Positions 1 through 64,000 of a stretch of 64,000 nt of DNA are shown here, piece after piece. This stretch comes from Hymenobacter jeollabukensis (lineage in GTDB: Bacteria > Bacteroidota > Bacteroidia > Cytophagales > Hymenobacteraceae), in NCBI RefSeq assembly GCF_005771675.1, contig NZ_VAJM01000005.1, positions 124,001 to 188,000 of the forward strand, given 5' to 3'. Position numbers and translations under genes: made by a program. The first letter of the stretch is position 1. Every line of letters begins with the position of its first letter. The notes beneath the pieces were generated by a model, which saw only the letters and a program-made list of their open reading frames with translations, searched no databases and had not been told where the DNA came from.

Positions 1-423
<423 letters not shown>

Positions 424-440
424 GAACGATGCCGATAGGC

Positions 441-570
441 CGTCATGTCGAGCATGTTGCGCATCAAGCAAGGATCGAGACATCTCGCGTGCTGACTTCC
501 GAGAGTAATCTGCTTGTTCAACGAGAAGAATACTATGGAGTGAGATGTCTCGGCGGCGCTCGACATGACG
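441..570. repeat. Intergenic palindromic repeat, GTCATGTCGAGC family, copy 1
   Basis: A 13-bp perfect inverted repeat (441-453 and 558-570, CGTCATGTCGAGC) encloses a second perfect 11-bp arm pair (476-486 and 542-552, CGAGACATCTC). The left arm carries about 22 extra bases compared with 5 on the right, so the copy is asymmetric. The same outer and inner arms recur at 49076-49182. Together with the accD promoter this explains most of the 321-bp gap between the aldolase and accD. Confidence 0.85.
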
Positions 571-642
571 TTCTGATTCAATCTTTCCCCAGCCGCCCCA
601 GCTTTGCCGGCGCCGGATGCGGGAAGTAGCCGGCCGCTACTT

Positions 643-650
643 TACTTTTG
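643..650 (+). promoter_or_regulatory. Probable -7 promoter box of accD
   Basis: TACTTTTG fits the Bacteroidota -7 consensus TAnnTTTG and lies about 95 nt before the accD ATG. No convincing -33 TTTG is visible at the usual 17-23 nt spacing. Confidence 0.4.
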
Positions 651-744
651 TGTCGCCGAACGGCCCCTCCCGGCTGCGGCTACGTAACTTAGCTTCGGCG
701 CCGCCGGGCGGTTCTCCCATCATCTGACTCAGTTCCCGAACATA

Positions 745-1620
745 ATGGCTTGGTTTAAACGGCAGGAAAAAGGCATCATCACCCCCACGGAGGAGAAAAA
801 AGAAACCCCCGACGGGCTGTGGTACAAGTGTCCCGAGTGCGGCACCGTGGCCGACATGGGGGAGCACCGGCGTATGCTCTACACCTGCGCCAAGTGCAAC
901 TACCACGACCGCATCGACTCGGCCGAGTACTTCGAAATCCTCTTCGATAACAACCAGTTTACCGAACTCGACGCCGACCTGAGCTCCGGCGACCCGCTGC
1001 ACTTCGTCGACACCAAGGCCTACCCGCAGCGCATTGCCGCTACGCAGCGCAGCACCGGCCTCAAGGACGCCGTGCGCACCGCCCACGGTCCCATGAACGG
1101 GCAGGAGCTGGTGGTAGCCTGCATGGATTTCCGCTTTATCGGCGGCTCTATGGGCTCGGTGGTGGGCGAGAAGATTGCCCGCGCCATCGACTACGCCCGC
1201 CAGCACCGCGTGCCCTTCCTGATGATCAGCAAATCGGGTGGCGCGCGCATGATGGAAGCCGGCTACTCGCTGATGCAGATGGCCAAAACCTCGGCCAAGC
1301 TGGCCCTGCTGGCCGAAGCGGGTATCCCGTACATCTCGCTGCTTACCGACCCCACCACCGGCGGCGTGACGGCCTCCTACGCCATGCTCGGCGACTTCAA
1401 CATCTCCGAGCCGGGTGCGCTCATCGGCTTCGCCGGCCCGCGCGTCATCAAGGAAACCATCGGCAAAGACCTGCCCAAGGGCTTCCAGAGCGCCGAGTTC
1501 GTGCTGGAGCACGGCTTTCTCGACTTCATCGTCGACCGGAAGCAGCTGAAGCAGCAGCTTTCGGACCTGCTGCACATGCTGCGCCCGGCCACCGTGCCGG
1601 TCGAGCCGGCGGGCCGCTAG
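745..1620 (+). CDS. accD: Acetyl-CoA carboxylase carboxyltransferase subunit beta
   Basis: 291-residue beta subunit of acetyl-CoA carboxylase, which with AccA moves the carboxyl group from carboxybiotin to acetyl-CoA and makes malonyl-CoA for fatty acid synthesis in the cytoplasm. The N-terminal zinc ribbon is intact (C29, C32, C48, C51; CPEC and CAKC). It is followed by the crotonase-like carboxyltransferase domain with [23 protein letters not shown] and [13 protein letters not shown]. Length is normal for the family. The ATG at 745 puts MAWFKR at the N-terminus, typical of AccD. A strong terminator follows directly, so the gene probably forms its own transcription unit. Confidence 0.96.
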
Positions 1621-1646
1621 GGCCGTTCGGCACACTTGTTGGATAA

Positions 1647-1685
1647 CCCCGCCCGGCTGCTCATCTGGCAGCCGGGCGGGGTTTG
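1647..1685 (+). terminator. Rho-independent terminator of accD
   Basis: A 14-bp GC-rich stem (1647-1660 with 1668-1681) and a 7-nt loop lie 26 nt after the accD stop and are followed by TTTGTCGTTT. Confidence 0.85.
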
Positions 1686-1822
1686 TCGTTTCCGGCCCGG
1701 GGCTGGGCGAAAAAAAGCCGACTGAGTATTAGCGGCTTTATATGTTTGCCCAACCTTTTCGACCCGAACCGGGTAAAGCCCAACTGAATTCTCTCTCCAA
1801 CCTCCCACTTTTCACTGACACC

Positions 1823-2563
1823 ATGAAATCATTCAATTCATTGCTTGCCTTGCTCCTGATGTTTACGCTGGCCTTCAGCTCCTGCAAATCGTCGCAGACG
1901 GCGGGCGGGGGCAGTCTGCCCGGCTCCAACGGCACGGGCGAGCGGAAAGACGGCATGAGCAAAACGGCCAAGGGCGGCATCCTGGGTGCCGGCGGCGGTG
2001 CAGTGGTCGGCGGCGTAGTCGGCGGCCTGCTCGGCGGCAAGAAGGGTACGGCCATCGGGGCCATTACGGGCGCGGCCGTAGGCGGCGCCACCGGGGCCGT
2101 TATCGGCCGCAAAATGGACAAGCAGGCCGAAGAGCTGCAGCGCGACATGAAGAACGCCCGCGTGGAGCGCGTAGGTGAAGGCATCAAAATCACCTTCGAC
2201 TCGGGCATCCTGTTCGACACCAACAAGTCGGACCTGCGCCAGGCCTCGATGACGGAAATCCAGAACATGGCCCTGGTGCTGAAGAAGTACCCCGACACCA
2301 ACGTGCTGGTGGAAGGCCACACCGACAACACCGGCTCGGACGCCATCAACCAGCCGCTGTCGGAGCGCCGGGCCCAGGCCGTGGCCAACTACACCATTCA
2401 GCAGGGCGTGGAGTCGACGCGCGTGACGACCAACGGCTACGGCTCCTCGCAGCCGGTGGCCGATAACGCCACGGTAGAAGGTCGCCAGGCCAACCGCCGC
2501 GTGGAAATTGCCATCTACGCCAACGAGAAGATGAAAAAAGCGGCTGAGAAAGGCCAGCTGTAA
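1823..2563 (+). CDS. OmpA-family lipoprotein with Gly-zipper segment
   Basis: 246-residue envelope protein. A lipoprotein signal (MKSFNSLLALLLMF, lipobox FSSC) is followed by a low-complexity linker. Next comes a Gly-zipper membrane-insertion segment (repeated GxxxG pattern, GAGGGAVVGGVVGG) ending in GRKMDKQAEELQRDM, then a C-terminal OmpA peptidoglycan-binding domain (LVEGHTDNTGS, LSERRAQAV, NRRVEIAI). The OmpA domain should bind meso-DAP of the cell wall, tethering the outer membrane. An in-frame ATG exists at 1742, but the ATG at 1823 gives a clean lipoprotein signal and is chosen. It is a close paralogue of the gene at 3439, with the small Gly-zipper gene at 2748 between them. Confidence 0.9.
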   Translation: MKSFNSLLALLLMFTLAFSSCKSSQTAGGGSLPGSNGTGERKDGMSKTAKGGILGAGGGAVVGGVVGGLLGGKKGTAIGAITGAAVGGATGAVIGRKMDKQAEELQRDMKNARVERVGEGIKITFDSGILFDTNKSDLRQASMTEIQNMALVLKKYPDTNVLVEGHTDNTGSDAINQPLSERRAQAVANYTIQQGVESTRVTTNGYGSSQPVADNATVEGRQANRRVEIAIYANEKMKKAAEKGQL

Positions 2564-2590
2564 GCCGCAGGAACACCCTCCCGGTTTGAA

Positions 2591-2620
2591 AAGAGCCGCC
2601 CCGTCGGGGCGGCTCTTTTG
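2591..2620 (+). terminator. Rho-independent terminator
   Basis: Perfect 12-bp stem (2591-2602 with 2606-2617), 3-nt loop, then a T-run; it lies 27 nt after the OmpA lipoprotein stop. Confidence 0.9.
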
Positions 2621-2747
2621 TTGTGCCATTACTTAAGGAGAGCAAAATAGCCAGGCCAGTGTAACCCTGTCCCCCGGGATTTGCGTTTTAAATCCTAGCT
2701 GCCCGCTATTTCCCCATTTCGCGGCGGGCCTTAACTCTCGAAACGCC

Positions 2748-3035
2748 ATGAACTTACATAAAGGAATCGTTGCTGCCGTGCTGTCGGTAGCCCTGCTGGG
2801 CGGTGCTGCCTCGTCGGCCCAGGCCCAATCGAAAGTAACCAAGCCCGGCACCTGGAGCGGTAAAGCCAAAGGGGCTGCCATTGGTGCCGGTGCCGGTGCC
2901 GCTACCGGGGCCGTCGTAGGCGGTGGCAAAGGGGCCCTGATCGGGGCCGCTGCCGGCACCGTTGGCGGGGCCGTCATCGGCCGCAAGCGCGACAAGAAAA
3001 AAGACCCGGTGCGTTATCAGGCGTACAAAAAATAA
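2748..3035 (+). CDS. Small secreted Gly-zipper protein
   Basis: 95-residue protein with a Sec signal peptide (about residues 1-26, cleavage after AQA). The mature part is almost wholly a Gly-zipper: alternating Gly/Ala with GxxxG spacing (GAAIGAGAGAATGAVVGG, then AVIGRKRDKKK), ending in a basic tail. The zipper resembles those of its two OmpA neighbours, but the OmpA domain is absent. Gly-zipper segments of this kind associate with or span membranes. A specific function cannot be assigned. It has terminators on both sides and so probably its own promoter. It may be a truncated relative or accessory partner of the neighbouring OmpA proteins (inference). Confidence 0.8.
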   Translation: MNLHKGIVAAVLSVALLGGAASSAQAQSKVTKPGTWSGKAKGAAIGAGAGAATGAVVGGGKGALIGAAAGTVGGAVIGRKRDKKKDPVRYQAYKK

Positions 3036-3110
3036 CCCGCCGGCAACTGCCGGCGGCTCAAATCAGCGCTGGATGCATGATAATAGGATGCATTTCAGTT
3101 AGTTACTTGG

Positions 3111-3144
3111 AAAAAGGCCGTTCTGCTCCCAGAACGGCCTTTTT
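3111..3144 (+). terminator. Rho-independent terminator
   Basis: Perfect 15-bp stem including the A-run and T-run (3111-3125 with 3130-3144) and a 4-nt loop. It lies 75 nt after the Gly-zipper gene. Confidence 0.9.
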
Positions 3145-3438
3145 ACTTTCGATGAAATGGTACAACATTTAGTAGCAGCTCGCGTTGAAGGGCACGCCCG
3201 GTCAGCCGATGATGGAGTCATATCCGTTGTTATATTTGGCCGGCTGAGCCTCGGTGAAACGCGCTGAGGTAGTCAAAAACAGAAAATTATTTGCCAGATA
3301 ATCAGTATGATGCGTACTATCTGGCGCAACGGTGGGCGCTTTGGCAAGGTGGTTGCAAAATCCCGGTCAGAGAGAGACGCTCCACACTCCATCTTCCACT
3401 GGCTTCTCTCAACTCACCAACCAGAAAACCACAGTACA
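3145..3438. other. Gene-free spacer upstream of second OmpA gene
   Basis: No coding signal, repeat or RNA was recognised here. It must contain the promoter of the gene at 3439, but no clear TAnnTTTG was found. A reading frame open from 3307 runs into the OmpA gene, but its extra N-terminus has no signal-peptide character. Confidence 0.5.
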
Positions 3439-4152
3439 ATGAACAAGCTTCGTTCCTCACTCGCCTTCCTGCTGGCCCTCGTGCTGCTGATGACCTCGGC
3501 AGTATCGGAAGCCCAGACGACCACCACCACCCAGAAGAAGGGTATGAGCAAAACCGCTAAGGGCGGTATCATCGGGGGCCTGGGCGGGGCTGCTGGCGGC
3601 GCCGTGCTGGGCCGTGTAATCGGTGGCAAGAAAGGCACGGCCGTGGGCGCCGTAATCGGGGCTGCCGTGGGTGGTGGCGCCGGTGCCCTCATCGGCCGCC
3701 GCATGGATAAGCAAGCCGAAGAGCTGCGCCGCGACATGGCTGGCGCCAAAGTAGAGCGCGTAGGTGAAGGCATCAAAATCACCTTCGCTTCGGGCATCCT
3801 GTTCGCCAAGAACTCCTCGGAGCTGACTGCAGCCGCGCAGGAAAACATCGGGACGCTGGCCGCTACGCTGAAGAAGTACGGTGACACCAACGTGCTCATC
3901 GAAGGCCACACCGACAACACCGGCACCGACGCCATCAACGACCCGCTGTCGGTGCGCCGCGCGCAGGCCGTGGCCAACTACGCCATGAACCAGGGCGTGG
4001 AGTCGTCGCGCTTCGAAGTGAAAGGCTACGGCTCGAAGCAGCCCATTGCCGACAACACGACCGAAGCCGGCCGCTCGCAGAACCGCCGCGTAGAAGTAGC
4101 CATCTACGCCAACGAAAAGCTGAAGAAAGCTGCCGAGAAAGGCACGATCTAA
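3439..4152 (+). CDS. OmpA-family secreted protein with Gly-zipper segment
   Basis: 237-residue paralogue of the protein at 1823. A Sec signal peptide (MNKLRSSLAFLLALVLLM, cleavage near SEA) replaces the lipoprotein signal of the other copy: no lipobox cysteine is present. It is followed by the same GMSKTAKGGI lead-in, Gly-zipper, GRRMDKQAEELRRDM junction and a C-terminal OmpA domain (IEGHTDNTGT, LSVRRAQAV, NRRVEVAI). The ATG at 3439 is chosen because it begins the signal peptide. The two copies therefore differ mainly in how they are anchored: lipid anchor versus zipper only (inference). Confidence 0.9.
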   Translation: MNKLRSSLAFLLALVLLMTSAVSEAQTTTTTQKKGMSKTAKGGIIGGLGGAAGGAVLGRVIGGKKGTAVGAVIGAAVGGGAGALIGRRMDKQAEELRRDMAGAKVERVGEGIKITFASGILFAKNSSELTAAAQENIGTLAATLKKYGDTNVLIEGHTDNTGTDAINDPLSVRRAQAVANYAMNQGVESSRFEVKGYGSKQPIADNTTEAGRSQNRRVEVAIYANEKLKKAAEKGTI

Positions 4153-4185
4153 GCCGGGCCGGCCAACGCCGCTGTCCCGTCGCTC

Positions 4186-4227
4186 ATCCGGCGGCTCCCC
4201 AATTGGTGGAGCCGCCGGATTTTTTTT
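4186..4227 (+). terminator. Rho-independent terminator
   Basis: 13-bp perfect stem (4186-4198 with 4208-4220) followed by a run of eight T. Confidence 0.9.
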
Positions 4228-4294
4228 ATCCCGTACCAAGACTGCCCACCGGCGCTGGCGTAACCCCGGCCCGGCCGCCGCGGTACACCGGTAT

Positions 4295-5059
4295 ATGCCC
4301 CTTCCTGCCCTCACCACCGCTTACGACCTCGCGCCCGCGGCCAAAACCCTCGAAGACCACCGCATCCTGCACGCCTTCTACGGGCCGGTGCCCGCCGGGC
4401 AGCGCCGCACGCCCATGCGCGAGCTGATCAGCACCGTCCTCTCGCACCGCACCACGCACCGCGACGAGGAGCTGGCCTACGACCGGATGCTGGAAGCCTT
4501 CGGCGACTGGCAGGGCGTGGTGGACGCGCCCACCGCCGAGCTGGCCCACGCCATCCGCACCACGCGCTGGCCCGACACCCAGGCGCCGCGCATTCAGGAA
4601 ATCCTGCGGCGGATCAAGGCCGAGTTTGGCGAGTATTCCCTCGACGCGCTGGCGGATTGGCCGATGGAGCGCGGCCTGGCGTGGCTGACCGGCATGCCCG
4701 GTATCGGGCTGAAAACGGCGTCGCTGGTGCTGCTCTTCAACTTCCAAAAACCCGTGCTGCCCGTCGATACGCACGTGCACCGCGTGGCCCAGCGCCTGGG
4801 CCTGATCGGGCCGAAGGTGTCGGTGGAAAAGGCGCACGAGGTGCTGCTGGCCCAGCTGCCGCCCGATGCCGAGGTGCTGCTGAACTTTCACAAGCACAAC
4901 TACTGGCTGGGGCAGCACATCTGCTTCTTCAGCAAGCCCAACTGCCCGGCCTGCCCGCTCAAGGGCCTCTGCAACTACTACCTGGAGCACTACGGCCCCG
5001 CCACGGCAGCCGATCTGGCCGCCGTGGCGCCGGAGTGGACGGGGGAGAAGCTGCACTGA
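4295..5059 (+). CDS. Endonuclease III-like DNA glycosylase/AP lyase with [4Fe-4S] cluster
   Basis: 254-residue HhH-GPD base-excision repair enzyme. The helix-hairpin-helix GMPGIGLKTAS carries the lysine (K140) at the catalytic position of bifunctional Nth enzymes. D158 in VDTHVHR is the conserved activating aspartate. The C-terminal C210-x6-C217-x2-C220-x5-C226 matches the Nth iron-sulfur loop exactly. Expected role: removal of oxidised pyrimidines and cleavage of AP sites. The protein is longer than E. coli Nth (211 residues) because of an N-terminal extension, and LSHRTTHRDE stands where Nth usually has LSAQTTD. It may therefore be a diverged Nth paralogue rather than the main one. Confidence 0.88.
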   Translation: MPLPALTTAYDLAPAAKTLEDHRILHAFYGPVPAGQRRTPMRELISTVLSHRTTHRDEELAYDRMLEAFGDWQGVVDAPTAELAHAIRTTRWPDTQAPRIQEILRRIKAEFGEYSLDALADWPMERGLAWLTGMPGIGLKTASLVLLFNFQKPVLPVDTHVHRVAQRLGLIGPKVSVEKAHEVLLAQLPPDAEVLLNFHKHNYWLGQHICFFSKPNCPACPLKGLCNYYLEHYGPATAADLAAVAPEWTGEKLH

Positions 5060-5080
5060 TCGAACGGTTCACCCTGTAGT

Positions 5081-5258
5081 CATTGCGAGCGAAGCGCGGC
5101 AATCGTTCCTCTCGTGGCAGAAACGGTACAACACGCACCAACTGAAAACAGCCCCGCCCGAAACCAGTATCTGTAGTTTCGGGCGGGGCTATTTTGGGCT
5201 TCTGCCAGTGGGCTCGTCGTGCCCCGAGAAGAACGATTGCCGCGCTTCGCTCGCAATG
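5081..5258. repeat. Intergenic palindromic repeat, CATTGCGAGCGAAGCG family, copy 1
   Basis: A 28-bp perfect inverted repeat (5081-5108 and 5231-5258; starts CATTGCGAGCGAAGCGCGGC) extends a few more bases with one mismatch. Inside is a second perfect 15-bp hairpin (5150-5164 with 5176-5190). It lies between the glycosylase and the radical SAM gene. Parts of its arms and interior (for example ATCGTTCCTCTCGTGGCA) recur at 37088-37336. Confidence 0.88.
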
Positions 5259-5339
5259 CCTACTGGTGCTACCGTCGCCACGAACAATCCGGGCTGGAAA
5301 AGCTTGTAGCTTGCAAGTCCTGAAGCTGCCAATCAACCC

Positions 5340-6323
5340 ATGCGCCTCGTTCACCATCCGGTTCTGTGCAATTACTACGTCACCTACCGGTGCAATGCGA
5401 AGTGCTCGTTCTGCGACATCTGGGAGAAACCCTCGCCCTACATTCAGCTGGCCGACGTGGAGCAGAACCTGCGCGACCTGAAGAAGCTGGGCGTCTCGGT
5501 TATCGATTTTACGGGTGGTGAGCCGCTGCTGCACCGGCAGCTGCCGGAGTTTCTGGCCCTGGCCCACGAGCTGGGCTTTATCACCACCGTCACCACCAAC
5601 GGGCTGCTGTACCCCAAGTTCGCCGAGCGGCTGCGGGGGAAGGTGGACATGCTGCACTTCTCGCTCGATTCATCGGAGAAGGAGCAGCACGACCGGGGCC
5701 GGGGCGTGGCCTGCTACGACTTCGTGCTCGAAAGCATTCGGGTGGCCAAAGAATTGGGCGAGCGGCCCGATATCCTGTTCACCGTGTTCCGCCAGAACCT
5801 CGACCAGCTGGAGGCCGTGTACCGCGACATCACCCGGCCCAACGGGCTGATGCTCATTATCAATCCGGCTTTTGAGTACAACGGCGTGGAAACCGGCGAG
5901 CAGCTGACCGAGCAGGAGCTGGACTACCTCTCGGCCTTCGGCAAGCGGCCGGGCGTGTATCTGAACGAGGCCTTCATCCAGCTGCGCCGCGACGGGGGCA
6001 ACCACGTGGCCGCGCCCGTGTGCCGGGCCGCCAGCACCACGCTGGTCATTTCGCCCAACAACGAGCTGGTGCTGCCCTGCTACCACCTCGGCACCAAAAC
6101 CTTTCCCATAGAGGGCCGGCTGCACGAGCTGTACCGCTCGGAGCCGGTGCAGCAGCTGGCCGCGCTGGAAGGCCGCCTGCCCCAGTGCGAGGGCTGCACC
6201 ATCAACTGCTACATGCAGCCCAGCTTCGCCGTCGAAACCAGCAAGTACTTCTGGCAGGCCCTGCCGAGCACGCTCAAGTACAACTGGTACAAGGGCACAT
6301 GGAAGCGGATGCTGGCCCGCTAA
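5340..6323 (+). CDS. Radical SAM protein with SPASM-like C-terminal cysteines
   Basis: 327-residue radical SAM enzyme. The cluster motif C18-x3-C22-x2-C25 (CNAKCSFC) should bind the [4Fe-4S] that cleaves S-adenosylmethionine. The SAM-contacting segment DFTGGEPLLH and the barrel strand VTTNGLLYP follow. Later cysteines (APVCRAAS, LVLPCYHLG, CEGCTINCYM) are arranged like the auxiliary-cluster region of SPASM-type proteins. The substrate cannot be read from the sequence and no peptide precursor or pathway neighbour is evident. The ATG at 5340 directly precedes the conserved N-terminal strand, and the frame overlaps no other gene. The product is probably cytoplasmic. Confidence 0.88.
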   Translation: MRLVHHPVLCNYYVTYRCNAKCSFCDIWEKPSPYIQLADVEQNLRDLKKLGVSVIDFTGGEPLLHRQLPEFLALAHELGFITTVTTNGLLYPKFAERLRGKVDMLHFSLDSSEKEQHDRGRGVACYDFVLESIRVAKELGERPDILFTVFRQNLDQLEAVYRDITRPNGLMLIINPAFEYNGVETGEQLTEQELDYLSAFGKRPGVYLNEAFIQLRRDGGNHVAAPVCRAASTTLVISPNNELVLPCYHLGTKTFPIEGRLHELYRSEPVQQLAALEGRLPQCEGCTINCYMQPSFAVETSKYFWQALPSTLKYNWYKGTWKRMLAR

Positions 6324-6471
6324 GGCAGGCGTTGCAGTAGCCCGAATCCGGCTGTTTGTCGGCTGCCCGGGGCAGAACCCCAACAACGGAGCCTAATTGA
6401 CTTACCTGCGGGTGGCGCAACTGCCGACGCGGGTAGCGGGCTGGGGCAATAACCATATAGGTAGCCCCTGC

Positions 6472-6479
6472 TACCTTCG
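6472..6479 (+). promoter_or_regulatory. Probable -7 box of the carbonic anhydrase gene
   Basis: TACCTTCG, a one-base variant of TAnnTTTG, lies 25 nt before the ATG at 6505. Confidence 0.4.
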
Positions 6480-6504
6480 CGCCAATTCCTTTTCGCTGTT
6501 CGCC

Positions 6505-7029
6505 ATGCCTCCGCTTATCCTGCCCGTGCTGGGCAAAACGCCCGCCATCGACCCCAGCTGCTACGTGGCCGACAACGCCACCATCATCGGCGACGTGGTG
6601 CTGGGCCCCGACTGCACCGTGTGGTTCACCGCCGTAGTGCGCGGCGACGTCAATAGCATCCGGATAGGGGAGAAGACCAACATTCAGGACGGGGCCGTGA
6701 TTCACTGCACCTACGAACGGGCCGCCACCAGTATCGGCAGCCGCGTGAGCATCGGGCACCGGGCCATCGTGCACGGCTGCACCGTGGAAGACGACGTGCT
6801 CATCGGCATGGGCGCCATCGTGATGGACCGCGCCGTGGTGGGCCGCGGCTGCATCATCGCGGCCGGGGCCATCGTGCTCGAAAACACCCAGTGCGAGCCG
6901 GGCTACCTCTACGCCGGCGTGCCCGCCAAAAAGATCAAGCCCGTGACCGAAGCCCAGCGGCAGACCATCGGCCGCACCGCCGACAACTACGTAATGTACG
7001 CCGGCTGGCTGCGCGAAAATCCGGCGTAG
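6505..7029 (+). CDS. Gamma-class carbonic anhydrase family protein (left-handed beta-helix)
   Basis: 174-residue hexapeptide-repeat protein of the gamma carbonic anhydrase/YrdA family. H67, H85 and H90 (VIHCT, GHRAIVHGC) are the three zinc-ligand histidines of the family. The repeated [LIV]-G-x4 turns (IIGDVVLGPD, SIGSRVSIGH, VLIGMGAIVMD) build the beta-helix, and the protein probably works as a trimer in the cytoplasm. Reaction: reversible CO2 hydration, although many YrdA-like members have no proven activity. An in-frame ATG occurs at 6397, but the promoter box at 6472 and the family N-terminus favour 6505. Confidence 0.9.
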   Translation: MPPLILPVLGKTPAIDPSCYVADNATIIGDVVLGPDCTVWFTAVVRGDVNSIRIGEKTNIQDGAVIHCTYERAATSIGSRVSIGHRAIVHGCTVEDDVLIGMGAIVMDRAVVGRGCIIAAGAIVLENTQCEPGYLYAGVPAKKIKPVTEAQRQTIGRTADNYVMYAGWLRENPA

Positions 7030-7098
7030 GGTCGGCCGTCCGGCAGAATGTCGGCCAAGTGCAACCAACCTTTCCGCCGGGCGGCGGCTCTCTCGGGC

Positions 7099-7755
7099 AT
7101 GAACCACTTCTTCGCCCGTACGGCCGCGGTGCTCCTGGCCGTAGCCTCCTTCGCCTCCTGCAGCCGTTCGCAGTACGCCTTCACGCCTGCCCCCTCGGCT
7201 TACCACGCCGTGGCTGCCGCTGGCACGCCCGTTGCACCCGCCGCGGAACCGGTTGCCGCCACCGCCCCGTCCACTGCCCCGCCGGCCGACCTGACGGCCT
7301 CGACCGTGCCCGTAGCCCCCGCTGCTCCGCGCCAGACCGCCACCCCGCTCAGCCGGCCGGTAGCGCCGGTAACGGCCGCTCCGGCCGTTGTCAAGGCCGT
7401 GACGCCCGCCGCCCGTAAGGCCCTGCGCCGCGAGGTGCGCCAGGCTGTGAAGCAGGCACACCGCCAAGCCGCTGCCGCCCCCGCGGCCGAGGGCAAAAGC
7501 CAGCTCACGGCCCTGCTGCTGGAGCTGTTCCTGGGATTTTTGGGCGTGCACCGCTTCTACCTGGGCTACACCGGCCGCGGCATTCTCTACATTGCGCTGC
7601 TACTGACCAGCTGGCTCATCATTCCCTTCTTCGTGCTGGCCGTGCTGACCACCATCGATTTGGTGATGATCATCACCGGTGACCTGAAGCCCAAGAATGG
7701 CGAATACGCCAAAACCTTCGAGGACATGGGCAAAAACAAAAAAGACAAGGAGTAA
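7099..7755 (+). CDS. TM2-domain protein with lipoprotein-type signal
   Basis: 218-residue protein. The N-terminus MNHFFARTAAVLLAVASF ends in the lipobox FASC. Then comes about 100 residues of Ala/Pro/Thr/Val-rich linker, a basic helix (KALRREVRQAVKQAHRQAAA), and a C-terminal TM2 domain with two membrane helices joined by the DxxD/R-type turn (LGFLGVHRFYLGYTGRG, then IIPFFVLAVLTTIDLVMIIT). TM2 domains are widespread in bacteria with no agreed function. ATG 7099 is preferred over the in-frame 7048 because it starts the signal. Lipid anchoring plus inner-membrane helices is an unusual topology. Confidence 0.82.
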   Translation: MNHFFARTAAVLLAVASFASCSRSQYAFTPAPSAYHAVAAAGTPVAPAAEPVAATAPSTAPPADLTASTVPVAPAAPRQTATPLSRPVAPVTAAPAVVKAVTPAARKALRREVRQAVKQAHRQAAAAPAAEGKSQLTALLLELFLGFLGVHRFYLGYTGRGILYIALLLTSWLIIPFFVLAVLTTIDLVMIITGDLKPKNGEYAKTFEDMGKNKKDKE

Positions 7756-7771
7756 GGTCTGCCTGTCAAGC

Positions 7772-7810
7772 AAAACGCCCCCTCCATCCGTGGATGAAGG
7801 GGGCGTTTTC
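7772..7810. terminator. Bidirectional terminator between TM2 and CorC-like genes
   Basis: The stem AACGCCCCC pairs with GGGGGCGTT around the inner hairpin CATCC/GGATG, with A-run and T-run on the two flanks. It sits between convergent genes. Confidence 0.82.
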
Positions 7811-7827
7811 GTTTCAAGCCTGGTGGA

Positions 7828-9162
7828 TTATTCCTCCAGGTCGGGCAGCTCGCCGGCGGCTTCGCGCTCGGCGGGCTCCAGCACCCGCAGCTGCACCAGC
7901 TCCACGGCCCGGCGCGAGCGGTTCAGGATGCGAAACTCGTAGTTGTCGAGCACGGCCAGGTCGCCGATTTCGGGAATGGTGCCGTAGATGACGTTGACCA
8001 GCCCGCCCACAGTTTCGTAATCGTCGCCCTCGGGCAGGGGGAAGGGCAGGAACTCGTTGGCGTCGTTGATGGCCGTGGAGGCGGCCACGCGGTACTCCAG
8101 TTCCGACACCTTTTCCACCACCGGCACCTCGTTGTCGTACTCGTCCTGGATTTCGCCCACCAGCTCCTCCATGATGTCCTCGATGGTGACGATGCCCGAC
8201 ACGCCGCCGAATTCGTCGGACACGATGGCCATGTGCAGGTGCTTGCGCTGGAACTGACGCAGCAGGCGGTTGATTTTCTTGGTTTCGGGCACGAAGAAGG
8301 CCGGCCGCATGATCTGCGGCAGGTTGATGTCCTCGCCCCGGCGAATCAGGGCAAACATGTCCTTCACGTAGAGGATGCCCACGATGTTGTCGATGTTGTC
8401 CTCGTAGACCGGAATGCGCGAGAAGCCCTCGTTGAAGGCTGCTTCCACGATTTCCTCCTGCGAGCAGCTCACGTCGATGGCCGAAATCCGGGTGCGCGGC
8501 ACCATGATCTGCTTCACCATCCGGTCGTTGAACTGAAACACGTTCTCGATCAGCTCGTGCTGCGACTCCTGAATCTCGCCGCTCTGCTTGCTCTGGTCGA
8601 TGAGCAGGCGCAGCTCCTCGGCCGTGTGCACCTCGTGCTCGTGCACCGAGCCCACGCCGAATACGCGCAGCACCAGATTGGAGAGCTTGTCGAGCAGCCA
8701 GATGAAGGGGAAGGTGAGGAACGCGAAGGCCCGCAGTGGAATGGCAATGGCAATGCTCACGTTTTCGGGCTTGCGAATGGCCAGCACCTTGGGCGCCTGC
8801 TCGCCGAGCACGATGTGGAGCACGGTGATGAGCGAGAAGGACGTGGCCAGCGCAATCTGGTGCACGGCTACTTCCGAGAGCTTGATGCTGAAGCTGTCGA
8901 TGACAGCCAGCACCACGTCGGCCACCACGCTTTCACCGATCCAGCCCAGGGCCAGCGAAGCCAGCGTAATGCCGAGCTGCGTGGCCGAGAGGTAATAGTT
9001 CAGGTCCTGCAACATGCTCAGAACCAGCTTGGCCAGGCGGTTGCCGCTCTGCGCTTTTATCTCGATTTGCGACAGGCGCACCTTGACGAAGGCAAACTCC
9101 GCCGCCACAAAAAACCCGTTTGCTACTACTAACAAAAGGGTGAGGAATATTTTTAAGCCCAT
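7828..9162 (-). CDS. Hemolysin/CorC-family membrane protein (CNNM + tandem CBS + CorC_HlyC)
   Basis: 444-residue integral membrane protein. The N-terminal CNNM transmembrane region covers about residues 1-190 (LKIFLTLLLVVANGFFVAAE, then several helices). It is followed by a CBS pair (VPRTRISAIDVS, GFSRIPVYEDNIDNIVGILY) that should bind adenine nucleotides, and a C-terminal transporter-associated CorC_HlyC domain (DEFGGVSGIVTIEDIMEELVGEIQ lies at the junction). Family members act in Mg2+/Co2+ or Na+ efflux; the ion here is unknown. The start at 9162 (MGLKIF) is preferred over the upstream in-frame codon at 9183. A minus-strand -7 box lies 45 nt upstream. Confidence 0.92.
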   Translation of the reverse strand: MGLKIFLTLLLVVANGFFVAAEFAFVKVRLSQIEIKAQSGNRLAKLVLSMLQDLNYYLSATQLGITLASLALGWIGESVVADVVLAVIDSFSIKLSEVAVHQIALATSFSLITVLHIVLGEQAPKVLAIRKPENVSIAIAIPLRAFAFLTFPFIWLLDKLSNLVLRVFGVGSVHEHEVHTAEELRLLIDQSKQSGEIQESQHELIENVFQFNDRMVKQIMVPRTRISAIDVSCSQEEIVEAAFNEGFSRIPVYEDNIDNIVGILYVKDMFALIRRGEDINLPQIMRPAFFVPETKKINRLLRQFQRKHLHMAIVSDEFGGVSGIVTIEDIMEELVGEIQDEYDNEVPVVEKVSELEYRVAASTAINDANEFLPFPLPEGDDYETVGGLVNVIYGTIPEIGDLAVLDNYEFRILNRSRRAVELVQLRVLEPAEREAAGELPDLEE

Positions 9163-9207
9163 AAGGTCAGCGGCGGCCGGCACCCGCGGGTCCGTCGCTG
9201 TATGTCA

Positions 9208-9215
9208 CAAAAGTA
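9208..9215 (-). promoter_or_regulatory. -7 promoter box of the CorC-like gene
   Basis: The minus strand reads TACTTTTG, an exact TAnnTTTG match, 45 nt before the start codon and divergent from the DsbD promoter. Confidence 0.5.
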
Positions 9216-9273
9216 CGAGAATCCGCCTAAGCGGTTCGGTTGGCCGGGCCGGGCGCGTGCAACTAGGTTCGCG

Positions 9274-9281
9274 TACCTTTG
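9274..9281 (+). promoter_or_regulatory. -7 promoter box of the DsbD-like gene
   Basis: TACCTTTG, an exact TAnnTTTG match, 28 nt before the ATG at 9310. It supports that start over the in-frame codon at 9202. Confidence 0.55.
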
Positions 9282-9309
9282 TTTCTTCTGCGGAAACACC
9301 CAATTCCCT

Positions 9310-11526
9310 ATGCTTTTGCGAATCATTTTGTGGCTGAGCCTGGCCCTGCCGCTGCTGGTCGCCCGGCCGGCCGGCGCCCAGGTGCTCACGCCCACCAAGC
9401 TCGGCACCACCGTCAGCCCCGCTACCGCCAAGGTCGGCGACGAGGTGGAGCTCATCGTCAATGCCCGCATCGACCCGACCTGGCACCTCTACGCCACCGA
9501 CTTCGACCCCGATCTGGGCCCCACGGTCTTCGCCTTCACCTTCGCCAAGAGCCCGGCTTACGAGCTGGTTGGCAAACCCAAGTCCATCGGTACGAAGAAA
9601 AAGTATGACGACGTCTTCAAGGGCGACGTGACCTACTTCGAAACCACCGGGCAGATCCGCCAGCGCATCAAAGTGCTGCAGCCCGGCCCGCTGACCATCA
9701 AGGCCGGCGTAGAATACCAGACCTGCACCGACGTCGACGGCCGCTGCATTCCCGGCGAAGAAGCCCTGAGCTTCGGCCCGATTACGGTGACCGGCACTGC
9801 GGCCGCGCCGGCCAAATCGGCCCCCGCCGCGACGACGCCTGCGGTTTCTCCCGCGGCTGCCGCCCCTACGGCTCCTACGCCCGTAGCCGCGCCGACGATT
9901 CTGCAGCCCGAAACCACGGCCGTAGCGCTGGCCACGCCCCCCGCTGCCATTGTTACTACCGATTCGGCAGCCACGGTTACTGCAGCCCCGGCAGCCGTAG
10001 CGGCGCAGCCGACGACGCCCTCGGCAGCGGCCACCGTGCCAGCCAGCGGGGGCAGCCTGCTGGGTTTCGCGCTGCTGGCCTTTCTGTCGGGCCTGGGTGC
10101 GCTGCTCACGCCCTGCGTGTTCCCGCTGATTCCGATGACGGTGTCCATCTTCACCAAGGGCTCGGCCAGCCGGCAGCAGGGCATTATGAAGGCGCTTTTC
10201 TACGGCTTCTCCATCATTTTCATCTACGTGGTCGTGGGCCTGCTCACCACCGTGCTGCTCGGTGCCGATGGGCTGAACCTGATCAGCACGCACTGGCTGC
10301 CCAACCTGATTTTCTTCGTGGTATTCGTGGTGTTCGGGCTGTCCTTCCTGGGGCTGTTCGAAATAACGCTGCCCAGCGGCATGGTCAACAAAATCGACGC
10401 GCAGGCCGACCGCGGTGGCTGGGGCGGCGTGTTCTTCATGGCCCTCACGCTGGTAGTGGTTTCGTTCAGCTGCACCGGGCCCATCGTGGCGTCCATCCTC
10501 ACGATGGCGGCGCAGGGCGAGCGGATCCAGCCGGTCGTCGGCATGTTCGGCTTCTCCCTGGCCTTCGCGCTGCCGTTCATGCTGTTTGCGCTGTTCCCGA
10601 CGTGGCTGAAGGGCCTGCCCAGCTCGGGCGGCTGGCTGAACACGGTGAAAGTGGTGCTGGGCTTCGTGGAGCTGATGCTGGCCCTGAAGTTCCTGAGCAT
10701 GGCCGACCTGGCCTACCATTGGCACCTGCTCCCACGCGACCTGTACCTGGTGCTTTGGATTGCCCTGTCGGGCCTGCTGGGGCTGTACCTGCTGGGCGTG
10801 TTCAAGCTCTCCCACGATTCCGACCTCGCGCACCTGAGCGTAGGGCGCCTGCTGATGGCGGTGCTGGCGTTCGGCTTCATGACCTACCTGGTGCCCGGCC
10901 TGTTTGGCGCCCCGCTGCCGCTGCTGGCCGGCTACCTGCCCCCCCAAACGCGCCAGGACTTCACCCTGGCCGCGCCCGCCGCGCCGGTAACGACCACGGT
11001 GGCCCAGCCCACCGCCTGCGAGCCGGCCCGCTACGCCGATTTCCTGGAACTGCCCCACGGCCTGCCCGGCTACTTCGACCTGGCCCAGGCCCAGCGCTGC
11101 GCCCAGGCCCAGAACAAGCCCCTGTTCATCGATTTCACCGGCCATGCCTGCGTGAACTGCCGCAAGATGGAAGCCAGCGTGTGGAGCGACCCGCAGGTGC
11201 TCCAGCGCCTGCGCGACGACTTCGTGGTGGTGGCCCTCTACGTCGACGACAAGGCCGAGCTGCCCCGCAACGAGTGGTACACCTCCAAGTACGATAACAA
11301 GGAAAAAACCACGCTGGGCAAGAAAAACGCCGACCTGCAGCTGACCGGCTTCAACGTCAACGCCCAGCCCTATTACGTGCTGCTCGACCCCAGCGCCCCC
11401 GCCGACCTGGCCCACACCCTGACCCCGCCCGTGGCCTACGAGCCCGACGTGAACAGCTTCGTGAAGTTCCTCGATGCCGGCCTGGCCAACTACCGGCGGC
11501 AGCACCAGCCGGTGGCGAAGCAATAA
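9310..11526 (+). CDS. DsbD-like thiol:disulfide interchange protein
   Basis: 738-residue inner-membrane protein. A signal peptide (MLLRIILWLSLALPLLVA) leads to an N-terminal periplasmic DsbD-alpha-like domain (about 25-175; YQTCTDVDGRCIPGEE). A long Ala/Pro/Thr linker follows (about 175-245), then an eight-helix core with the two membrane cysteines in LTPCVFPLIPMTVSIF and SFSCTGPIVAS. A C-terminal thioredoxin-like domain carries C614-VN-C617. The protein should carry electrons from cytoplasmic thioredoxin to periplasmic disulfide isomerases or cytochrome c maturation. CVNC in place of CVAC/CVSC is a small variation. The trxA at 18141 could be the electron donor (inference). Confidence 0.93.
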   Translation: MLLRIILWLSLALPLLVARPAGAQVLTPTKLGTTVSPATAKVGDEVELIVNARIDPTWHLYATDFDPDLGPTVFAFTFAKSPAYELVGKPKSIGTKKKYDDVFKGDVTYFETTGQIRQRIKVLQPGPLTIKAGVEYQTCTDVDGRCIPGEEALSFGPITVTGTAAAPAKSAPAATTPAVSPAAAAPTAPTPVAAPTILQPETTAVALATPPAAIVTTDSAATVTAAPAAVAAQPTTPSAAATVPASGGSLLGFALLAFLSGLGALLTPCVFPLIPMTVSIFTKGSASRQQGIMKALFYGFSIIFIYVVVGLLTTVLLGADGLNLISTHWLPNLIFFVVFVVFGLSFLGLFEITLPSGMVNKIDAQADRGGWGGVFFMALTLVVVSFSCTGPIVASILTMAAQGERIQPVVGMFGFSLAFALPFMLFALFPTWLKGLPSSGGWLNTVKVVLGFVELMLALKFLSMADLAYHWHLLPRDLYLVLWIALSGLLGLYLLGVFKLSHDSDLAHLSVGRLLMAVLAFGFMTYLVPGLFGAPLPLLAGYLPPQTRQDFTLAAPAAPVTTTVAQPTACEPARYADFLELPHGLPGYFDLAQAQRCAQAQNKPLFIDFTGHACVNCRKMEASVWSDPQVLQRLRDDFVVVALYVDDKAELPRNEWYTSKYDNKEKTTLGKKNADLQLTGFNVNAQPYYVLLDPSAPADLAHTLTPPVAYEPDVNSFVKFLDAGLANYRRQHQPVAKQ

Positions 11527-11566
11527 AATCCGTTCGGCTCTCTACGGCTTACTTGTTATCTTTTGC

Positions 11567-11610
11567 CCGCCCCGCCCCGGTTTTGTCCGGTCGGCGGGGC
11601 GGTCCTTTTT
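11567..11610 (+). terminator. Hairpin plus T-run between DsbD-like and isoaspartyl peptidase genes
   Basis: A perfect 10-bp GC stem (11567-11576 with 11593-11602) with a 16-nt loop is followed by TCCTTTTT and ends 9 nt before the next ATG. It fits a DsbD terminator. However, TATCTTTTG (11557-11565), a possible -7 box for the next gene, lies just upstream, so the hairpin may instead sit in or at that gene's leader. Confidence 0.55.
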
Positions 11611-11619
11611 CATTTCGCC

Positions 11620-12720
11620 ATGCTCCATAAGCTGCTGCTGGGCGCTGCCCTGCTCGTTACCGCCCAGTCGCCCGCTGCCGCCCAAACGGCCCAGACCTCT
11701 GACCCGACGCGCATCACCCTGGTGATTCACGGCGGCGCGGGTACCATCACGCGCCAGAACATGACGCCCGAAAAGGAAAACGCCTACACCGAAGCCCTGA
11801 ACCAGGCGCTGCAGACCGGCTACGCCGTGCTGAAGCGCGGCGGCACCTCGCTCGATGCCGTGGAGGCCACCGTGCGCTTTATGGAAGATTCGGCGCTGTT
11901 CAACGCGGGTAAAGGCGCCGTCTTCACCCACGACGGCCGCAACGAGCTGGACGCCGCCATCATGGACGGCCAGACGCTGAAGGCGGGCTCGGTAGCGGGC
12001 GTGACGGTGGTGCGCAACCCCATCAGCGCGGCCCGGGCCGTAATGGAAAAATCGGAGCACGTAATGCTGGTGGGCCCCGGGGCCGAGCAGTTTGCCCGCG
12101 AGAAGGGGCTGGATATTGTCGCGCCCAGCTACTTCTACACCGAAGCCCGCTACCAGCAGCTGCAAAAGGCCCTGGCAACTGAAAAAGGCGCCGTGCCCGA
12201 TCAGTTGAACACGCCTACCAGGGAAACGTCGCCGGGCAAGAGCAAAGTGAAGCTGAAATCCGGCAAGCCCGGCAGCTACGCCGAGCCGCCCATTTTCACT
12301 GAAGGCCGCAAGTACGGCACCGTGGGCGCCGTGGCCCTCGATCAGTACGGCAACCTGGCCGCCGCCACCAGCACCGGCGGCATGACCAACAAGCGCTACG
12401 GCCGCGTGGGCGATGCGCCCATCATCGGCGCGGGCACCTACGCCGACAACCAGAGCTGCGCCGTATCGTGTACCGGCTGGGGCGAATATTTTATTCGCAG
12501 CACCGTGGCCCGCGACATTGCGGCCCGCATGGAGTACGCACGTCTACCTCTAGACGCCGCTGCTCAGGCCAGCCTCGATAAGGTAGCCCGGCTCGGTGGC
12601 GACGGTGGCCTGATCGGCCTGGACCGGCAGGGTAACATCGCCATGCCCTTCAACAGCGAAGGCATGTACCGGGGCTACATCAAAGCCAATGGCCAAACGC
12701 AGGTGCTGATCTATAAATAA
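11620..12720 (+). CDS. Isoaspartyl peptidase / type III L-asparaginase (Ntn hydrolase), secreted
   Basis: 366-residue protein with a signal peptide (MLHKLLLGAALLVTA, cleavage near AAAQ) and the N-terminal nucleophile fold of plant-type asparaginases. IHGGAGTI opens the alpha subunit, and GGTSLDAVEATVRFMED and NAGKGAVFTHDGRNELDAAIMDG are family hallmarks. Autocleavage is expected before T234 in KYGTVGAVALD. The beta subunit contains STGGMTNKRYGRVGDAPIIG and GAGTYADN. It hydrolyses beta-aspartyl dipeptides and asparagine; the signal peptide places it in the periplasm. ATG 11620 is chosen because it begins the signal. Confidence 0.93.
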   Translation: MLHKLLLGAALLVTAQSPAAAQTAQTSDPTRITLVIHGGAGTITRQNMTPEKENAYTEALNQALQTGYAVLKRGGTSLDAVEATVRFMEDSALFNAGKGAVFTHDGRNELDAAIMDGQTLKAGSVAGVTVVRNPISAARAVMEKSEHVMLVGPGAEQFAREKGLDIVAPSYFYTEARYQQLQKALATEKGAVPDQLNTPTRETSPGKSKVKLKSGKPGSYAEPPIFTEGRKYGTVGAVALDQYGNLAAATSTGGMTNKRYGRVGDAPIIGAGTYADNQSCAVSCTGWGEYFIRSTVARDIAARMEYARLPLDAAAQASLDKVARLGGDGGLIGLDRQGNIAMPFNSEGMYRGYIKANGQTQVLIYK

Positions 12721-12747
12721 GGACCCTTTCGGACTCGAAACGACGCT

Positions 12748-12785
12748 AATTGAGCAGCCGGACCGCGGGTGCTCAATTTTTTTAT
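12748..12785 (+). terminator. Rho-independent terminator of isoaspartyl peptidase gene
   Basis: The stem AATTGAGCA/TGCTCAATT (12748-12756 with 12770-12778) is followed by a long T-run. Confidence 0.82.
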
Positions 12786-12961
12786 TCACGTCAGTAGGAG
12801 GGAGTTGCTGCGGAATTTATACCCTTATCGGTATTCTTATAGCAAACTATGCAACGCCAGGCCGCCTTTGGCGTCATTGACGAAATGCCGCTGTTGCTGT
12901 CCCATTGTGATTTTTGGTTGCAGGCGTCCTTAAAATTGCCAACTTGCTGGCAAAAGGACAC

Positions 12962-12991
12962 AAAAAAGGCGGCACCCACCCAGATGCCGCC
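12962..12991 (-). terminator. Terminator hairpin at the 3' end of the putative ncRNA
   Basis: On the minus strand a 7-bp stem (12968-12974 with 12985-12991, GGCGGCA/TGCCGCC) is followed immediately by TTTTTT (complement of 12962-12967). Its loop matches that of the hairpin at 13001-13024. Confidence 0.65.
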
Positions 12992-13196
12992 TCTATTGAA
13001 GGACGCACCCACCCAGATACGTCCCGGTTTTTCCCTCCTCACACTATCCACCCAAGTTGTAGATGAAGGAGTTGAACCTTCCCAACCACTGGCTTCCGGG
13101 AAATTCTTTCCGGAGGCTGGCTGGTTGCCGAACCCGAACCGTTAGCAATGCTTCAGGGTGCTCTACTACAAGATTCGCAACACCGACTGTGTTGCA
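12962..13196 (-). ncRNA. Putative structured non-coding RNA with tRNA-like T-arm
   Basis: The minus strand has a full small-RNA transcription unit: a -7 box (13203-13210), an inferred start near 13196, and a 5' hairpin with perfect stem GCAACAC/GTGTTGC (13177-13183, 13189-13195). A core follows, closed by TTGTAG/CTACAA (13057-13062 with 13166-13171) and holding CAACCA/TGGTTG (13083-13088, 13122-13127) with an inner CCGG/CCGG hairpin. Next to it is a perfect T-arm-like hairpin: stem GAAGG/CCTTC, loop TTCAACT (13065-13081). Two 3' hairpins (13001-13024 and 12968-12991) and a T-run end the unit. I could not match it to a known class (tRNA, tmRNA, SRP, RNase P, 6S). Plus-strand translation over it is not gene-like. 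Boundaries are inferred. Confidence 0.5.
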
Positions 13197-13202
13197 TTGA
13201 GA

Positions 13203-13210
13203 CAAATGTA
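13203..13210 (-). promoter_or_regulatory. -7 promoter box of the putative ncRNA
   Basis: The minus strand reads TACATTTG (TAnnTTTG) in an AT-rich stretch, about 7 nt before the first hairpin. A TTTT near -33 (13230-13233) has 19-nt spacing. Confidence 0.45.
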
Positions 13211-13319
13211 ATAGCTTTATTTAAACGATAAAATATTTTCAGTGAAAATATGAGCTAATTACATTCTTTCTTTAAATAGAGACTCCCTTTTGCAACTTTT
13301 CCAAGCAACGACTTCTAAA

Positions 13320-13784
13320 ATGTCCCGGAATTACGAACTTGACGACACCGACCGGAAAATTCTGGCATTGCTGCTCGACGACGCCAAGATGCCTTACACC
13401 GAAATAGCTCGACGGGTGCACGTATCGGGCGGCACGGTGCACGTGCGCATGGCCCGGTTGGAGGAACTAGGTATCGTAAAAGGCGCGACCCTGAAAATTG
13501 ACTACGCCAAGCTCGGCTACGGTGTCAATGCGTTTCTGGGTATCTACCTGTTGAAAAGCTCGGTGTACGGTAGCGTGGCCGAGCAGCTGCGCGACATACC
13601 CGAGGTTGTCAGCATCCACTTCACTACCGGGGCCTACGGGGTTTTTGCCCGGCTCGTGTGCCGCGACACCCAGCACCTGCGTGACGTGTTGCACGACCGG
13701 ATTCAGCTGATCGAAGGCATTGAGCGCACCGAAACGCTCATTTCGCTGGAAGAAACGCTGAACCGTCCGATTCAGCTGATGTAA
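13320..13784 (+). CDS. Lrp/AsnC-family transcriptional regulator
   Basis: 154-residue regulator. The N-terminal winged helix-turn-helix (LDDTDRKILALLLDD, then YTEIARRVHVSGGTVHVRM) is followed by the RAM ligand-binding domain (LGYGVNAFLGIYLLKSS, VVSIHFTTGAYGVFARLVC) ending in IERTETLISLEETLNRPI. Family members bind amino acids and form octamers that wrap DNA. ATG 13320 (MSRNYELDDTDR) matches the usual family N-terminus better than the in-frame start at 13290. The gene is divergent from the ncRNA at 12962-13196 and shares with it the AT-rich intergenic region 13197-13319, which could hold operators for both. Targets are unknown. Confidence 0.9.
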   Translation: MSRNYELDDTDRKILALLLDDAKMPYTEIARRVHVSGGTVHVRMARLEELGIVKGATLKIDYAKLGYGVNAFLGIYLLKSSVYGSVAEQLRDIPEVVSIHFTTGAYGVFARLVCRDTQHLRDVLHDRIQLIEGIERTETLISLEETLNRPIQLM

Positions 13785-13811
13785 ACGCGCCGCGCCGCTG
13801 CGCTTGCGTGC

Positions 13812-13846
13812 AACGCTCTACTCCTTCGGGGTAGAGCGTTTTTTTG
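13812..13846 (+). terminator. Rho-independent terminator of Lrp-type regulator
   Basis: The stem AACGCTCTA/TAGAGCGTT (arms ending near 13820 and 13840) is capped by CC-TTCG-GG and followed by seven T. Confidence 0.88.
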
Positions 13847-14036
13847 TGTTTAGCGCAGATGATTGGATGTATGAAAATTATATGATATAATTTTACTTTA
13901 TCTATTTGAAGCCTAGATTAATGGTATTATAATTACATGAAATTGTTCTTTTGGGCAGCGCCACCGCCCTCAATTTCTACCGGCACCACCTCCGACCTAC
14001 CGGCTGCCGGGTATCCACCACCATTTTCCCAAGGTC

Positions 14037-16997
14037 ATGAATGCATCCATTACTCTCTTCAGCCACCGGCTGTTAAGCTGGTGTGTGTGGACCTGCCTGC
14101 TCGCGACGGGTCTACTAAGTCACAACGGCCAGGCCCAGGCCATCGGCGACTATCGGTCGACGGCGGGAGGAACGGCCAATTTCAACAACCGCAACAGCTG
14201 GGACCGATGGAATGGAACCAGTTGGGTGGCCAACTCTACGGCGTTGGATTTCTCTAAAACCTTCAACGTGCTGCACAGTAAGAATATTCCTATTGCCGGC
14301 GTCGGGGCTACCGTGGGCCGCATCGTGCTGGCAGCCGATAACGCGGCCGGGACGGTGGGAGTATTGAATATCAACGGTCCGTTGACCTGTAACAACATAG
14401 ATGTAAGCGGCGTGGGGGCGGAGATGGTAGTGAAAGCTGATAACGTGCTGATCTATAACACCACCATTCGTAATAAAGGCCTGGTGACGCTGCTCAGCGA
14501 CGCCAGTCTGCGCACCGTTAGCGTCGATAGCAGTGCCACCCTGGAACTGATAACCGGGGTGAGTGCCGCAACGGTGGTGGGTCCGGTAACCGTCAGCAAC
14601 GGCAGCGTGGTGAGCGTGACGGGCAACGGCTCCACCATCAAGGAATTAACCGTGAAATCGACGGGGCAGGCTCTGATCAATGCCGTGGCCAAGCTCATTA
14701 AGTGCCGCGTGGAACCGGGTGGCACGCTGGTGCAGCAGGCCAGCGGCGAGATTCAAGTGGTGCACGACGCCTCGGCCAGCGGGCCGGACTTGCTGATGCT
14801 CGGGCAGCTGCGCAATGAAAGCAACAGCGTTGGGTTGACGATGACCGGCGGGGCACAGATGCAGGTGCAGGCCGGGGCGGTGTATACCCATACCGCCAAC
14901 GGGGGGGTGTTGCCCACCGGCACCTGGGATGTGGCCTCGACCCTCGAAATCAAAGGCGTGGTCGACGCCTCCGGCTTTACCAACGACGGCCAGACGTTTG
15001 GCAACGTGGTGTGGGACACACCCGACTACGGCACCTCCGGTACTGGTAGCAACGTGTTTTACTTCAACGGCAGCGGCAACATGCAGATAGCCGGCAAGCT
15101 GACCGTGCGCAACACCGGCCTGGGCCGGCTGCAGCTCACGCCTGCTACCAGCGGCGGCAGCACCGTGGTAACCCAGCTGGGCTCCTACGAGCAGCAGGGG
15201 GGCCAGGTCTGCGTGGCCCGCTTCGGCTCGGGGCTGACGCGCATGCTGAACGTGACCGGCGACTTCACCCTGGGCAGCGGCCGTTTCGAGCTGAGCAATT
15301 CCTCCTCGTCGGGACCGGGCGTGCTCAAGGTAAACGGCGCGCTGCGGCTCAACGGCGGTACGCTGCTGCTGAGCGGGGGCGCGGCCAGCGGCACGGCCAA
15401 CCTGAGCGGTGACTTGGTGATGGGTACCGGCAGCGACCTGCGGCGCGAAGTCACGGGCGGCATCGGTGCGGTCAACTTCGTCGGGACGCAGCCGCAGTAC
15501 TTCAGCCGGGCCAGCGGCACGACCATCACCGGGCTGGTGGATTTTCAGGTGCTGAGCGGGGCTACGCTCGATGTGGGCAGCTCCGTTATCGACGGTGACG
15601 GTGACTTCACGCTGAATGCCGGTGCGGCCCTGCGCATCGGCCACAGCCAAGGACTGGCGGCGAAAACGCCGGCGGGCACGGCCTATACCGGCAACGTGCA
15701 GGTCACGGGCACCCGCACCTTCAGCACCGGCGCCGCGTACATCTATAACGGCACCACCACCCAGATAACCGGCTCGGGTCTGCCGGCCTCGCTGGCAGCC
15801 AGCGGCGAGCTGGTAATCGATAACACGGCCAATCTGGTGACACTCAGCCGGGCCACCTCTATTTCCGGCACGCTGCGGCTGCGCCGTGGCCGCCTGCTCA
15901 CTTCGTCGTTCCTGCTCACGATGCTGCCCACGGCCTCTTGGTCCGACGCCAGCGACGCCAGCTACGTCGACGGGCCGCTGGCGCGGCAGACCAACAGCAC
16001 GGCCCAGGTGTACACCTTCCCGGTAGGGGCCAATGGGCGCCTGAAGGTAGGTGGCGTGCGGCCCAACGCCACCAGCAGCGCCACGTACCGGATGCTGGCC
16101 TACACCAACATTGCCCCCAGCGCCACCACGCTGGCGCCCGGTTCAAACCTTTTCACCGTAAGCCGCCGCGAGTATTGGGAAGTCAGCCGAACGGCCGGCA
16201 CGGCCGATGCCACCGTGCGCCTCTACTACACCTTGCCCTACAGCGACATCCAGGAAACCACGGCCGGGCAACAAGCCCTGCGCATTGCCGCGCTGGTAGG
16301 CGGGCAGTGGGCGAACTACGGCCAAGCCGCTCTGCCCAACACCGTTGCCCGCTACCTCGATGCCGGCCAGGTGCTGGCCCTGACCAATGGCAACAGTACC
16401 TACGTGACCTTCGGGACCACCTCGCCCATCAACCCGCTGCCGGTGTCGCTGGTGGATTTCCGGGCCCGGCTGATCGGGAAGGACGTGCAGGTAACCTGGC
16501 GCACGGCCCAGGAGCTGAACAACGCCGGCTTTGAGGTGCAGGCCTCTGACAACGGACTGGACTATCTGGTATTGGATTATTACAATGGGCAGGGCACGGT
16601 GTCCGTCCCCACCAGTTACGCCCACCTTGACGTCAACGCCTTCCACGGCAAGGCTACTGTACGCTACTACCGCCTCCGGCAGATTGACTTCGATGGCAAA
16701 TTCACCCTCTCGCCGGTGGTAGCCGTAGCGGCCCCGACAACCAAAGACGAACCCCTGCTGGTATGGCCCGTGCCCGCTACCGATTGGGTAAACATCAAGC
16801 TGACTGCCAATCAGCAAAGCGACGTAACCGTGCGGGTGCTCGATGCCCGGGGGCGGTTGTGTCGAACGCAGCAGTATAGTGCCACGGAAGTGCCGGACGT
16901 CGTCCGATTACCCGTGGATCAATTGCACCGCGGCCTCTACTTCGTGCAGGTGGAGACGAAGCAGAGTCGCGTGCAGGTGCGCTTCCTAAAAGAGTGA
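14037..16997 (+). CDS. Large secreted T9SS cargo protein with C-terminal sorting domain
   Basis: 986-residue secreted protein. A signal peptide (MNASITLFSHRLLSWCVWTC region, cleavage near GQAQA) is followed by a long Ser/Thr/Gly/Val-rich beta-helix-like body with low sequence constraint. Then comes the common Bacteroidota block NPLPVSLVDFRARL...VTWRTAQELNNAGFEVQ, and a type A T9SS sorting domain at the end (VWPVPATDWVNIKL, VRVLDARGRL, LPVDQLHRGLYFVQVE). The C-terminal domain should send the protein through the outer membrane to the cell surface. Function is unknown; a repetitive adhesin or matrix role is inference. ATG 14037 starts the signal peptide. The upstream 200 bp are AT-rich, unlike most of the window. 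Confidence 0.88.
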   Translation: MNASITLFSHRLLSWCVWTCLLATGLLSHNGQAQAIGDYRSTAGGTANFNNRNSWDRWNGTSWVANSTALDFSKTFNVLHSKNIPIAGVGATVGRIVLAADNAAGTVGVLNINGPLTCNNIDVSGVGAEMVVKADNVLIYNTTIRNKGLVTLLSDASLRTVSVDSSATLELITGVSAATVVGPVTVSNGSVVSVTGNGSTIKELTVKSTGQALINAVAKLIKCRVEPGGTLVQQASGEIQVVHDASASGPDLLMLGQLRNESNSVGLTMTGGAQMQVQAGAVYTHTANGGVLPTGTWDVASTLEIKGVVDASGFTNDGQTFGNVVWDTPDYGTSGTGSNVFYFNGSGNMQIAGKLTVRNTGLGRLQLTPATSGGSTVVTQLGSYEQQGGQVCVARFGSGLTRMLNVTGDFTLGSGRFELSNSSSSGPGVLKVNGALRLNGGTLLLSGGAASGTANLSGDLVMGTGSDLRREVTGGIGAVNFVGTQPQYFSRASGTTITGLVDFQVLSGATLDVGSSVIDGDGDFTLNAGAALRIGHSQGLAAKTPAGTAYTGNVQVTGTRTFSTGAAYIYNGTTTQITGSGLPASLAASGELVIDNTANLVTLSRATSISGTLRLRRGRLLTSSFLLTMLPTASWSDASDASYVDGPLARQTNSTAQVYTFPVGANGRLKVGGVRPNATSSATYRMLAYTNIAPSATTLAPGSNLFTVSRREYWEVSRTAGTADATVRLYYTLPYSDIQETTAGQQALRIAALVGGQWANYGQAALPNTVARYLDAGQVLALTNGNSTYVTFGTTSPINPLPVSLVDFRARLIGKDVQVTWRTAQELNNAGFEVQASDNGLDYLVLDYYNGQGTVSVPTSYAHLDVNAFHGKATVRYYRLRQIDFDGKFTLSPVVAVAAPTTKDEPLLVWPVPATDWVNIKLTANQQSDVTVRVLDARGRLCRTQQYSATEVPDVVRLPVDQLHRGLYFVQVETKQSRVQVRFLKE

Positions 16998-17005
16998 GGC
17001 GCCCG

Positions 17006-17045
17006 ACGCCGGCCGTGGGTGGCGCCACGGCCGGCGTTAATTTTT
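17006..17045 (+). terminator. Rho-independent terminator
   Basis: Perfect 13-bp stem (17006-17018 with 17025-17037), 6-nt loop, then TAATTTTT. Confidence 0.9.
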
Positions 17046-17090
17046 GTAAAAAACCGGGGAAGTTGACTTTCCTTTTTTTTAGTAGAAGCG

Positions 17091-17099
17091 TATATTTCG
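17091..17099 (+). promoter_or_regulatory. Probable promoter of the MORN/TonB gene
   Basis: TATATTTCG resembles the TAnnTTTG box, lies 25 nt before the ATG at 17125, and has a TTG about 25 nt upstream. Confidence 0.35.
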
Positions 17100-17124
17100 G
17101 AACGGTTGTTACTCTCCGGCGCTC

Positions 17125-18066
17125 ATGAAGGCTTGGCTGGCGGCATTTATGGTATTTGGCGGCGCACCGGCAGCGGTGGCCCAGAGCTTGCCAGCCGTAT
17201 ACCTCAACGAGCAGAACCAGGCCACCGTGCCCGACAGCGCCACGCATTACCGCGTGGTGGAGCAGCACCCCGACGGCAGCCTGTACCCCATGCGCGAGTT
17301 TGCCATGAACGGCACGCTGCTGCTGCGCGGCTTCCTGACCAGCATCGACCCGCCGCTGCGCAGCGGCACCTTCATCGGGTTTCACCCCAACGGCGCCAAA
17401 GCCAGCCAGGTCCATTTTCAGGACGACCAGCCCGAGGGCGTCTACGTGGCGTGGTACGAAGACGGCAAAGTGCAGGAGCGCGGCGAGTACCACCACGGCG
17501 AGCGAACCGGCCGCTGGCTGAGCGTGCACCGCAACGGGCAGCGCCGCTCCACCGGCAACTACGTTTCCGACCGACCCACCGGCGAATGGCGCTACTACTA
17601 CAGCAGCGGACAACCCGCCGCCGTAGAAGTGAGCCGGCCCAGTCAGCCTAATGCCCTCACGCTCTACAACGAGGACGGCAGCCGCTTCGACGGGCTGCCG
17701 CAGCGACGCCAGGCACCGGAGTTTCCGGGGGGCGAGGTGGCCCTGCTGGAGTATTTGGCCCGGCACACCAACTACCCGCGGGAAGCCCGGCGCAAAGGCA
17801 TTACCGGCAAGGTGTACGTGAGCTACACTGTGGGCGAAGACGGCCGGGTGGGTCAGGTGCGCGTGCTGCGCGGCCTCTCGCCCGACACCGACATCGAAGC
17901 CAAGCGCGTGGTGGCCAGCCTGCCACGCTTCCGGCCCGGCCGCGAGTACAACGTGCCGACGAGCTTCACCTACACCGTCCCGATTTACTTCGCGCCGCAG
18001 TTTAGCCTGTTCGGCGGGCCCAAGCCGCCGCCCTCACCGCCGGTAGAAGCCCGCGCCAACTGGTAA
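17125..18066 (+). CDS. Secreted protein with MORN-like repeats and C-terminal TonB domain
   Basis: 313-residue exported protein. The signal peptide ends near VAQS. Residues about 50-165 hold MORN/YwqK-type repeats, each of the form G-x-[WF]-x-x-[YF]-x3-G (YVAWYEDGKVQERGEY, RTGRWLSVHRNGQRRSTGNY, PTGEWRYYYSSGQ). The last 100 residues are a TonB C-terminal domain (FPGGEVALLEYLARHTNYP, KGITGKVYVSYTVGEDGRV, SLPRFRPGRE). No N-terminal membrane anchor of the classical TonB kind is present beyond the signal. A direct energy-transducing role is therefore doubtful and a periplasmic binding role is likelier. Isolated between two terminators. Confidence 0.85.
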   Translation: MKAWLAAFMVFGGAPAAVAQSLPAVYLNEQNQATVPDSATHYRVVEQHPDGSLYPMREFAMNGTLLLRGFLTSIDPPLRSGTFIGFHPNGAKASQVHFQDDQPEGVYVAWYEDGKVQERGEYHHGERTGRWLSVHRNGQRRSTGNYVSDRPTGEWRYYYSSGQPAAVEVSRPSQPNALTLYNEDGSRFDGLPQRRQAPEFPGGEVALLEYLARHTNYPREARRKGITGKVYVSYTVGEDGRVGQVRVLRGLSPDTDIEAKRVVASLPRFRPGREYNVPTSFTYTVPIYFAPQFSLFGGPKPPPSPPVEARANW

Positions 18067-18077
18067 GTCCCTCGAAA

Positions 18078-18122
18078 CGCAATCGGCCCCGCTGTCGTCG
18101 TGACAGCGGGGCCGATTGCGTT
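18078..18122. terminator. Bidirectional terminator between MORN/TonB gene and trxA
   Basis: A perfect 19-bp inverted repeat (18078-18096 with 18102-18120) with a 5-nt loop between convergent genes. T-rich flanks are weak, but stem strength is high. Confidence 0.78.
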
Positions 18123-18140
18123 TGCGGCAGGTGGGGCGCG

Positions 18141-18470
18141 TTAGGCCGTTACCTGGGCGTCGAGCTTCTGGGCCAGTACGTGCTTGGGCACGGCACCAAC
18201 CTGCTTGTCGACCACCTGGCCGTTCTTGAACACCAGCAGCGTGGGAATGCTGCGGATGCCGAACTTCATGGAGGTCTGCGGGTTAGCGTCCACGTCGACC
18301 TTGCCGATAACGGCTTTGCCTTCATATTCGCCGGCCAGCTCTTCTACCACCGGGCCGACCATGCGGCACGGACCGCACCATTCGGCCCAAAAGTCCACCA
18401 GCACGGGCTTATCCGAGTTGATGATTTCGTCGAAGTTGGCGTCGGTGATTTCAATGGCTTTATGTCCCAT
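18141..18470 (-). CDS. trxA: Thioredoxin
   Basis: 109-residue cytoplasmic thioredoxin of standard length. The active site is [10 protein letters not shown] with C32 and C35. Buried D26 (VDFWAEW) and the cis-proline loop [15 protein letters not shown] are present. It reduces protein disulfides with electrons from thioredoxin reductase (not in the window) and could feed the DsbD-like protein at 9310. The start [13 protein letters not shown] is normal for Bacteroidota TrxA. The gene is monocistronic, facing a strong hairpin at its 3' end. Confidence 0.96.
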
Positions 18471-18662
18471 TGTCGTATTCAGTTTAGAAAAAGTGGGTGT
18501 CAGTGTTGAGTAACCTGCTTACGCGGATTGGGCGCGCAAGGTAGCAGATTGGTTGTCAAACATACGGCCCGGCGGAAAGTTCAAATATCTGATTTATGCT
18601 ATAAGAAGCCTGCGAAACGAAGAGGCCGTAGCGGCTGGTCGGCGGTTAACCTGCTCATCAGC

Positions 18663-19073
18663 TCAGTCACTGAATACACGGCGGTCAAGAGCAAGGGAAT
18701 CGGCAGTGTTCAGCCTCACAAATTCTCCATAACCGTCCAGAGTAAACTTATCATGCGAGCGTTTATCTGCTTTGTAAAAACGTAGTCTGAAAACGTTTAC
18801 AGGTGCGCCCCGATAGAAGATAATCGTGTCCCTAGCGTTACTGAAGTGGACGATAGAATAGCCCAACGTGGGACTGGCCACTACCATCTTTGTATTCGGA
18901 GCGGACTTCACAATGATGATGGATTTTGACTCGTTTGTGATGGTTGGCCAGCGAAACGAGACAAAACCCCACGCGCCCACCATATCTTGATCGGTTGGCT
19001 TGTGTTCTTTGCCCTGGCAATCAGCAAAGAGCACGGAACTCAGCATGATTAGCGGGATAGTGCTGTAGGTCAT
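18663..19073 (-). CDS. Small putative lipoprotein, unknown
   Basis: 136-residue protein with a hydrophobic N-terminus (MTYSTIPLIMLSSVLFA) ending at a cysteine (FADC), a weak lipobox because Asp at -1 is unusual. The mature part has beta-rich character (SIIIVKSAPNTKMVVAS, DTIIFYRGAPVNVFRLRFY) similar to lipocalin-like lipoproteins, but I recognise no family. Base composition is clearly more AT-rich than dnaE next to it. It lies 96 nt downstream of the dnaE stop on the same strand. Confidence 0.6.
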   Translation of the reverse strand: MTYSTIPLIMLSSVLFADCQGKEHKPTDQDMVGAWGFVSFRWPTITNESKSIIIVKSAPNTKMVVASPTLGYSIVHFSNARDTIIFYRGAPVNVFRLRFYKADKRSHDKFTLDGYGEFVRLNTADSLALDRRVFSD

Positions 19074-19169
19074 GGCGAATCCAGAAACGAGGGGGCGGTT
19101 AGCGGCAATTCAATGGTATGGTTTACGCTGCCTGATACGAGGCGCTATTCGCCACCACACCACATCACG

Positions 19170-22100
19170 TCATATCAACTGGCAGGCGTCGATTTCCATC
19201 TCGCGCATCTTGAAGATGAAGGCCTTCGGCTCGATGCGGTACTTGCGCGAGTAAGTGTCTACCGTCAGGTGCTCGTGCGGCTCGGCAAACTTGATTTCCA
19301 GCTTCTTGGAGCCGGCGCATTCTTCCACGGCGGCCATGAAGCGGTCCATGAAGGGCTCGGTGATGGTGCGCAAATCCAGCTGCACGCGCACGCCGCCGGC
19401 CAGCTTCTCGGCCACGTTGATGAGCGGCTCCATGGTCATGATCTTGAACTCGAACTGGTCGGAGTCGCGGAAGCGGGGGGCGTACTTGCCGCGGATGAAC
19501 ATGGGCGGCACCTGCTCCTTGTCGTAGTTGCGCGGGTTGATGAGGTTGGAAAACTTCGTGTAATCGTCGCGGAACAAGGCCAGGTTCAGCGACGACTCGT
19601 AGTCTTCGATGTTGAACGAGACGAAAGGCTGGCCGGTCTTGGTGGTCTTGAACATCACGTTGGAAATCAGCCCGGCCACGTTGATGTCGCGGTTTTTGTA
19701 GGTCTCAATCTTATCGAGGCCGCAGGTGCAGTACGAGTCGATTTCCAGCTTGAAGTCGTCCAAGGGGTGGCCGGAGAGGTAGAAGCCCACCACGTCCTTT
19801 TCGCGGCGCAGCTGCTCGGTAGCCGGCCAGGGCTCCATGTCGGGCACTTTGGGCAGGGGCATGGCCACGGCCCCGAACGCGCCGCCGCCGAACAGGCTCT
19901 GCTGGGCCGAGTCCTTGTCGGCCTGGTGCTGCTGGCCCAGCTTCACGGCCTTGTCGATGAGGTTCTGGTCGCCCGCGGGGGCTTCCACGAACTGCCGGCG
20001 GTGGTAGCGCTCAAACGAGTCGAAGGCGCCGGAGAGGGCCAGGCTTTCGAAGGTTTTTTTGTTGACGGCCCGCAGGTTTACGCGCTTGGCGAAGTCGAAA
20101 ATATCGGCGTAGGGGCCCTTTTTCTCCCGCTCGGCCACGATGTTTTCGATGGCCGCCTCGCCGGCGCCCTTCACGGCGGCCATGCCGAAGCGGATCTGGC
20201 CCTTCTCGTTCACGTTGAACTTCAGCACCGATTCGTTCACGTCGGGGCCGAGCACCGGCACGTTCTGGCGGCGGGCCTCCTCGATGAAGAAGGTCACCTT
20301 CTTGATGTCCGACATGTTGTTGGTCAGCACGGCGGCCATGTACTCGGCGGGGTAGTTGGCCTTAAGGTAGCCCGTCTGGTAGGCTACCACCGAGTAGGCG
20401 GCGGAGTGGGAGCGGTTGAAGCCGTAGGCCGCAAACTTCTCCATCACGTCGAATACCTCGTTGGCCTTTTTTTGCTTGATGCCGTGCAGCTTCTCGGCTC
20501 CCTCGCAGAATTTCTCCCGCTCCTGGGCCATCTTCTTCATGTCCTTCTTACCCATAGCGCGGCGCAGCAGGTCGGCGCCGCCGAGCGAGTAGCCGGCCAG
20601 AATCTGCGCGGCCTGCATGATCTGCTCCTGGTACACCATGATGCCCTGGGAGTAGTTCAGGATGGGCTCCAGCAAATCGTGCGGGTACTCAATCTGCTCG
20701 CGCCCGTGCTTGCGGTTGATGAAGTTCGGAATGAACTGCATCGGGCCGGGGCGGTAGAGGGCGTTCATGGCAATCAGGTCCTCGATGTTGGTCGGCTTGA
20801 GGTCCTTGAGGTACATGCGCATGCCCTCGGATTCGAACTGGAACGTGCCGATGGTGTCGCCGCGCTGGTACAGCTCGTAGGTTTTGGGGTCGTCGAGCGG
20901 AATGTCGTCGATGTTGATGTCGACGCCGTGGTTTTTCTTGATGAGCGTGAGGGCGTCCACGATAATCGTGAGCGTCTTCAGCCCCAGAAAGTCCATTTTC
21001 AGCATCCCCGCCGACTCGATGACCTTGCCGTCGAACTGCGTGACGAGCAGGTCCGAATCCTTCGAAGTCGAGACCGGGATGTACTTGGTGATGTCGTCGG
21101 GGGCGATGATGACGCCGGCGGCGTGGATGCCGGTGTTGCGCACCGAGCCTTCCAGCTTGTGGGCCAGGCGCAGAATCTGCCCGCGCAGGTTGTCGGGGGC
21201 CTCGTCGCGCAGGATGTAGTCCAGCTCCGGGTTTTCGGCGAAGGCGTCGTTGAGGGTGGTGCCGGGCTTTTCGGGCACCATCTTGGTCAGCTCGTTGGTG
21301 GCGGGCAGGGGTAGCTCCATGGCCCGCGCTACGTCCTTGATGCTGCTTTTGGCCGCCATCGTACCGAAGGTGATAATCTGGGCCACCTGGGTCTTGCCGT
21401 ACTTGTCCACCACGTAGTCGATGACGCGCTGGCGGTTCACGTCGTCGAAGTCGATGTCGATATCGGGCATCGACACGCGCTCGGGGTTCAGGAAACGCTC
21501 GAACAGCAGGGAGTACTTGATCGGGTCGATGTTGGTGATACCCACGCAGTAGGCCACCGCCGAGCCGGCGGCCGAGCCCCGGCCCGGGCCCACGGCCACG
21601 CCCATTTCCCGGCCCTTGTTGATAAAGTCCTGGGTGATGAGGAAGTAGCCAGCGAAGCCCATCGTCTCGATGATGCGCAGCTCGTAGTTCAGGCGCTCCT
21701 CGATTTCGGGCGTCCGCTCCGAGTATCGGGGCGGCTTGGTCATCGTCACGATACCCTTGCCCGCGCTCGGCCCGAAGGCGCCCACGAAAGTCAGCTCCCG
21801 CAGAAACTCGTCGGCGTTGGCGAAGGGCGCGGGGATGGGGAAGTTGGGCAGCAGAATGTCCCGCTGCAGCTTAGGCGGCGTGATTTTGTCGACGATTTCG
21901 TTGGTGTTGTCCAGCGACTCGGGCACGTCGGCGAACAGGTTCGCCATTTCCGCCTGGGTTTTGAAGTAGAACTGGTCGTTGGGGAAGCCGAAGCGCGACT
22001 TGGGCTTGGGCATCTGCATTTCCTCGTCGATGCGCATGAGCTGCCGGCGCACGGCGTCGTCGCGGCCGGCCAGGGGGCGCAGGTTGTCGAGGTGGTCGTA

Positions 22101-22886
22101 GAGCACCTTGTTTTCGCCCGACACGAGGCGGAAATACTTGGTCTGGAAGTCGCCGACGGGGATGCTGTGCTCCTCGCCGGTATTCACGCACAAGAGCAAG
22201 TCGTGCGGGGCGAAGTCGGTCTGGTCGACGTAGTGCGAGTCGTTGGTGGCAATGACCTTGACGTTGTACTTCTGGGCCCAGCGTAGTAGAATCTGGTTGA
22301 GGTCCTCCTGGCTTTTGCCCGTATTATCGATGTTTTCGATGCCGTGGCGCTGGATTTCGATGTAGTAATCCTCACCGAACACGTCCAGCCACCACTTCAG
22401 CTTTTCCTCCGCCTCGGCCTCCGTTTTCCACAGCAAGGCCTGCGGAATTTCCGCGCCGATGCAACACGAGGTGGCAATCAGCCCCTCATGGTACTTGAGC
22501 AGTAGCTCCTTGTCGATGCGCGGGTACTTGCTGTAGGTGCCCTCGATGAAGCTCATGGAGCAGAGCTTGGCCAGGTTCTGGTAGCCGGCCTGGTCCTTGG
22601 CCAGCAGCAGCTGGTGGTGGCGCACGTCCCGCTCACCCTTTTCCCGGCTAAAGGCCTTCTTGTGCCGGTCCTCCACCAGGTAAAACTCGCAGCCGACGAT
22701 GGGCTTCACGTTGTACTTGTTGGCCTCGGCCACGAAGTTGAACGCCCCGAACATGTTGCCGTGGTCCGTCAGCGCCACGGCGGGCATGCCGTCCTTCTGC
22801 GCCTTTTTCATCAGCGCCGAAATGCTGGCCTGGCCGTCGAGCAGGGAGTATTGGGTGTGGCAGTGCAGGTGCGAGAACGTGGGCAT
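19170..22886 (-). CDS. dnaE: DNA polymerase III subunit alpha
   Basis: 1238-residue replicative polymerase. The N-terminal PHP domain opens with FSHLHCHTQYSLLDG. The polymerase core contains GPGRGSAAGSAVAYC and the catalytic triple-aspartate motif MPDIDIDFDD, with the beta-NTase palm following. After the fingers (GIMVYQEQIMQ, GADLLRRAMGKKD) come the helix-hairpin-helix region and a C-terminal OB fold (VAGLISNVMFKTTKTGQPF). Length and order match Bacteroidota DnaE. It extends DNA at the fork with the beta clamp. The start MPTFSHLHCHTQ is the family N-terminus. An AT-rich palindrome lies just upstream. Confidence 0.97.
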   Translation of the reverse strand: MPTFSHLHCHTQYSLLDGQASISALMKKAQKDGMPAVALTDHGNMFGAFNFVAEANKYNVKPIVGCEFYLVEDRHKKAFSREKGERDVRHHQLLLAKDQAGYQNLAKLCSMSFIEGTYSKYPRIDKELLLKYHEGLIATSCCIGAEIPQALLWKTEAEAEEKLKWWLDVFGEDYYIEIQRHGIENIDNTGKSQEDLNQILLRWAQKYNVKVIATNDSHYVDQTDFAPHDLLLCVNTGEEHSIPVGDFQTKYFRLVSGENKVLYDHLDNLRPLAGRDDAVRRQLMRIDEEMQMPKPKSRFGFPNDQFYFKTQAEMANLFADVPESLDNTNEIVDKITPPKLQRDILLPNFPIPAPFANADEFLRELTFVGAFGPSAGKGIVTMTKPPRYSERTPEIEERLNYELRIIETMGFAGYFLITQDFINKGREMGVAVGPGRGSAAGSAVAYCVGITNIDPIKYSLLFERFLNPERVSMPDIDIDFDDVNRQRVIDYVVDKYGKTQVAQIITFGTMAAKSSIKDVARAMELPLPATNELTKMVPEKPGTTLNDAFAENPELDYILRDEAPDNLRGQILRLAHKLEGSVRNTGIHAAGVIIAPDDITKYIPVSTSKDSDLLVTQFDGKVIESAGMLKMDFLGLKTLTIIVDALTLIKKNHGVDINIDDIPLDDPKTYELYQRGDTIGTFQFESEGMRMYLKDLKPTNIEDLIAMNALYRPGPMQFIPNFINRKHGREQIEYPHDLLEPILNYSQGIMVYQEQIMQAAQILAGYSLGGADLLRRAMGKKDMKKMAQEREKFCEGAEKLHGIKQKKANEVFDVMEKFAAYGFNRSHSAAYSVVAYQTGYLKANYPAEYMAAVLTNNMSDIKKVTFFIEEARRQNVPVLGPDVNESVLKFNVNEKGQIRFGMAAVKGAGEAAIENIVAEREKKGPYADIFDFAKRVNLRAVNKKTFESLALSGAFDSFERYHRRQFVEAPAGDQNLIDKAVKLGQQHQADKDSAQQSLFGGGAFGAVAMPLPKVPDMEPWPATEQLRREKDVVGFYLSGHPLDDFKLEIDSYCTCGLDKIETYKNRDINVAGLISNVMFKTTKTGQPFVSFNIEDYESSLNLALFRDDYTKFSNLINPRNYDKEQVPPMFIRGKYAPRFRDSDQFEFKIMTMEPLINVAEKLAGGVRVQLDLRTITEPFMDRFMAAVEECAGSKKLEIKFAEPHEHLTVDTYSRKYRIEPKAFIFKMREMEIDACQLI

Positions 22887-22897
22887 GACGCGGGGCG

Positions 22898-22972
22898 AAT
22901 TCTGAATTAAGAATTCTGAATTAGGAATTGGAAGGCCGATAATTCAGCATTCAGAATTCTTAATTCAGAATT
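22898..22972. repeat. AT-rich inverted repeat (AATTCTGAATTAAG type)
   Basis: A 24-bp perfect inverted repeat (22898-22921 with 22949-22972) is itself built of repeated GAATTCTGAATT units. It is sharply AT-rich inside GC-rich DNA and sits directly upstream of dnaE in the 303-bp gap to the gene at 23190. The rest of that gap shows nothing else recognisable. Confidence 0.88.
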
Positions 22973-23189
22973 TTGTAGGGTAAAGTTACCGCCGGGGCGG
23001 GGGAAAGGAAACGTTGCGGCGGCCAGAGTTTTTGCGTATCGAAAGGAGGAGGCCGGATCGGCACGGGTAGCAAACCGGGTTTGGCAAACCGGCCGCGGGT
23101 GGTAGCCGTCAGGTACTTGGGTAGTGGCTCGTGCCAACCGGCTCCGAGCTGAAGCGTACAGCCAGCAGGACTATTATTGCCGCTTCCCG

Positions 23190-23939
23190 ATGAAAACCTC
23201 TGTAAAAGCCTGCTGGGTACCCTTGCTGAGCTTCGGCCTGCTGCTGGGCGCTCAACCCGCCGTCCACGCGCAGCAATCGGTCGACCTGATTATGGACAAC
23301 TTCACCAGCAGCGTGCTGAGCCAGACCACCACCCTGCTTGCCAACAACGCCATTGAGGCGTCCGTGCGCAACGCAAACCGGAGTAAAGGCGCCAGTGGCC
23401 GCACCAGCACGGCGACGAAAGCCACCAGCACCACCTACAGCCCCAGCGCCACGGCCCGCCAGCAGGCCCTGGCCGCGCAAAACGAAGGCAAGCCGGCCGC
23501 CGCGGCCCAGCAGTTCACGGCCGCGTTCGGGCCGGGCGGCACCACCGACTACACTACTCTCTACCGCCAGCTACTGAGCGGCTCGGGCCTGCGCGAAAAC
23601 GACGTGGCCGATGCGTACGCCGCTTACCTGGTGGCTACCTACCAGGTGGCCCACGGCGCGGTGCCTGGCGAGGCGCTGCTGCCGGCCGGCAAGTCGGGGG
23701 CCGTGCGGACGCAGCTGGCCCCGGCCGTGCGCCGCTCCCTGGCCGGCAAACCCGCCACCACGGCCGCCGCCCTGGGCGAATACATGAAGCTGCAAACCGC
23801 TCTGCTCTACGTCGGCTCGCAGGGCGCCCCCAATACGCAGCCGGCTTTCCGGCGCAACGTGGCCAGCACCTTGCAGCGGCGGTTCGGACTCGATGTAAAT
23901 GCCCTCACGCTCACCAACCAAGGCTTCGCCCGGAAATAA
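23190..23939 (+). CDS. Secreted protein of unknown function
   Basis: 249-residue protein with a signal peptide (MKTSVKACWVPLLSFGLLLG, cleavage near VHAQ). The mature region starts with a Ser/Thr/Ala-rich segment (residues about 60-95) and continues as an all-alpha domain containing ENDVADAYAAYLVATYQVAHG and AALGEYMKLQTALLYVG. I do not recognise the family with confidence. An in-frame start at 23124 exists, but 23190 begins the signal peptide. It is convergent with the small secreted gene at 23953, leaving 13 nt between stops. Confidence 0.7.
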   Translation: MKTSVKACWVPLLSFGLLLGAQPAVHAQQSVDLIMDNFTSSVLSQTTTLLANNAIEASVRNANRSKGASGRTSTATKATSTTYSPSATARQQALAAQNEGKPAAAAQQFTAAFGPGGTTDYTTLYRQLLSGSGLRENDVADAYAAYLVATYQVAHGAVPGEALLPAGKSGAVRTQLAPAVRRSLAGKPATTAAALGEYMKLQTALLYVGSQGAPNTQPAFRRNVASTLQRRFGLDVNALTLTNQGFARK

Positions 23940-23952
23940 GGGGCTGATCCGG

Positions 23953-24375
23953 TCAGCGGCTTTCGGCCGGGGTCAGCTTATCCAGCCCGGCATCCACGAA
24001 ACGCTGGTAGGCCGTTTCCAGTGCCGGGTTGCGCCGGCAGCGGTCGGCGAACTTAGCGGCCTGGGGCGTTTTGAGCAGCTCGGCCAGCTCCGGGGCCCAG
24101 GTCGGGGGCGGCGCTACGGTGGCCGTGCCCGCGGCCTTGAGCTCAGCCCGCAGGCCCCGACGCCGGGCACTTAGCTCTTCGGTGGCGGTGCTCAGCAGCG
24201 CCGTGGCCCGCGGGTCGCCGGTGGCGAAGTACACTTCGCGCAGCCGGGCCAGGTAATCCTGGTAGTACTGCGTGACGCGGCCCGCCGTGGTGAGCGGCGT
24301 GGTGGGCAGCGGGGTTTTCGACTGAGCCGCCAGGGGTGTGGCGGCCAGGAGCAGCAGAGCAAGCAGGTAACGCAT
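23953..24375 (-). CDS. Small secreted protein, unknown
   Basis: 140-residue protein with a signal peptide (MRYLLALLLLAATPLAAQ). The mature part is helical and charged (YYQDYLARLREVYFATGD, TEELSARRRGLRAELKAAG) with a Pro-rich middle and a possible C-terminal helical hairpin. No family recognised. Start and length are supported by the signal peptide and by the convergent gene ending 13 nt away. Confidence 0.68.
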   Translation of the reverse strand: MRYLLALLLLAATPLAAQSKTPLPTTPLTTAGRVTQYYQDYLARLREVYFATGDPRATALLSTATEELSARRRGLRAELKAAGTATVAPPPTWAPELAELLKTPQAAKFADRCRRNPALETAYQRFVDAGLDKLTPAESR

Positions 24376-24473
24376 AAGCCAGGCGGAAGAGAAGTAGGAA
24401 AGGTACGGCCCCGGCGTGGGGCCCGGCCGCGAACGGCCGGGGAGCTTCGCCCGGCGGTTCGTAGCAAAACCCG

Positions 24474-24480
24474 TACCTTG
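24474..24480 (+). promoter_or_regulatory. Possible -7 box upstream of the desaturase gene
   Basis: TACCTTG (TACCTTGG variant of TAnnTTTG) lies 183 nt before the chosen ATG, so the leader would be long. Confidence 0.25.
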
Positions 24481-24663
24481 GGCGTAGGTTCCCCGACCTA
24501 TACCCGCCCCTCTGCACCCGGCTTTCTGGCCGGCTCCTTACGTCGCACACTCACCTGCTTACGCTTCGTCGTCCCTTTTCATTACAGGCTGCGAATCCGA
24601 TGCATTTCCCCATCAGCCCTTTCGCCACTGATGCCGGCCGCCCAGCGCGTCGGATTGCTGCCC

Positions 24664-25731
24664 ATGAAATCATTAACTGCCCTCACGGACCCGACGTATC
24701 GGGAGCCGGCCCAACGCTCTGCCACTAATCAGTGGCTGGTGAGCCTGATCAACGATAAGCGCGACCTGCCGTTCGTGTACCTCACGCTGCAGATTACGGC
24801 CACGCTGTTGCCGCTGGCGGCGCTGCTGTTCGTGCCGGGCCTGCCCGGCTGGGCGTGGTGGCCGGCGGCCGTGGCCTACCTGTTCCTGAACAACATCACC
24901 TTCAAGGGCCCGTTCGGGCTGATGCTGCACTGCACCAGCCACCGTGCCTTTTTCAAGAAGGAATACGGGTTTCTAAACCACTACCTGCCCTGGGTTATCG
25001 GCCCGTTTTTCGGGCAGACGCCGGAAACCTACTATGCCCACCACCTGGGCATGCACCACGCCGAGAACAATCTGGAAGAGGACAAAAGCTCGACCATGTA
25101 TTATCAGCGCGACTCCCTGCGGGGCTTTGCGCACTACCTGGGCACGTTTATCACGGTCGGTATTTTTCACTTGGCGCACTACTTCATCAAGAAGCGCAAG
25201 ATGAAGCTGTTGTTTCGCTCCATGCGCGGCGAGATTCTGTACGCCCTGCTGTGCGTGGGCCTGTGGCTGGTCAACTGGCAGGCGACCCTGGTAGTGTTCG
25301 TGCTGCCCTTCCTGATTTCGCGCGTCATCATGATGCTCGGCAACTGGACCCAGCACGCCTTTATCGACGGCAACGACCCCGGCAACGACTACACCAACAG
25401 CATCACCTGCATCAACACCAAGTACAACCACAAGTGCTGGAACGACGGCTACCACGCCAGCCACCACATCCGGCCGGCCCGCCACTGGACCGAGCACCCG
25501 GCGGCCTTCCAGAAAGATCTGCCTAAGTACATCCAGAACGACGCCATTGTCTTCGACGGCATCCACTTCCTGCACGTGTTTGCCTGGCTGATGCTGAAGC
25601 GCTACGATTTGATGGCCAAGCACTTCGTGAACCTGGGCGAGCGGTACCAGTCGGAGACCGAGGTCATTGAGTTGCTCAAGAGCCGCACCCGCCGCATCGA
25701 GAAACGACAGCCGGAGCTGGTGGCCGCCTAG
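24664..25731 (+). CDS. Membrane fatty acid desaturase
   Basis: 355-residue integral membrane di-iron enzyme. The three histidine boxes of the acyl desaturase superfamily are present: H89-CTS-H93 (HCTSH), H126H127LGMH131H132 (HHLGMHH) and HASHHIRP near residue 270. Hydrophobic helices flank them (LTLQITATLLPLAALLFVPG, ILYALLCVGLWLVNW). It should introduce a double bond into membrane acyl chains using O2 and reduced carrier; position is unknown. MKSLTALTDP at 24664 is chosen as start. In-frame ATGs at 24631 and 24478 add sequence without family character. Confidence 0.9.
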   Translation: MKSLTALTDPTYREPAQRSATNQWLVSLINDKRDLPFVYLTLQITATLLPLAALLFVPGLPGWAWWPAAVAYLFLNNITFKGPFGLMLHCTSHRAFFKKEYGFLNHYLPWVIGPFFGQTPETYYAHHLGMHHAENNLEEDKSSTMYYQRDSLRGFAHYLGTFITVGIFHLAHYFIKKRKMKLLFRSMRGEILYALLCVGLWLVNWQATLVVFVLPFLISRVIMMLGNWTQHAFIDGNDPGNDYTNSITCINTKYNHKCWNDGYHASHHIRPARHWTEHPAAFQKDLPKYIQNDAIVFDGIHFLHVFAWLMLKRYDLMAKHFVNLGERYQSETEVIELLKSRTRRIEKRQPELVAA

Positions 25732-25773
25732 GCGTAAAGTCCTGTTGCGCCTGGTCAGGCCACGGCGAAGAAT

Positions 25774-25805
25774 AAAAAAGGCAGCCCCAGCGGGCTGCCT
25801 TTTTT
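25774..25805. terminator. Bidirectional terminator
   Basis: Perfect stem AAAAAAGGCAGCCC/GGGCTGCCTTTTTT (25774-25787 with 25792-25805), 4-nt loop, between convergent genes. Confidence 0.92.
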
Positions 25806-25814
25806 GTGTTGGCT

Positions 25815-27032
25815 TCAACCGCCCACCCGGTCGAAGCCGAAGGTGTCGTGGTAACGGTGGCGGCCGCCGGTGAGGGCGTCGCGGATGATTTCGGCGGCCA
25901 GCAGGCTATAGGTGGTGCCGTTGCCGCCGTAGCCGAGGGCGAAGTAGGTGCGCGGGAAGTCCTTGTGCGGGCCAATGTAGGGCAGCCCGTCGTCGGTTTC
26001 GCCGTAGACGCCGGCCCACACGAAGTCGCGGGTGAAGGTCGGGGGCTCATCGAAGAGGCCCTGGAATTGCTTTTCGAGCTTGTCCACCTTGTGCTCCAGC
26101 ACTGTATTCTGGAAGGTGGCATTTTTCACCACTTCGTCGCGCCCACCCACCATAATGCGGCCGTCGGCGGTGGTGCGGGTGTAGAGGTAGGGGCGGGCCG
26201 TTTCCCAGATCTGAGCGTTGCCGGTGGGCAGCGCGGCCATTTCGCCGGGCTGGCTGATGACCACGTAGGTGGAGTGCAGGTTCACCAAATCCCGCGGCAC
26301 CAGGTTTTCGGCCTCGTAGCCGGTACAGACCACCACGTGCCGGGCCCGCACGCGCCGCTCCCCGGCGTGCACGGTCACCGACTGCCCGTCGGTTTCGGTG
26401 GCGCAGTGCTGCACCGGGGTGCGCTCAAATACCTGCAGACCCTGCTTCATGGCCGCCGCCAGCAGCGTATGGGTCAGGCGGTACGGGTCGACCTGGGCCG
26501 TGTCGCCGGAGAGCAGGGCGGCGGGGGCCTGCAGGTGGTAGCGGCGCAGCAGCTCGTCCTGCGGCAAAAATTCCACGTCGATGCCGATACCGCGGCGGGC
26601 TTCGCCTTCGTCGGCCAAATGAGACACGTCCCGCTCGCGGCTGGCCAGGTAGAAGCTGCGGCAGTCCTCAAAGCGGCAGCTGTCGGGCAGCTCCTCGCGG
26701 CAGAGGCGGCCCAGCTCGTGCACGGCGTACACGTTAGCCAGGTAGGCGTCGTTGGCGCGCTGCGTACCGAGCTTGTCGCGCAGGTCGATTAGGTCTTCGT
26801 CCAGCTCGTACTGGCACATGGCGGTGCTGGCCGAGGTGCTGCCGCCGCCCACGTAGCGGCCTTCGAGCACCACGGCGCGCAGCCCGGCGCGGGTGAGGTA
26901 GTACCCCAGAAATGCCCCGGTGATGCCGCCGCCGATAATGGCCACGTCGCAGCTCAGGTCATCAGCCAGGGTGGGGTAACGGACAAGGCCTTGCTCGGTA
27001 AGCCAGAACGGCTGGCCGGTAGTCAGAATCAT
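25815..27032 (-). CDS. FAD-dependent oxidoreductase (DAO family)
   Basis: 405-residue flavoprotein. The Rossmann dinucleotide motif is VAIIGGGITGAFLGYYL (about residues 30-46), followed by VLEGRYVGGGSTSASTAM typical of D-amino-acid oxidase-type (DAO) enzymes. ARHVVVCTGYEAENLV is the second FAD contact, and the C-terminal GLPYIGPHKDFPRTYFALGYGGNG closes the FAD site. No Rieske domain is present. It likely oxidises an amino-acid or sarcosine-like substrate; the substrate is not deducible. The terminator of the LysM gene separates it from that gene, so it probably has its own promoter. Confidence 0.88.
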   Translation of the reverse strand: MILTTGQPFWLTEQGLVRYPTLADDLSCDVAIIGGGITGAFLGYYLTRAGLRAVVLEGRYVGGGSTSASTAMCQYELDEDLIDLRDKLGTQRANDAYLANVYAVHELGRLCREELPDSCRFEDCRSFYLASRERDVSHLADEGEARRGIGIDVEFLPQDELLRRYHLQAPAALLSGDTAQVDPYRLTHTLLAAAMKQGLQVFERTPVQHCATETDGQSVTVHAGERRVRARHVVVCTGYEAENLVPRDLVNLHSTYVVISQPGEMAALPTGNAQIWETARPYLYTRTTADGRIMVGGRDEVVKNATFQNTVLEHKVDKLEKQFQGLFDEPPTFTRDFVWAGVYGETDDGLPYIGPHKDFPRTYFALGYGGNGTTYSLLAAEIIRDALTGGRHRYHDTFGFDRVGG

Positions 27033-27130
27033 GCGGATGGATGAGTAAAGGGCAGTTTTGGCACCGCCGCTCGGCTTTTCCTACGGCGAAGCCGGCCCCG
27101 CCGTTGACTAGCACTCCAGCGGACCCAAAC

Positions 27131-27159
27131 AAAAAAGGCCACCCCGGAGGGTGGCCTTT
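27131..27159 (-). terminator. Terminator of the LysM lytic transglycosylase gene
   Basis: An 11-bp stem (27034-type shadow excluded; arms 27134-27144 and 27149-27159) with loop CGGA. On the minus strand it ends in a six-T run, 20 nt after the stop at 27178. Confidence 0.85.
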
Positions 27160-27177
27160 GGCATCGGAAGCAAGGAA

Positions 27178-29553
27178 TTACTTAGCCGCCGGCTGCACGG
27201 TCAGGACCTCGCCCAGGCGCACGGCCGGAGCGGTTTTACCGTTCCACTGCATGATCTGCTCGGGCTTCACGTTGTACTTGCGCGAGATGCTGTACATCGT
27301 TTCGCCCGCCACCACGGTGTGCTTGACGGTGCCCGCTACCGGAGCAGCCGGTTTCGCAGCGGCGGTAGCTGGCTTGGCCGCGGGTACAGCGGGTTTGGCG
27401 GTGGACGTTGCTGGTTTGGCGGCCGTAGCCGCGGCTGCGCCGGCCGGGGGTGTCAGGCGCAGCACTTGGCCCAGCTGCAGCGCGGGGTTGGGCGGCAGCG
27501 CGTTCCACTGAATCAGGTCGGCCGGGCGCAGGTTGTAGCGGCGGGCCACGGCGTAGAGCGTTTCCTTGGGCTGCACCGTGTGCAGGCCGTCGGCCGGCAC
27601 GGGCCAGCCGGTGCCGGGCGTCATCGTCGGTTCGGCAGAAGTCGGGCGCGGAGCCGCCGGTTTCGGAGCGGGAACCGGTGCTGGCGTGGTGGCGGCGGGT
27701 TTGGCTGCTGCGGGCGTTGCTGCAGGTGCCGGAGCTGCGGCTACCGGCTGTGGCGCGGGCTTGACCGGAGCTTTAACGGCCGGCTTGGGCGCGACCGGAA
27801 CAGGTTCCTCATCGGAAGCAGTGCCGGCGGGCTCGTCGGCCAGCGGGGCGGAGGTCGGCAGCTTGGTTTGCGCATCGGCCGCGCCGCCGTACAGGGTGCG
27901 GCTGGGTTTGGCCGGCGGAGCAGGCACCGCCGCGGGAGCGGCTTCGGGGGTGGCCGCGGCTACTTCGTTAATGGTTTCCACGGCCGCGTCGGCGGTGGTG
28001 TCGGTGGGCTCGTCGGCCACGGCGTCGGAGCGGCGCTTCAGCTTGCCGAGCAGGCCGCCCACCCGCGAGCTGTCCTGGCCGGCTTCCGGGGCGTCGTCGA
28101 TGACGCGCTGGGCGGCGGCGGTGCGGCCGGTGTAGACTTCCGCGTCGGCGGGCTTACGCTTGGCGGCCGGCGCGGGGGCCGGAGTCGGGGCGGGGGCGGG
28201 CGTGCCGGTGGGGCGCTCCATGGCGGCGGCCACGGCGCCGGTTTTATCCTGCACGTACTCCACGGCCACGGCGCGCGGGCGGGTGTGCTGCAGCCAGAGC
28301 ACGCGGCCGGGCTGCAGGGGCTCGTTGCCGGCCATGCGGTTTTTGCTCCGGATGGCTTTGGCGCGCAGCCCGTACTTCTGCGACACCGTCACCACCGATT
28401 CGCCGGGCTGGGTCACGTGGTACTCCACGTCGGCCTTGTCGCGCTTCTTCTGGGTGAAGTAGGGCTGCCCGGCCACCACGTTGTCGAACGGCATCAGGTC
28501 GTTGAACTGCATGAACTTGCGCAGCTTCACCCCGGCGCGGCGGGCCAGGTCTTCCTTGGTTTCGCCGGGCAGGGCCACCACGGCGCGCAGCCCGTTCACC
28601 GTCACGTAGGCGGCGTTGCGGGCGTCGGTCTGGGGCGCGGTGACGAGCTTGGTGGCCACCTGCCGCTGCTGCACCGACATGGCCAGCAGCTGCAAGGAGT
28701 CCGTCACCGGGACCAGCGCGGTGTAGGTTTTACCGGTGGCGGGCACGGCCGCGCCCAGCAGCCAGCGGTTGTACTTGGCCAGCTCAGCGGGCGAGGTCTG
28801 AATGGCCTGGGCTAGCACCGCCAAGGGCTGCCCGGTAATGGCCGGGTACTCGCGCAGCCGCATGGCCGGGCGTGGGTTCGTGCCGATGGCCGGCTCGTAG
28901 GCCAGCTTGTGGGCCAGGAAGGTCAGCACGTAGGGGTGCGTCTGCTCCGTAATCTGCATTTCCGTCGCGTTGGCGTCGGTGGGCAGGGTGTAGGGCTTCA
29001 CGCCGGTTAGGCCCAGGTTGTAGCTCAGCAGCGTGTGCAGCCAGTTCTGGTACATGCGCTGGCTGCGCAGCAGGTATTTGGCCGCGCCGTGGGTAGCGGC
29101 CACCAGGTGCTTCCGCTCGTCCACGTCGTCGCTGACTTCCAGGCCGAAGTCGGTGGCGGCTTCGCGCTTGAACTGCCAGTAGCCGATGGCGTCGTGGATG
29201 CTCTGCGCGTCGCCCTGCAGGCCGCTTTCCTGGATGCAGAGGAAGCGGAAATCCAGCGGCACGCCTTCTTCCTGAAACACGCGCTCGATGATGGGGAAGG
29301 CCGCGTCGGCGGCAGCCACACGCTGCTGGTAGGAGCCGGGGTGGCGGCGCAGCGCGTCGACTTTCTGCTGCACGGCGGCGCGGCCCCCGTCGGAGAGGCG
29401 CAGGCGCAGGCCGGCAAACTGAACTTCGGCGGGAACGGGCAGGGCCGGCAGCGTGGCCGGGGCGGCGGCGGCAACGGGCTTCGTGGCGGGCTGGCGCTGG
29501 GCGGGAGCCACGAGCGGCAAAGCCACGAGCAAAACGGGCAGCAGTCGTTTCAT
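27178..29553 (-). CDS. Membrane-bound lytic murein transglycosylase D-like protein with LysM repeats
   Basis: 791-residue periplasmic cell-wall enzyme. A signal peptide (MKRLLPVLLVALPLVA) precedes the SLT catalytic domain, with the catalytic glutamate E109 in CIQESGLQ and the downstream AIGYWQFKREAATDFGL and LLSYNLGL motifs. A weak LysM-like segment lies around KLRKFMQFNDLMP, and there are three clear LysM modules (YHVTQPGESVVTVSQKYGL, HTVQPKETLYAVARRYNL, HTVVAGETMYSISRKYNV). A 180-residue Pro/Ala-rich linker sits between the first and second. It cleaves glycan strands to anhydro-muropeptides; LysM modules bind peptidoglycan. Longer than E. coli MltD because of the linker. Confidence 0.93.
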   Translation of the reverse strand: MKRLLPVLLVALPLVAPAQRQPATKPVAAAAPATLPALPVPAEVQFAGLRLRLSDGGRAAVQQKVDALRRHPGSYQQRVAAADAAFPIIERVFQEEGVPLDFRFLCIQESGLQGDAQSIHDAIGYWQFKREAATDFGLEVSDDVDERKHLVAATHGAAKYLLRSQRMYQNWLHTLLSYNLGLTGVKPYTLPTDANATEMQITEQTHPYVLTFLAHKLAYEPAIGTNPRPAMRLREYPAITGQPLAVLAQAIQTSPAELAKYNRWLLGAAVPATGKTYTALVPVTDSLQLLAMSVQQRQVATKLVTAPQTDARNAAYVTVNGLRAVVALPGETKEDLARRAGVKLRKFMQFNDLMPFDNVVAGQPYFTQKKRDKADVEYHVTQPGESVVTVSQKYGLRAKAIRSKNRMAGNEPLQPGRVLWLQHTRPRAVAVEYVQDKTGAVAAAMERPTGTPAPAPTPAPAPAAKRKPADAEVYTGRTAAAQRVIDDAPEAGQDSSRVGGLLGKLKRRSDAVADEPTDTTADAAVETINEVAAATPEAAPAAVPAPPAKPSRTLYGGAADAQTKLPTSAPLADEPAGTASDEEPVPVAPKPAVKAPVKPAPQPVAAAPAPAATPAAAKPAATTPAPVPAPKPAAPRPTSAEPTMTPGTGWPVPADGLHTVQPKETLYAVARRYNLRPADLIQWNALPPNPALQLGQVLRLTPPAGAAAATAAKPATSTAKPAVPAAKPATAAAKPAAPVAGTVKHTVVAGETMYSISRKYNVKPEQIMQWNGKTAPAVRLGEVLTVQPAAK

Positions 29554-29873
29554 AAGCAGTCGAAAACGGGCGGGACCAGCCCGGCACTGCGCCGCCGCCG
29601 ACCCCTCAGCTTACAAAGTAGGCGAAAAATTCGCGCCGCCGGGCCCTGATTCGGCTGAAAGTCAAGCCAGCGGCCCGGAAAAGGGTGAATCGGCGAAACA
29701 GGGGGCCATCGGCTGGAACGCCGGATGTATCTTGGTGCCCTGACCGCCGCGGCGCCCCGCCAGCTGCCATTTTTTGCCCGCCGCGGCAAAGTATTTCGCC
29801 CCCGGCCGCGTCAGCAACCCTACCGCCCTGCGCCCGTGGCCCGCTCCGGCCCGGCTGCCCCAACCCGAGCTAT

Positions 29874-31159
29874 ATGGAAGAAACCACGTCCGCTGCCCCC
29901 GGCTTCAGCGGCTACCAGAAATTTCTGGTGGCCATCCTGGCCCTGCTCCAGTTCACCATCATCCTGGATTTCATGGTCCTCTCGCCGCTCGGCGACGCGC
30001 TGATGAAAGCCCTGACCATCCGGCCCTCGCAGTTCAGCTTCGTCGTGTCGGCCTACGCGTTCAGCGCCGGCGCCTCCGGGCTGCTCACCGCCGGCTTTGC
30101 CGACCGGTTCGACCGCAAAAAGCTGCTGCTGTTCTTCTACGCCGGCTTCATCTTGGGCACCCTGGGCTGCGGCCTGGCTACCACTTACCCGCTGCTGCTG
30201 GCCGCGCGGGTGGTGGCAGGGTTGTTCGGCGGCGTCATCGGCTCGATTTCGCTGGCCATCATTGCCGACGAGTTTGCCCTGCACCAGCGCGGCCGGGTGA
30301 TGGGCGTGGTGCAGATGGCCTTTGCCGGCAGCCAGGTGCTGGGCATTCCGCTGGCGCTGTACCTGGCCAACCACTGGGACTGGCACGCGCCCTTCCTGCT
30401 CATCGTGGGGCTGGCCCTGCTCATCGGGGCGGCGGTGTGGCTGCGCATGCGCCCGGTGGATGCCCACCTGCGCCTGCAAACCGGTCGGCCCGACGCCTTC
30501 GGCCACCTGTGGCGCACCGTCAGCAACCCTACCTACCAGACGGGCTTCGCGGCCACGGCGTTTCTGGCCATCGGCGGCTTCATGCTCATGCCCTTCGGCA
30601 GCGCTTTTCTCATCAACAACGTGGGCATCAGCCCCGCGCAGCTGCCCCTGCTCTACCTGCTCACTGGCTGCTCCTCGCTGGTGGTGATGCCGCTGGTGGG
30701 CCGCCTCAGCGACCGGGTGAGCAAGTTCTGGCTGTTTGCGGGCGGCTCGGGGCTGGCCATGGTGGTTATCTTGATTTACACCAGCCTCGGGCCCGCGCCG
30801 TTCTGGGAAGTGGTGCTGCTGAACGTGGTCATGTTCATGGGCATCACCAGCCGCATGGTGCCGGCCACGGCCCTCAACACCAGCATCCCCGAGCTGAAAG
30901 ACCGCGGCGCCTACATGAGCATCACGGCCTCCCTGCAGCAGGTGGCGGACTGGCGGCCGTGGCGGCGGGCTTCATCGTGCAGCAGCCCGACAAAACCAGC
31001 CCGCTGCAGCACTACGACGTGCTGGGCTACGTGGTGGCCGGGGTGATACTGGTGTGCGTGATCTTGATTTACCGCGTGAGCTTGGTGGTGACGCGGAAGC
31101 TAGCCTTGGCGGCGCCTACTTCGGTTCCGCAGCCGGTGCCCGTCACGGAGCTGGAGTAA
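29874..31159 (+). pseudogene. MFS transporter, frameshifted near its C-terminus
   Basis: A 12-TM-type major facilitator of the drug/sugar efflux (AraJ-like) kind. The first frame starts at 29874 (MEETTSAAPGFSGYQKF) and runs through FADRFDRKKLLLFFYAGFIL, the loop 2-3 motif, to SITASLQQVA at about 30945. Continuing in that frame gives a non-membrane tail ending at 31046. The frame that begins GLAAVAAGFIVQQPDKTS gives the expected last helix (VVAGVILVCVILIYRVSLVV) and ends at 31157-31159. Loss of 1 or 4 bases in the GGCGG stretch near 30948 explains this. It is either a sequencing error or a recent inactivation. A truncated transporter would lack the last one or two helices. Confidence 0.82.
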
Positions 31160-31209
31160 CCCTCGATTCACCAATTACCCGCTGAGTAAGGCACTACCGC
31201 ACCAGCTAT

Positions 31210-31247
31210 AAAAAACCGGCCCGGCTGAGTAGCCGGGCCGGTTTTTT
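31210..31247. terminator. Bidirectional terminator
   Basis: Perfect 17-bp stem (31210-31226 with 31231-31247), A-run and T-run included, between the convergent MFS and barrel genes. Confidence 0.93.
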
Positions 31248-31253
31248 ATGATG

Positions 31254-34200
31254 CTAGTAAGGGCCGCCGGGAGGGCCGCCCGGGCCGGGGCCGCCGCCCG
31301 GAAAGCCGCCAGGCTGGCCGCCACCGGGGTAGCCACCCGGCCGGCCGCCGGGGAAGTTGCCGCGGCGCTCGGGCTGGGGCTGGTCCAGGTCGGGCGTGCC
31401 GCCCTTGTTGCCGGGGAAGTTGCGGATGTTGTAGGTGAACATCAGCATCACGTAGCGCGTCAGAATGTTGGTGCGCACGTCCTCCACGTAGGCCGCCGTC
31501 GAGTTGGTCTGAATGCTGTTGTTCTGCTTCAGGATGTCGAAGGCGAAGAGTTTGATTTCGCCTTGCTGACGGGCAAACAGCTTCTTGCCCACCGAGGCGT
31601 TCCACAGCACGTAGCTCTGGTTGTAGCCCGCCGAGAGGCCGGTGTAGGCCACGTGCGCCACGTCCGACTGCACCGTCAGGCCCTTCACCACAATCCAGCT
31701 AAAGCGCAGGTTGGTGTTCTGGCGGAAGTACTCCCGATCGGCCGTGGTCTGGGCCGTGTTGCGCACGTAGGTCTGGCTGGAGTTCGACGAGAGCGTGAAG
31801 TCCAGGTTGGGGCTGATGTTGGAGCTGAGCACCGCCCCGAAGCCGAAGCTGGGCGTGCGGCTGTAGTTGAGCTGCTGGCCCGCGTCGCGGTTGATGGAAA
31901 CCAGGCCCGGCGTCTGCGCGAAGTTCGCGTTGGCGTTCAGGTTCAGGTTCGACTTCATGAAGGTCAGCGGCAGGGTGTAGTTGCCGAAGGTGCGCAGCGA
32001 GTACTGCCCGTTGAGGTTCACCGGCTCGGTCACCTGCCCGCCGGCCGGCACGATGACGCCGCGGTAGGGCGTGGGCGAGCTGAAGATGCGAGTGCTGTTG
32101 GTGATGTTGTTGCTGGTGTACGAGCCGCCGATCAGCGCGAAAAACGAGGTCGACTTTTCCACGTTGGCCGAGGAGTAGCGCACGAACAGGTTGTGCGTGT
32201 TTTCCTGGCGCAGGTTGGGGTTGCCAGTCGTAATCTGCAGCGGGTTGGAGTTGTTCACCACCTCCTGCAGCTGGCTGATGCTCGGCGCCTGCGTGCGCAT
32301 CTGGTAGTTCAGGCGCAGGTTCTGCTGGCGCGAGAAGTTGTAGCGGGCCTGCGCGTTGGGCAGCACCGTGAGGAAGCTGCGGCGCGTGCTCGTCGAAAGC
32401 GGAAACTCCTGGTCGTTGCGCAGCTGCGCGTGCTGCACCTGCGCGCCCACCGACCACTGCAGCTCCTTGTCGTTGTAGCGGTAGCTGATGCCGCCCGCGT
32501 TGGTCAGGTAGCGGCTGGTAAACACGTTGCTCAAGGCCGGGTTGAAGACGGTGTACTCCCCGGTCGGGCCGTTGAGGTTATAAGTCTTCTTGTCCGAGTC
32601 GTTGGGCGTGTAGTTAGCGTTGTAGCTCAGCTGCAACTGGCTTTTCAGGCTTAGCGGCTCGGTGTAGTTGGCGTTGGCGCTCCACTGCCAGCCCGCCTGC
32701 GTCAGGTCGGAGTACTGGTCGGTGCGCGAGGTATTGGGCACGCCGCCGGTGCCCGAGCGGGTGTAGTCGTCGTTGACGGAGTTGAGGAAGTTTTCCGCGT
32801 CGCGGGTGTTGTAGCCCATGTTCAGCCCCAGCGAGAAGGTGCGCCCGCGCGTGTGGAAGCGGTGGCGGTAAAGCAGGTTCTGGCCGAAGTTGATGCCGTC
32901 GTTCTTGGATTTGTAGTCGCTCAGGTTGCTGCTGCGCAGCACCCCGATGGTTTCCGAATTGGGCTGCCCGCGGTAGGTAGCCCCGTCGAGGTGGTTGGTG
33001 CTGTTGTTGCTCTGCATCGAGAGGCGCGGCTGCCAGAGCACCGAGTTCAGCGAGTCGAACTTGTGCTCCAGGCGCAGGTTCACCCGGTTGTTGAGGTTGG
33101 TGCTGCGCGTGAGCGAGCCTTCCTGGTAGCGCAGGGCCTGGCCCAGCGAATCCTGCGCCGTGAAGCGCCGGTTGGTGCTGCTGTTGAGGGTGTTGGTGCT
33201 GCGGTTGAAGAAGTAGCTGGCCTGCACGTCGGTTTTCTTGCCCCAGCTGTCGGAGTAGTTCAGGCCCACCGCGTTGGTGTTGGAAATACCGCCGCTCTGA
33301 CCCACCAGGAAGTTGCCCGAGGCGTTGTTGCCGCCCCCGCCACCCGGGTTGCCCCCGCCGCCGTTGCGGCCGCCGCCCCCGCCGCGCGCCGAGCTGCCCA
33401 CCACGCCCAGCAGGTCGTCGGTGCCGAAGTTCTGCTCGTTCACGTTGTTGGTCTGCGCGATGATGGAGAAGCGCTGCTTGCCGCGGAAGGAGTTCAGGTT
33501 ACCCGAGGCGCGGTAGCGCGTCTGGTTGTCGCCGCCCTGGCCCACGCCGGCCAGCACCCGCCCAAACTGCCCGTTGCGGTACTGCGGCCGCGTGACGATG
33601 TTGATGGTTTTCTGCTGGTTGCCGTCATCGAAGCCGGTAAACTGCGACTGGTCCGAGGCCCGGTCGTACACCTGAATCTTGTCGATGGCCTCGGCCGGCA
33701 GGTTTTTGAGCACCGCGTCGGGGTCGTTGCCGAAAAACTCCTTGCCGTCGACCAGCACGCGCTGCACCTGCTCGCCCTGGGCCTGCACCTTGCCGGTGGC
33801 CGGGTCCACCGTCACGCCCGGCATCTTGGTGATGAGGTCCTGGGCGTTGGCGTCGGGGTTGGTTTTGAAGGCCCGCGCGTCATACTGGGCCGTGTCGCCC
33901 TTCTGAATGGCCGCCGCGGCCCGGCCGGTTACTTCCACGCCCTTCAGGGTCACGCCGCCGGCCGTCAGGGCCAGGGTGCCCAGGTCCAGGGGCTGCCCGC
34001 TTACGGTTACGGCCCGCTTGATGGTCTGGTAGCCCAGGAACGACACCGTGAGGCGGTAGCGTCCCGGCTCCACGGCCGGCACGTTGAAGGCCCCGGTCGG
34101 CTCTACGGCCGCGCCGGTGCGGGCCGAGTCGGCCGCCAGGCGCGTGAGCAGCACGTTGGCCCCGATCAGCGGCGCCTGGTCCTTGGCATCGAGCACCCGG

Positions 34201-34280
34201 CCCGACACCGGGACCGTCTGCGCCAGGGCCGGAGCCGTGACAACCACCAGCGGAAAAAGTAACCCTAAAGCGTGTTTCAT
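31254..34280 (-). CDS. TonB-dependent receptor-like outer-membrane beta-barrel protein
   Basis: 1008-residue outer-membrane protein. After the signal peptide (cleavage near ALAQ) comes a carboxypeptidase-regulatory-like beta sandwich (about 22-110; VSGRVLDAKDQAPLIGANV). A plug-like region follows (LITKMPGVTVDPATGKVQ, GEQVQRVLVDGKEFFGNDP, IDKIQVYDRASDQSQFTGF), then a large barrel of the OMP_b-brl_3 type. Gly/Asn-rich loops appear around residues 290-325, and the C-terminal 50 residues are Gly/Pro-rich. No SusD partner is adjacent, so this is not a classical SusCD pair. Substrate unknown. Confidence 0.88.
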   Translation of the reverse strand: MKHALGLLFPLVVVTAPALAQTVPVSGRVLDAKDQAPLIGANVLLTRLAADSARTGAAVEPTGAFNVPAVEPGRYRLTVSFLGYQTIKRAVTVSGQPLDLGTLALTAGGVTLKGVEVTGRAAAAIQKGDTAQYDARAFKTNPDANAQDLITKMPGVTVDPATGKVQAQGEQVQRVLVDGKEFFGNDPDAVLKNLPAEAIDKIQVYDRASDQSQFTGFDDGNQQKTINIVTRPQYRNGQFGRVLAGVGQGGDNQTRYRASGNLNSFRGKQRFSIIAQTNNVNEQNFGTDDLLGVVGSSARGGGGGRNGGGGNPGGGGGNNASGNFLVGQSGGISNTNAVGLNYSDSWGKKTDVQASYFFNRSTNTLNSSTNRRFTAQDSLGQALRYQEGSLTRSTNLNNRVNLRLEHKFDSLNSVLWQPRLSMQSNNSTNHLDGATYRGQPNSETIGVLRSSNLSDYKSKNDGINFGQNLLYRHRFHTRGRTFSLGLNMGYNTRDAENFLNSVNDDYTRSGTGGVPNTSRTDQYSDLTQAGWQWSANANYTEPLSLKSQLQLSYNANYTPNDSDKKTYNLNGPTGEYTVFNPALSNVFTSRYLTNAGGISYRYNDKELQWSVGAQVQHAQLRNDQEFPLSTSTRRSFLTVLPNAQARYNFSRQQNLRLNYQMRTQAPSISQLQEVVNNSNPLQITTGNPNLRQENTHNLFVRYSSANVEKSTSFFALIGGSYTSNNITNSTRIFSSPTPYRGVIVPAGGQVTEPVNLNGQYSLRTFGNYTLPLTFMKSNLNLNANANFAQTPGLVSINRDAGQQLNYSRTPSFGFGAVLSSNISPNLDFTLSSNSSQTYVRNTAQTTADREYFRQNTNLRFSWIVVKGLTVQSDVAHVAYTGLSAGYNQSYVLWNASVGKKLFARQQGEIKLFAFDILKQNNSIQTNSTAAYVEDVRTNILTRYVMLMFTYNIRNFPGNKGGTPDLDQPQPERRGNFPGGRPGGYPGGGQPGGFPGGGPGPGGPPGGPY

Positions 34281-34395
34281 ATCAACAAAGCGAAGCCCTC
34301 AGCGGGGCCATTGACCGGCCAACGACGCCGGTGTTTAACCGGGAGTCGTATACGCAGGGTGATTTTTTTAAGCCGGGTTCGATCAGGCGGCTAGT

Positions 34396-35046
34396 TTAGC
34401 CGCGCTTGCGCACCAGCAAGAGCCCGTCGCGCAGGGGCAGAAATACGTTTTCCACCCGCGCGTCCTGCTGCACGAAGTCGTTGAAGGCGCGCACGGCGTG
34501 GGCGTCCTTGTCGGCGGGCTTCAGCGGGTAGTCGGGCAGGGCCTTGCCGCTCCACAGCACGTTGTCGATGAGTACGAAGCCGCCGGGGCGCACTTGCGGC
34601 AGCACCAGCTCGTAGTACACCTGGTTGCGGATTTTGTCGGCGTCGATGAACACCAAGTCCCAGGTTTCCCCGAGCGTCGGAATGATCTGCTCCGCGTCGC
34701 CGATGTGCAGATGCACGCGGCCCTGCAGGCCGGCCTGCTGCACGTAGCGCTCCACCCGACTGCGCAACTCGGGGTTTTGCTCCACGGTGTGCAGCTCGCC
34801 ATCATCGGCCAGCCCCTCGGCCATGCACAGGGCCGAGTAGCCGGTGAAGGTGCCCAGCTCCAGCACCCGCCGGGGCCGGATCATGTGGCTGAGCATGCTC
34901 AGCAGCCGGCCCTGAAAGTGGCCCGAGAGCATGCGCGGCATCAGCGTCTGCAGGTGGGTTTCGCGCACGAGCTGGCCCAGCAGCGCGGGCTCGGGCGAGG
35001 TATGGGCGTCGGCGTACTGCTGAATCTGGGATTCAGACGGATTCAT
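34396..35046 (-). CDS. Class I SAM-dependent O-methyltransferase (caffeoyl-CoA/catechol type)
   Basis: 216-residue cytoplasmic methyltransferase. VLELGTFTGYSALCMAEGL is the SAM-binding motif I of the O-methyltransferase 3 family. LHIGDAEQIIPTLGETWDLVFIDADKIRNQVYYE contains the acidic, metal-binding segment, and GGFVLIDNVLWSGKA follows. Substrate is probably a small catechol-like or hydroxyl compound, not known here. The start MNPSES at 35046 is chosen; a longer in-frame version from 35118 adds a non-conserved basic stretch. A 154-bp gap separates it from the SRA gene upstream. Confidence 0.9.
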   Translation of the reverse strand: MNPSESQIQQYADAHTSPEPALLGQLVRETHLQTLMPRMLSGHFQGRLLSMLSHMIRPRRVLELGTFTGYSALCMAEGLADDGELHTVEQNPELRSRVERYVQQAGLQGRVHLHIGDAEQIIPTLGETWDLVFIDADKIRNQVYYELVLPQVRPGGFVLIDNVLWSGKALPDYPLKPADKDAHAVRAFNDFVQQDARVENVFLPLRDGLLLVRKRG

Positions 35047-35200
35047 AGGTTTCCGCAGATTGGGTGAACGAATGGAGGGCGTGGGGAAGGCAGAACGGCG
35101 GCAGGCCCGTTGCGTCATCCAGGACTAGCGGCAGCCTAAAGATGGATTGCTGCGTGGGGCTTTGCTCTCCTGTGCTCTTCTGGTTGGCCCTTACGGCGCA

Positions 35201-35665
35201 TCACGCTGGGCGGCCGTTTGGGGCCGGTCGCAGCCGAAATTTCCACACCTCGAAGCCCGATTTGCCGGTTTCAAACGCGTGCCCGACCACGCGGTACAGC
35301 CCCTCGTAGCGGAACACCAATTCCCCGCTTTCTTCGTCGTGAACTTTGCGGAGCACGCGCACCGGCAAGCCGGTTTCCTGGCTTTTGCACAAGGCTAGGT
35401 TCCGGTCGTTGAGCGTCTGGTCGGTGGTCTGGCGGCCGGTTTTCGGGTCGCGCCCGCCCTGGCCGGTGTAGATGATTTCGTCCTCCGTGAACACGTCGTC
35501 CTCGTACACCTGCGACAACACGATGCTTTCGGCGCCGGTGTGCTGCGAGCCGGCAATGCCGGCCCGCACCGGGCGGTGCATCCCGCTCAGGCGCAGCTCC
35601 AGCCGTGAGCGAAACGCGTCGCCCGGCAGGTACGAGCCGACGTGGCCGAAGACGGGCGCGGCCAC
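35201..35665 (-). CDS. Solo SRA-YDG domain protein (modified-cytosine reader)
   Basis: 154-residue protein consisting essentially of one SRA (YDG) domain: FGHVGSYLPGDAFRSRLELR, GMHRPVRAGIAGSQHTGAES, VLSQVYEDDVFTEDEIIYTG, GGRDPKTGRQTTDQTLNDRN and ETGLPVRVLRKV follow the domain from end to end. SRA domains flip and bind 5-methyl- or hydroxymethyl-cytosine. Many bacterial homologues carry a C-terminal HNH nuclease, but here the protein stops just after the domain (TGA at 35201) and no HNH remnant was noticed downstream. The start is GTG at 35663-35665, five bases after the M16 peptidase stop, which implies translational coupling. Confidence 0.85.
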   Translation of the reverse strand: MAAPVFGHVGSYLPGDAFRSRLELRLSGMHRPVRAGIAGSQHTGAESIVLSQVYEDDVFTEDEIIYTGQGGRDPKTGRQTTDQTLNDRNLALCKSQETGLPVRVLRKVHDEESGELVFRYEGLYRVVGHAFETGKSGFEVWKFRLRPAPNGRPA

Positions 35666-35670
35666 GACAG

Positions 35671-36918
35671 CTAGCGGCGCTTACCCGATTCGGGCACGTA
35701 CTGCAGGGTGCTCAGGTTGTCCTCGGCGAAGACCTCGTTGGCCAGCTCCTGCAGCTGCGGCGCCGTCACGGCCCGGATCTGCTCGAAGATTTCGTTCAAC
35801 GACTCTACCCGGCCCAGGTCGAGGGTGCTCTTGCCCAGCAGCTGCATCATGCCGCCGTTGCTTTCCTCGGCCATGGCCAGCTGGCCCATCAGCTGCTCCT
35901 TGGCAATGTGCAGCTGCGAGGTCGTGAGGGCTTTTTCGCGCAGCAGGCGCAGCTCCTTGAGCACCAGCTGAGTGGTGCGCTCCAGCCGGGCCTTTTCGGT
36001 GGCGAAGTAAATGCCGAACAGCCCCGTGTCGGTGTAGGGCGCATAGTTGGCGTCGATGCTGTAGACGAAGCCGTACTTCTCGCGCACGGCCAGGTTCAGG
36101 CGCGAGTTCATGCCCGGCCCGCCCAGGATGTTGGTGAGCATGAAGAAGGGCAGGCGGCGCGCATCCGTCAGCGCGTAGGCCGGGCAGCCGATCAGGCTGT
36201 GGGCCTGGGTGATGGGCCGCGCTTCCGTCTGCTGCCGGGCCTCATAGGCGCCGAAGGGCTGGCGCGAGCGGGCCCCGAGCTGGGCCGGCAGCGGCGCCAG
36301 GTACTTATCGGCCAGGCGCTTCACTTGGGCGAAAGGCAGGTTGCTCACGGAGCTGAACACCAGCTGGTCGGTGCGCAGGTTTTCCTTGAGGAACTGAAAG
36401 AAATCGGCCTGCCCGAAGCCCGACACGCTTTCCCGGGTGCCCAGGATGTTGTGCCCCAGGGCGTGCTCCCCGAACACCACCGCGTCGAAGTCGTCGATGA
36501 TAGCGTCCTCGGGCGCGTCGACGTACATGGCCATTTCCTCCAGAATCACCCCGCGCTCCTTCTCGATTTCCTTGGTCGGGAAGGTGGAGTGGAAGGTCAG
36601 GTCGGTCAGCAGCTCGAAGGCCCGCTCGAAGTGGGTGCTCAGCAAGGAGGCGTAGAAGCAGATTTTCTCCTTGGTAGTGTAGGCGTTCAGCTCGCCGCCC
36701 ACGGTTTCGAGGCGGTTCAGGATGTGGATGGAGCGGCGCTTTTCGGTGCCCTTGAAGGCCATGTGCTCCCAGAAGTGGGCCAAGCCGTACTGCTCCGGCC
36801 GCTCGTCGCGCGAGCCGATGTCGAGCAGGAAGCCGCAGTGGGCCACTTTGGTGTGGGGCACCTGCTTGTGCAGCAGCCGGATGCCGTTGGGGTATTCGTG
36901 AAAATCGTAGTCGAGCAT
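35671..36918 (-). CDS. M16-family zinc peptidase (pitrilysin/insulinase type)
   Basis: 415-residue peptidase of the single-domain-pair M16B type. The inverted zinc motif HxxEH is H48-FW-E51-H52 (LAHFWEHMAFKGT), with the distal glutamate in the ILEEMAMYVDAPED region. The C-terminal half-domain has SLIGCPAYALTD, GPGMNSRLNLAVREKYGFVYSI and GLFGIYFAT. No signal peptide, so it is cytoplasmic. Bacterial members act on peptides or as processing peptidases; a partner subunit is not seen. It is first in an operon with the SRA gene (5-nt gap). A minus-strand promoter box at 37024-37031 lies upstream. Confidence 0.92.
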   Translation of the reverse strand: MLDYDFHEYPNGIRLLHKQVPHTKVAHCGFLLDIGSRDERPEQYGLAHFWEHMAFKGTEKRRSIHILNRLETVGGELNAYTTKEKICFYASLLSTHFERAFELLTDLTFHSTFPTKEIEKERGVILEEMAMYVDAPEDAIIDDFDAVVFGEHALGHNILGTRESVSGFGQADFFQFLKENLRTDQLVFSSVSNLPFAQVKRLADKYLAPLPAQLGARSRQPFGAYEARQQTEARPITQAHSLIGCPAYALTDARRLPFFMLTNILGGPGMNSRLNLAVREKYGFVYSIDANYAPYTDTGLFGIYFATEKARLERTTQLVLKELRLLREKALTTSQLHIAKEQLMGQLAMAEESNGGMMQLLGKSTLDLGRVESLNEIFEQIRAVTAPQLQELANEVFAEDNLSTLQYVPESGKRR

Positions 36919-37023
36919 ACTAGGGGCAACAACGCGGGGCGCCCGGGCGGGCCGCCAACGCGTTCGAAGTCAGCAAAAGAAGGGAAACGCGGCGGCCGTC
37001 CGGGCCCGCCGCATAATAGGGCG

Positions 37024-37031
37024 CAAAGATA
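37024..37031 (-). promoter_or_regulatory. -7 promoter box of the M16-SRA operon
   Basis: The minus strand reads TATCTTTG, an exact TAnnTTTG match, 105 nt before the M16 start. Confidence 0.45.
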
Positions 37032-37087
37032 ACCCGTAAGCCCCATCAACGGTTTGGCCGCACGGAAGTTGAACCCCGGTTCACTGA

Positions 37088-37336
37088 CCGTCATTGCGAG
37101 CGAACCGAAGGTCGACGTAGTCAAGCGCGGCAACCGCAGGAAGGCGTAGCCAATCGTTCCTCTCGTGGCACGACGGTCCAACTGGCCGCACCCGAAAACC
37201 CGGCAGCCCGAAATCTTGCGTCTGCGGTTTCGAGCGGGGCCGCTTGCGGGCAGTAGGAATTGTCTCGGCGGTGCTACTGGAGGAAGGATTGGCTACGCCT
37301 TCCTGCGGTTGCTTCGGCTACGCCTCGCAATGACGG
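37088..37336. repeat. Intergenic palindromic repeat, CATTGCGAGCGAA family, copy 2
   Basis: Outer 13-bp perfect arms (37088-37100 and 37324-37336, CCGTCATTGCGAG) enclose a 31-bp arm pair with one mismatch (37130-37160 with 37282-37312). The interior shares ATCGTTCCTCTCGTGGCA and other segments with the copy at 5081-5258. It fills most of the gap between the M16 and GT9 genes. Confidence 0.87.
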
Positions 37337-37392
37337 CCGGTGTTACCCTTTGCTTGCGCTGCTGACTGTCACTCAAGCCGACGGCTTCAGTG

Positions 37393-38445
37393 CTAGCGCC
37401 CGGTTGTCTGCACGGCCCACTTTTCGGCCTCGGCCAGAGCCACCAGCAGCTGGCTGGTGCGGATGCCGTGGGCGCAGTGGAAGTGGCCGAGCGGGCATTT
37501 GCGGTAGCCGTGCAGCCCGCAGGGGCGGCATTCCAGCTCCTCGGGCAACTCCACGATGCGGGCAAACGAGCTGAGCGGGCCGAAGCCGAAGTAGGGTACC
37601 GTGGAGCAGAACACGGCGCAGGTGGGAGCATCCACCGCCGAAGCCAGGTGCATGGGTGCCGAGTCGTTGACGAAGTTGAGCACCGCCCCGCGCATCAGGG
37701 CTGCCGAGGCCAGCAGGGAGAGTTTGCCGCTGAGGTTGACCACGCCCGGCCGCGCGGCTTCCCGCAGCAGCGCCTCGCACTCGGCCGTGTCGGGCGGGCC
37801 GCCGAGCAGAAATACGGTGTAGTGCGTCGGCAGGGCATGCAGCAGCTTCACCCACTGCTCGCGCGGAAACTGCTTGGTAAACCACACCGACGTGGGCGCG
37901 ATGCAGACGTAGGGTCCGCCCGCGGCGTGGCTGGCGGCCTGCTCGGCCACGGCTTCGTCGGCGGGGGTGGGGTAGAGGCGGGGGCGGGTAAGCGGGCCTT
38001 CGGGCTGGGGCTCTAGTAGGGCCAGGTTGCGCCCCACCTCGTGCAGGCCCGGCGCGAAGCCGTGCAGCACCCGGCGCGTAAAGGCCCAGCTCAGCGGGTT
38101 CTTGTCGAAGCCCACGCGCTCGGGGGCGCCGGAAAAGGCGGTGAGCAGGCCCGTGGAGGCGAAGCGCTGCAGGTTGTACACGCGGCCGTAGCCGGTGGCG
38201 CGGATTTGCTGCAGCAGGCGCCAGAGGCCGCGGTACTTGCCCGCTTTCTTGTCCCAGACGAGCACCCGGCGCACGTGCGGATGGCCCCGCAGCAGCCCCT
38301 CGTTGCCGCGCCGCACCAGCACGTCCACGGGCGTCTGGGGTTCAGTCTGGTGCAGGCGCTCCAGCAAAGCCGTGGCCAGGATAACGTCGCCGATAAAGGC
38401 GGTCTGAATCAGCAGGATGGGCGCGGCGGCGTCGGATGAGGGCAT
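37393..38445 (-). CDS. Glycosyltransferase family 9 (heptosyltransferase-like)
   Basis: 350-residue GT-B enzyme of the ADP-heptose:LPS heptosyltransferase family. ILLIQTAFIGDVILATALLE is the N-terminal Rossmann signature; YVCIAPTSVWFTKQFPREQW and VFLLGGPPDTAE lie in the second domain; NDSAPMHLASAVDAPTCAVF is the sugar-nucleotide site. Expected role: adding a sugar to the LPS core on the inner face of the inner membrane. A cysteine cluster close to the C-terminus (CRPCGLHGYRKCPLGHFHC) is shared with the second GT9 at 49219. A minus-strand -7 box lies 19 nt upstream. Confidence 0.9.
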   Translation of the reverse strand: MPSSDAAAPILLIQTAFIGDVILATALLERLHQTEPQTPVDVLVRRGNEGLLRGHPHVRRVLVWDKKAGKYRGLWRLLQQIRATGYGRVYNLQRFASTGLLTAFSGAPERVGFDKNPLSWAFTRRVLHGFAPGLHEVGRNLALLEPQPEGPLTRPRLYPTPADEAVAEQAASHAAGGPYVCIAPTSVWFTKQFPREQWVKLLHALPTHYTVFLLGGPPDTAECEALLREAARPGVVNLSGKLSLLASAALMRGAVLNFVNDSAPMHLASAVDAPTCAVFCSTVPYFGFGPLSSFARIVELPEELECRPCGLHGYRKCPLGHFHCAHGIRTSQLLVALAEAEKWAVQTTGR

Positions 38446-38464
38446 AGGCGGGCAGAGCGGGGGG

Positions 38465-38472
38465 CAAAGATA
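38465..38472 (-). promoter_or_regulatory. -7 promoter box of the first GT9 gene
   Basis: The minus strand reads TATCTTTG (exact TAnnTTTG), 19 nt before the start codon at 38445. Confidence 0.5.
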
Positions 38473-38515
38473 CTGGCGGCGCCGACGTTCGGGCCGCCCC
38501 GAAAATGCGGGTCAG

Positions 38516-38965
38516 CTACCGCCGCAGCCAGCGCACCACCAGGAAGCCCAGGCCCAGGCAGCCCACGAGGCCCCCGGCCAGCAGCGCCGTGGTGGTGGGC
38601 GTTTCGGTGCCCAGGTAGTGCAATACCCCGCCCGCCCCAATTAGCAGCACCGCTTCGGTAATAAAGAGAAACAGCCCCAGCCACAGCAGCCAGCGCCCGC
38701 GCCAGAGCCGGTTCAGGCTGATGCCCAGCCCGCCAACGGCCAGCGAGGCCAGCAGCAGGGCCACGGTGTACTGGTTGGTTTCGGTGGCAAGGTCGGCGGT
38801 GGTGGAAAGCTGGGCGGAACTCAGCCAGTGGCTGCACCACAGCACCAGCGCCAGGCAGCCCAGCAGCCCCAGCGCCGCCCAGCCCCGGCCCCGGCGCGGG
38901 GAAGCTGGTGGTTCCATAGGCGGCTGGTCGGCGGCTTCGATTATGGGGCCTTCCGGCTGGTGCAT
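38516..38965 (-). CDS. Small four-helix membrane protein, unknown (copy A)
   Basis: 149-residue protein with a charged, Pro-rich N-terminus followed by four hydrophobic segments (GLLGCLALVLWCSHWL, VALLLASLAVGGLGISL, WLGLFLFITEAVLLIGAGG, LAGGLVGCLGLGFLVV) and a basic end. Family not recognised. The start MHQPEG at 38965 is preferred over 39094 because a -7 box lies at 39013-39020 and the longer version would overlap the neighbour. Layout resembles the next gene upstream on the strand (39040), suggesting a tandem pair. Confidence 0.6.
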   Translation of the reverse strand: MHQPEGPIIEAADQPPMEPPASPRRGRGWAALGLLGCLALVLWCSHWLSSAQLSTTADLATETNQYTVALLLASLAVGGLGISLNRLWRGRWLLWLGLFLFITEAVLLIGAGGVLHYLGTETPTTTALLAGGLVGCLGLGFLVVRWLRR

Positions 38966-39012
38966 TTGGGGTGGGGCTGGGTGGTCGGAAGCAGGTACAG
39001 ACAGATGAGCTG

Positions 39013-39020
39013 CAAAGGTA
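39013..39020 (-). promoter_or_regulatory. -7 promoter box of membrane protein copy A
   Basis: The minus strand reads TACCTTTG (exact TAnnTTTG), 47 nt before the chosen start at 38965. Confidence 0.45.
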
Positions 39021-39039
39021 TCCGGGCGGCCGACAGTGG

Positions 39040-39483
39040 CTAGGTGTGCGTCTCGCGCATCCACCGCTGTATTACCCGGATGGGCACTACACATAAGCCG
39101 CTAATCACAACTAGCATTGGTAGCAACACCGGTAAGCTAGAAAGGTCAATCGGGGGCGAGTATATGACCAGCCGCAGCATAAACACAACCGATAGAAAAC
39201 AGCCCGCCGCACTGAACCCAAAAAAGAGCTGAGTGAGCCGCAGCCAGAATCGGAACCGCAGCACGACGCCAATGCCTAGGCCTACGAAGCCTAACCCGAC
39301 TGGCAGCATCAAATAGGCTACAATTTTATAGTTACGGTCATCATTCAGCCAGTACAGGCACCAGCCCAGCAACGCCAGACCCACCAGCACGCACAGCAAA
39401 CCAAGCAGTAGGTTGCGTCCGGACAGGTGCAGCACGCGGTGGCGCGGCAGCCAGGAGGTCAGCAGAGATTCATCGGTGCGCAT
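39040..39483 (-). CDS. Small four-helix membrane protein, unknown (copy B)
   Basis: 147-residue protein with the same plan as copy A: a short polar N-terminus, helix 1 (LLGLLCVLVGLALLGWCLYW), helix 2 followed by a basic Arg/Phe-rich turn (VLRFRFWLRL), helix 3 (GFSAAGCFLSVVFMLRLVIY) and helix 4 (VLLPMLVVISGLCVVPIRVI). It is more AT-rich than copy A. MRTDES at 39483 is chosen; the longer frame from 39618 would overlap the divergent peptidase gene and its start region. Function unknown. Confidence 0.6.
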   Translation of the reverse strand: MRTDESLLTSWLPRHRVLHLSGRNLLLGLLCVLVGLALLGWCLYWLNDDRNYKIVAYLMLPVGLGFVGLGIGVVLRFRFWLRLTQLFFGFSAAGCFLSVVFMLRLVIYSPPIDLSSLPVLLPMLVVISGLCVVPIRVIQRWMRETHT

Positions 39484-39510
39484 CGGGCCGGAGAGAAGAA
39501 GGCAGCAGGG

Positions 39511-39518
39511 GAAAGATA
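39511..39518 (-). promoter_or_regulatory. Probable -7 box of membrane protein copy B
   Basis: The minus strand reads TATCTTTC, one base off TAnnTTTG, 27 nt before 39483. It supports the shorter start. Confidence 0.35.
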
Positions 39519-39616
39519 CGGGAGCCGCCGCGCAACCAAAGCCACTTTCCCCAATCCGCCTAACTTGCAGCCGACGGCCCCGGCGGCCGTCCTTCCCGTA
39601 TCTTTCCCCGATTTCC

Positions 39617-40909
39617 ATGCGCTACGGCTCCATCTCGCCCGACCTCTTCACCCACAACCGCCGCAACTTCGAGCGGCAGCTGCTGCCCGGCTCCCTGGCC
39701 ATCTTCCACTCGAACGACGTGATGCCGACCAACGCCGACGGCACCATGGCCTTTCGCCAGAACAACGACCTGTTCTACCTCTCAGGGGTCGACCAGGAGG
39801 AAAGCATCCTCGTCATCTTCCCCGACGCGAAGCTGCCCCAGTACCGCGAAATCCTGTTTTTGAAGGAAACCAGCGAGCATATTCTCATCTGGGAAGGCTA
39901 CAAGCTCACCAAGCCGCAGGCCCGCGAGCAGTCCGGCATCCAGACCATCATGTGGCTCGACAGCTTCAAATCGGTGCTGCCCGCGCTGATGAACGAGGCC
40001 GAGCACGTGTACCTGAACGCCAACGAGCACATCCGCGCCGTGGTGGAGGTGCAGACCCGCGACGCCCGCTTCCTCCAGGAAATCCGCCAGCAGTATCCGC
40101 TGCACGACTACAAGCGCGCCGCGCCCATCATGCACCACCTGCGTGCCATCAAGCACCCGGAGGAAATCCGGCTGATGCGCAAGGCCTGCGAAATCACCGG
40201 CAATGCCTTCCGCCGCCTGCTGGGCTTCGTGAAGCCGGGCGTGATGGAATATGAAATCGAGGCCGAAATCGTGCACGAGTTCATCCGCAGCGGCTCGCGC
40301 GGTCCGGCCTACGGCAGCATCATCGCCTCGGGCGAAAACGCCAACGTGCTGCACTACGTGAGCAACGACCGGGAGTGCAAGGACGGCGACGTCATCCTGC
40401 TCGACTTCGGCGCCGAGTACGCCAACTACGCCGCCGACCTCTCGCGCAGCATTCCCGTCAACGGCAAGTTCACCAAGCGCCAGCGCGAGGTGTACGACGC
40501 GGTGCTGCGCGTGATGCAGTACGCCAAGTCGCAGCTGGTGGCCGGCAACAACATCGAGGAATACCACGCCGGCGTGGGCCGCTTCATGGAAGAGCAGCTC
40601 ATCGGCCTCGGGCTGCTGAGCCAGGGCGACGTGAACAACCAGGACCCCGCCGCCCCGCTCTACAAGAAGTACTTCATGCACGGCACCTCGCACTACCTCG
40701 GCCTCGACGTGCACGACGTGGGCGCCAAGTACCGCACCTTCGAGCCGGGCATGGTCTACACCGTCGAGCCGGGCATCTACATCCGCGAGGAAGGCCTGGG
40801 CATCCGCCTGGAAAATGATGTGGTCATCACCCGCTCGCAGTGCGAGGACCTGATGGCCGACATTCCGCTGGAAGCCGACGACATCGAGCGGCTGATGGCC
40901 CGCGGCTAA
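39617..40909 (+). CDS. Xaa-Pro aminopeptidase (M24B, aminopeptidase P)
   Basis: 430-residue metallopeptidase that removes N-terminal residues preceding proline. The N-terminal creatinase-like domain (FHSNDVMPTNADGTMAF, LFYLSGVDQEES) is followed by the pita-bread catalytic domain. The dinuclear metal ligands are visible: D263 and D274 (LLDFGAEYANYAADLSRS), the histidine in HGTSHYLGLDVHD, and the glutamates in VYTVEPGIYI and GIRLENDVV. It is cytoplasmic and of normal length. ATG 39617 begins MRYGSISPDLF; TATCTTTC at 39599-39606 lies very close upstream, which would give a nearly leaderless mRNA. Confidence 0.95.
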   Translation: MRYGSISPDLFTHNRRNFERQLLPGSLAIFHSNDVMPTNADGTMAFRQNNDLFYLSGVDQEESILVIFPDAKLPQYREILFLKETSEHILIWEGYKLTKPQAREQSGIQTIMWLDSFKSVLPALMNEAEHVYLNANEHIRAVVEVQTRDARFLQEIRQQYPLHDYKRAAPIMHHLRAIKHPEEIRLMRKACEITGNAFRRLLGFVKPGVMEYEIEAEIVHEFIRSGSRGPAYGSIIASGENANVLHYVSNDRECKDGDVILLDFGAEYANYAADLSRSIPVNGKFTKRQREVYDAVLRVMQYAKSQLVAGNNIEEYHAGVGRFMEEQLIGLGLLSQGDVNNQDPAAPLYKKYFMHGTSHYLGLDVHDVGAKYRTFEPGMVYTVEPGIYIREEGLGIRLENDVVITRSQCEDLMADIPLEADDIERLMARG

Positions 40910-40932
40910 GCGCCGCTCGGGTGTCTGCTGCC

Positions 40933-40976
40933 AAGCCGGGCTGCTTTCCTCGCGGGGAAGGCGGCCCGGCTTTTTT
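40933..40976 (+). terminator. Rho-independent terminator
   Basis: The stem AAGCCGGGC/GCCCGGCTT (40933-40941 with 40964-40972), an inner TTTCC/GGGAA pair and six T follow the peptidase gene. Confidence 0.85.
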
Positions 40977-41170
40977 GGTTTTGCTGGACAATGCTGAGTT
41001 GGTTGCGTTATGGGTTGACGATCTGTGATTTATCTGTAAGGCGCCGATTGAAACTTGCGTTTTAATACAACTTGAAGGCCGTAGCGAGGGTATAGGCAGG
41101 CATTAATGCGTGGTGCCGGGCGGCTTGCCGGCCGCACCATTCTGCTCTGTTCAACCTAACCGTTTCCTCT

Positions 41171-42640
41171 ATGAAACACCTCGTAACCCCTGTTGTCCTG
41201 GGTCTGGCGCTGTTGGCGGCCACCCCACGCGGACACGCGCAAACCGCCGACAAAAAATGGGGTATTGGCCTGAATGGCAGCGCTTTTCAGTACAAGGGCA
41301 ACCTCGGCTCCAATTACTGGCAGCTCAAGGACAGCCAGTACGGTCCGGGCATTTCCATTAACCGCTACCTCTCCTCCGGCCTCGACCTGGGGCTGCACGC
41401 CAACTACGTGGAGTTGAAGGGCAGCCGCTTCACCACGGTAATGGCTCCAACGGCTTTTAACACCAATGTGGTGAACGTGAACCTGGGCCTCAAGCTCAAG
41501 CTCAACAACGGCTGGGCCCTGAAGGAAGACGCCGTGGTGCAGCCCTACCTGCTGGCCGCCCCGGGCTGGACCTATACCAGCCGCGAAGGCACGTTCAACG
41601 GCACGCGCACCGACGAGGACAAGAGCTACTTCGACCTGTTCGGGGCGGCGGGCATCAACTTCCGCCTCGGCGAGACGGTGGGCCTCTTCATCCAGACCGG
41701 GCAGCACATTCCGCTCAACGCCAACCTCGACGGCGACCCGACCCGCGACGACAACAAGTGGGACGACCGGTTTCTGCAGCACACCGTGGGCCTGAACATC
41801 AGCCTCGGCAAAGCCAAGGACACCGACGGCGACGGGGTGCCCGACCGCAAAGACAAGTGCCCGAACACGCCCGCCGGCGTGGCCGTGGACGCCAACGGCT
41901 GCCCGCTCGACGGCGACAAGGACGGCGTGGCCGACTACCAGGACAAGTGCCCCACCGAAGCCGGCAAGCCGGAGCTGCAGGGCTGCCCCGACCGTGACAA
42001 CGACGGCGTGGCCGACGGCGAAGACGACTGCCCCGACCAGCCTGGCACCGCCGCCCTGCGCGGCTGCCCCGATGCCGACGGTGACGGCGTAGCCGACAAA
42101 AACGACAAATGCCCGGACACCCCGCGCGGCACCCAGGTGGATGCCAACGGCTGCCCGCTCGACTCGGACGGTGACGGCGTGCCCGATGCCCAGGACCGCT
42201 GCCCCAACACCCCGGCCGGTGCCAAGGTCAACGCCCTCGGCTGCCCGGAAATCCCGGCCGAAATCCGCAAGCTGGAGCAGCCCGTACGCTTCCGCACCAA
42301 CAGCACCCAGATCCTGCCCTCTTCGTACCCGGCCCTCGACAAGATGGTGCAGGCCCTGCAGCAGCACCCCGAGTACGGTCTGCGCATCGTCGGCCACGCC
42401 GACTCGCGCGGCACCGAGGAGTACAACCAGGGCCTATCGGAGCGCCGCGCCGCCTCGGCCAAGCAGTACTTCACCGGCAAGGGCATCGACGCGGCTCGCA
42501 TCCCGACCCTGGGCATGGGCGAATCGGCCCCGGCCGCGCCCAACTCCAACGCGGCCAACATGGCCAAGAACCGCCGCGTCGAGTTCCGCTTCGAGTTCTA
42601 CATCCCCGGCCAGGAAGGCGGCACCACGCCGCAGCCCTAG
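41171..42640 (+). CDS. OmpA-family outer-membrane protein with TSP3-type calcium repeats
   Basis: 489-residue protein. After a signal peptide (MKHLVTPVVLGLALLAA, near GHAQ) comes an N-terminal eight-strand-type barrel (about 25-215; WGIGLNGSAFQYKGNLGSNY, GLGLHANY-like strands). Five Asp-rich thrombospondin type 3 repeats follow (DTDGDGVPDRKDKCPNTPAG and variants, paired cysteines), expected to bind calcium. A C-terminal OmpA peptidoglycan-binding domain ends the protein (IVGHADSRGTEEYNQGLSER, MAKNRRVEFRFEF). It links the outer membrane to the wall. Isolated transcription unit with a terminator. Confidence 0.94.
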   Translation: MKHLVTPVVLGLALLAATPRGHAQTADKKWGIGLNGSAFQYKGNLGSNYWQLKDSQYGPGISINRYLSSGLDLGLHANYVELKGSRFTTVMAPTAFNTNVVNVNLGLKLKLNNGWALKEDAVVQPYLLAAPGWTYTSREGTFNGTRTDEDKSYFDLFGAAGINFRLGETVGLFIQTGQHIPLNANLDGDPTRDDNKWDDRFLQHTVGLNISLGKAKDTDGDGVPDRKDKCPNTPAGVAVDANGCPLDGDKDGVADYQDKCPTEAGKPELQGCPDRDNDGVADGEDDCPDQPGTAALRGCPDADGDGVADKNDKCPDTPRGTQVDANGCPLDSDGDGVPDAQDRCPNTPAGAKVNALGCPEIPAEIRKLEQPVRFRTNSTQILPSSYPALDKMVQALQQHPEYGLRIVGHADSRGTEEYNQGLSERRAASAKQYFTGKGIDAARIPTLGMGESAPAAPNSNAANMAKNRRVEFRFEFYIPGQEGGTTPQP

Positions 42641-42665
42641 CCCGGCCCCCTGCGCCTAGCGTGAT

Positions 42666-42701
42666 AAAGCGGCGTCCCGAGCTTCGGGGCGCCGCTTTTT
42701 G
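42666..42701 (+). terminator. Rho-independent terminator of TSP3/OmpA gene
   Basis: The stem AAAGCGGCG/CGCCGCTTT (42666-42674 with 42690-42698) holds an inner CCCGA/TCGGG hairpin and is followed by T. Confidence 0.85.
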
Positions 42702-42730
42702 TTGTCTTTGCAAACGCAACGGCCTCATAT

Positions 42731-42923
42731 CCGAACGTCATCCTGAGCAGAGCGAAGGACCTTCCTCGAACCCTGCACAAACGCCGAGACGCAGCCACCA
42801 ACGCCCGATTGTGCGGGCATAGTGGCTGCGTCTCGGCGTTGCTGGAAAAGCGTTGGCACTTCGTCGGCAGCGGCGGTGCAGGGTGCGAGGAAGGTCCTTC
42901 GCTCTGCTCAGGATGACGTTCGG
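42731..42923. repeat. Nested intergenic palindrome, GTCATCCTGAGC family
   Basis: Perfect 38-bp outer arms (42731-42768 with 42886-42923; core GTCATCCTGAGCAGAGCGAA) surround an 8-bp pair CCCTGCAC/GTGCAGGG and a second perfect 19-bp arm pair (42780-42798 with 42822-42840). It occupies the gap between the TSP3/OmpA and DUF4252 genes. Confidence 0.92.
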
Positions 42924-42950
42924 ATTTGCAGGCTATTAACGAGGCCTTGC

Positions 42951-42993
42951 CAAAACAAAAAAGCCCCGGCTGCCGAATAAGCAGCCGGGGCTT
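42951..42993 (-). terminator. Terminator of the DUF4252 gene
   Basis: Perfect 13-bp stem (42961-42973 with 42981-42993). On the minus strand it runs into TTTTGTTTTG, 22 nt after the DUF4252 stop. Confidence 0.88.
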
Positions 42994-43014
42994 CACGCAC
43001 GAAATGCCGGAATG

Positions 43015-43575
43015 CTACTTCGTGATTTCGCCCGAGAGGCCGGGCAGAATCTTCTGCAGCTGCTCCAGCTGGCTCTGGGTAAAGTCGCCGCTGATGGCCA
43101 GCATGATGAACGAGTCGGGCGCGTCGGTCTGGCGGCCGGTAGCCACCACTTCCTTGATTTTGTCGCCGGAGCGGCGCACGGCGTAGCGGTAGGCGGCGTT
43201 GCCGGCGCTGGCGTCCTTGGTCGGGATGGGTTCGTATCGCTCGTTGCGCAGCAGCCCGTCCACCTCGTTGAGCAGGCCGCGCTCCGTCAGGTCACGCGAG
43301 CTGGCCGAAGTGGGCGCAAAGGTGAGGGCCCGGATGCTGCGCACGTTGGTGAGGGCCTGCACGGCGCTGGCATCGGTCAGGTTACCGAGGCGGCCCAGCA
43401 GGATGCGGGTGAGGAAATCGGGCTGGAAGGTGGTGGCCCGGAAGCCGGAGCGGCCTTCGTACTTGCTGAAAAACTCGGCCACGGTGCGGGCGGGCTTTTC
43501 GGGGCCGGCGGCGCGGCAAGCGCCCAGCCACACCAGCACCAGCAAGGGCCAGAAACGGAGGAGTCGGAGGTTCAT
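43015..43575 (-). CDS. DUF4252 lipoprotein
   Basis: 186-residue lipoprotein: signal MNLRLLRFWPLLVLVWL with lipobox LGAC. The mature part matches the DUF4252 pattern of Bacteroidota: FFSKYEGRSGFRATTFQP, IRALTFAPTSAS and the ending DSFIMLAISGDFTQSQLEQL. DUF4252 proteins are often found near sigma-factor genes in this phylum, but no sigma factor is seen here. Function unknown. The start at 43575 begins the signal; longer frames reaching 44016 are not conserved-looking. It is 68 nt downstream of the 43644 gene on the same strand and may form an operon with it. Confidence 0.85.
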   Translation of the reverse strand: MNLRLLRFWPLLVLVWLGACRAAGPEKPARTVAEFFSKYEGRSGFRATTFQPDFLTRILLGRLGNLTDASAVQALTNVRSIRALTFAPTSASSRDLTERGLLNEVDGLLRNERYEPIPTKDASAGNAAYRYAVRRSGDKIKEVVATGRQTDAPDSFIMLAISGDFTQSQLEQLQKILPGLSGEITK

Positions 43576-43643
43576 AAGCAGGAAATGGTAGGTTTGGAAG
43601 CCCTGCTTACGCGCGTCCGGCGGCCGGGGATGTGCCCGCCGCC

Positions 43644-45170
43644 TCAGTCGAAGGCCACCACGTTCAGGAAGAACACCTGCCGCGCACTGCCGTGCTCGGG
43701 CCGCACGCGCTGGTAGCCGTAGGTGAGGAAGCGGCTGCCGTACCAGGGCAGCACGCCCTGCTGCTCGGTGTCCAGTGTCTTCTCGTGCTTGCCCTCGGCG
43801 TTGGTCTGGATGGGCGCCTCCAGGTCGTTGGGCGAGGTCGTGGTGCCGTCCACGATTTTGTAGCGGAGCTTGTCTTTGTCGAGGTAGGCCAGCACCAGGC
43901 GTTGGCCGTCGGCCAGGGGGCGCAGGCGCACGGTTTCGGTCAGCGTGTTCTGCTCCACGTTCTTGAGCACGAAGGTATTGTCCCAGAGCAGGGTGCCGTA
44001 GCGGTCGAAGCCGCACACCACGGCGTGGGTGGAGCGGTAGCCATCCAGGTTGCGCTGCGTCAGGTTGGATCGGTAGCTGTCGTAGTAGCGCGGGGCCATG
44101 CCCGACCAGCCGTAGTAGGAGTTGCCGGTGCGATACTGCGGGTAATACACCTCGCCCACCAGCACGTACCCGTCCCGGAAGGGAATCATGCGGTGGGTGA
44201 GGATGCGGTAGCGCAGGCGCAGTTCGCGGCCGGCGGCGCGCAGCTCGGCGCTGCGGGCACGCAGGCGGGCGGCGCGGCGCGGCTTCATGAAGTCGAAAAA
44301 GTGCTTGAGCACCGCGAAGTCGTAGAAGCGCAGCGGGGGGCGCAGGGCCGGGTCGCCGGGCAGATTGGAGGCAAACAGGCCCTGCGAGTAGCGCGGGTCG
44401 CGCAGGGTGTAGGTGCCCGCCACCAGGCGCTGCGTACTGTCGCCGGGGCTGAGCTGGGCCGTGATGAGCCCACGCCCGCTTTCGGCCTGAATGAAGCGCG
44501 AGGCCAGCAGCTGGCCCTGGGCCGAGAGCTGCTTGATCTGCAGCCGCGACAAAAAGCCGTTCGACTGGCTGACCACGTAGCCCGCGCGCTGGGTAGCCGA
44601 ATCGGGCAGGAAGGTGACTTCCGTTGGAATTGACTCGTACACGGCCGGCAGCAGGCGGAATTCCTCCTGGTCTACGTCGATGTGGAGCACCGTGAGGTGG
44701 CGCTGCACCTGCACCGTGGCGAAGAGCTTGCCGTCGAGCACCTCCAGGTCGTAGAGGTCCTCCACGGTTTTGGTGTCGAATAAGAATCCCTCCACCTCGC
44801 CCGTACGCAGATCCAGCCGAAACACCTGAAACTTAGAAGCTACATATTCCGACTCGAACAGGGCAAACGCGTAGGGCGCGGCGGCCGTGGCCTGCACCAG
44901 CCGGTACTCGCGGTCCACCTTCACCGGCAGGTTGCGCAGCGGGCGCAGGTCGCGGTCGAAGTGCTGAAAGCTGTATTCGGGGCGAAACGAGCTGCCGGCG
45001 GTGCTCTCGACGAAGACGGCCACGGTGGTATCAGCCAGCGGCAATACGCGCACGTCGCTGGTGCCCGGGTCGAGGGGCAGCTCCAGGCGGCGGGGCTGGG
45101 TAGGCGTGAGCTGGGCCCGCAACGCCAACGGACTCAGCAGGAGCAGCAGGAGCGTGGAAAGGCGGAGCAT
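43644..45170 (-). CDS. Large secreted protein, unknown (possible beta-propeller)
   Basis: 508-residue protein with a signal peptide (MLRLSTLLLLLLSPLALRAQ). The mature chain is beta-rich with repeated strand-turn patterns (VRVLPLADTTVAVFVEST, APYAFALFESEYVASKFQV, GLITAQLSPGDSTQRLVAG, TLRDPRYSQGLFASNLPG) and conserved-looking YxPQYRTGNSYYGW and VVCGFDRYGTLLWDNTF segments. The last recalls beta-propeller blades, so a surface or periplasmic propeller is possible (inference). The start at 45170 begins the signal, and the frame continuing to 45338 is ignored. Confidence 0.72.
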   Translation of the reverse strand: MLRLSTLLLLLLSPLALRAQLTPTQPRRLELPLDPGTSDVRVLPLADTTVAVFVESTAGSSFRPEYSFQHFDRDLRPLRNLPVKVDREYRLVQATAAAPYAFALFESEYVASKFQVFRLDLRTGEVEGFLFDTKTVEDLYDLEVLDGKLFATVQVQRHLTVLHIDVDQEEFRLLPAVYESIPTEVTFLPDSATQRAGYVVSQSNGFLSRLQIKQLSAQGQLLASRFIQAESGRGLITAQLSPGDSTQRLVAGTYTLRDPRYSQGLFASNLPGDPALRPPLRFYDFAVLKHFFDFMKPRRAARLRARSAELRAAGRELRLRYRILTHRMIPFRDGYVLVGEVYYPQYRTGNSYYGWSGMAPRYYDSYRSNLTQRNLDGYRSTHAVVCGFDRYGTLLWDNTFVLKNVEQNTLTETVRLRPLADGQRLVLAYLDKDKLRYKIVDGTTTSPNDLEAPIQTNAEGKHEKTLDTEQQGVLPWYGSRFLTYGYQRVRPEHGSARQVFFLNVVAFD

Positions 45171-45425
45171 GACGGTGGGAAAACGACGCGGGAGGCAGAT
45201 AGCTAAAATACGGCAAAACGGACCAAAAGCCGCACCGCCGCAACGGGAAGTACCTGCTGGATGCGCCAAGCGGCCAGACTCCATACGTGGCCCCGTTATT
45301 TCGAACGGCAGGAGCGGCCAGCAAGCCTGCACAACCATGTGTCAACGCGCCAGCGGGCTCCAAAACCAAACGACCGGCCCGCAGTGCTGCAAGCCGGCCG
45401 TCGAAAACATGTGAGCCGATTTTTT

Positions 45426-45833
45426 TTAGTGCCCGAGTGCCAGCACCACGTCGAATTCCTCCGGGGTGAGCGACATCACCGACAGCCGCGACTGACGCAG
45501 GAGTCCGATTTGCTGCAGGCGCGCATCGGCCTTGATGGCGGCCAACGGGACCGGGCGGGGCAGGCGCTGGTGCGGGGCCAGATCCACGGCTACCCAGGGG
45601 GAGCCGGCTTCGGCAGTACGGTCGGGAGCGGGGGCGCCCACCACCTGGGCCACGCCCACCACTTCTTTATCGGTCACGCTGTGGTACACCAGCACCAGGT
45701 CGCCGGGCTGCATGCGGGCTAGGCAGGCGCGGGCCTGGTGGTTGCGCACGCCGGTCCAGTCGGTGCGGCCGTCGCGCTCCAAATCGGCAAATGAGTAAGT
45801 GGAGGGTTCGGATTTAACGAGCCAAAAATTCAT
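45426..45833 (-). CDS. EVE-domain protein (PUA-like modified-base reader)
   Basis: 135-residue protein that is one EVE domain: MNFWLVKSEPSTYSFADLER at the start is diagnostic, followed by TDWTGVRNHQARACLARMQP, GDLVLVYHSV, VVGVAQVVG and SPWVAVDLAP, ending SRLSVMSLTPEEFDVVLALG. EVE domains are structurally related to SRA and YTH and are thought to read modified bases in DNA or RNA. Standalone EVE proteins are common in bacteria. No nuclease or methyltransferase is adjacent. It is complete for the family. Confidence 0.93.
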   Translation of the reverse strand: MNFWLVKSEPSTYSFADLERDGRTDWTGVRNHQARACLARMQPGDLVLVYHSVTDKEVVGVAQVVGAPAPDRTAEAGSPWVAVDLAPHQRLPRPVPLAAIKADARLQQIGLLRQSRLSVMSLTPEEFDVVLALGH

Positions 45834-45971
45834 GCCGCAAGCTAGGCAGGGAATCAGCGTGATGCTACCGGCCGTGGGCTGGGCGATAGAGCCGCCAAGT
45901 GCCTCTTCGGCAAACGCGGCAGTCGAAACCTGGCCGCCGCGTTTGCCGAAAAGGCGCCTAGGCTGCGGCTA

Positions 45972-46406
45972 CTAGTTGTTTTTCAATAAGATGTATACGC
46001 CTTTATCATTCACGCACAGCAGCGGCGCGTTGACATCAGCCTGCCGGGTTTCGCCGCCAGGCAGGCGGAACATGTTGCCCGTGATGGAAAAAGACGTGGA
46101 GCTGTGCACACAGTTGTTGATCTGCACATCTACCGACCAGTCGCGGTTGAAATGGTAACGGAACAAGTCGTTCGGGTAATCGGATACAAACGTGTTCTGT
46201 CCGTTGACCTCGCGGATGGTGGTGTGCTCCGGGGCTAGCATGAGGGTATCACCGTGGCGGATCTGTACCCAACTGCCGTGACCGGTCAATTTGGTGAAAG
46301 CGTCGTGGTCAAGTTGCGTATGGAGTAGGCTGGGCTCCACGTTTTCCTGCTTGCTACAGCCTGCCAGCAATGCAACTGCGGCTACGCATGTAATGATCCG
46401 ATTCAT
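45972..46406 (-). CDS. Small lipoprotein, unknown
   Basis: 144-residue lipoprotein (MNRIITCVAAVALLAGC, lipobox LAGC). The mature region appears beta-rich with two cysteines (NNCVHSS, PLLCVND) that could pair. Its content is more AT-rich than neighbours. I recognise no family. The start is defined by the signal. The 331-bp stretch upstream is AT-rich and without a supported gene. Confidence 0.65.
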   Translation of the reverse strand: MNRIITCVAAVALLAGCSKQENVEPSLLHTQLDHDAFTKLTGHGSWVQIRHGDTLMLAPEHTTIREVNGQNTFVSDYPNDLFRYHFNRDWSVDVQINNCVHSSTSFSITGNMFRLPGGETRQADVNAPLLCVNDKGVYILLKNN

Positions 46407-46438
46407 AATCCAAAAATTTGGTGAAAGATGAATGAGGT

Positions 46439-46474
46439 CTTCTCATAGGTAAGATTCAATTTTCTTATGAGAAG
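46439..46474. repeat. 9-bp inverted repeat in gene-free AT-rich stretch
   Basis: CTTCTCATA (46439-46447) pairs with TATGAGAAG (46466-46474) over an 18-nt loop, 33 nt upstream of the lipoprotein start at 46406 on the minus strand. It could be an operator or chance hairpin. The rest of 46475-46737 shows nothing recognisable; a 62-codon minus-strand frame there has no gene character. Confidence 0.45.
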
Positions 46475-46737
46475 TTGTACCAGTATAAAAAATATCTTTC
46501 CGCTACGAGGTCGGTGTAATGGCCGGCAATGGAGCAGAGCAAGCCTTTCCCCGTTCGGCACGGCAAGAATATACCGCAGAAGCTCATTGAGGTTGGGCTA
46601 TATTGCCACGGAACCCTAAGTGGAGAAAGACAAAGCCAGCAACGGCCGGGCAAGGGTAGAGGCAGAAGAATTAAGTCAGTAAATTAATACTTGCTTGCAC
46701 GTCTGAGAACTGAGAAATTGATGAGCTGCCTTTATTT

Positions 46738-47139
46738 CTATTTCCGGCGCACCTTCAGCAGGTTGTTGTCCAGTGAGACGATTTCCAGCAGGTAGGCCGG
46801 GTCCTGCTTGTCGTCGAGGGTGATGCGCAGGGTGTGCTCGTCCATCACCATCCACTGGCCCTTGCGGCCCTGCACGCCGTCGGTGGGGGCAATGTCGTAC
46901 TGCGTGAACAGGCCGTTCTGGTCGAAGGCCATGCCGGTGCGGCCGCGCGAGGGCGGAAAGTTGTAGGTGTTGGGGCGGTATACCAGCACGTCGCCCTGGT
47001 CTTCTTCGTGGGCGTGCAGCCAGGTGCGGGTGAGCAGGTTCAGCTGCTGTTGCTGCACGCTGGTGGCGGTGTCGGGGCGGCAGGTGCTGGCGAGCAGCAG
47101 GACGCTGCAGACGGCGAAAAGCAAGGCGGGGAGTCGCAT
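46738..47139 (-). CDS. Small lipocalin-like lipoprotein
   Basis: 133-residue lipoprotein with signal MRLPALLFAVCSVLLLA and lipobox ASTC. The mature sequence (LLTRTWLHAHEEDQGDVLVY, GMAFDQNGLFTQYDIAPTD, GQWMVMDEHTLRITLDD, YLLEIVSLDNNLLKVRRK) has the W-...-G-x-W pattern of Bacteroidota lipocalin-like proteins. Function unknown. A much longer frame reaching 48549 on this strand is an antisense shadow of the PolX gene; the signal peptide fixes the start at 47139. It is divergent from the PolX gene. Confidence 0.75.
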   Translation of the reverse strand: MRLPALLFAVCSVLLLASTCRPDTATSVQQQQLNLLTRTWLHAHEEDQGDVLVYRPNTYNFPPSRGRTGMAFDQNGLFTQYDIAPTDGVQGRKGQWMVMDEHTLRITLDDKQDPAYLLEIVSLDNNLLKVRRK

Positions 47140-47250
47140 GGGCCCTAACATACGCAAGCGGCGCGGCTTCGGGCGGAAGTTGCCGCCCGGCGCCGGCGCC
47201 CGCGCCGCGTTTTGCGTAGTAGCTTTACCGCCCCAAACCCCCGATTTGCC

Positions 47251-49020
47251 TTGGACAACCGCGCCCTGATTCGTGCCTTCCGGCTGATGGCCCAGCTGCT
47301 GGAACTGCACGACGAAAACCCCTTCAAAGTGCGCGCCTACGAGGGCGCCGCCGCCGCCGTCGACCGCCTCGACTTCCCCCTGGCCGACCTCGCCCCGGCC
47401 GAATTCACCACCAAGGGCGGCCTCGGCAAAAGCGCCGCCCAGGCCGCGCAGGCGCTGCTGAGTACCGGCACCTTCCCCGAGCTGGCCCGCCTGCAGGAAG
47501 CCACTCCGCCCGGCGTGGTCGAAATGCTCGACATCAAGGGCATCGGCCCGAAGAAAATCCGGGCTTTGTGGCGGGAGCTGGGCCTGGAGTCGGTGGACGC
47601 GCTGCGTGAGGCGGCCGAGCAAAACCGCATCAGCGGGCTGAAGGGCTTCGGGGCCAAAACCCAGGACGCCATCTTGGCCGCGCTGGAATTCACCGCCCAG
47701 AGCAGGGGCAAGGTGCTTATCAACCAGGGCCAGGCGCTGGGCCGCCAGCTGGTAGAGCTGCTGCAAAACGGGCTGCGCATCGAGCAAGTGGCCGTGGCCG
47801 GCGAAGTGCGCCGCGGGTTGCCCGTGGTCGAAACCGTGCGCGTGGTGGTGGGCACCAATCAACCCTGGCAGGCCCACGAAATCCTGAACGGCATTGAGGG
47901 CCTCGCGGCCGACGACCTGACCTCGGGCCCGTTTGCCTGGCGCGGCACGGCCGCCCAGTCGGGCGCGCGCATCGACGTGCAGCTGAGCAAGCCGGAGGAT
48001 TTTGCCGGCTGCCTGTTTCTGCAGACTGGATCCGAAGCCCACCTCACGGCCCCGCTGCCGGCCAAGGCGCCGGCGCCCACGCTGCGGCGGCTGGTGAAAA
48101 GCACCCGTTTTTTCACCGAGCAGGCCATCTACGAAACCGCCGGCCTGCAGTACGTGGAGCCCGAAATGCGCGAGGGCCAGGGCGAAATCGAGGAAGCGGC
48201 GGCCCACAAGCTGCCCGCCCTGCTCACCGACGCCGACCTGCGCGGCTCCCTGCACAACCACAGCACCTACTCCGACGGCGCCCATTCCCTGCGCCAGATG
48301 GCCGAGTTTCTGCGCGACAACGGCTACCAGTACCTCGGCATCTGCGACCATTCGCGGGCCGCGCACTACGCCGGTGGCCTGAGCATCGAGCGGGTGCGCG
48401 AGCAGCACCGCGAAATCGAGCAGCTCAATAAGGAGCTGGGCCCGTTCCGCATCTTCAAGGGCATTGAGTCCGACATCCTGGCCGACGGCTCGCTGGACTA
48501 CCCCGACGAAGTGCTGGCCGAATTCGACTTCATCGTGGCCTCGGTGCACTCGGGGCTGAAAATGGACCAGGAGCGCGCCACCGAGCGGCTACTGCGGGCC
48601 ATTCAGAACCCCTTTTGCACCATGCTGGGCCACCCCACCGGCCGCCTGCTCCTGCGCCGCGAAGGCTACCCCCTCGACTACGAAGCCGTCATCGATGCCT
48701 GCGCCGAGCACGGCGTGGCCATCGAAATCAACGCCAACCCCTGGCGCCTCGACCTCGACTGGCACTGGGTGCGCCGCTGCCTGGAAAAGGGCGTGCGCAT
48801 GAGCATCAACCCCGACGCCCACCACACCGACGGCTACGCCGACATGCGCTACGGCGTGCTGCAGGGCCGCAAAGGCGGCCTGACGGCGGCCATGACCCTG
48901 AACGCGCTGCCCGTGGACGAGCTGGCTGAGTACTTCCGCCAGCGCCGCGAAAAAGCCGTGAAATTCGGCAGCCCGGCCCCGGCCAAGAAACCGGTGGACT
49001 ACGGCCCGCTGTTCGGCTAA
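47251..49020 (+). CDS. PolX-PHP family protein with degenerate polymerase active site
   Basis: 589-residue protein with the bacterial PolX layout. An N-terminal 8-kDa/HhH region (ENPFKVRAYEGAA, LDIKGIGPKKIRALW, ISGLKGFGAKTQDAI) is followed by a Pol beta-like palm and a C-terminal PHP domain (LHNHSTYSDG, LGICDHSRAAHY, FKGIESDIL, IVASVHSGL, GHPTGR, EINANPWR, NPDAHHTDG) with metal ligands intact. In the palm, where PolX has GSxRR and a DxD metal motif, this protein reads GEVRRGLPVVETVRVVVG, so the aspartates are lost; a later ARIDVQLSKPEDF keeps the third. Nuclease/phosphatase activity may persist without polymerisation. The likely start is TTG at 47251 (LDNRALIRAF). Confidence 0.87.
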   Translation: MDNRALIRAFRLMAQLLELHDENPFKVRAYEGAAAAVDRLDFPLADLAPAEFTTKGGLGKSAAQAAQALLSTGTFPELARLQEATPPGVVEMLDIKGIGPKKIRALWRELGLESVDALREAAEQNRISGLKGFGAKTQDAILAALEFTAQSRGKVLINQGQALGRQLVELLQNGLRIEQVAVAGEVRRGLPVVETVRVVVGTNQPWQAHEILNGIEGLAADDLTSGPFAWRGTAAQSGARIDVQLSKPEDFAGCLFLQTGSEAHLTAPLPAKAPAPTLRRLVKSTRFFTEQAIYETAGLQYVEPEMREGQGEIEEAAAHKLPALLTDADLRGSLHNHSTYSDGAHSLRQMAEFLRDNGYQYLGICDHSRAAHYAGGLSIERVREQHREIEQLNKELGPFRIFKGIESDILADGSLDYPDEVLAEFDFIVASVHSGLKMDQERATERLLRAIQNPFCTMLGHPTGRLLLRREGYPLDYEAVIDACAEHGVAIEINANPWRLDLDWHWVRRCLEKGVRMSINPDAHHTDGYADMRYGVLQGRKGGLTAAMTLNALPVDELAEYFRQRREKAVKFGSPAPAKKPVDYGPLFG

Positions 49021-49075
49021 CAGATATAGCAGACGGAGGAGGAAGGCCGTCACGACAATGCGACCAAAGCAGCCG

Positions 49076-49182
49076 GTCATGTCGAGCTTGTCGAGACATC
49101 TCGCTCGATAGTATTCTGCTCGTTGAACTGAGTTTACTGTACGGCATCAGCACGCGAGATGTCTCGACAAGCTCGACATGAC
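49076..49182. repeat. Intergenic palindromic repeat, GTCATGTCGAGC family, copy 2
   Basis: A perfect 29-bp inverted repeat (49076-49104 with 49154-49182, starting GTCATGTCGAGCTTGTCGAG) encloses a 49-nt loop. It lies between the PolX stop and the GT9 start. The arms match copy 1 at 441-570 minus its left-arm insertion. Confidence 0.92.
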
Positions 49183-49218
49183 GTTCTTCTTGCCTCGTCG
49201 CCCGACCTTTATTTCCGC

Positions 49219-50289
49219 ATGAAAATCCTCGTCCTGCGCTTCTCTTCCATCGGCGACATCGTGCTGACCACGCCCGTGGTGCGGGCCTTGAAGCAGCAGG
49301 TGCCCGGCGCCGTGGTGCACTACTGCACCAAGCCCGGCTACCGCGGGCTGCTCGAGGCCAACCCCTACGTGGACCGGGTGCACACGCTCAGCGGCACCCT
49401 CAGCGAGCTAGTGAAGGAGCTGCGGGCCGAGCGGTTCGATTTCATCGTCGACCTGCACCACAACCTGCGCACCCTGCTTATCAAGCTGCGGCTGGGCGTG
49501 CCCGGCGCCTCGTTCGACAAGCTGAACTGGCGCAAGTGGCTGATGGTAAACTGGAAGTGGGACGTGCTGCCGCGCGTGCACATCGTGCAGCGCTACCTGC
49601 AGGCCGCCGCCCCTTTGGGCGTGCGCGACGATGGCCGCGGCCTCGACTACTTCATCCCGCCCGGACAGGAGGTGGACGTGGCCGCCGGGCTGCCGCCGGC
49701 GTTTCAGCGCGGCTACGTGGCCTTTGCCATCGGGGCGCAGCACGCCACCAAGCGCCTGCCGGTGGAGCGCATTATTGAGCTGTGCGCGCAGCTGCGGCGG
49801 CCCGTGGTGCTGCTCGGCGGCCCCGAGGACGAAAGCACCGGCCACGTGGTGGAGCTGCACTTCGAGCACGCCCCGGCCACGACCGAGCCGGCGGGCATCA
49901 CGCCGGAAGGGTTGTCGCCCCGGGCGCACTACTTCGACAAGAACGCCCTGCCGGCTACCCAAACGCAGATTTACAACGCCTGCGGGCGGTTTTCGCTGCA
50001 CCAGTCGGCTTCGCTGGTGCGGCAGGCCCAGTTGGTCATCAGCCACGACACCGGGCTGATGCACATTGCGGCGGCCTTCCGCAAGGAAATCTTCAGCGTG
50101 TGGGGCAATACCATTCCGGAGTTTGGCATGTACCCTTACCGCACCGAGTTCCGGGTGCTGGAGGTGCCGGGGCTGGACTGCCGGCCCTGCTCGAAAATCG
50201 GCTACGACAAGTGCCCGCAGGGGCACTTCCGCTGCATGCGCGACATCCGTTTCGACCTGGACCTGCCGCCCTGGCGCGACGCGCGCTAG
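49219..50289 (+). CDS. Glycosyltransferase family 9 (heptosyltransferase-like), second copy
   Basis: 356-residue GT-B enzyme with the GT9 start MKILVLRFSSIGDIVLTTPV, the second-domain YVAFAIGAQHATKRLPVERI, VVLLGGPEDE, and the nucleotide-sugar segment VISHDTGLMHIAAAFRKEI. The C-terminus has the same cysteine cluster as the other GT9 (DCRPCSKIGYDKCPQGHFRC). Probable role in LPS core assembly. ATG 49219 begins the family N-terminus; the in-frame 49159 start lies inside the upstream palindrome and is rejected. It is convergent with the DUF2695 gene (11 nt apart). Confidence 0.9.
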   Translation: MKILVLRFSSIGDIVLTTPVVRALKQQVPGAVVHYCTKPGYRGLLEANPYVDRVHTLSGTLSELVKELRAERFDFIVDLHHNLRTLLIKLRLGVPGASFDKLNWRKWLMVNWKWDVLPRVHIVQRYLQAAAPLGVRDDGRGLDYFIPPGQEVDVAAGLPPAFQRGYVAFAIGAQHATKRLPVERIIELCAQLRRPVVLLGGPEDESTGHVVELHFEHAPATTEPAGITPEGLSPRAHYFDKNALPATQTQIYNACGRFSLHQSASLVRQAQLVISHDTGLMHIAAAFRKEIFSVWGNTIPEFGMYPYRTEFRVLEVPGLDCRPCSKIGYDKCPQGHFRCMRDIRFDLDLPPWRDAR

Positions 50290-50300
50290 GGCAGGAGGGG

Positions 50301-50600
50301 CTACAGAATGGTGGCGTAGCGGGCCTCCACGCGCGCCAGCACGGCGCAGTCGCAGGTGCCGTCGTGCTGACCCAGAAACTGCCGCAGCGGCTCGAAGCGC
50401 AGCCCCTGTGCCGCGGCAAAGCAGCGGGTGTGGCCCAGGGAATGGTCGCAGCCCTGCATGGCCAGGCGCGGGGCCAGGTAGCCAAACAACTCGGCCAGCT
50501 GCTCGGTGGTCAAGGGCAGATTGGTCAACAGGGCAGCGCGCTGCTGCAACAGGAACGGGGCAGGCTGCGGGCGGCGGGCCGGATCGGTAACGGTAAGCAT
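50301..50600 (-). CDS. DUF2695-like small protein
   Basis: 99-residue protein. The second half contains QGCDHSLGHTRCFAAAQGL and FLGQHDGTCDCAVLARVE, matching the C-D/H-rich pattern of DUF2695. A helix LTTEQLAELFGYLAPRLA precedes it. The cysteines and histidines (C-D-H, H-T-R-C, C-D-C) suggest metal binding; no function is known. The start MLTVTDPARR at 50600 is chosen; the larger frame to 51077 is antisense to OsmC. Confidence 0.8.
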   Translation of the reverse strand: MLTVTDPARRPQPAPFLLQQRAALLTNLPLTTEQLAELFGYLAPRLAMQGCDHSLGHTRCFAAAQGLRFEPLRQFLGQHDGTCDCAVLARVEARYATIL

Positions 50601-50714
50601 AGGCAGGCGAAGTTGGTGTGGTATCAAGATAGGCAACATAGGCGTAACAGCCCAGCTTGGCCGGGGCTGGCCGCAGAACTTTCGGCCGGGATACCGCCGT
50701 AGCTGGGCAATTGC

Positions 50715-50723
50715 TACCTTTTG
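50715..50723 (+). promoter_or_regulatory. Probable -7 box of the OsmC-ZnF operon
   Basis: TACCTTTTG (TAnnTTTG with one extra T) lies 30 nt before the OsmC ATG. Confidence 0.4.
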
Positions 50724-50753
50724 GGCGTCAACTTTTTCTGACTGTCGCCGCCC

Positions 50754-51227
50754 ATGGAAACCCCTAACCCCACTGCCGAGCCGCACACCGTCGTGGTGCG
50801 CGTCGGCGCCGAAGCCCTGCTGGCCGACGTGCAGGCCGGCCGCCACACCTTCGTCCTCGACGAGCCCGAAAACGTGGGCGGGCAGGACCGCGGCCCCACG
50901 CCCTACGATTTGCTGCTCTCGGCCCTGGGCGCCTGCACCGCCATTACCCTGCGCCTCTACGCCACCCAGAAAAAGTGGCCGCTCCAGGGCATCGAAGTGC
51001 GCCTGCGCCACCGCCGCGTGCACGTAGTCGATTGCGAAGCCTGCGAATCCGGCGACGCCCGCATGGACGAAATCCACAAGGAGCTGCGCCTGATTGGGGA
51101 ACTGAGCGAGGAGCAGCGCCAGCGTCTGGAGCAGATTTCGCAGAAGTGCCCGGTGCAGAAAACCCTGCTGGCCGGGGTGCGCATCAATACCACCCTGCTG
51201 CCCGCCGAATCCACTTTTTCCGCCTGA
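50754..51227 (+). CDS. OsmC/Ohr-family peroxide-resistance protein
   Basis: 157-residue cytoplasmic protein of the OsmC-like (YhfA/SACOL1771-type) family. The two redox cysteines are C61 (LSALGACTAITLRLYA) and C132 (ISQKCPVQKTL), the pair used to reduce organic hydroperoxides. GGQDRGPTPYDLLLSAL is the family N-terminal signature. The C-E-A-C segment (VDCEACESGD) in the middle adds two further cysteines. It works as a dimer. It is followed after 20 nt by the UBP zinc-finger gene, probably in one operon. Confidence 0.92.
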   Translation: METPNPTAEPHTVVVRVGAEALLADVQAGRHTFVLDEPENVGGQDRGPTPYDLLLSALGACTAITLRLYATQKKWPLQGIEVRLRHRRVHVVDCEACESGDARMDEIHKELRLIGELSEEQRQRLEQISQKCPVQKTLLAGVRINTTLLPAESTFSA

Positions 51228-51247
51228 TTTCCAGCCCAGCCAATGTT

Positions 51248-51517
51248 ATGGAACCCAAACTCTGCGCCCACCTCGCCGCCCTCGACCACGTTACGCCCGC
51301 CAGCACCCACGCCTGCGCCGAGTGCCTGGCCCTGGGCGACACCTGGGTACACCTGCGCGTGTGTCAGCAGTGCGGCCACGTCGGCTGCTGCGACGACTCC
51401 AAGAACAAGCACGCCACCAAGCACTACCACGCCACCCAGCACCCCGTCGTGGCCTCCGCCGAGCCCGGGGAGCGGTGGCTCTGGTGCTTCGTCGACCAGT
51501 CGTTTGCGGAGTATTGA
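51248..51517 (+). CDS. UBP-type zinc finger protein
   Basis: 89-residue protein that is a single UBP-type zinc finger: C-x-H (KLCAHL), CAEC, C-x2-C (VCQQC), C-C and the His-rich block HATKHYHATQHPVV. Bacterial proteins of this kind cannot have a ubiquitin role. They occur standalone or fused to thioredoxin-reductase, antiporter or redox genes, which fits the OsmC neighbour (inference). Complete by length; ATG 51248 gives MEPKLCAHL. Confidence 0.9.
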   Translation: MEPKLCAHLAALDHVTPASTHACAECLALGDTWVHLRVCQQCGHVGCCDDSKNKHATKHYHATQHPVVASAEPGERWLWCFVDQSFAEY

Positions 51518-51531
51518 GCGGTATAGCACCA

Positions 51532-51688
51532 GTCATGCTGAGCGCAGTCGAAGCATCTCTACCGCTTCGTTGAGCTCGATTCAGGTCGTCATTCCAAGCG
51601 AAGTCGAGGAATATCGCGTGCTGATGGCAGGTAGTGACTTTACTATCTGGCGAAGCGGTAGAGATGCTTCGACTCCGCTCAGCATGAC
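51532..51688. repeat. Intergenic palindrome, GTCATGCTGAGC family
   Basis: 38-bp arms with one mismatch (51532-51569 with 51651-51688; core GTCATGCTGAGCG...GAAGCATCTC) enclose an 81-nt centre. It sits between the UBP zinc-finger gene and the serS terminator. Confidence 0.9.
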
Positions 51689-51720
51689 GTTCTGATATGG
51701 TCGTTCTACAAACCATCAAC

Positions 51721-51757
51721 AAAAAAAGGCCCGCCGGATAGTCCGGCGGGCCTTTTT
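51721..51757. terminator. Bidirectional terminator, mainly of serS
   Basis: The stem GGCCCGCCGGA/TCCGGCGGGCC is flanked by a seven-A run and a five-T run; 16 nt after the serS stop on the minus strand. Confidence 0.92.
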
Positions 51758-51773
51758 AGTCTATGCGGGATGA

Positions 51774-53051
51774 TTACCCCAGCTGCTGGAATCCGCAGTA
51801 GCGGTGCAGCACTTCCGGCAGCTTGATGGTGCCATCGGCCTGCTGGTTGTTTTCCAGCAGCGCGGCCACGATGCGCGGCAGGGCCAGGGCCGAGCCGTTG
51901 AGCGTGTGCAGCAGCTGGGTTTTGTTGTTTTCGTCGCGGTAGCGCAGCTTCAGGCGGTTGGCCTGGTAGGTCTCGAAGTTCGAGGCCGAGCTGACTTCCA
52001 GCCAGCGCTGCTGGGCGGCCGACCACACTTCCAGATCGAAGGTCAGGGCCGAGGTGAAGCCCATGTCGCCGCCGCAGAGGCGCAGCACGCGGTAGGGGAG
52101 GTTTAGCTGTTGCAGCAGGCCCTCGATGTGGGCCACCATGCCGTCGAGGGCCGCGTAGCTGTCCTCGGGCCGGGCAATCTGCACGATTTCCACCTTGTCG
52201 AACTGGTGCAGGCGGTTCAGGCCCCGCACGTGGGCACCCCAGCTGCCGGCTTCGCGGCGGAAGCAGGGCGTGTAGCCGGTGTTGCGGATGGGCAGGCGTT
52301 CGGCCGGGATGATTTCGTCGCGGTAGAGGTTGGTGATGGGCACCTCGGCGGTCGGAATCAGGTACAGGTCGTCGGCGGTGGCGTGGTACATCTGGCCCTC
52401 CTTGTCGGGCAGCTGGCCGGTGCCGTAGCCCGAGGCCTCGTTGATGAGGATGGGCGGCTGAATTTCGGTGTAGCCCGCGTCAAGGGCCTGCTCCAGGAAG
52501 AAGTTGATGAGCGCGCGCTGCAGGCGGGCGCCCTGGCCCTTGTACACGGGGAAGCCCGCGCCGGTAATCTTGTTGCCTAGCTCAAAATCGATGATATCGA
52601 GCTTCTTGATCAGCTCCCAGTGCGGCTGGGCGTCGGCGGGCAGCTCGGGCTTCGCGCCCCATTCGCGCACCACCTCGTTTTCCTCCGGCGTACGGCCGTT
52701 GGGCACGCTCTCGTGCGGCACGTTGGGGATGCGGTAGAGGGCGTCCTGCAGGTCTTTTTCCACCTGCGTCAGCTCCTCGGCGGCGGCTTTGGTCTGGCCT
52801 TTCAGCTCGGCGGTGCGGGCTTTCAGGGTTTCGGCGCCGGCTTTGTCGCCGCTTTTCATCAGCCCCCCGATCTGCTGAGCGAGCTTGTTGGCTTCGGCCT
52901 GGGCCGAGTCGTGCTCGGTTTGCAGTTGGCGGCGGCGCTGGTCGAGGCCCAGGATGCGCTGCACCTCGGCGTCGGCGTTGGGAAAATTCCTTTTCGCTAA
53001 GCCGGCCAGCACGCGGTCGGTTTGCTCCTTCAGAACGGAAACTTGCAGCAT
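51774..53051 (-). CDS. serS: Seryl-tRNA synthetase
   Basis: 425-residue class II synthetase charging tRNA-Ser (and tRNA-Sec where present). The N-terminal coiled-coil arm (about 30-105; QRRRQLQTEHDSAQAEANKL, LKGQTKAAAEELTQVEKDLQ) binds the tRNA. The catalytic core has TEIQPPILINEASGYGTGQLP, YLIPTAEVPITNLYRDEI, the motif 2 region YTPCFRREAGSWGAHVRGL and the motif 3 segment near LNGSALALPRIVAALLENNQ. Length is normal. The start MLQVSVLKEQ at 53051 is supported by a -7 box 30 nt upstream. Confidence 0.97.
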   Translation of the reverse strand: MLQVSVLKEQTDRVLAGLAKRNFPNADAEVQRILGLDQRRRQLQTEHDSAQAEANKLAQQIGGLMKSGDKAGAETLKARTAELKGQTKAAAEELTQVEKDLQDALYRIPNVPHESVPNGRTPEENEVVREWGAKPELPADAQPHWELIKKLDIIDFELGNKITGAGFPVYKGQGARLQRALINFFLEQALDAGYTEIQPPILINEASGYGTGQLPDKEGQMYHATADDLYLIPTAEVPITNLYRDEIIPAERLPIRNTGYTPCFRREAGSWGAHVRGLNRLHQFDKVEIVQIARPEDSYAALDGMVAHIEGLLQQLNLPYRVLRLCGGDMGFTSALTFDLEVWSAAQQRWLEVSSASNFETYQANRLKLRYRDENNKTQLLHTLNGSALALPRIVAALLENNQQADGTIKLPEVLHRYCGFQQLG

Positions 53052-53080
53052 AACGCAGTCAAAACACAATGAGTCGGCGG

Positions 53081-53088
53081 CAAAAGTA
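53081..53088 (-). promoter_or_regulatory. -7 promoter box of serS
   Basis: The minus strand reads TACTTTTG (exact TAnnTTTG), 29 nt before the start codon. Confidence 0.55.
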
Positions 53089-53574
53089 GCGGTTTTCGCT
53101 TGGGTCGGCCCGCAGTGGCTGCGCATCGCCGAATAGCGTTATTTCACTCGGAAAGCTTGGTTTAGGTCGTTTGGCTGCCTCCGCAGGCCATTCCACTGCC
53201 GACGGATGGCAGCTCGTTCGGCCTTGTTAATCAGCCTGCTAAGCCCGGCTGAACTTTACCCGGCGGCCCGGAGTTGAATTTCTGCCAGTCGCTCAGAAAA
53301 ATCCTGCATCCTGTTGGGGCATTTGGGCGTATTGCGTAACATTGCAGAAGCAAGCCGGCGCCAGCTGCCGGGCCGCTCCTGTCTGGGAGCCGCGCCCCGA
53401 ACCCGCTTTGCTGTTGTTCCGGCGCCCGCAAACTCCCGCTGTTTCCTGCCACATCTGCCCGCGCGTTGGCGCTGCTGTTCCGTTGGGTTGTGTGCCGTGG
53501 CAATTCGTGTCAGCTAGTTCCGCGGCCGTTGCCGGGCTTCTCCACCCCGATTTTCCCTCTCCCCGTACCGTTAT
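53089..53574. other. Gene-free region upstream of rho (possible long leader)
   Basis: About 490 bp without a supported gene; small open frames on both strands have no domain or signal-peptide character. The region presumably holds the rho promoter and a long 5' leader. Rho genes are often autoregulated through their leader, but I could not identify a specific structure or a clear -7 box here. Confidence 0.4.
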
Positions 53575-55836
<2,262 letters not shown>

Positions 55837-55856
55837 GCCCCCGGGTAATGCCTACC

Positions 55857-55893
55857 AAAAAGCCCGCTTCCGGTACCGGAAGCGGGCTTTTTT
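55857..55893. terminator. Terminator between rho and the T9SS gene
   Basis: A near-perfect palindrome AAAAGCCCGCTTCCGG/CCGGAAGCGGGCTTTT centred on GTAC, with A-run and T-run, between convergent genes. Confidence 0.92.
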
Positions 55894-55918
55894 CGTGGTT
55901 GTAGAAGCTGGTCTTCGC

Positions 55919-57250
55919 TTACTGCTGCATCAGGCGCTGCGTGAGCTTGCCGGCGGGCGTGGCGAGGCGGTACACGTACACCCCGGCGGGCATGGCCGGC
56001 AGGGCGACGAGGCTGTTAGCGGTGCTCAGCTGCTGGCTGAAGACGACGCGGCCCACCATATCGAGCACCTGCAGTTGCCCGCCGACACTCTGCGGCGCCA
56101 CCACCCGCACCTGCTGCGGCGTGCTGGTTGCCTGCAGCCAATCGGTGCCGCTCAGGGCCAGCGGCTGCACCGGAATAATGGCCGAAATGGCCACCGTACC
56201 GTCGTAATCCACCTGCTTGAGACGGTAATAAGCCAGCTGCGCAAGCGGGGCGTCATCGGTGATGGAGTAGGAGCGGAGGGAAGTGGAGTTGCCGGCGCCG
56301 TTGACTTCCTGCAAGCGGACGAACTCCGCGCCGTCGGCCGCGCGCTCCACGATAAAGGTCGCGTTGTTCTTTTCCGAGGCCGTAAGCCAAGTCAGGGCCA
56401 GGACCCGGCCGTTTTGCCGCCAGGCGCTGTAGAAGCTGTGCAGCGTGATGGGCAGCACCCGGCTGACGCAGTTCGGGTCGTTGCTGGTGCCCGAGGCCGC
56501 GGGGCCGGTGGGGGTGGTGCAGCCAGCCGCCGCGAGACCTTGCACGCAGACGGTGAGCGTGGGGTTGCCCGAGCCGTCGGTGGTGAAATACGAGTTGACG
56601 GTGTTGTTGCTGCCGTAAATGTTGCCCTGCACGCGCAGCCCATTGCCCGCCGACATACCGCTGCCGCTGATCTGCGTGCCGCCCGACGAGCCTGTCAGAT
56701 CCAGGTTGCCCTGCACGTTGAGGCGCCCGTTAATGGTCAGGTCCGTATTGTTGCTCAGCGCGGCATTACATTCCGTATTGACAATGCCGTTGGTCTGGAT
56801 AATGGCATCCACCTTGTTGATGACCAGGCTATTGACCGAAACGATGCCGCCGCCGGCTACATCCAGGCCGATGTCAGACTGCTGGTTGCTTTGAATAGTG
56901 AGGGTATAGTTTTGCCCGGTTGGCTCGGATAACGAGCCGGCATCGGCCACGCCCAGGGCCGTGCGGCCCACGATGAGCTTGCCCGAAGTGCCGCCCGAAG
57001 TGCTGCCCACCGCCAAGTTACCCGTCAGCGTAACGTCGTGAATGACGTAGAGGTAAAAGTCGGTGCCTGAGGTGGGGGTGGTAGCACAGCTGCCTGGGCC
57101 GCTCACCTTTCGGATGTTGGCCGCCGATATCGGCCCATTGGCGGTGGTTTCGTACACGCATTGCTGACTGGTCTGCGCGACGGCCGGAGCTAGGCTTACT
57201 CCCACGCCCAGTGCGGCGCCGACGAAAGAGGGCAGTAAAAGCTTTTTCAT
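55919..57250 (-). CDS. Secreted T9SS cargo protein
   Basis: 443-residue secreted protein. The signal peptide is MKKLLLPSFVGAALGVGVSL (cleavage near VAQT). A beta-helix-like middle rich in Gly/Ser/Asn/Thr (GGTSGKLIVGRTALG, LTINGRLNVQGNLDLTGSS) is followed by PITLHSFYSAWRQNGRVLALTWLTASEKNNATF. The C-terminal sorting domain ends the chain (LQVLDMVGRVVFSQQL, MPAGVYVYRLATPAGKLTQR). Several cysteines (QQCVYE, GSCATT, TECNAA, TVCVQG, GCTTP) may form disulfides. Function unknown; surface display is expected. The start at 57250 begins the signal. AT-rich DNA upstream resembles that before the 14037 gene. Confidence 0.88.
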   Translation of the reverse strand: MKKLLLPSFVGAALGVGVSLAPAVAQTSQQCVYETTANGPISAANIRKVSGPGSCATTPTSGTDFYLYVIHDVTLTGNLAVGSTSGGTSGKLIVGRTALGVADAGSLSEPTGQNYTLTIQSNQQSDIGLDVAGGGIVSVNSLVINKVDAIIQTNGIVNTECNAALSNNTDLTINGRLNVQGNLDLTGSSGGTQISGSGMSAGNGLRVQGNIYGSNNTVNSYFTTDGSGNPTLTVCVQGLAAAGCTTPTGPAASGTSNDPNCVSRVLPITLHSFYSAWRQNGRVLALTWLTASEKNNATFIVERAADGAEFVRLQEVNGAGNSTSLRSYSITDDAPLAQLAYYRLKQVDYDGTVAISAIIPVQPLALSGTDWLQATSTPQQVRVVAPQSVGGQLQVLDMVGRVVFSQQLSTANSLVALPAMPAGVYVYRLATPAGKLTQRLMQQ

Positions 57251-57490
57251 GTTGCAAAGGATTGGTTGTAGAAAGGGCAGGGCCGTTCCCGGCGTCGGCT
57301 GCACAATAGCAGGAGACGGGATACTGTGTAACAATAATATTACTTTATTATTATAAAATATACCTTTATCATTATTTCATTTCAAATAAGCGGGTTGATA
57401 CCGATGACGGCAGCCAATAGCGGGCAGACTCAAAAGCCGTATGCAACGAACTTCTAAGCCAACAATGCGGCTGCAACTGTACCTTCGGGC

Positions 57491-58162
57491 ATGACTCCCG
57501 TTGATTCGCTTCCCTTGCAGCTGCTGTATATTTTCGACCCGCTGTGCGGCTGGTGCTACGGTACCAGCCCGGTGGTTCAGCGCCTGGCCGACGAGTTTGC
57601 CGGCCGCGTATCGGTCACGGTGCTCAGCGGCGGCATGATTACCGGCGACGAAACCGGCCCGATCCGGCAGATGTGGCCCTACATTCAGCAGGCCTCGCAG
57701 CAGGTGGCTCAAGTTACGGGCGTTGAGTTTGGCGAAGCGTTTCGGCAACTGGGCGCAGCGGGCGAGTACCACCTTGACTCGGAGCCGCCGAGCCGGGCGC
57801 TGATGGTGTTCAAGCAACTCGACCCGCTGGAGCGCGAAGCCGCCTTTGCCCACGCCCTGCAGCGTGCGCACTTCGTCGATGGCCAGGATTTGAACGACCC
57901 CAGCACGTATGCCGGACTGGCCAAGGAATTCAGCCTGGACCCCGCCGAGTTTCTGCGCTGGTGGCACAACGACGCCAGCCGGCAGGCTACCCAGCACGAA
58001 TTCGGGGTGGTGCAGCGCCTCGGCGTGCAGGGCTACCCGACACTCGTACTGGCCCACGGCAGCCAGGGCTACGTGCTGGCGCGCGGCTACCAGCCCTACG
58101 AGCAGATGAAGGAAGGACTGGAGCAGCTATTGCAGATGATTTCAGCCGAAGCGACCCAGTAG
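57491..58162 (+). CDS. DsbA-family thioredoxin-fold oxidoreductase (FrnE-like)
   Basis: 223-residue thioredoxin-fold protein with an inserted helical domain. The active site is C19-GW-C22 (FDPLCGWCYGTSPVVQRL) and the cis-proline loop is GVQGYPTLVLAHG. There is no signal peptide, so unlike periplasmic DsbA it is cytoplasmic, as in the FrnE/2-hydroxychromene-2-carboxylate isomerase-related group. It likely reduces or isomerises disulfides, or acts on glutathione-like conjugates; the substrate is unknown. It is convergent with the lipoprotein at 58196. Confidence 0.9.
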   Translation: MTPVDSLPLQLLYIFDPLCGWCYGTSPVVQRLADEFAGRVSVTVLSGGMITGDETGPIRQMWPYIQQASQQVAQVTGVEFGEAFRQLGAAGEYHLDSEPPSRALMVFKQLDPLEREAAFAHALQRAHFVDGQDLNDPSTYAGLAKEFSLDPAEFLRWWHNDASRQATQHEFGVVQRLGVQGYPTLVLAHGSQGYVLARGYQPYEQMKEGLEQLLQMISAEATQ

Positions 58163-58195
58163 CAAACTGGCGAGCTACTGCGCGCAAGTGGGCGG

Positions 58196-58846
58196 CTAGC
58201 TACCGAAGCTGCCCACGCGCACCACCTGCTTTTTCAGCGGCGACCAGGCAATGCGGCGCCGGTCTTCCTTGCCCACCAGGTACTGAAAGCCCACGGTGCC
58301 GCTGCGGCGGCGCAAATCGTCCCAGGTGGCGCGGTCGGCGGTGCCGGGCTGGTAGGTGGCGCGCGGGTCGATGGCGGGCGTGTGGAAGTTTTTGGCGGCG
58401 AAGAACTCGTCCATGCGGCGGCGCACGTAGGCTTCCCGCTCCTGGCGGGTGGCGCTAGGCTTGGTCATTTCATACACCATGGCGGCTTCCAGATCGGCCG
58501 AGCTGAGGGCCTCGCGGAAAATCACCGTGCCATCGGCGGCGGTGATGGTGAAAGTGGCTTCGCTGCTGAGCAGGGAGTCGCCGCGCAGCACCAGCTGGAA
58601 AAGGTCGGGCGCGGAGGGCGAGGAAAACAGGTGGCGCGTGCGCACCGTCTTTAGGGTATCCGACTGCGCATCGGCCACGGAGGCGGCGGTGGTGTCCATA
58701 GGCTCCGGCGCGGGCGCGTCCGATACCGTGGTGGTGTCGGGGCCGGCGGCCGTAGGGGCACCGATGGAGCGGTCGGAGGAGGGCGTGGAGCAGGCAGCCA
58801 GCGCGGCCAGGGTCAGCAGGGCAGGGGAGAAGCGGCGGATCAGCAT
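58196..58846 (-). CDS. Lipoprotein, unknown
   Basis: 216-residue lipoprotein (MLIRRFSPALLTLAALAAC, lipobox LAAC). A Thr/Pro/Ala-rich linker (about 20-65) is followed by a domain with FQLVLRGDSLLSSEATFTIT, GTVIFREALSSADLEAAMVY and a C-terminal RRSGTVGFQYLVGKEDRRRIAWS. No family was recognised. It is 54 nt downstream of the UbiA gene on the same strand, so possibly co-transcribed. Confidence 0.72.
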   Translation of the reverse strand: MLIRRFSPALLTLAALAACSTPSSDRSIGAPTAAGPDTTTVSDAPAPEPMDTTAASVADAQSDTLKTVRTRHLFSSPSAPDLFQLVLRGDSLLSSEATFTITAADGTVIFREALSSADLEAAMVYEMTKPSATRQEREAYVRRRMDEFFAAKNFHTPAIDPRATYQPGTADRATWDDLRRRSGTVGFQYLVGKEDRRRIAWSPLKKQVVRVGSFGS

Positions 58847-58900
58847 AAGGCGGTTTTACGCGCTTGGGCGGCGGGGTGTTGGCCCGCTGCTGCTGATTGC

Positions 58901-59815
58901 CTACACCGGCAGGCCGCGCTGCTGCAGGATAAACATCAGAATAAAGGCCGCGCTCAGGCATAGGGATGATACCTGGTTCATGCGCATGGTATGGCGGAAG
59001 TCAGCTGCGGCCGGGTCGTGCCAGGCCTGCCAGGCCCAGCGCGCGAACAGCCCGACGACCGGCAGCGTGGCCACCGCGAAAACGGCCAGAAACGGCAGCT
59101 CGCCCCGGCGCAGGTAGGCGTAGCCGAGCACCAGCGCCCCGGTGAGCAGGCCCAGCCCGGCAAACACGAAGGTGCCGCGCACGCCCAGAAGCAGGCTCAA
59201 CGTCTGGTCGCCGCGCTGCCGGTCTTCTTGGTGCTGATACACTTGCGTGAGCGGGTAAGAGCCACACAGAAACAAACTGCTGACGGTGGCCAGCAGCAGG
59301 TTGTCGGCCGAGCCGATTTCGGCCCGCGTGGCGCCCGCGCCCACCTGCGTCATCAAAAAGGTAAACGCGCCCTGAAACACGACCACCACCAGCGTGCTGA
59401 CGAGCGGGTACTTCTTGAGCCGGATCCGGTCGTAGCTGTAGGCTTTCGACACGAGCAGATACACCATCAGCAGCCCGGCAAAGGCCGGCGAAATCAGCAG
59501 GGCGCCGAGCACGGCCAGCCCGTCGAAGAGCACCACTAGGCGCCACAGCTCCGGCGTGACCTGCGGGGGCCGCTCCAGCCCGCCGATGCTGCCCTCGTCA
59601 CGGTCGAACCAGGAGTTGTAGCCGTTGGAGGCGGGGTAGGCCAGCAGGTGCAGCACCACAAACACGGCCACCGCCCGCCCCGAGGAAAACGGCCCGCGCA
59701 GGGCGCTCAGCGCAAACCAGTACACCGGCATCAGGTACACCGAAAAGGGGATGCGCAGCAGCGGCAGCGCCTTTTTATAATTGGCAATGATCAACTGAGA
59801 AGAAGGCGTAGCCAA
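58901..59815 (-). CDS. UbiA-family prenyltransferase (membrane aromatic prenyltransferase)
   Basis: 304-residue membrane protein with about eight to nine helices. The first polyprenyl-diphosphate Mg2+ motif is NSWFDRDEG (N67, D71, near D73), the NxxxDxxxD region of UbiA proteins. The second site is SYDRIRLKKYPLVSTLVV. Family members transfer an isoprenoid chain to an aromatic ring or related acceptor (quinone, haem A, chlorophyll, digeranylgeranyl lipid). The substrate here is unknown. It lies downstream of a methyltransferase gene on the same strand (187-bp gap), suggesting a small tailoring pair (inference). Confidence 0.88.
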   Translation of the reverse strand: MATPSSQLIIANYKKALPLLRIPFSVYLMPVYWFALSALRGPFSSGRAVAVFVVLHLLAYPASNGYNSWFDRDEGSIGGLERPPQVTPELWRLVVLFDGLAVLGALLISPAFAGLLMVYLLVSKAYSYDRIRLKKYPLVSTLVVVVFQGAFTFLMTQVGAGATRAEIGSADNLLLATVSSLFLCGSYPLTQVYQHQEDRQRGDQTLSLLLGVRGTFVFAGLGLLTGALVLGYAYLRRGELPFLAVFAVATLPVVGLFARWAWQAWHDPAAADFRHTMRMNQVSSLCLSAAFILMFILQQRGLPV

Positions 59816-59938
59816 TGAGCAATGAGGAATGAAGGGTGAATGGATTCAGCTTAGCGGCAAGTTGACGAAGCCGCCGACGTGGCCACGCTTGTCGGGGCAA
59901 GAAACCGATTCGGACCCGCTTTGCCGGTGATTGAGCCA

Positions 59939-59988
59939 GAATGATTGAATGAGCGTTTCAGAACGGCGGTTTAACCACTCAATCATTC
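59939..59988. repeat. Inverted repeat between UbiA and methyltransferase genes
   Basis: GAATGATTGA (59939-59948) pairs with TCAATCATTC (59979-59988). Nearby are short AATGAGxAATGA direct units (59815-59835). It resembles simple intergenic repeats and breaks up the 187-bp gap; no terminator was identified. Confidence 0.6.
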
Positions 59989-60002
59989 GCTCCGTCAATT
60001 AC

Positions 60003-60797
60003 TCAGTCATTGGCAGTTGGCCAGCCGACGAGGTAGGTGACTTCCGGGCCCCAGGCGTGGCGTACGCGGCCGGCCTGCCAGTGGTAGCGGCCCTCCGGGT
60101 CGGCGCGGCCGGCCAAGGCCAGCAGCTGCTCGGGCGGGTACATGCGCAGAATGCTCACCATGCCGTCCCAGATTGTAAACAGCGGAATCAGCGGGACGAG
60201 GTAGGTGAAAAACAAGCGGCTCAGGCTGAACGGCCGCACGAAGGGCATGATGCACAGCAGCGCCACCGGCATGACGGTGCAGGCCAGCAGCAGTTCCAGC
60301 CAGTGCTTGCCCGCGCCCTCGAACACGCCCACGCCGGTGCCCGCCCGCACCGCGTCGCGCAGCAGCGCTTCGGCGGGCGCGGGCCGGAAGTGGTGAAAGG
60401 CCGAAAACACCGCCCGAAAGCCCGGCAGCGCGGCCGGCACCTGCAGGGCATTCACCGCGGCGGGCTCGTAGCCAATAGCGCCGCCGGTTTGCTGCTCGAT
60501 GTGGCGCCAGGCGGCGGGCTGGGGGTAAAGGTCGGTGAGGGTGATGCGGGCCTGGGTCAGACCTTCGGCGTGCAGGGCCTGCAGCACGTCCTCGGTGCCG
60601 CCGCCGCCACCCGCGCACAGCTCCAGCACCTGCGTCTGGCCGGTGCGGCGCAGGCCCTCGGCCAGCAGCGGCGCAATGGGCCGGTAGGTGTGCAGGTGCG
60701 TTATCATGAAGCGCAGGTAGTCCATCATGCCGGCGCGCACGGGCGCCGGAAACCACGGCTGGTCTTCAAACTCGAACAGGTGCAGGCGCAGCTTCAT
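60003..60797 (-). CDS. Class I SAM-dependent methyltransferase with two membrane helices
   Basis: 264-residue protein. The SAM motif is VLELCAGGGGGTEDVLQAL, then ITLTDLYPQP (acidic loop) and AVFSAFHHFRPAPAEALLRD. After the catalytic core come strongly hydrophobic stretches (LELLLACTVMPVALLCIMPF and LFFTYLVPLIPLFTIWD), unusual for a soluble methyltransferase and suggesting membrane attachment. The tail (YHWQAGRVRHAWGPEVTYLVGWP) is family-like. It precedes the UbiA gene on the same strand. Substrate unknown, possibly a lipid or quinone intermediate (inference). Confidence 0.82.
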   Translation of the reverse strand: MKLRLHLFEFEDQPWFPAPVRAGMMDYLRFMITHLHTYRPIAPLLAEGLRRTGQTQVLELCAGGGGGTEDVLQALHAEGLTQARITLTDLYPQPAAWRHIEQQTGGAIGYEPAAVNALQVPAALPGFRAVFSAFHHFRPAPAEALLRDAVRAGTGVGVFEGAGKHWLELLLACTVMPVALLCIMPFVRPFSLSRLFFTYLVPLIPLFTIWDGMVSILRMYPPEQLLALAGRADPEGRYHWQAGRVRHAWGPEVTYLVGWPTAND

Positions 60798-60936
60798 GGC
60801 GGGTGGGAGTGGGAGGGGCGGGCAAGCTACAATTTCGCCGGATTAGCGGCCGAATTCAAGGCATTGCGAACCGGCGGCGCAGCCGCGTCAAAAGTTTTTT
60901 CGCCGGCAGCTTGTATTATAGCGCTATTCTGTGAAG

Positions 60937-60951
60937 CTTTGCAATACAAAG
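60937..60951 (+). promoter_or_regulatory. Operator-like palindrome CTTTG-N5-CAAAG, site 1
   Basis: CTTTG-CAATA-CAAAG ends exactly 10 nt before the ATG at 60962. The same motif with the same spacing precedes the genes at 62116 and 62581. Likely binding site of the winged-helix regulator encoded at 61774 (inference). Confidence 0.75.
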
Positions 60952-60961
60952 TGCTCTGTAT

Positions 60962-61681
60962 ATGAAGCCAGCCGTCGACCCCTTAGCCCAGCTTGCCGAA
61001 ATCCGCACCATCATGGAGCGCTCCTCGCGGTTCATTTCCCTGAGCGGCTTGTCGGGGGTAGGGGCGGGGGTGGTGGCCCTGGCCGGGGCCGCCTTCGGGC
61101 ACTGGTACCTGCACACGCAGTTCCGCAGCGACGACGTGGCCGCCAACCCGTATGCTGCCACGCCCTACGGCAGCACATTTGGGGATTCGTCGGGCTTCGT
61201 GCGGCTGATGGAAGGCTCGGCCGAGGCCCGCATGGCGACGCTGCCGTTTCTGCTGGGGCTGGCGCTGGGCATCATCGTGCTGGCGGGGCTGGTGGCGGTG
61301 TATTTCACCCGGCGCCGCTCGCGCAGCGCGGGCCGCTCCCTGTGGGACCCGGTGGTGCGCCGCCTGTTCTGGAGCATGGCCGTGCCACTGGTGGCGGGCG
61401 GGCTGTTCTGCCTGCGGCTGTACGTGCACGGCGCGGCCGGGCTGGTGGTGCCCGCCATGCTGATTTTCTACGGTCTGGCCCTGCTCAACGCCAGCAAGTA
61501 TACCCTCGACGAAATCAAGCTGCTCGGCATCACCGAAATCGGGGTGGGGCTTGTGGCCATGCTGTTTCCCGACTGGGCCTTTGCCTTCTTCGCCGTCGGT
61601 TTCGGGCTCTGCCACATCGGCTACGGGCTGCTGATGTACAACCGCTACGAGCGGCAGCGCCGCGCCGATCCGGTGGCGTAA
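60962..61681 (+). CDS. Multi-pass membrane protein of unknown function
   Basis: 239-residue protein with a short cytoplasmic N-terminus (LAQLAEIRTIMERSSRF) and about six hydrophobic segments (SGVGAGVVALAGAAFGHWYL, ATLPFLLGLALGIIVLAGLV, LVAGGLFCLRLYVHG, LVVPAMLIFYGLALLN, IGVGLVAMLFPDWAFAFFA). LNASKYTLDEIKLLGITEI is a distinctive motif between helices. It is first in the right-hand cluster and is preceded by operator site 1; the regulator gene follows 92 nt downstream. No family function is known. Confidence 0.78.
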   Translation: MKPAVDPLAQLAEIRTIMERSSRFISLSGLSGVGAGVVALAGAAFGHWYLHTQFRSDDVAANPYAATPYGSTFGDSSGFVRLMEGSAEARMATLPFLLGLALGIIVLAGLVAVYFTRRRSRSAGRSLWDPVVRRLFWSMAVPLVAGGLFCLRLYVHGAAGLVVPAMLIFYGLALLNASKYTLDEIKLLGITEIGVGLVAMLFPDWAFAFFAVGFGLCHIGYGLLMYNRYERQRRADPVA

Positions 61682-61695
61682 GCGCGCCGCGGTGC

Positions 61696-61703
61696 TACCT
61701 TCG
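61696..61703 (+). promoter_or_regulatory. Possible -7 box of the regulator gene
   Basis: TACCTTCG (near TAnnTTTG), 70 nt before the GTG at 61774. It would let the regulator be transcribed independently of site 1. Confidence 0.3.
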
Positions 61704-61773
61704 CCGCCACGTCCGCGTTTCCCGTTTCCTCTTTTAGATTCAGCGCGCCGCCCGCCGGCCGCGTTCCAGCTCC

Positions 61774-62073
61774 GTGAAGCACGCCATCCATCAGCTTAAC
61801 AAGGCCTTCGACCACCGCGTGCGGTTGGGCGTGATGGCCGTGCTCATGGCCAACGAGGAGGTGAGCTTTGGCGACCTGAAGGAAACCCTGGACCTCACGG
61901 ACGGCAACCTCGCCAGCCACGCCGCCGCGCTGGAAAAAGCCGGCTACGTGCAGGTCAACAAGCAATTCATCGGCAAGAAGCCCAATACCACCTTCACCGC
62001 CACCAAGGAAGGCCGCCAGGCTTTCCAGGACCACCTCGATACCCTGGAAAAGCTGCTCCGCCGCGACGGGTAA
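61774..62073 (+). CDS. Small winged-helix transcriptional regulator (MarR/HTH_34-like)
   Basis: 99-residue one-domain DNA-binding protein starting at GTG (MKHAIHQLNKAFDHRVRLGV). The wHTH is visible: VSFGDLKETLDLTDGNLASH as helix-turn-helix, LEKAGYVQVNKQFIGKKPNT as the wing, and TKEGRQAFQDHLDTLEKLL as the dimer helix. It matches the small HTH_34-type repressors common in Bacteroidota and archaea. No ligand domain is present. It sits between genes carrying the CTTTG-N5-CAAAG palindrome and is the natural candidate to bind it as a dimer (inference). The GTG start may keep its level low. Confidence 0.88.
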   Translation: MKHAIHQLNKAFDHRVRLGVMAVLMANEEVSFGDLKETLDLTDGNLASHAAALEKAGYVQVNKQFIGKKPNTTFTATKEGRQAFQDHLDTLEKLLRRDG

Positions 62074-62088
62074 ATTTTTTTGCAGATA

Positions 62089-62107
62089 AACTTTGAACCA
62101 CAAAGTT
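62089..62107 (+). promoter_or_regulatory. Operator-like palindrome CTTTG-N5-CAAAG, site 2
   Basis: AACTTTG-AACCA-CAAAGTT, the most symmetric copy (7-bp arms). The CAAAG arm ends 10 nt before the ATG at 62116. Confidence 0.78.
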
Positions 62108-62115
62108 CTTTTGGA

Positions 62116-62502
62116 ATGAGTATTCTGCGCTACGAGACATCACCCGCCTGCTTCCGCCAGCGTACCACGCTGTCCGCGACTACGGCCTTGAGTCGGCTCA
62201 TTGGCGTTCTGAGCGGGACTACCATTTGCTGGATGATATGGCTAGTGGTCATCGGTAGCACATCCAGTTCCAGACTGGCGACGCTGCTCATGGGTGGGCT
62301 GGTGGTGCTGCCGGTAGCAGGAGCAGTGTTGCTGCTAGGGCTCGTCAGCTGGCCTTTAGCTCTCCGACTGCGCTATTGCTTCAGCATTAAATCATTCGTG
62401 GTGTTGCTGTTAAGTGCTTTAGGACAAGCATTATTGGGGTTGTATGCACTGGCGGTCTGGCAGATGCTGACTGAGCCGACTGCTGGGGATTTTCATTTCT
62501 AA
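62116..62502 (+). CDS. Small membrane protein, unknown
   Basis: 128-residue protein with three hydrophobic helices (GVLSGTTICWMIWLVVIGS, LMGGLVVLPVAGAVLLLGLV, FVVLLLSALGQALLGLYALA) and short basic loops. Base composition is more AT-rich than the flanking genes, hinting at later arrival. ATG 62116 stands exactly 10 nt after operator site 2. Family not recognised; membership in the local regulon is inferred from the operator. Confidence 0.62.
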   Translation: MSILRYETSPACFRQRTTLSATTALSRLIGVLSGTTICWMIWLVVIGSTSSSRLATLLMGGLVVLPVAGAVLLLGLVSWPLALRLRYCFSIKSFVVLLLSALGQALLGLYALAVWQMLTEPTAGDFHF

Positions 62503-62555
62503 AGCGAGCTTAAGCCCAAGAAGCACGTCTCCACCTCTCTCTTTTTGTTGATAAG

Positions 62556-62570
62556 CTTTGAAATACAAAG
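62556..62570 (+). promoter_or_regulatory. Operator-like palindrome CTTTG-N5-CAAAG, site 3
   Basis: CTTTG-AAATA-CAAAG, followed by TTCTTTTGAT and then the ATG at 62581, again 10 nt after the motif. The 3' flank TTCTTTTG is shared with site 2. Confidence 0.78.
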
Positions 62571-62580
62571 TTCTTTTGAT

Positions 62581-64000
62581 ATGAACGCACTCCCCCTTTT
62601 CACCCCCACTAACACCGCCCGGGCCGAAGCCGCACCCTACGCCGGACCGGTGTGGCGCCCGGTGCGCCTGGTACTCACCGCTACCCAGAAATGGCTGCTG
62701 CCGCTGGGCGTGCTGGCCTTCGACGTGCTGTTCTGGCAGCAGGGCCTGGGGCTGAACCTGGCCATCTACACCCTGCTGGCCGTGCTGGCCCTGCTGGCCG
62801 GGCAGCCCCGCGCCGCCTGGCGCTCCGGCTACTTCCGCCTCGTGCTGCTGGGCGCGCTGGTGAGCTGCGGGGCGGTAGCCTGGTACGGCTCGGCCACGGC
62901 GGCGCTGGCCTGCACGGGCTCCTTGCTGATGCTCTGGGGCTACGCCAACCAGCCCCCGCTCAAGCAGGCGGCGCTGGCTCTGCTCACCGGCCTGGGCGCC
63001 GCGGCGCAGGTGGTGACGGGCCTGCCCGCGCTGCTGCTGCGCGCCCTGCCCAGCCGCGACACCAAGGCGGGCCGCGCCGGCTGGTACGTGCGCCTGCTGC
63101 TGGTGCCGGTGCTCATCCTGGGCGTGTTCCATATGCTGTTCGTGCTGGCCAACCCGCGCTACAGCCAGCTGGTCGGGCGGGCCTGGCAGGCGCTGGGCGA
63201 GTGGCTGGGCCGGTTTTTTGAGCTGCTCTCGCTGGGGCACCTGCTGTTTCTGGTGCTGGGGCTGATGGTGACGGCCGCCGCCCTGCTGCGGGTGCCGCTG
63301 CCGGGCCTGGCGCAGTGGGAGGCCCGCTTCGGCGAGCTGGTGCGCCGCCGCCGCGACGGGGTGGCGTCCTTCAGCGTGCCGCGCCCCGATTTCCGGCGCC
63401 GCGACTTCCGCACGGCCGATCTGCGCAAGGAGTATCTGGCCGCGCTGGCCGTATTCGGACTGGTGAACCTGCTGCTGCTGGCCGTCAACGCCATTGACAT
63501 CAGCTGGATCTGGATTGACTTCCGGCCCGAGCCGGGCTTCGACCTGGCGCAGTTCGTGCACGAGGGCACCTACGTACTCATCTTCAGCATTCTGCTGGCC
63601 ATGGGCATCGTGCTCTGGTTTTTCCGCCGCAACCTGAACTTCTACCAGCCCGGCCTGCCCGTGCTGCGCTGGGGCGCCACGGTGTGGGTGCTGCAAAACG
63701 CGGTGCTGGCCGTGTCGGTGGGCGTGCGCAACTACCACTACATCTCGCGCATGGGCCTGGCCTACAAGCGCATCGGGGTGTGCTTTTTCCTGCTGCTGAC
63801 CTTGTTCGGGCTCCTGACCATCCTGCTCAAGATCTGGCAGCGCCGCTCGGCCTTCGCGCTGGTGCGCCTCAACAGCGTGGCCGCCTACCTGGTGCTGCTG
63901 GCGCTGGCCGTGGGCAACTGGGAAGTCTGGATCGTGCGCTACAACCTCACGGTGGGCTTCCCGCAGGTCGACTACGGCTTCCTGCTCGACATGCCCGGCC
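62581..64000 (+). CDS. DUF4173 multi-pass membrane protein (3' cut by window edge)
   Basis: At least 473 residues; the frame is open to the window end. After a short N-terminus there are about twelve hydrophobic helices. The DUF4173 signature is recognisable: FRRRDFRTADLRKEYLAAL, AIDISWIWIDFRPEPGFDLA, FVHEGTYVLIFSILLAMGIV, VRNYHYISRMGLAYKRIGV and NWEVWIVRYNL. DUF4173 proteins of Bacteroidota are usually 480-550 residues, so only the end is missing. Function unknown. It has operator site 3 immediately upstream and belongs to the cluster with the regulator at 61774. Confidence 0.85.
   Translation, partial: MNALPLFTPTNTARAEAAPYAGPVWRPVRLVLTATQKWLLPLGVLAFDVLFWQQGLGLNLAIYTLLAVLALLAGQPRAAWRSGYFRLVLLGALVSCGAVAWYGSATAALACTGSLLMLWGYANQPPLKQAALALLTGLGAAAQVVTGLPALLLRALPSRDTKAGRAGWYVRLLLVPVLILGVFHMLFVLANPRYSQLVGRAWQALGEWLGRFFELLSLGHLLFLVLGLMVTAAALLRVPLPGLAQWEARFGELVRRRRDGVASFSVPRPDFRRRDFRTADLRKEYLAALAVFGLVNLLLLAVNAIDISWIWIDFRPEPGFDLAQFVHEGTYVLIFSILLAMGIVLWFFRRNLNFYQPGLPVLRWGATVWVLQNAVLAVSVGVRNYHYISRMGLAYKRIGVCFFLLLTLFGLLTILLKIWQRRSAFALVRLNSVAAYLVLLALAVGNWEVWIVRYNLTVGFPQVDYGFLLDMPG

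Follow-up and report, generated by a model that had tools for sequence, protein, structure and literature searches.

A palindromic site tied to a small HTH_34 regulator is very probably the operator of a recurring control circuit for membrane genes in Bacteroidota

Introduction

What is the role of a short palindrome that stands at the same distance in front of three neighbouring genes? The question is raised by a window of the Hymenobacter jeollabukensis genome (the whole stretch of DNA that was analysed, 64 kb), where an earlier note had described three copies of CTTTG-N5-CAAAG around a winged-helix gene, proposing a compact regulon and, as one possible mode of action, a hairpin formed by the RNA at the start codon. 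Comparison across genomes establishes the motif and its anatomy, shows that it goes with the orthologous regulator and identifies the gene families that recur behind it. Judging from these sequences, the HTH_34 protein encoded at 61774 very probably has its operators in the three sites of the window. Our main reading, to which we assign a probability of about 0.8, is that a dimer of this protein represses its own operon and other envelope genes from these sites, with the neighbouring membrane protein as the likely sensor.

Results

Palindromes and genes of the window

The geometry described earlier is confirmed: the palindrome has three matches in the window, all on the + strand, at the coordinates originally given; each ends 10 nt 5' of an ATG. 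The sequence TTCTTTTG is indeed common to sites 2 and 3. The features of the locus are as follows.

60911..60913, + strand: -33-like TTG of site 1, at -26 to -24, in the same register as in the regulator's own promoter
60937..60951, + strand: predicted operator site 1, CTTTGCAATACAAAG, lying on the -7 box and start predicted for the operon of membrane protein and HTH_34
60954..60957, + strand: third half-site of site 1, CTCT, one base off the consensus CTTT
60962..61681, + strand: membrane protein of 239 aa, the regulator's partner; Pfam DUF308 below cut-off only
61774..62073, + strand: HTH_34 (PF13601) winged-helix regulator of 99 aa, GTG start, by profile match
62075..62081, + strand: T7 tract, at -16 to -10 of site 2
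62091..62105, + strand: predicted operator site 2, CTTTGAACCACAAAG, with arms reaching AACTTTG/CAAAGTT
62108..62111, + strand: third half-site of site 2, CTTT
62116..62502, + strand: small ORF of 128 aa, membrane-like by sequence, with no Pfam or NCBIfam match at E 0.1
62540..62546, + strand: T-rich tract TCTTTTT of site 3, in the register seen at site 2
62556..62570, + strand: predicted operator site 3, CTTTGAAATACAAAG
62573..62576, + strand: third half-site of site 3, CTTT
62581..64000, + strand: DUF4153 protein of at least 496 aa, running past the window end and also past the end of locus L005

Shuffling the window 100 times gives a mean of 0.14 matches and never as many as three, and the same arms with all other spacers from 0 to 15 match once in total. 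Genome-wide, the bare pattern is not rare (7 places, vs 5 for the pattern read backwards), and we therefore place the weight on clustering, the extra half-site and conservation. Four of these places lie outside the window: three look like members of the regulon, standing 5' of an MpaB-like gene (C24), a weakly DoxX-like gene (C26) and a gene for an uncharacterised membrane protein (C22), while one (C12) falls within open reading frames. Since sites occur elsewhere in the genome too, the compactness that had been proposed for the regulon finds no support. A plasmid origin of the locus was considered and rejected, the plasmid collection having given no near match.

The regulator scores 107.2 bits against the PF13601 profile (curated cut-off 27, E 5e-31) and is the only HTH_34 protein above the Pfam cut-off in this genome. 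Its predicted model is a confident winged helix-turn-helix (pLDDT 91.7), closest to 1ub9 (TM 0.86) and then to MarR, ArsR and PadR regulators, some of them DNA-bound. With 1ub9, which is PH1061 of Pyrococcus horikoshii, it shares both sequence family (E 3e-9) and fold; what sets the present lineage apart from other HTH_34 proteins is that it goes together with one operator and a membrane partner. The last gene of the window, earlier called DUF4173, is DUF4153 (PF13687, E 1.6e-33), and DUF4173 is absent from its Pfam matches at E 0.1. Both Hymenobacter edaphi (L067) and H. gummosus (L068) have a three-site layout as well.

In Bacillus subtilis, the gene for the small ArsR-type autorepressor SdpR adjoins that for the membrane protein SdpI. 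The arrangement here is similar, in that an uncharacterised membrane partner gene accompanies the regulator in all 80 named HTH_34 loci (upstream and on the same strand in 74), and NCBIfam SdpR matches the regulator weakly (E 0.0016). It differs in that many promoters are involved and in the partner itself: among 49 partners there is no Pfam match to the SdpI family at E 0.01, and a comparison of the membrane partner with PDB folds returned no match at E 0.001.

Conservation with the regulator

The 80 named loci were picked by protein rather than by motif. Near their HTH_34 genes the N5 palindrome occurs 145 times, vs 6 for fifteen other spacers combined, and farther off in the same loci it occurs 15 times in 770 kb. 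An exact site lies upstream, at the regulator's own promoter, in 74 of the 80 and across lineages; 71 have one downstream and 67 have both. Six loci are without an exact upstream site and nine without an exact downstream one, a one-mismatch version being found only in L129.

We find that the motif follows the orthologous regulator from genome to genome; the proposal that the palindromes form a regulon linked to the winged-helix gene thus withstands the refutation test that the earlier note had set for it. With strong orthologues defined by E below about 1e-36, the motif is present in 91 of 118 genomes that have one vs 8 of the 277 others (395 genomes, Fisher p 1e-54), and all eight of these exceptions carry a weaker HTH_34 match. 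In the class block of 98 genomes, which includes the organism's own, the extended motif is found in 69 of 72 genomes with a strong orthologue and in none of the other 26. Conversely, 27 strong-orthologue genomes have no exact motif; each of the 20 examined has a version with one or two mismatches near the gene. By locus, nine of ten strong orthologues have a site with at most one mismatch vs none of 13 weaker HTH_34 paralogue loci at fewer than two mismatches; L344 has a strong orthologue, yet the site is absent. On two separate branches a change of operator base 11 from C to A accompanies a change of wing-tip residue G67 to D or N. These are two co-occurrences only, position 25 does equally well, and in the Gramella, Gillisia and Salegentibacter loci G67 has changed a third time without the change at base 11; the A11 row of L072, a probable chance match, was left out of this clade count.

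Operator anatomy and the weighing of alternatives

By comparison, the full operator is ACTTTG-N5-CAAAGT-N-CTTT, the third half-site occupying PWM positions 18-21. In published work, Bacteroidota sigma-A promoters carry TTTG/TAHHTTTG elements (PMC6847099, PMC9723704), with the -7 box TAHHTTTG at -12 to -5 (PMC6847099). The operator is set into two different promoter registers. Upstream sites follow TTG-N20-TWnCTTTG, so that the left arm coincides with the -7 box; a TTG ends at -26 to -22 in 58 of 74 upstream sites vs 8 of 74 in a control position. Against the main reading, site 1 of the window has a weak -7 (AAGCTTTG) and an imperfect third half-site. Downstream sites are instead preceded by a T tract (at least six T of seven, -16 to -10) in 67 of 71 cases and mostly have no -33 TTG, which is present in 3 of 71. 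A set of 93 further sites was reduced to 84 orphan sites once loci with HTH_34 or its partner were removed. At 17 of the 84 a -7-like box follows 3' of the palindrome, where the left arm possibly serves as -33. As read from the sequence, then, operator and core promoter overlap.

With the left arm as the -7 box, transcription would start within the palindrome. The suggestion of a near-leaderless mRNA holds only in part, as a leader of about 16 nt is predicted at site 1. The fixed 10-nt distance does not generalise: from palindrome to ATG there are 6-21 nt at the regulator's own promoter (8-10 in 51 of 73), and the distance varies widely at the remaining sites.

Could the palindrome act as RNA? 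A hairpin at the start codon, serving as attenuator or translation switch, is very improbable. The three window sites can fold (-4.7 to -4.9 kcal/mol, z -0.3 to -1.9), the closing pair has gone from G-C to T-A on both sides in L245-L247, and a symmetric variant occurs at the paralogue locus L347, but a dimer's DNA site would permit these symmetric changes just as well, and a left arm that is the -7 box would not be transcribed. Moreover, arm changes are mostly uncompensated. Among one-per-protein best sites whose closing pair (positions 5/11) departs from G-C, the pair is broken in 24 (15 upstream and 9 downstream), becomes G-T once and is restored as T-A in the three real loci just named, a fourth T-A case (L072, again the probable chance match) not being counted; the 18 AAAAG loci divide into 15 that break the pair and 3 that restore it. 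Pair -1/16 of the 145 sites is A-T or G-T in 128 and A-C in 14, and never G-C. The variable distance to the ATG and the orphan sites with their -7-like box 3' of the palindrome likewise argue against a hairpin. Even less credible, and extremely improbable, is that the T tract and site 2 form the terminator of the HTH_34 operon: in 61 of 71 loci site 2 does start 16-26 bp past the stop codon of HTH_34, but the tract lies 5' of the palindrome, an ORF mostly follows close behind, and tract and site occur together at 21 of the 84 orphan sites, where HTH_34 and its partner are both missing from the locus.

Other alternatives keep the DNA site and change who acts there, or how. We regard it as unlikely that HTH_34 binds but activates or switches modes, the T-tract promoters without a -33 TTG, with their tract at a fixed register, being where this would most readily apply. 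Against it, the operator spans the -7 box and start as predicted, a position suited to blocking, and several class-mate YiiX-type promoters have TTTGG at the -33 register together with the T tract, so that the tract resembles a spacer feature of ordinary promoters. It is distinctly improbable that the sites belong to some other regulator encoded elsewhere, or that they represent a variant sigma-factor promoter, with HTH_34 merely a target. The conservation is indeed partly that of the promoter, the left arm being a match to the sigma-A -7 box. To our knowledge, however, sigma-A is universal, so the absence of the motif from class-block genomes without a strong orthologue counts against a sigma variant, and the site is also retained where the promoter is apparently in another register. 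Beyond the -7 or possible -33 supplied by its left arm, the operator adds a right arm and a third half-site, which have no counterpart in the promoter as described in the available parts of PMC6847099 and PMC9723704. Repression by the HTH_34 protein remains our preferred reading.

Genes behind the operator

The families that recur behind the operator, also away from the regulator, are an unnamed membrane family (31 ORFs, first on the target list), Coq4-like, DUF4153, MpaB and XrtN-VIT/MSEP-CTERM, with CreD and XrtK there only sometimes. ORFs were chosen for their length and proximity rather than with a gene caller. Of the 70 loci with a downstream ORF, 66 were used (the doubtful L067, L068, L102 and L126 were left out), and 69 of 78 orphan ORFs were aligned; those omitted are L180, the second Coq4-like copy in four cases, and the doubtful L031, L225, L229 and L236.

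CreD was tried as a core member and rejected: the motif is present at 2 of the 30 best-scoring CreD loci, both adjoining HTH_34, and 24 of these 30 are in genomes without a strong orthologue. At least seven further CreD genes, outside the best-scoring 30, lie within about 2 kb of HTH_34. Some lineages therefore place under the present operator a gene known from the CreBC/CreD regulon of gamma-proteobacteria (PMC4689548); in contrast to that system, no two-component system was noticed at the present loci, and 28 of the 30 have no operator. XrtK genes above cut-off number five in 198 genomes, one with an operator nearby, and G638 and G622 have a strong orthologue but no site near XrtK. Genes of the XrtK/MSEP-CTERM and XrtN/VIT sorting systems (TIGR04287, TIGR04286, TIGR04477) stand behind the operator at several loci, but at some copies only.

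Discussion

From the conservation described above we infer binding, dimer formation, repression and a sensor role for the partner. The small winged-helix protein would bind as a dimer to two inverted half-sites spaced by about one helical turn, with a third half-site on the gene side, and would repress by occupying DNA that includes the sigma-A -7 box (TWnCTTTG) and the predicted start of transcription. It would thereby shut down its own operon, made up of the membrane protein and HTH_34, together with further genes, mostly for membrane or envelope proteins, both adjacent and elsewhere in the genome, until the membrane protein, as the likely sensor, releases it. Autorepression appears the likeliest mode of action because the left arm also serves as the -7 box of Bacteroidota promoters; another mode is possible at the downstream-class promoters, given the missing -33 and the unexplained T tract.

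In a literature search over titles and the start of abstracts, no operator or regulon for the HTH_34 family, and no paper on this operator or a Bacteroidota HTH_34 regulon, is among the matches listed, though Pfam strings are perhaps poorly indexed.

A broader reading, which we put forward tentatively and hold to be rather less probable than not, is an ancient one-component envelope switch of Bacteroidota in which an uncharacterised membrane sensor holds or releases the 99-residue repressor. The operator would be portable, supplying the -7 or the -33 of the host promoter, so that any gene gaining it would join the regulon. The promoter 3' of the regulator would be kept while its cargo is exchanged (DUF4153, Coq4-like, CreD, DUF1361, XrtK, radical SAM). 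In lineages where they carry the site, the functions of exosortases, CreD and MpaB would thereby come under one control.

As far as sequence comparison tells, a control circuit of this kind for membrane genes very probably recurs across much of the Bacteroidota phylum. A short site and a short protein make it concretely testable. If true, it would offer a first handle on DUF4153, DUF1361, MpaB-like and Coq4-like proteins, XrtK/XrtN and the unnamed membrane family, and these uncharacterised Bacteroidota membrane families would fall within one circuit.

Putative operators in the window and in its own genome

The earlier note placed three copies of the palindrome CTTTG-N5-CAAAG in the window; all three are there, with no further copy. 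These putative operators are arranged around the gene of an HTH_34 (PF13601) winged-helix regulator:

60937-60951, +: site 1, 5' of the gene for a 239-aa membrane protein (the membrane partner), which is followed by the HTH_34 gene
61774: HTH_34 gene, 99 aa, GTG start
62091-62105, +: site 2, starting 17 bp past the HTH_34 stop, 5' of a 128-aa ORF
62556-62570, +: site 3, 5' of a DUF4153 gene

Two reading frames on the - strand (58901-59815, 60003-60797) lie just upstream of this operon: the gene of a UbiA-family prenyltransferase, and an ORF whose methyltransferase match is sub-threshold.

The 6.18 Mb genome (G000) has one HTH_34 above the Pfam cut-off. The bare palindrome occurs 7 times in it, against 5 for the reversed pattern, and ACTTTG-N5-CAAAGTNCTTT is found at 10 places when up to 2 mismatches are allowed. 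Six of these are regulon-type, namely the three window sites and three elsewhere that precede genes for an MpaB-like protein, a weakly DoxX-like protein and an unknown membrane protein; the other four look like chance or repeats. The near-motif ACTTTGTAAAGCAAGGTACTTG is identical on two contigs (G000:C1:450343 and C3:175199), perhaps as part of a repeated element.

The motif follows the regulator

As a test independent of the motif, we use the 80 named loci that rank highest among 585 in the protein alignment, from Hymenobacter, Flavobacterium, Chryseobacterium, Pontibacter, Pedobacter, Niastella, Fibrisoma and others. Near the HTH_34 gene (-1400 to +250 relative to it) they hold 145 copies of the N5 palindrome, against 6 for spacers of 0-4 and 6-15 combined; their remaining 770 kb hold 15. 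A site lies upstream of the gene in 74 of the 80 loci, downstream in 71 and on both sides in 67, and the downstream site starts 16-26 bp past the HTH_34 stop in 61/71. Where an exact site is lacking, one-mismatch versions were found at L129 and no close version at the other loci. The membrane partner gene is present in all 80. Of ten additional loci with strong orthologues (HTH_34 match, E below about 1e-36), nine have the motif at no more than one mismatch; the exception without a site is L344. At 13 loci of weaker HTH_34 paralogues we find neither the motif at fewer than 2 mismatches (0/13) nor the membrane partner (0/13). One of them, L347:889 (- strand), has ACTTTATAATATAAAGTACTTT, a symmetric 2-mismatch variant of the operator, and its paralogue is perhaps a related regulator of shifted specificity.

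Of 100 genomes in the family, 98 match the extended motif CTTTG-N5-CAAAGTNCTTT and two the reversed pattern; phylum-wide the extended motif is in 99/395. Within a class block of 98 genomes, our own counted, a strong orthologue is present in 72, and the motif occurs in 69 of these and in none of the 26 others. Over all 395 genomes the figures are 91/118 with a strong orthologue versus 8/277 without, and each of those 8 has a weaker HTH_34 match. From the 27 strong-orthologue genomes without an exact match, 20 were fetched, and all 20 have a 1-2-mismatch version near the HTH_34 gene, with right arm AAAAG in 18. Comparison between genomes shows the motif to be a conserved, oriented site tied to the HTH_34 regulator.

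Register relative to promoter elements

Counting positions from the first base of the left arm, the matrix of the 74 upstream sites reads T-[AT]-A-CTTTG-N5-CAAAG-T-A-CTTT, preceded by TT(G) at -26 to -24. PMC6847099 gives the Flavobacterium promoter as TTTG / TAHHTTTG and finds that G seldom occurs at the middle two positions of the -7 box. Judged by its sequence, the upstream matrix is this published promoter, with the left arm as its predicted -7 box, and transcription would be expected to start near motif position 10. A TTG whose last base lies at -26 to -22 is found in 58/74 upstream sites versus 8 at a control position, and window site 1 has a TTG at a -33-like register. Contrary to the usual -7 box, site 1 and site 3 of the window each carry a G at the middle positions.

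Downstream sites have this TTG in 3/71 cases versus 9 at the control position, and a T tract spanning -16 to -10 in 67/71. In the window, a T7 tract (62075-62081) lies 5' of site 2 in this fixed register, 10-16 bp ahead of the palindrome and with no -33 element, and site 3 carries the tract in part. Orphan sites, at loci without HTH_34 or partner, have the tract in 21/84 cases. A TWnnTTTG box at 24-26 is found in 17/84 orphan sites, so the left arm would there be the -33 element; nine control windows gave 0, 0, 0, 0, 1, 0, 0, 0 and 9, the last being near the -33 region. CTTT is exact at positions 18-21 in 58/74 upstream and 66/71 downstream sites, and its mirror image on the upstream side is found in 0/145.

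The regulator, its partner and a proposed mechanism

The predicted HTH_34 structure has high confidence (pLDDT 91.7) and is nearest to 1ub9, then to MarR, ArsR and PadR regulators, DNA complexes among them. We compared 132 distinct HTH_34 proteins, 20 of their loci chosen for absence of the exact motif. Wing-tip residue 67 and operator base 11 pair as G/C in 102, (D or N)/A in 18 and (D or N)/C in 3; the remaining rows are one G/A, taken for a chance site, one G/T and 7 without a site. A tree from which residue 67 was left out puts the A11 rows into a single 17-member clade (support 0.93) and L252, and the pairing therefore arose twice. A third change of residue 67 occurred without a change of base 11, and positions 25, 4 and 30 score similarly; the covariation is suggestive, no more.

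The partner model is mainly helical (pLDDT 88.4), with no match among PDB structures at E 0.001 and a DUF308 match, below cut-off, in 4/49 members.

The overlap of the operator with the predicted -7 box suggests that HTH_34 would repress there. An autoregulated winged-helix repressor is of an already known kind. SdpR/SdpI is a precedent for sensing and release by a membrane partner, and by this analogy and the adjacency of the two genes the partner may sense a signal and release the regulator. The literature searched, judged by title and abstract start, yielded no description of the regulon, operator or partner; in the main text of PMC9723704, 'palindrom', 'CTTTG' and 'CAAAG' are absent.

Genes behind the sites

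We grouped 145 ORFs behind sites by single linkage. The orphan sites among them were found through the motif and so do not sample genes without bias.

Families of the 145 ORFs (66 downstream of the regulator, 79 orphan)
Unnamed membrane family, VAMQFTxEVxWxxxDF: 31 (the commonest; one doubtful ORF removed)
Coq4-like: 22
DUF4153: 15
MpaB-like: 11
XrtN-VIT/MSEP-CTERM: 8
B12 radical SAM: 6
CreD: 6
YiiX-type C92: 6
DUF1361: 5
Small membrane family: 5
XrtK: 4
Weakly DoxX-like: 4
Smaller groups complete the list

Members of the commonest family are mostly 94-194 aa (e.g. at loci L022, L053, L055, L208 and L213), and the two scanned individually (L055, L208) had no Pfam match at E 0.1. At L199, L201, L203, L205 and L206, from several genomes of the window's class, YiiX-type and Coq4-like genes are consecutive, each with its own operator copy before it. 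Several families are found both beside the regulator and distant from it, as would be expected of a regulon.

When target families are chosen independently, most members lie outside the regulon. Among the best-scoring 30 CreD loci, 2 have the motif, both adjoining HTH_34, and the strong orthologue is absent from 24 of the 30 genomes. In two more of the 30 (G530 and G579), CreD lies within 2 kb downstream of HTH_34 with no site in the stretch examined; lower-scoring CreD genes in G101, G116, G132, G148 and G174 lie about 1.1 kb or less from a strong HTH_34. XrtK above the cut-off gives five genes, one of them with a site; a strong orthologue is present in three of their five genomes. Since these independently chosen families mostly lack a site, membership of the regulon is facultative.
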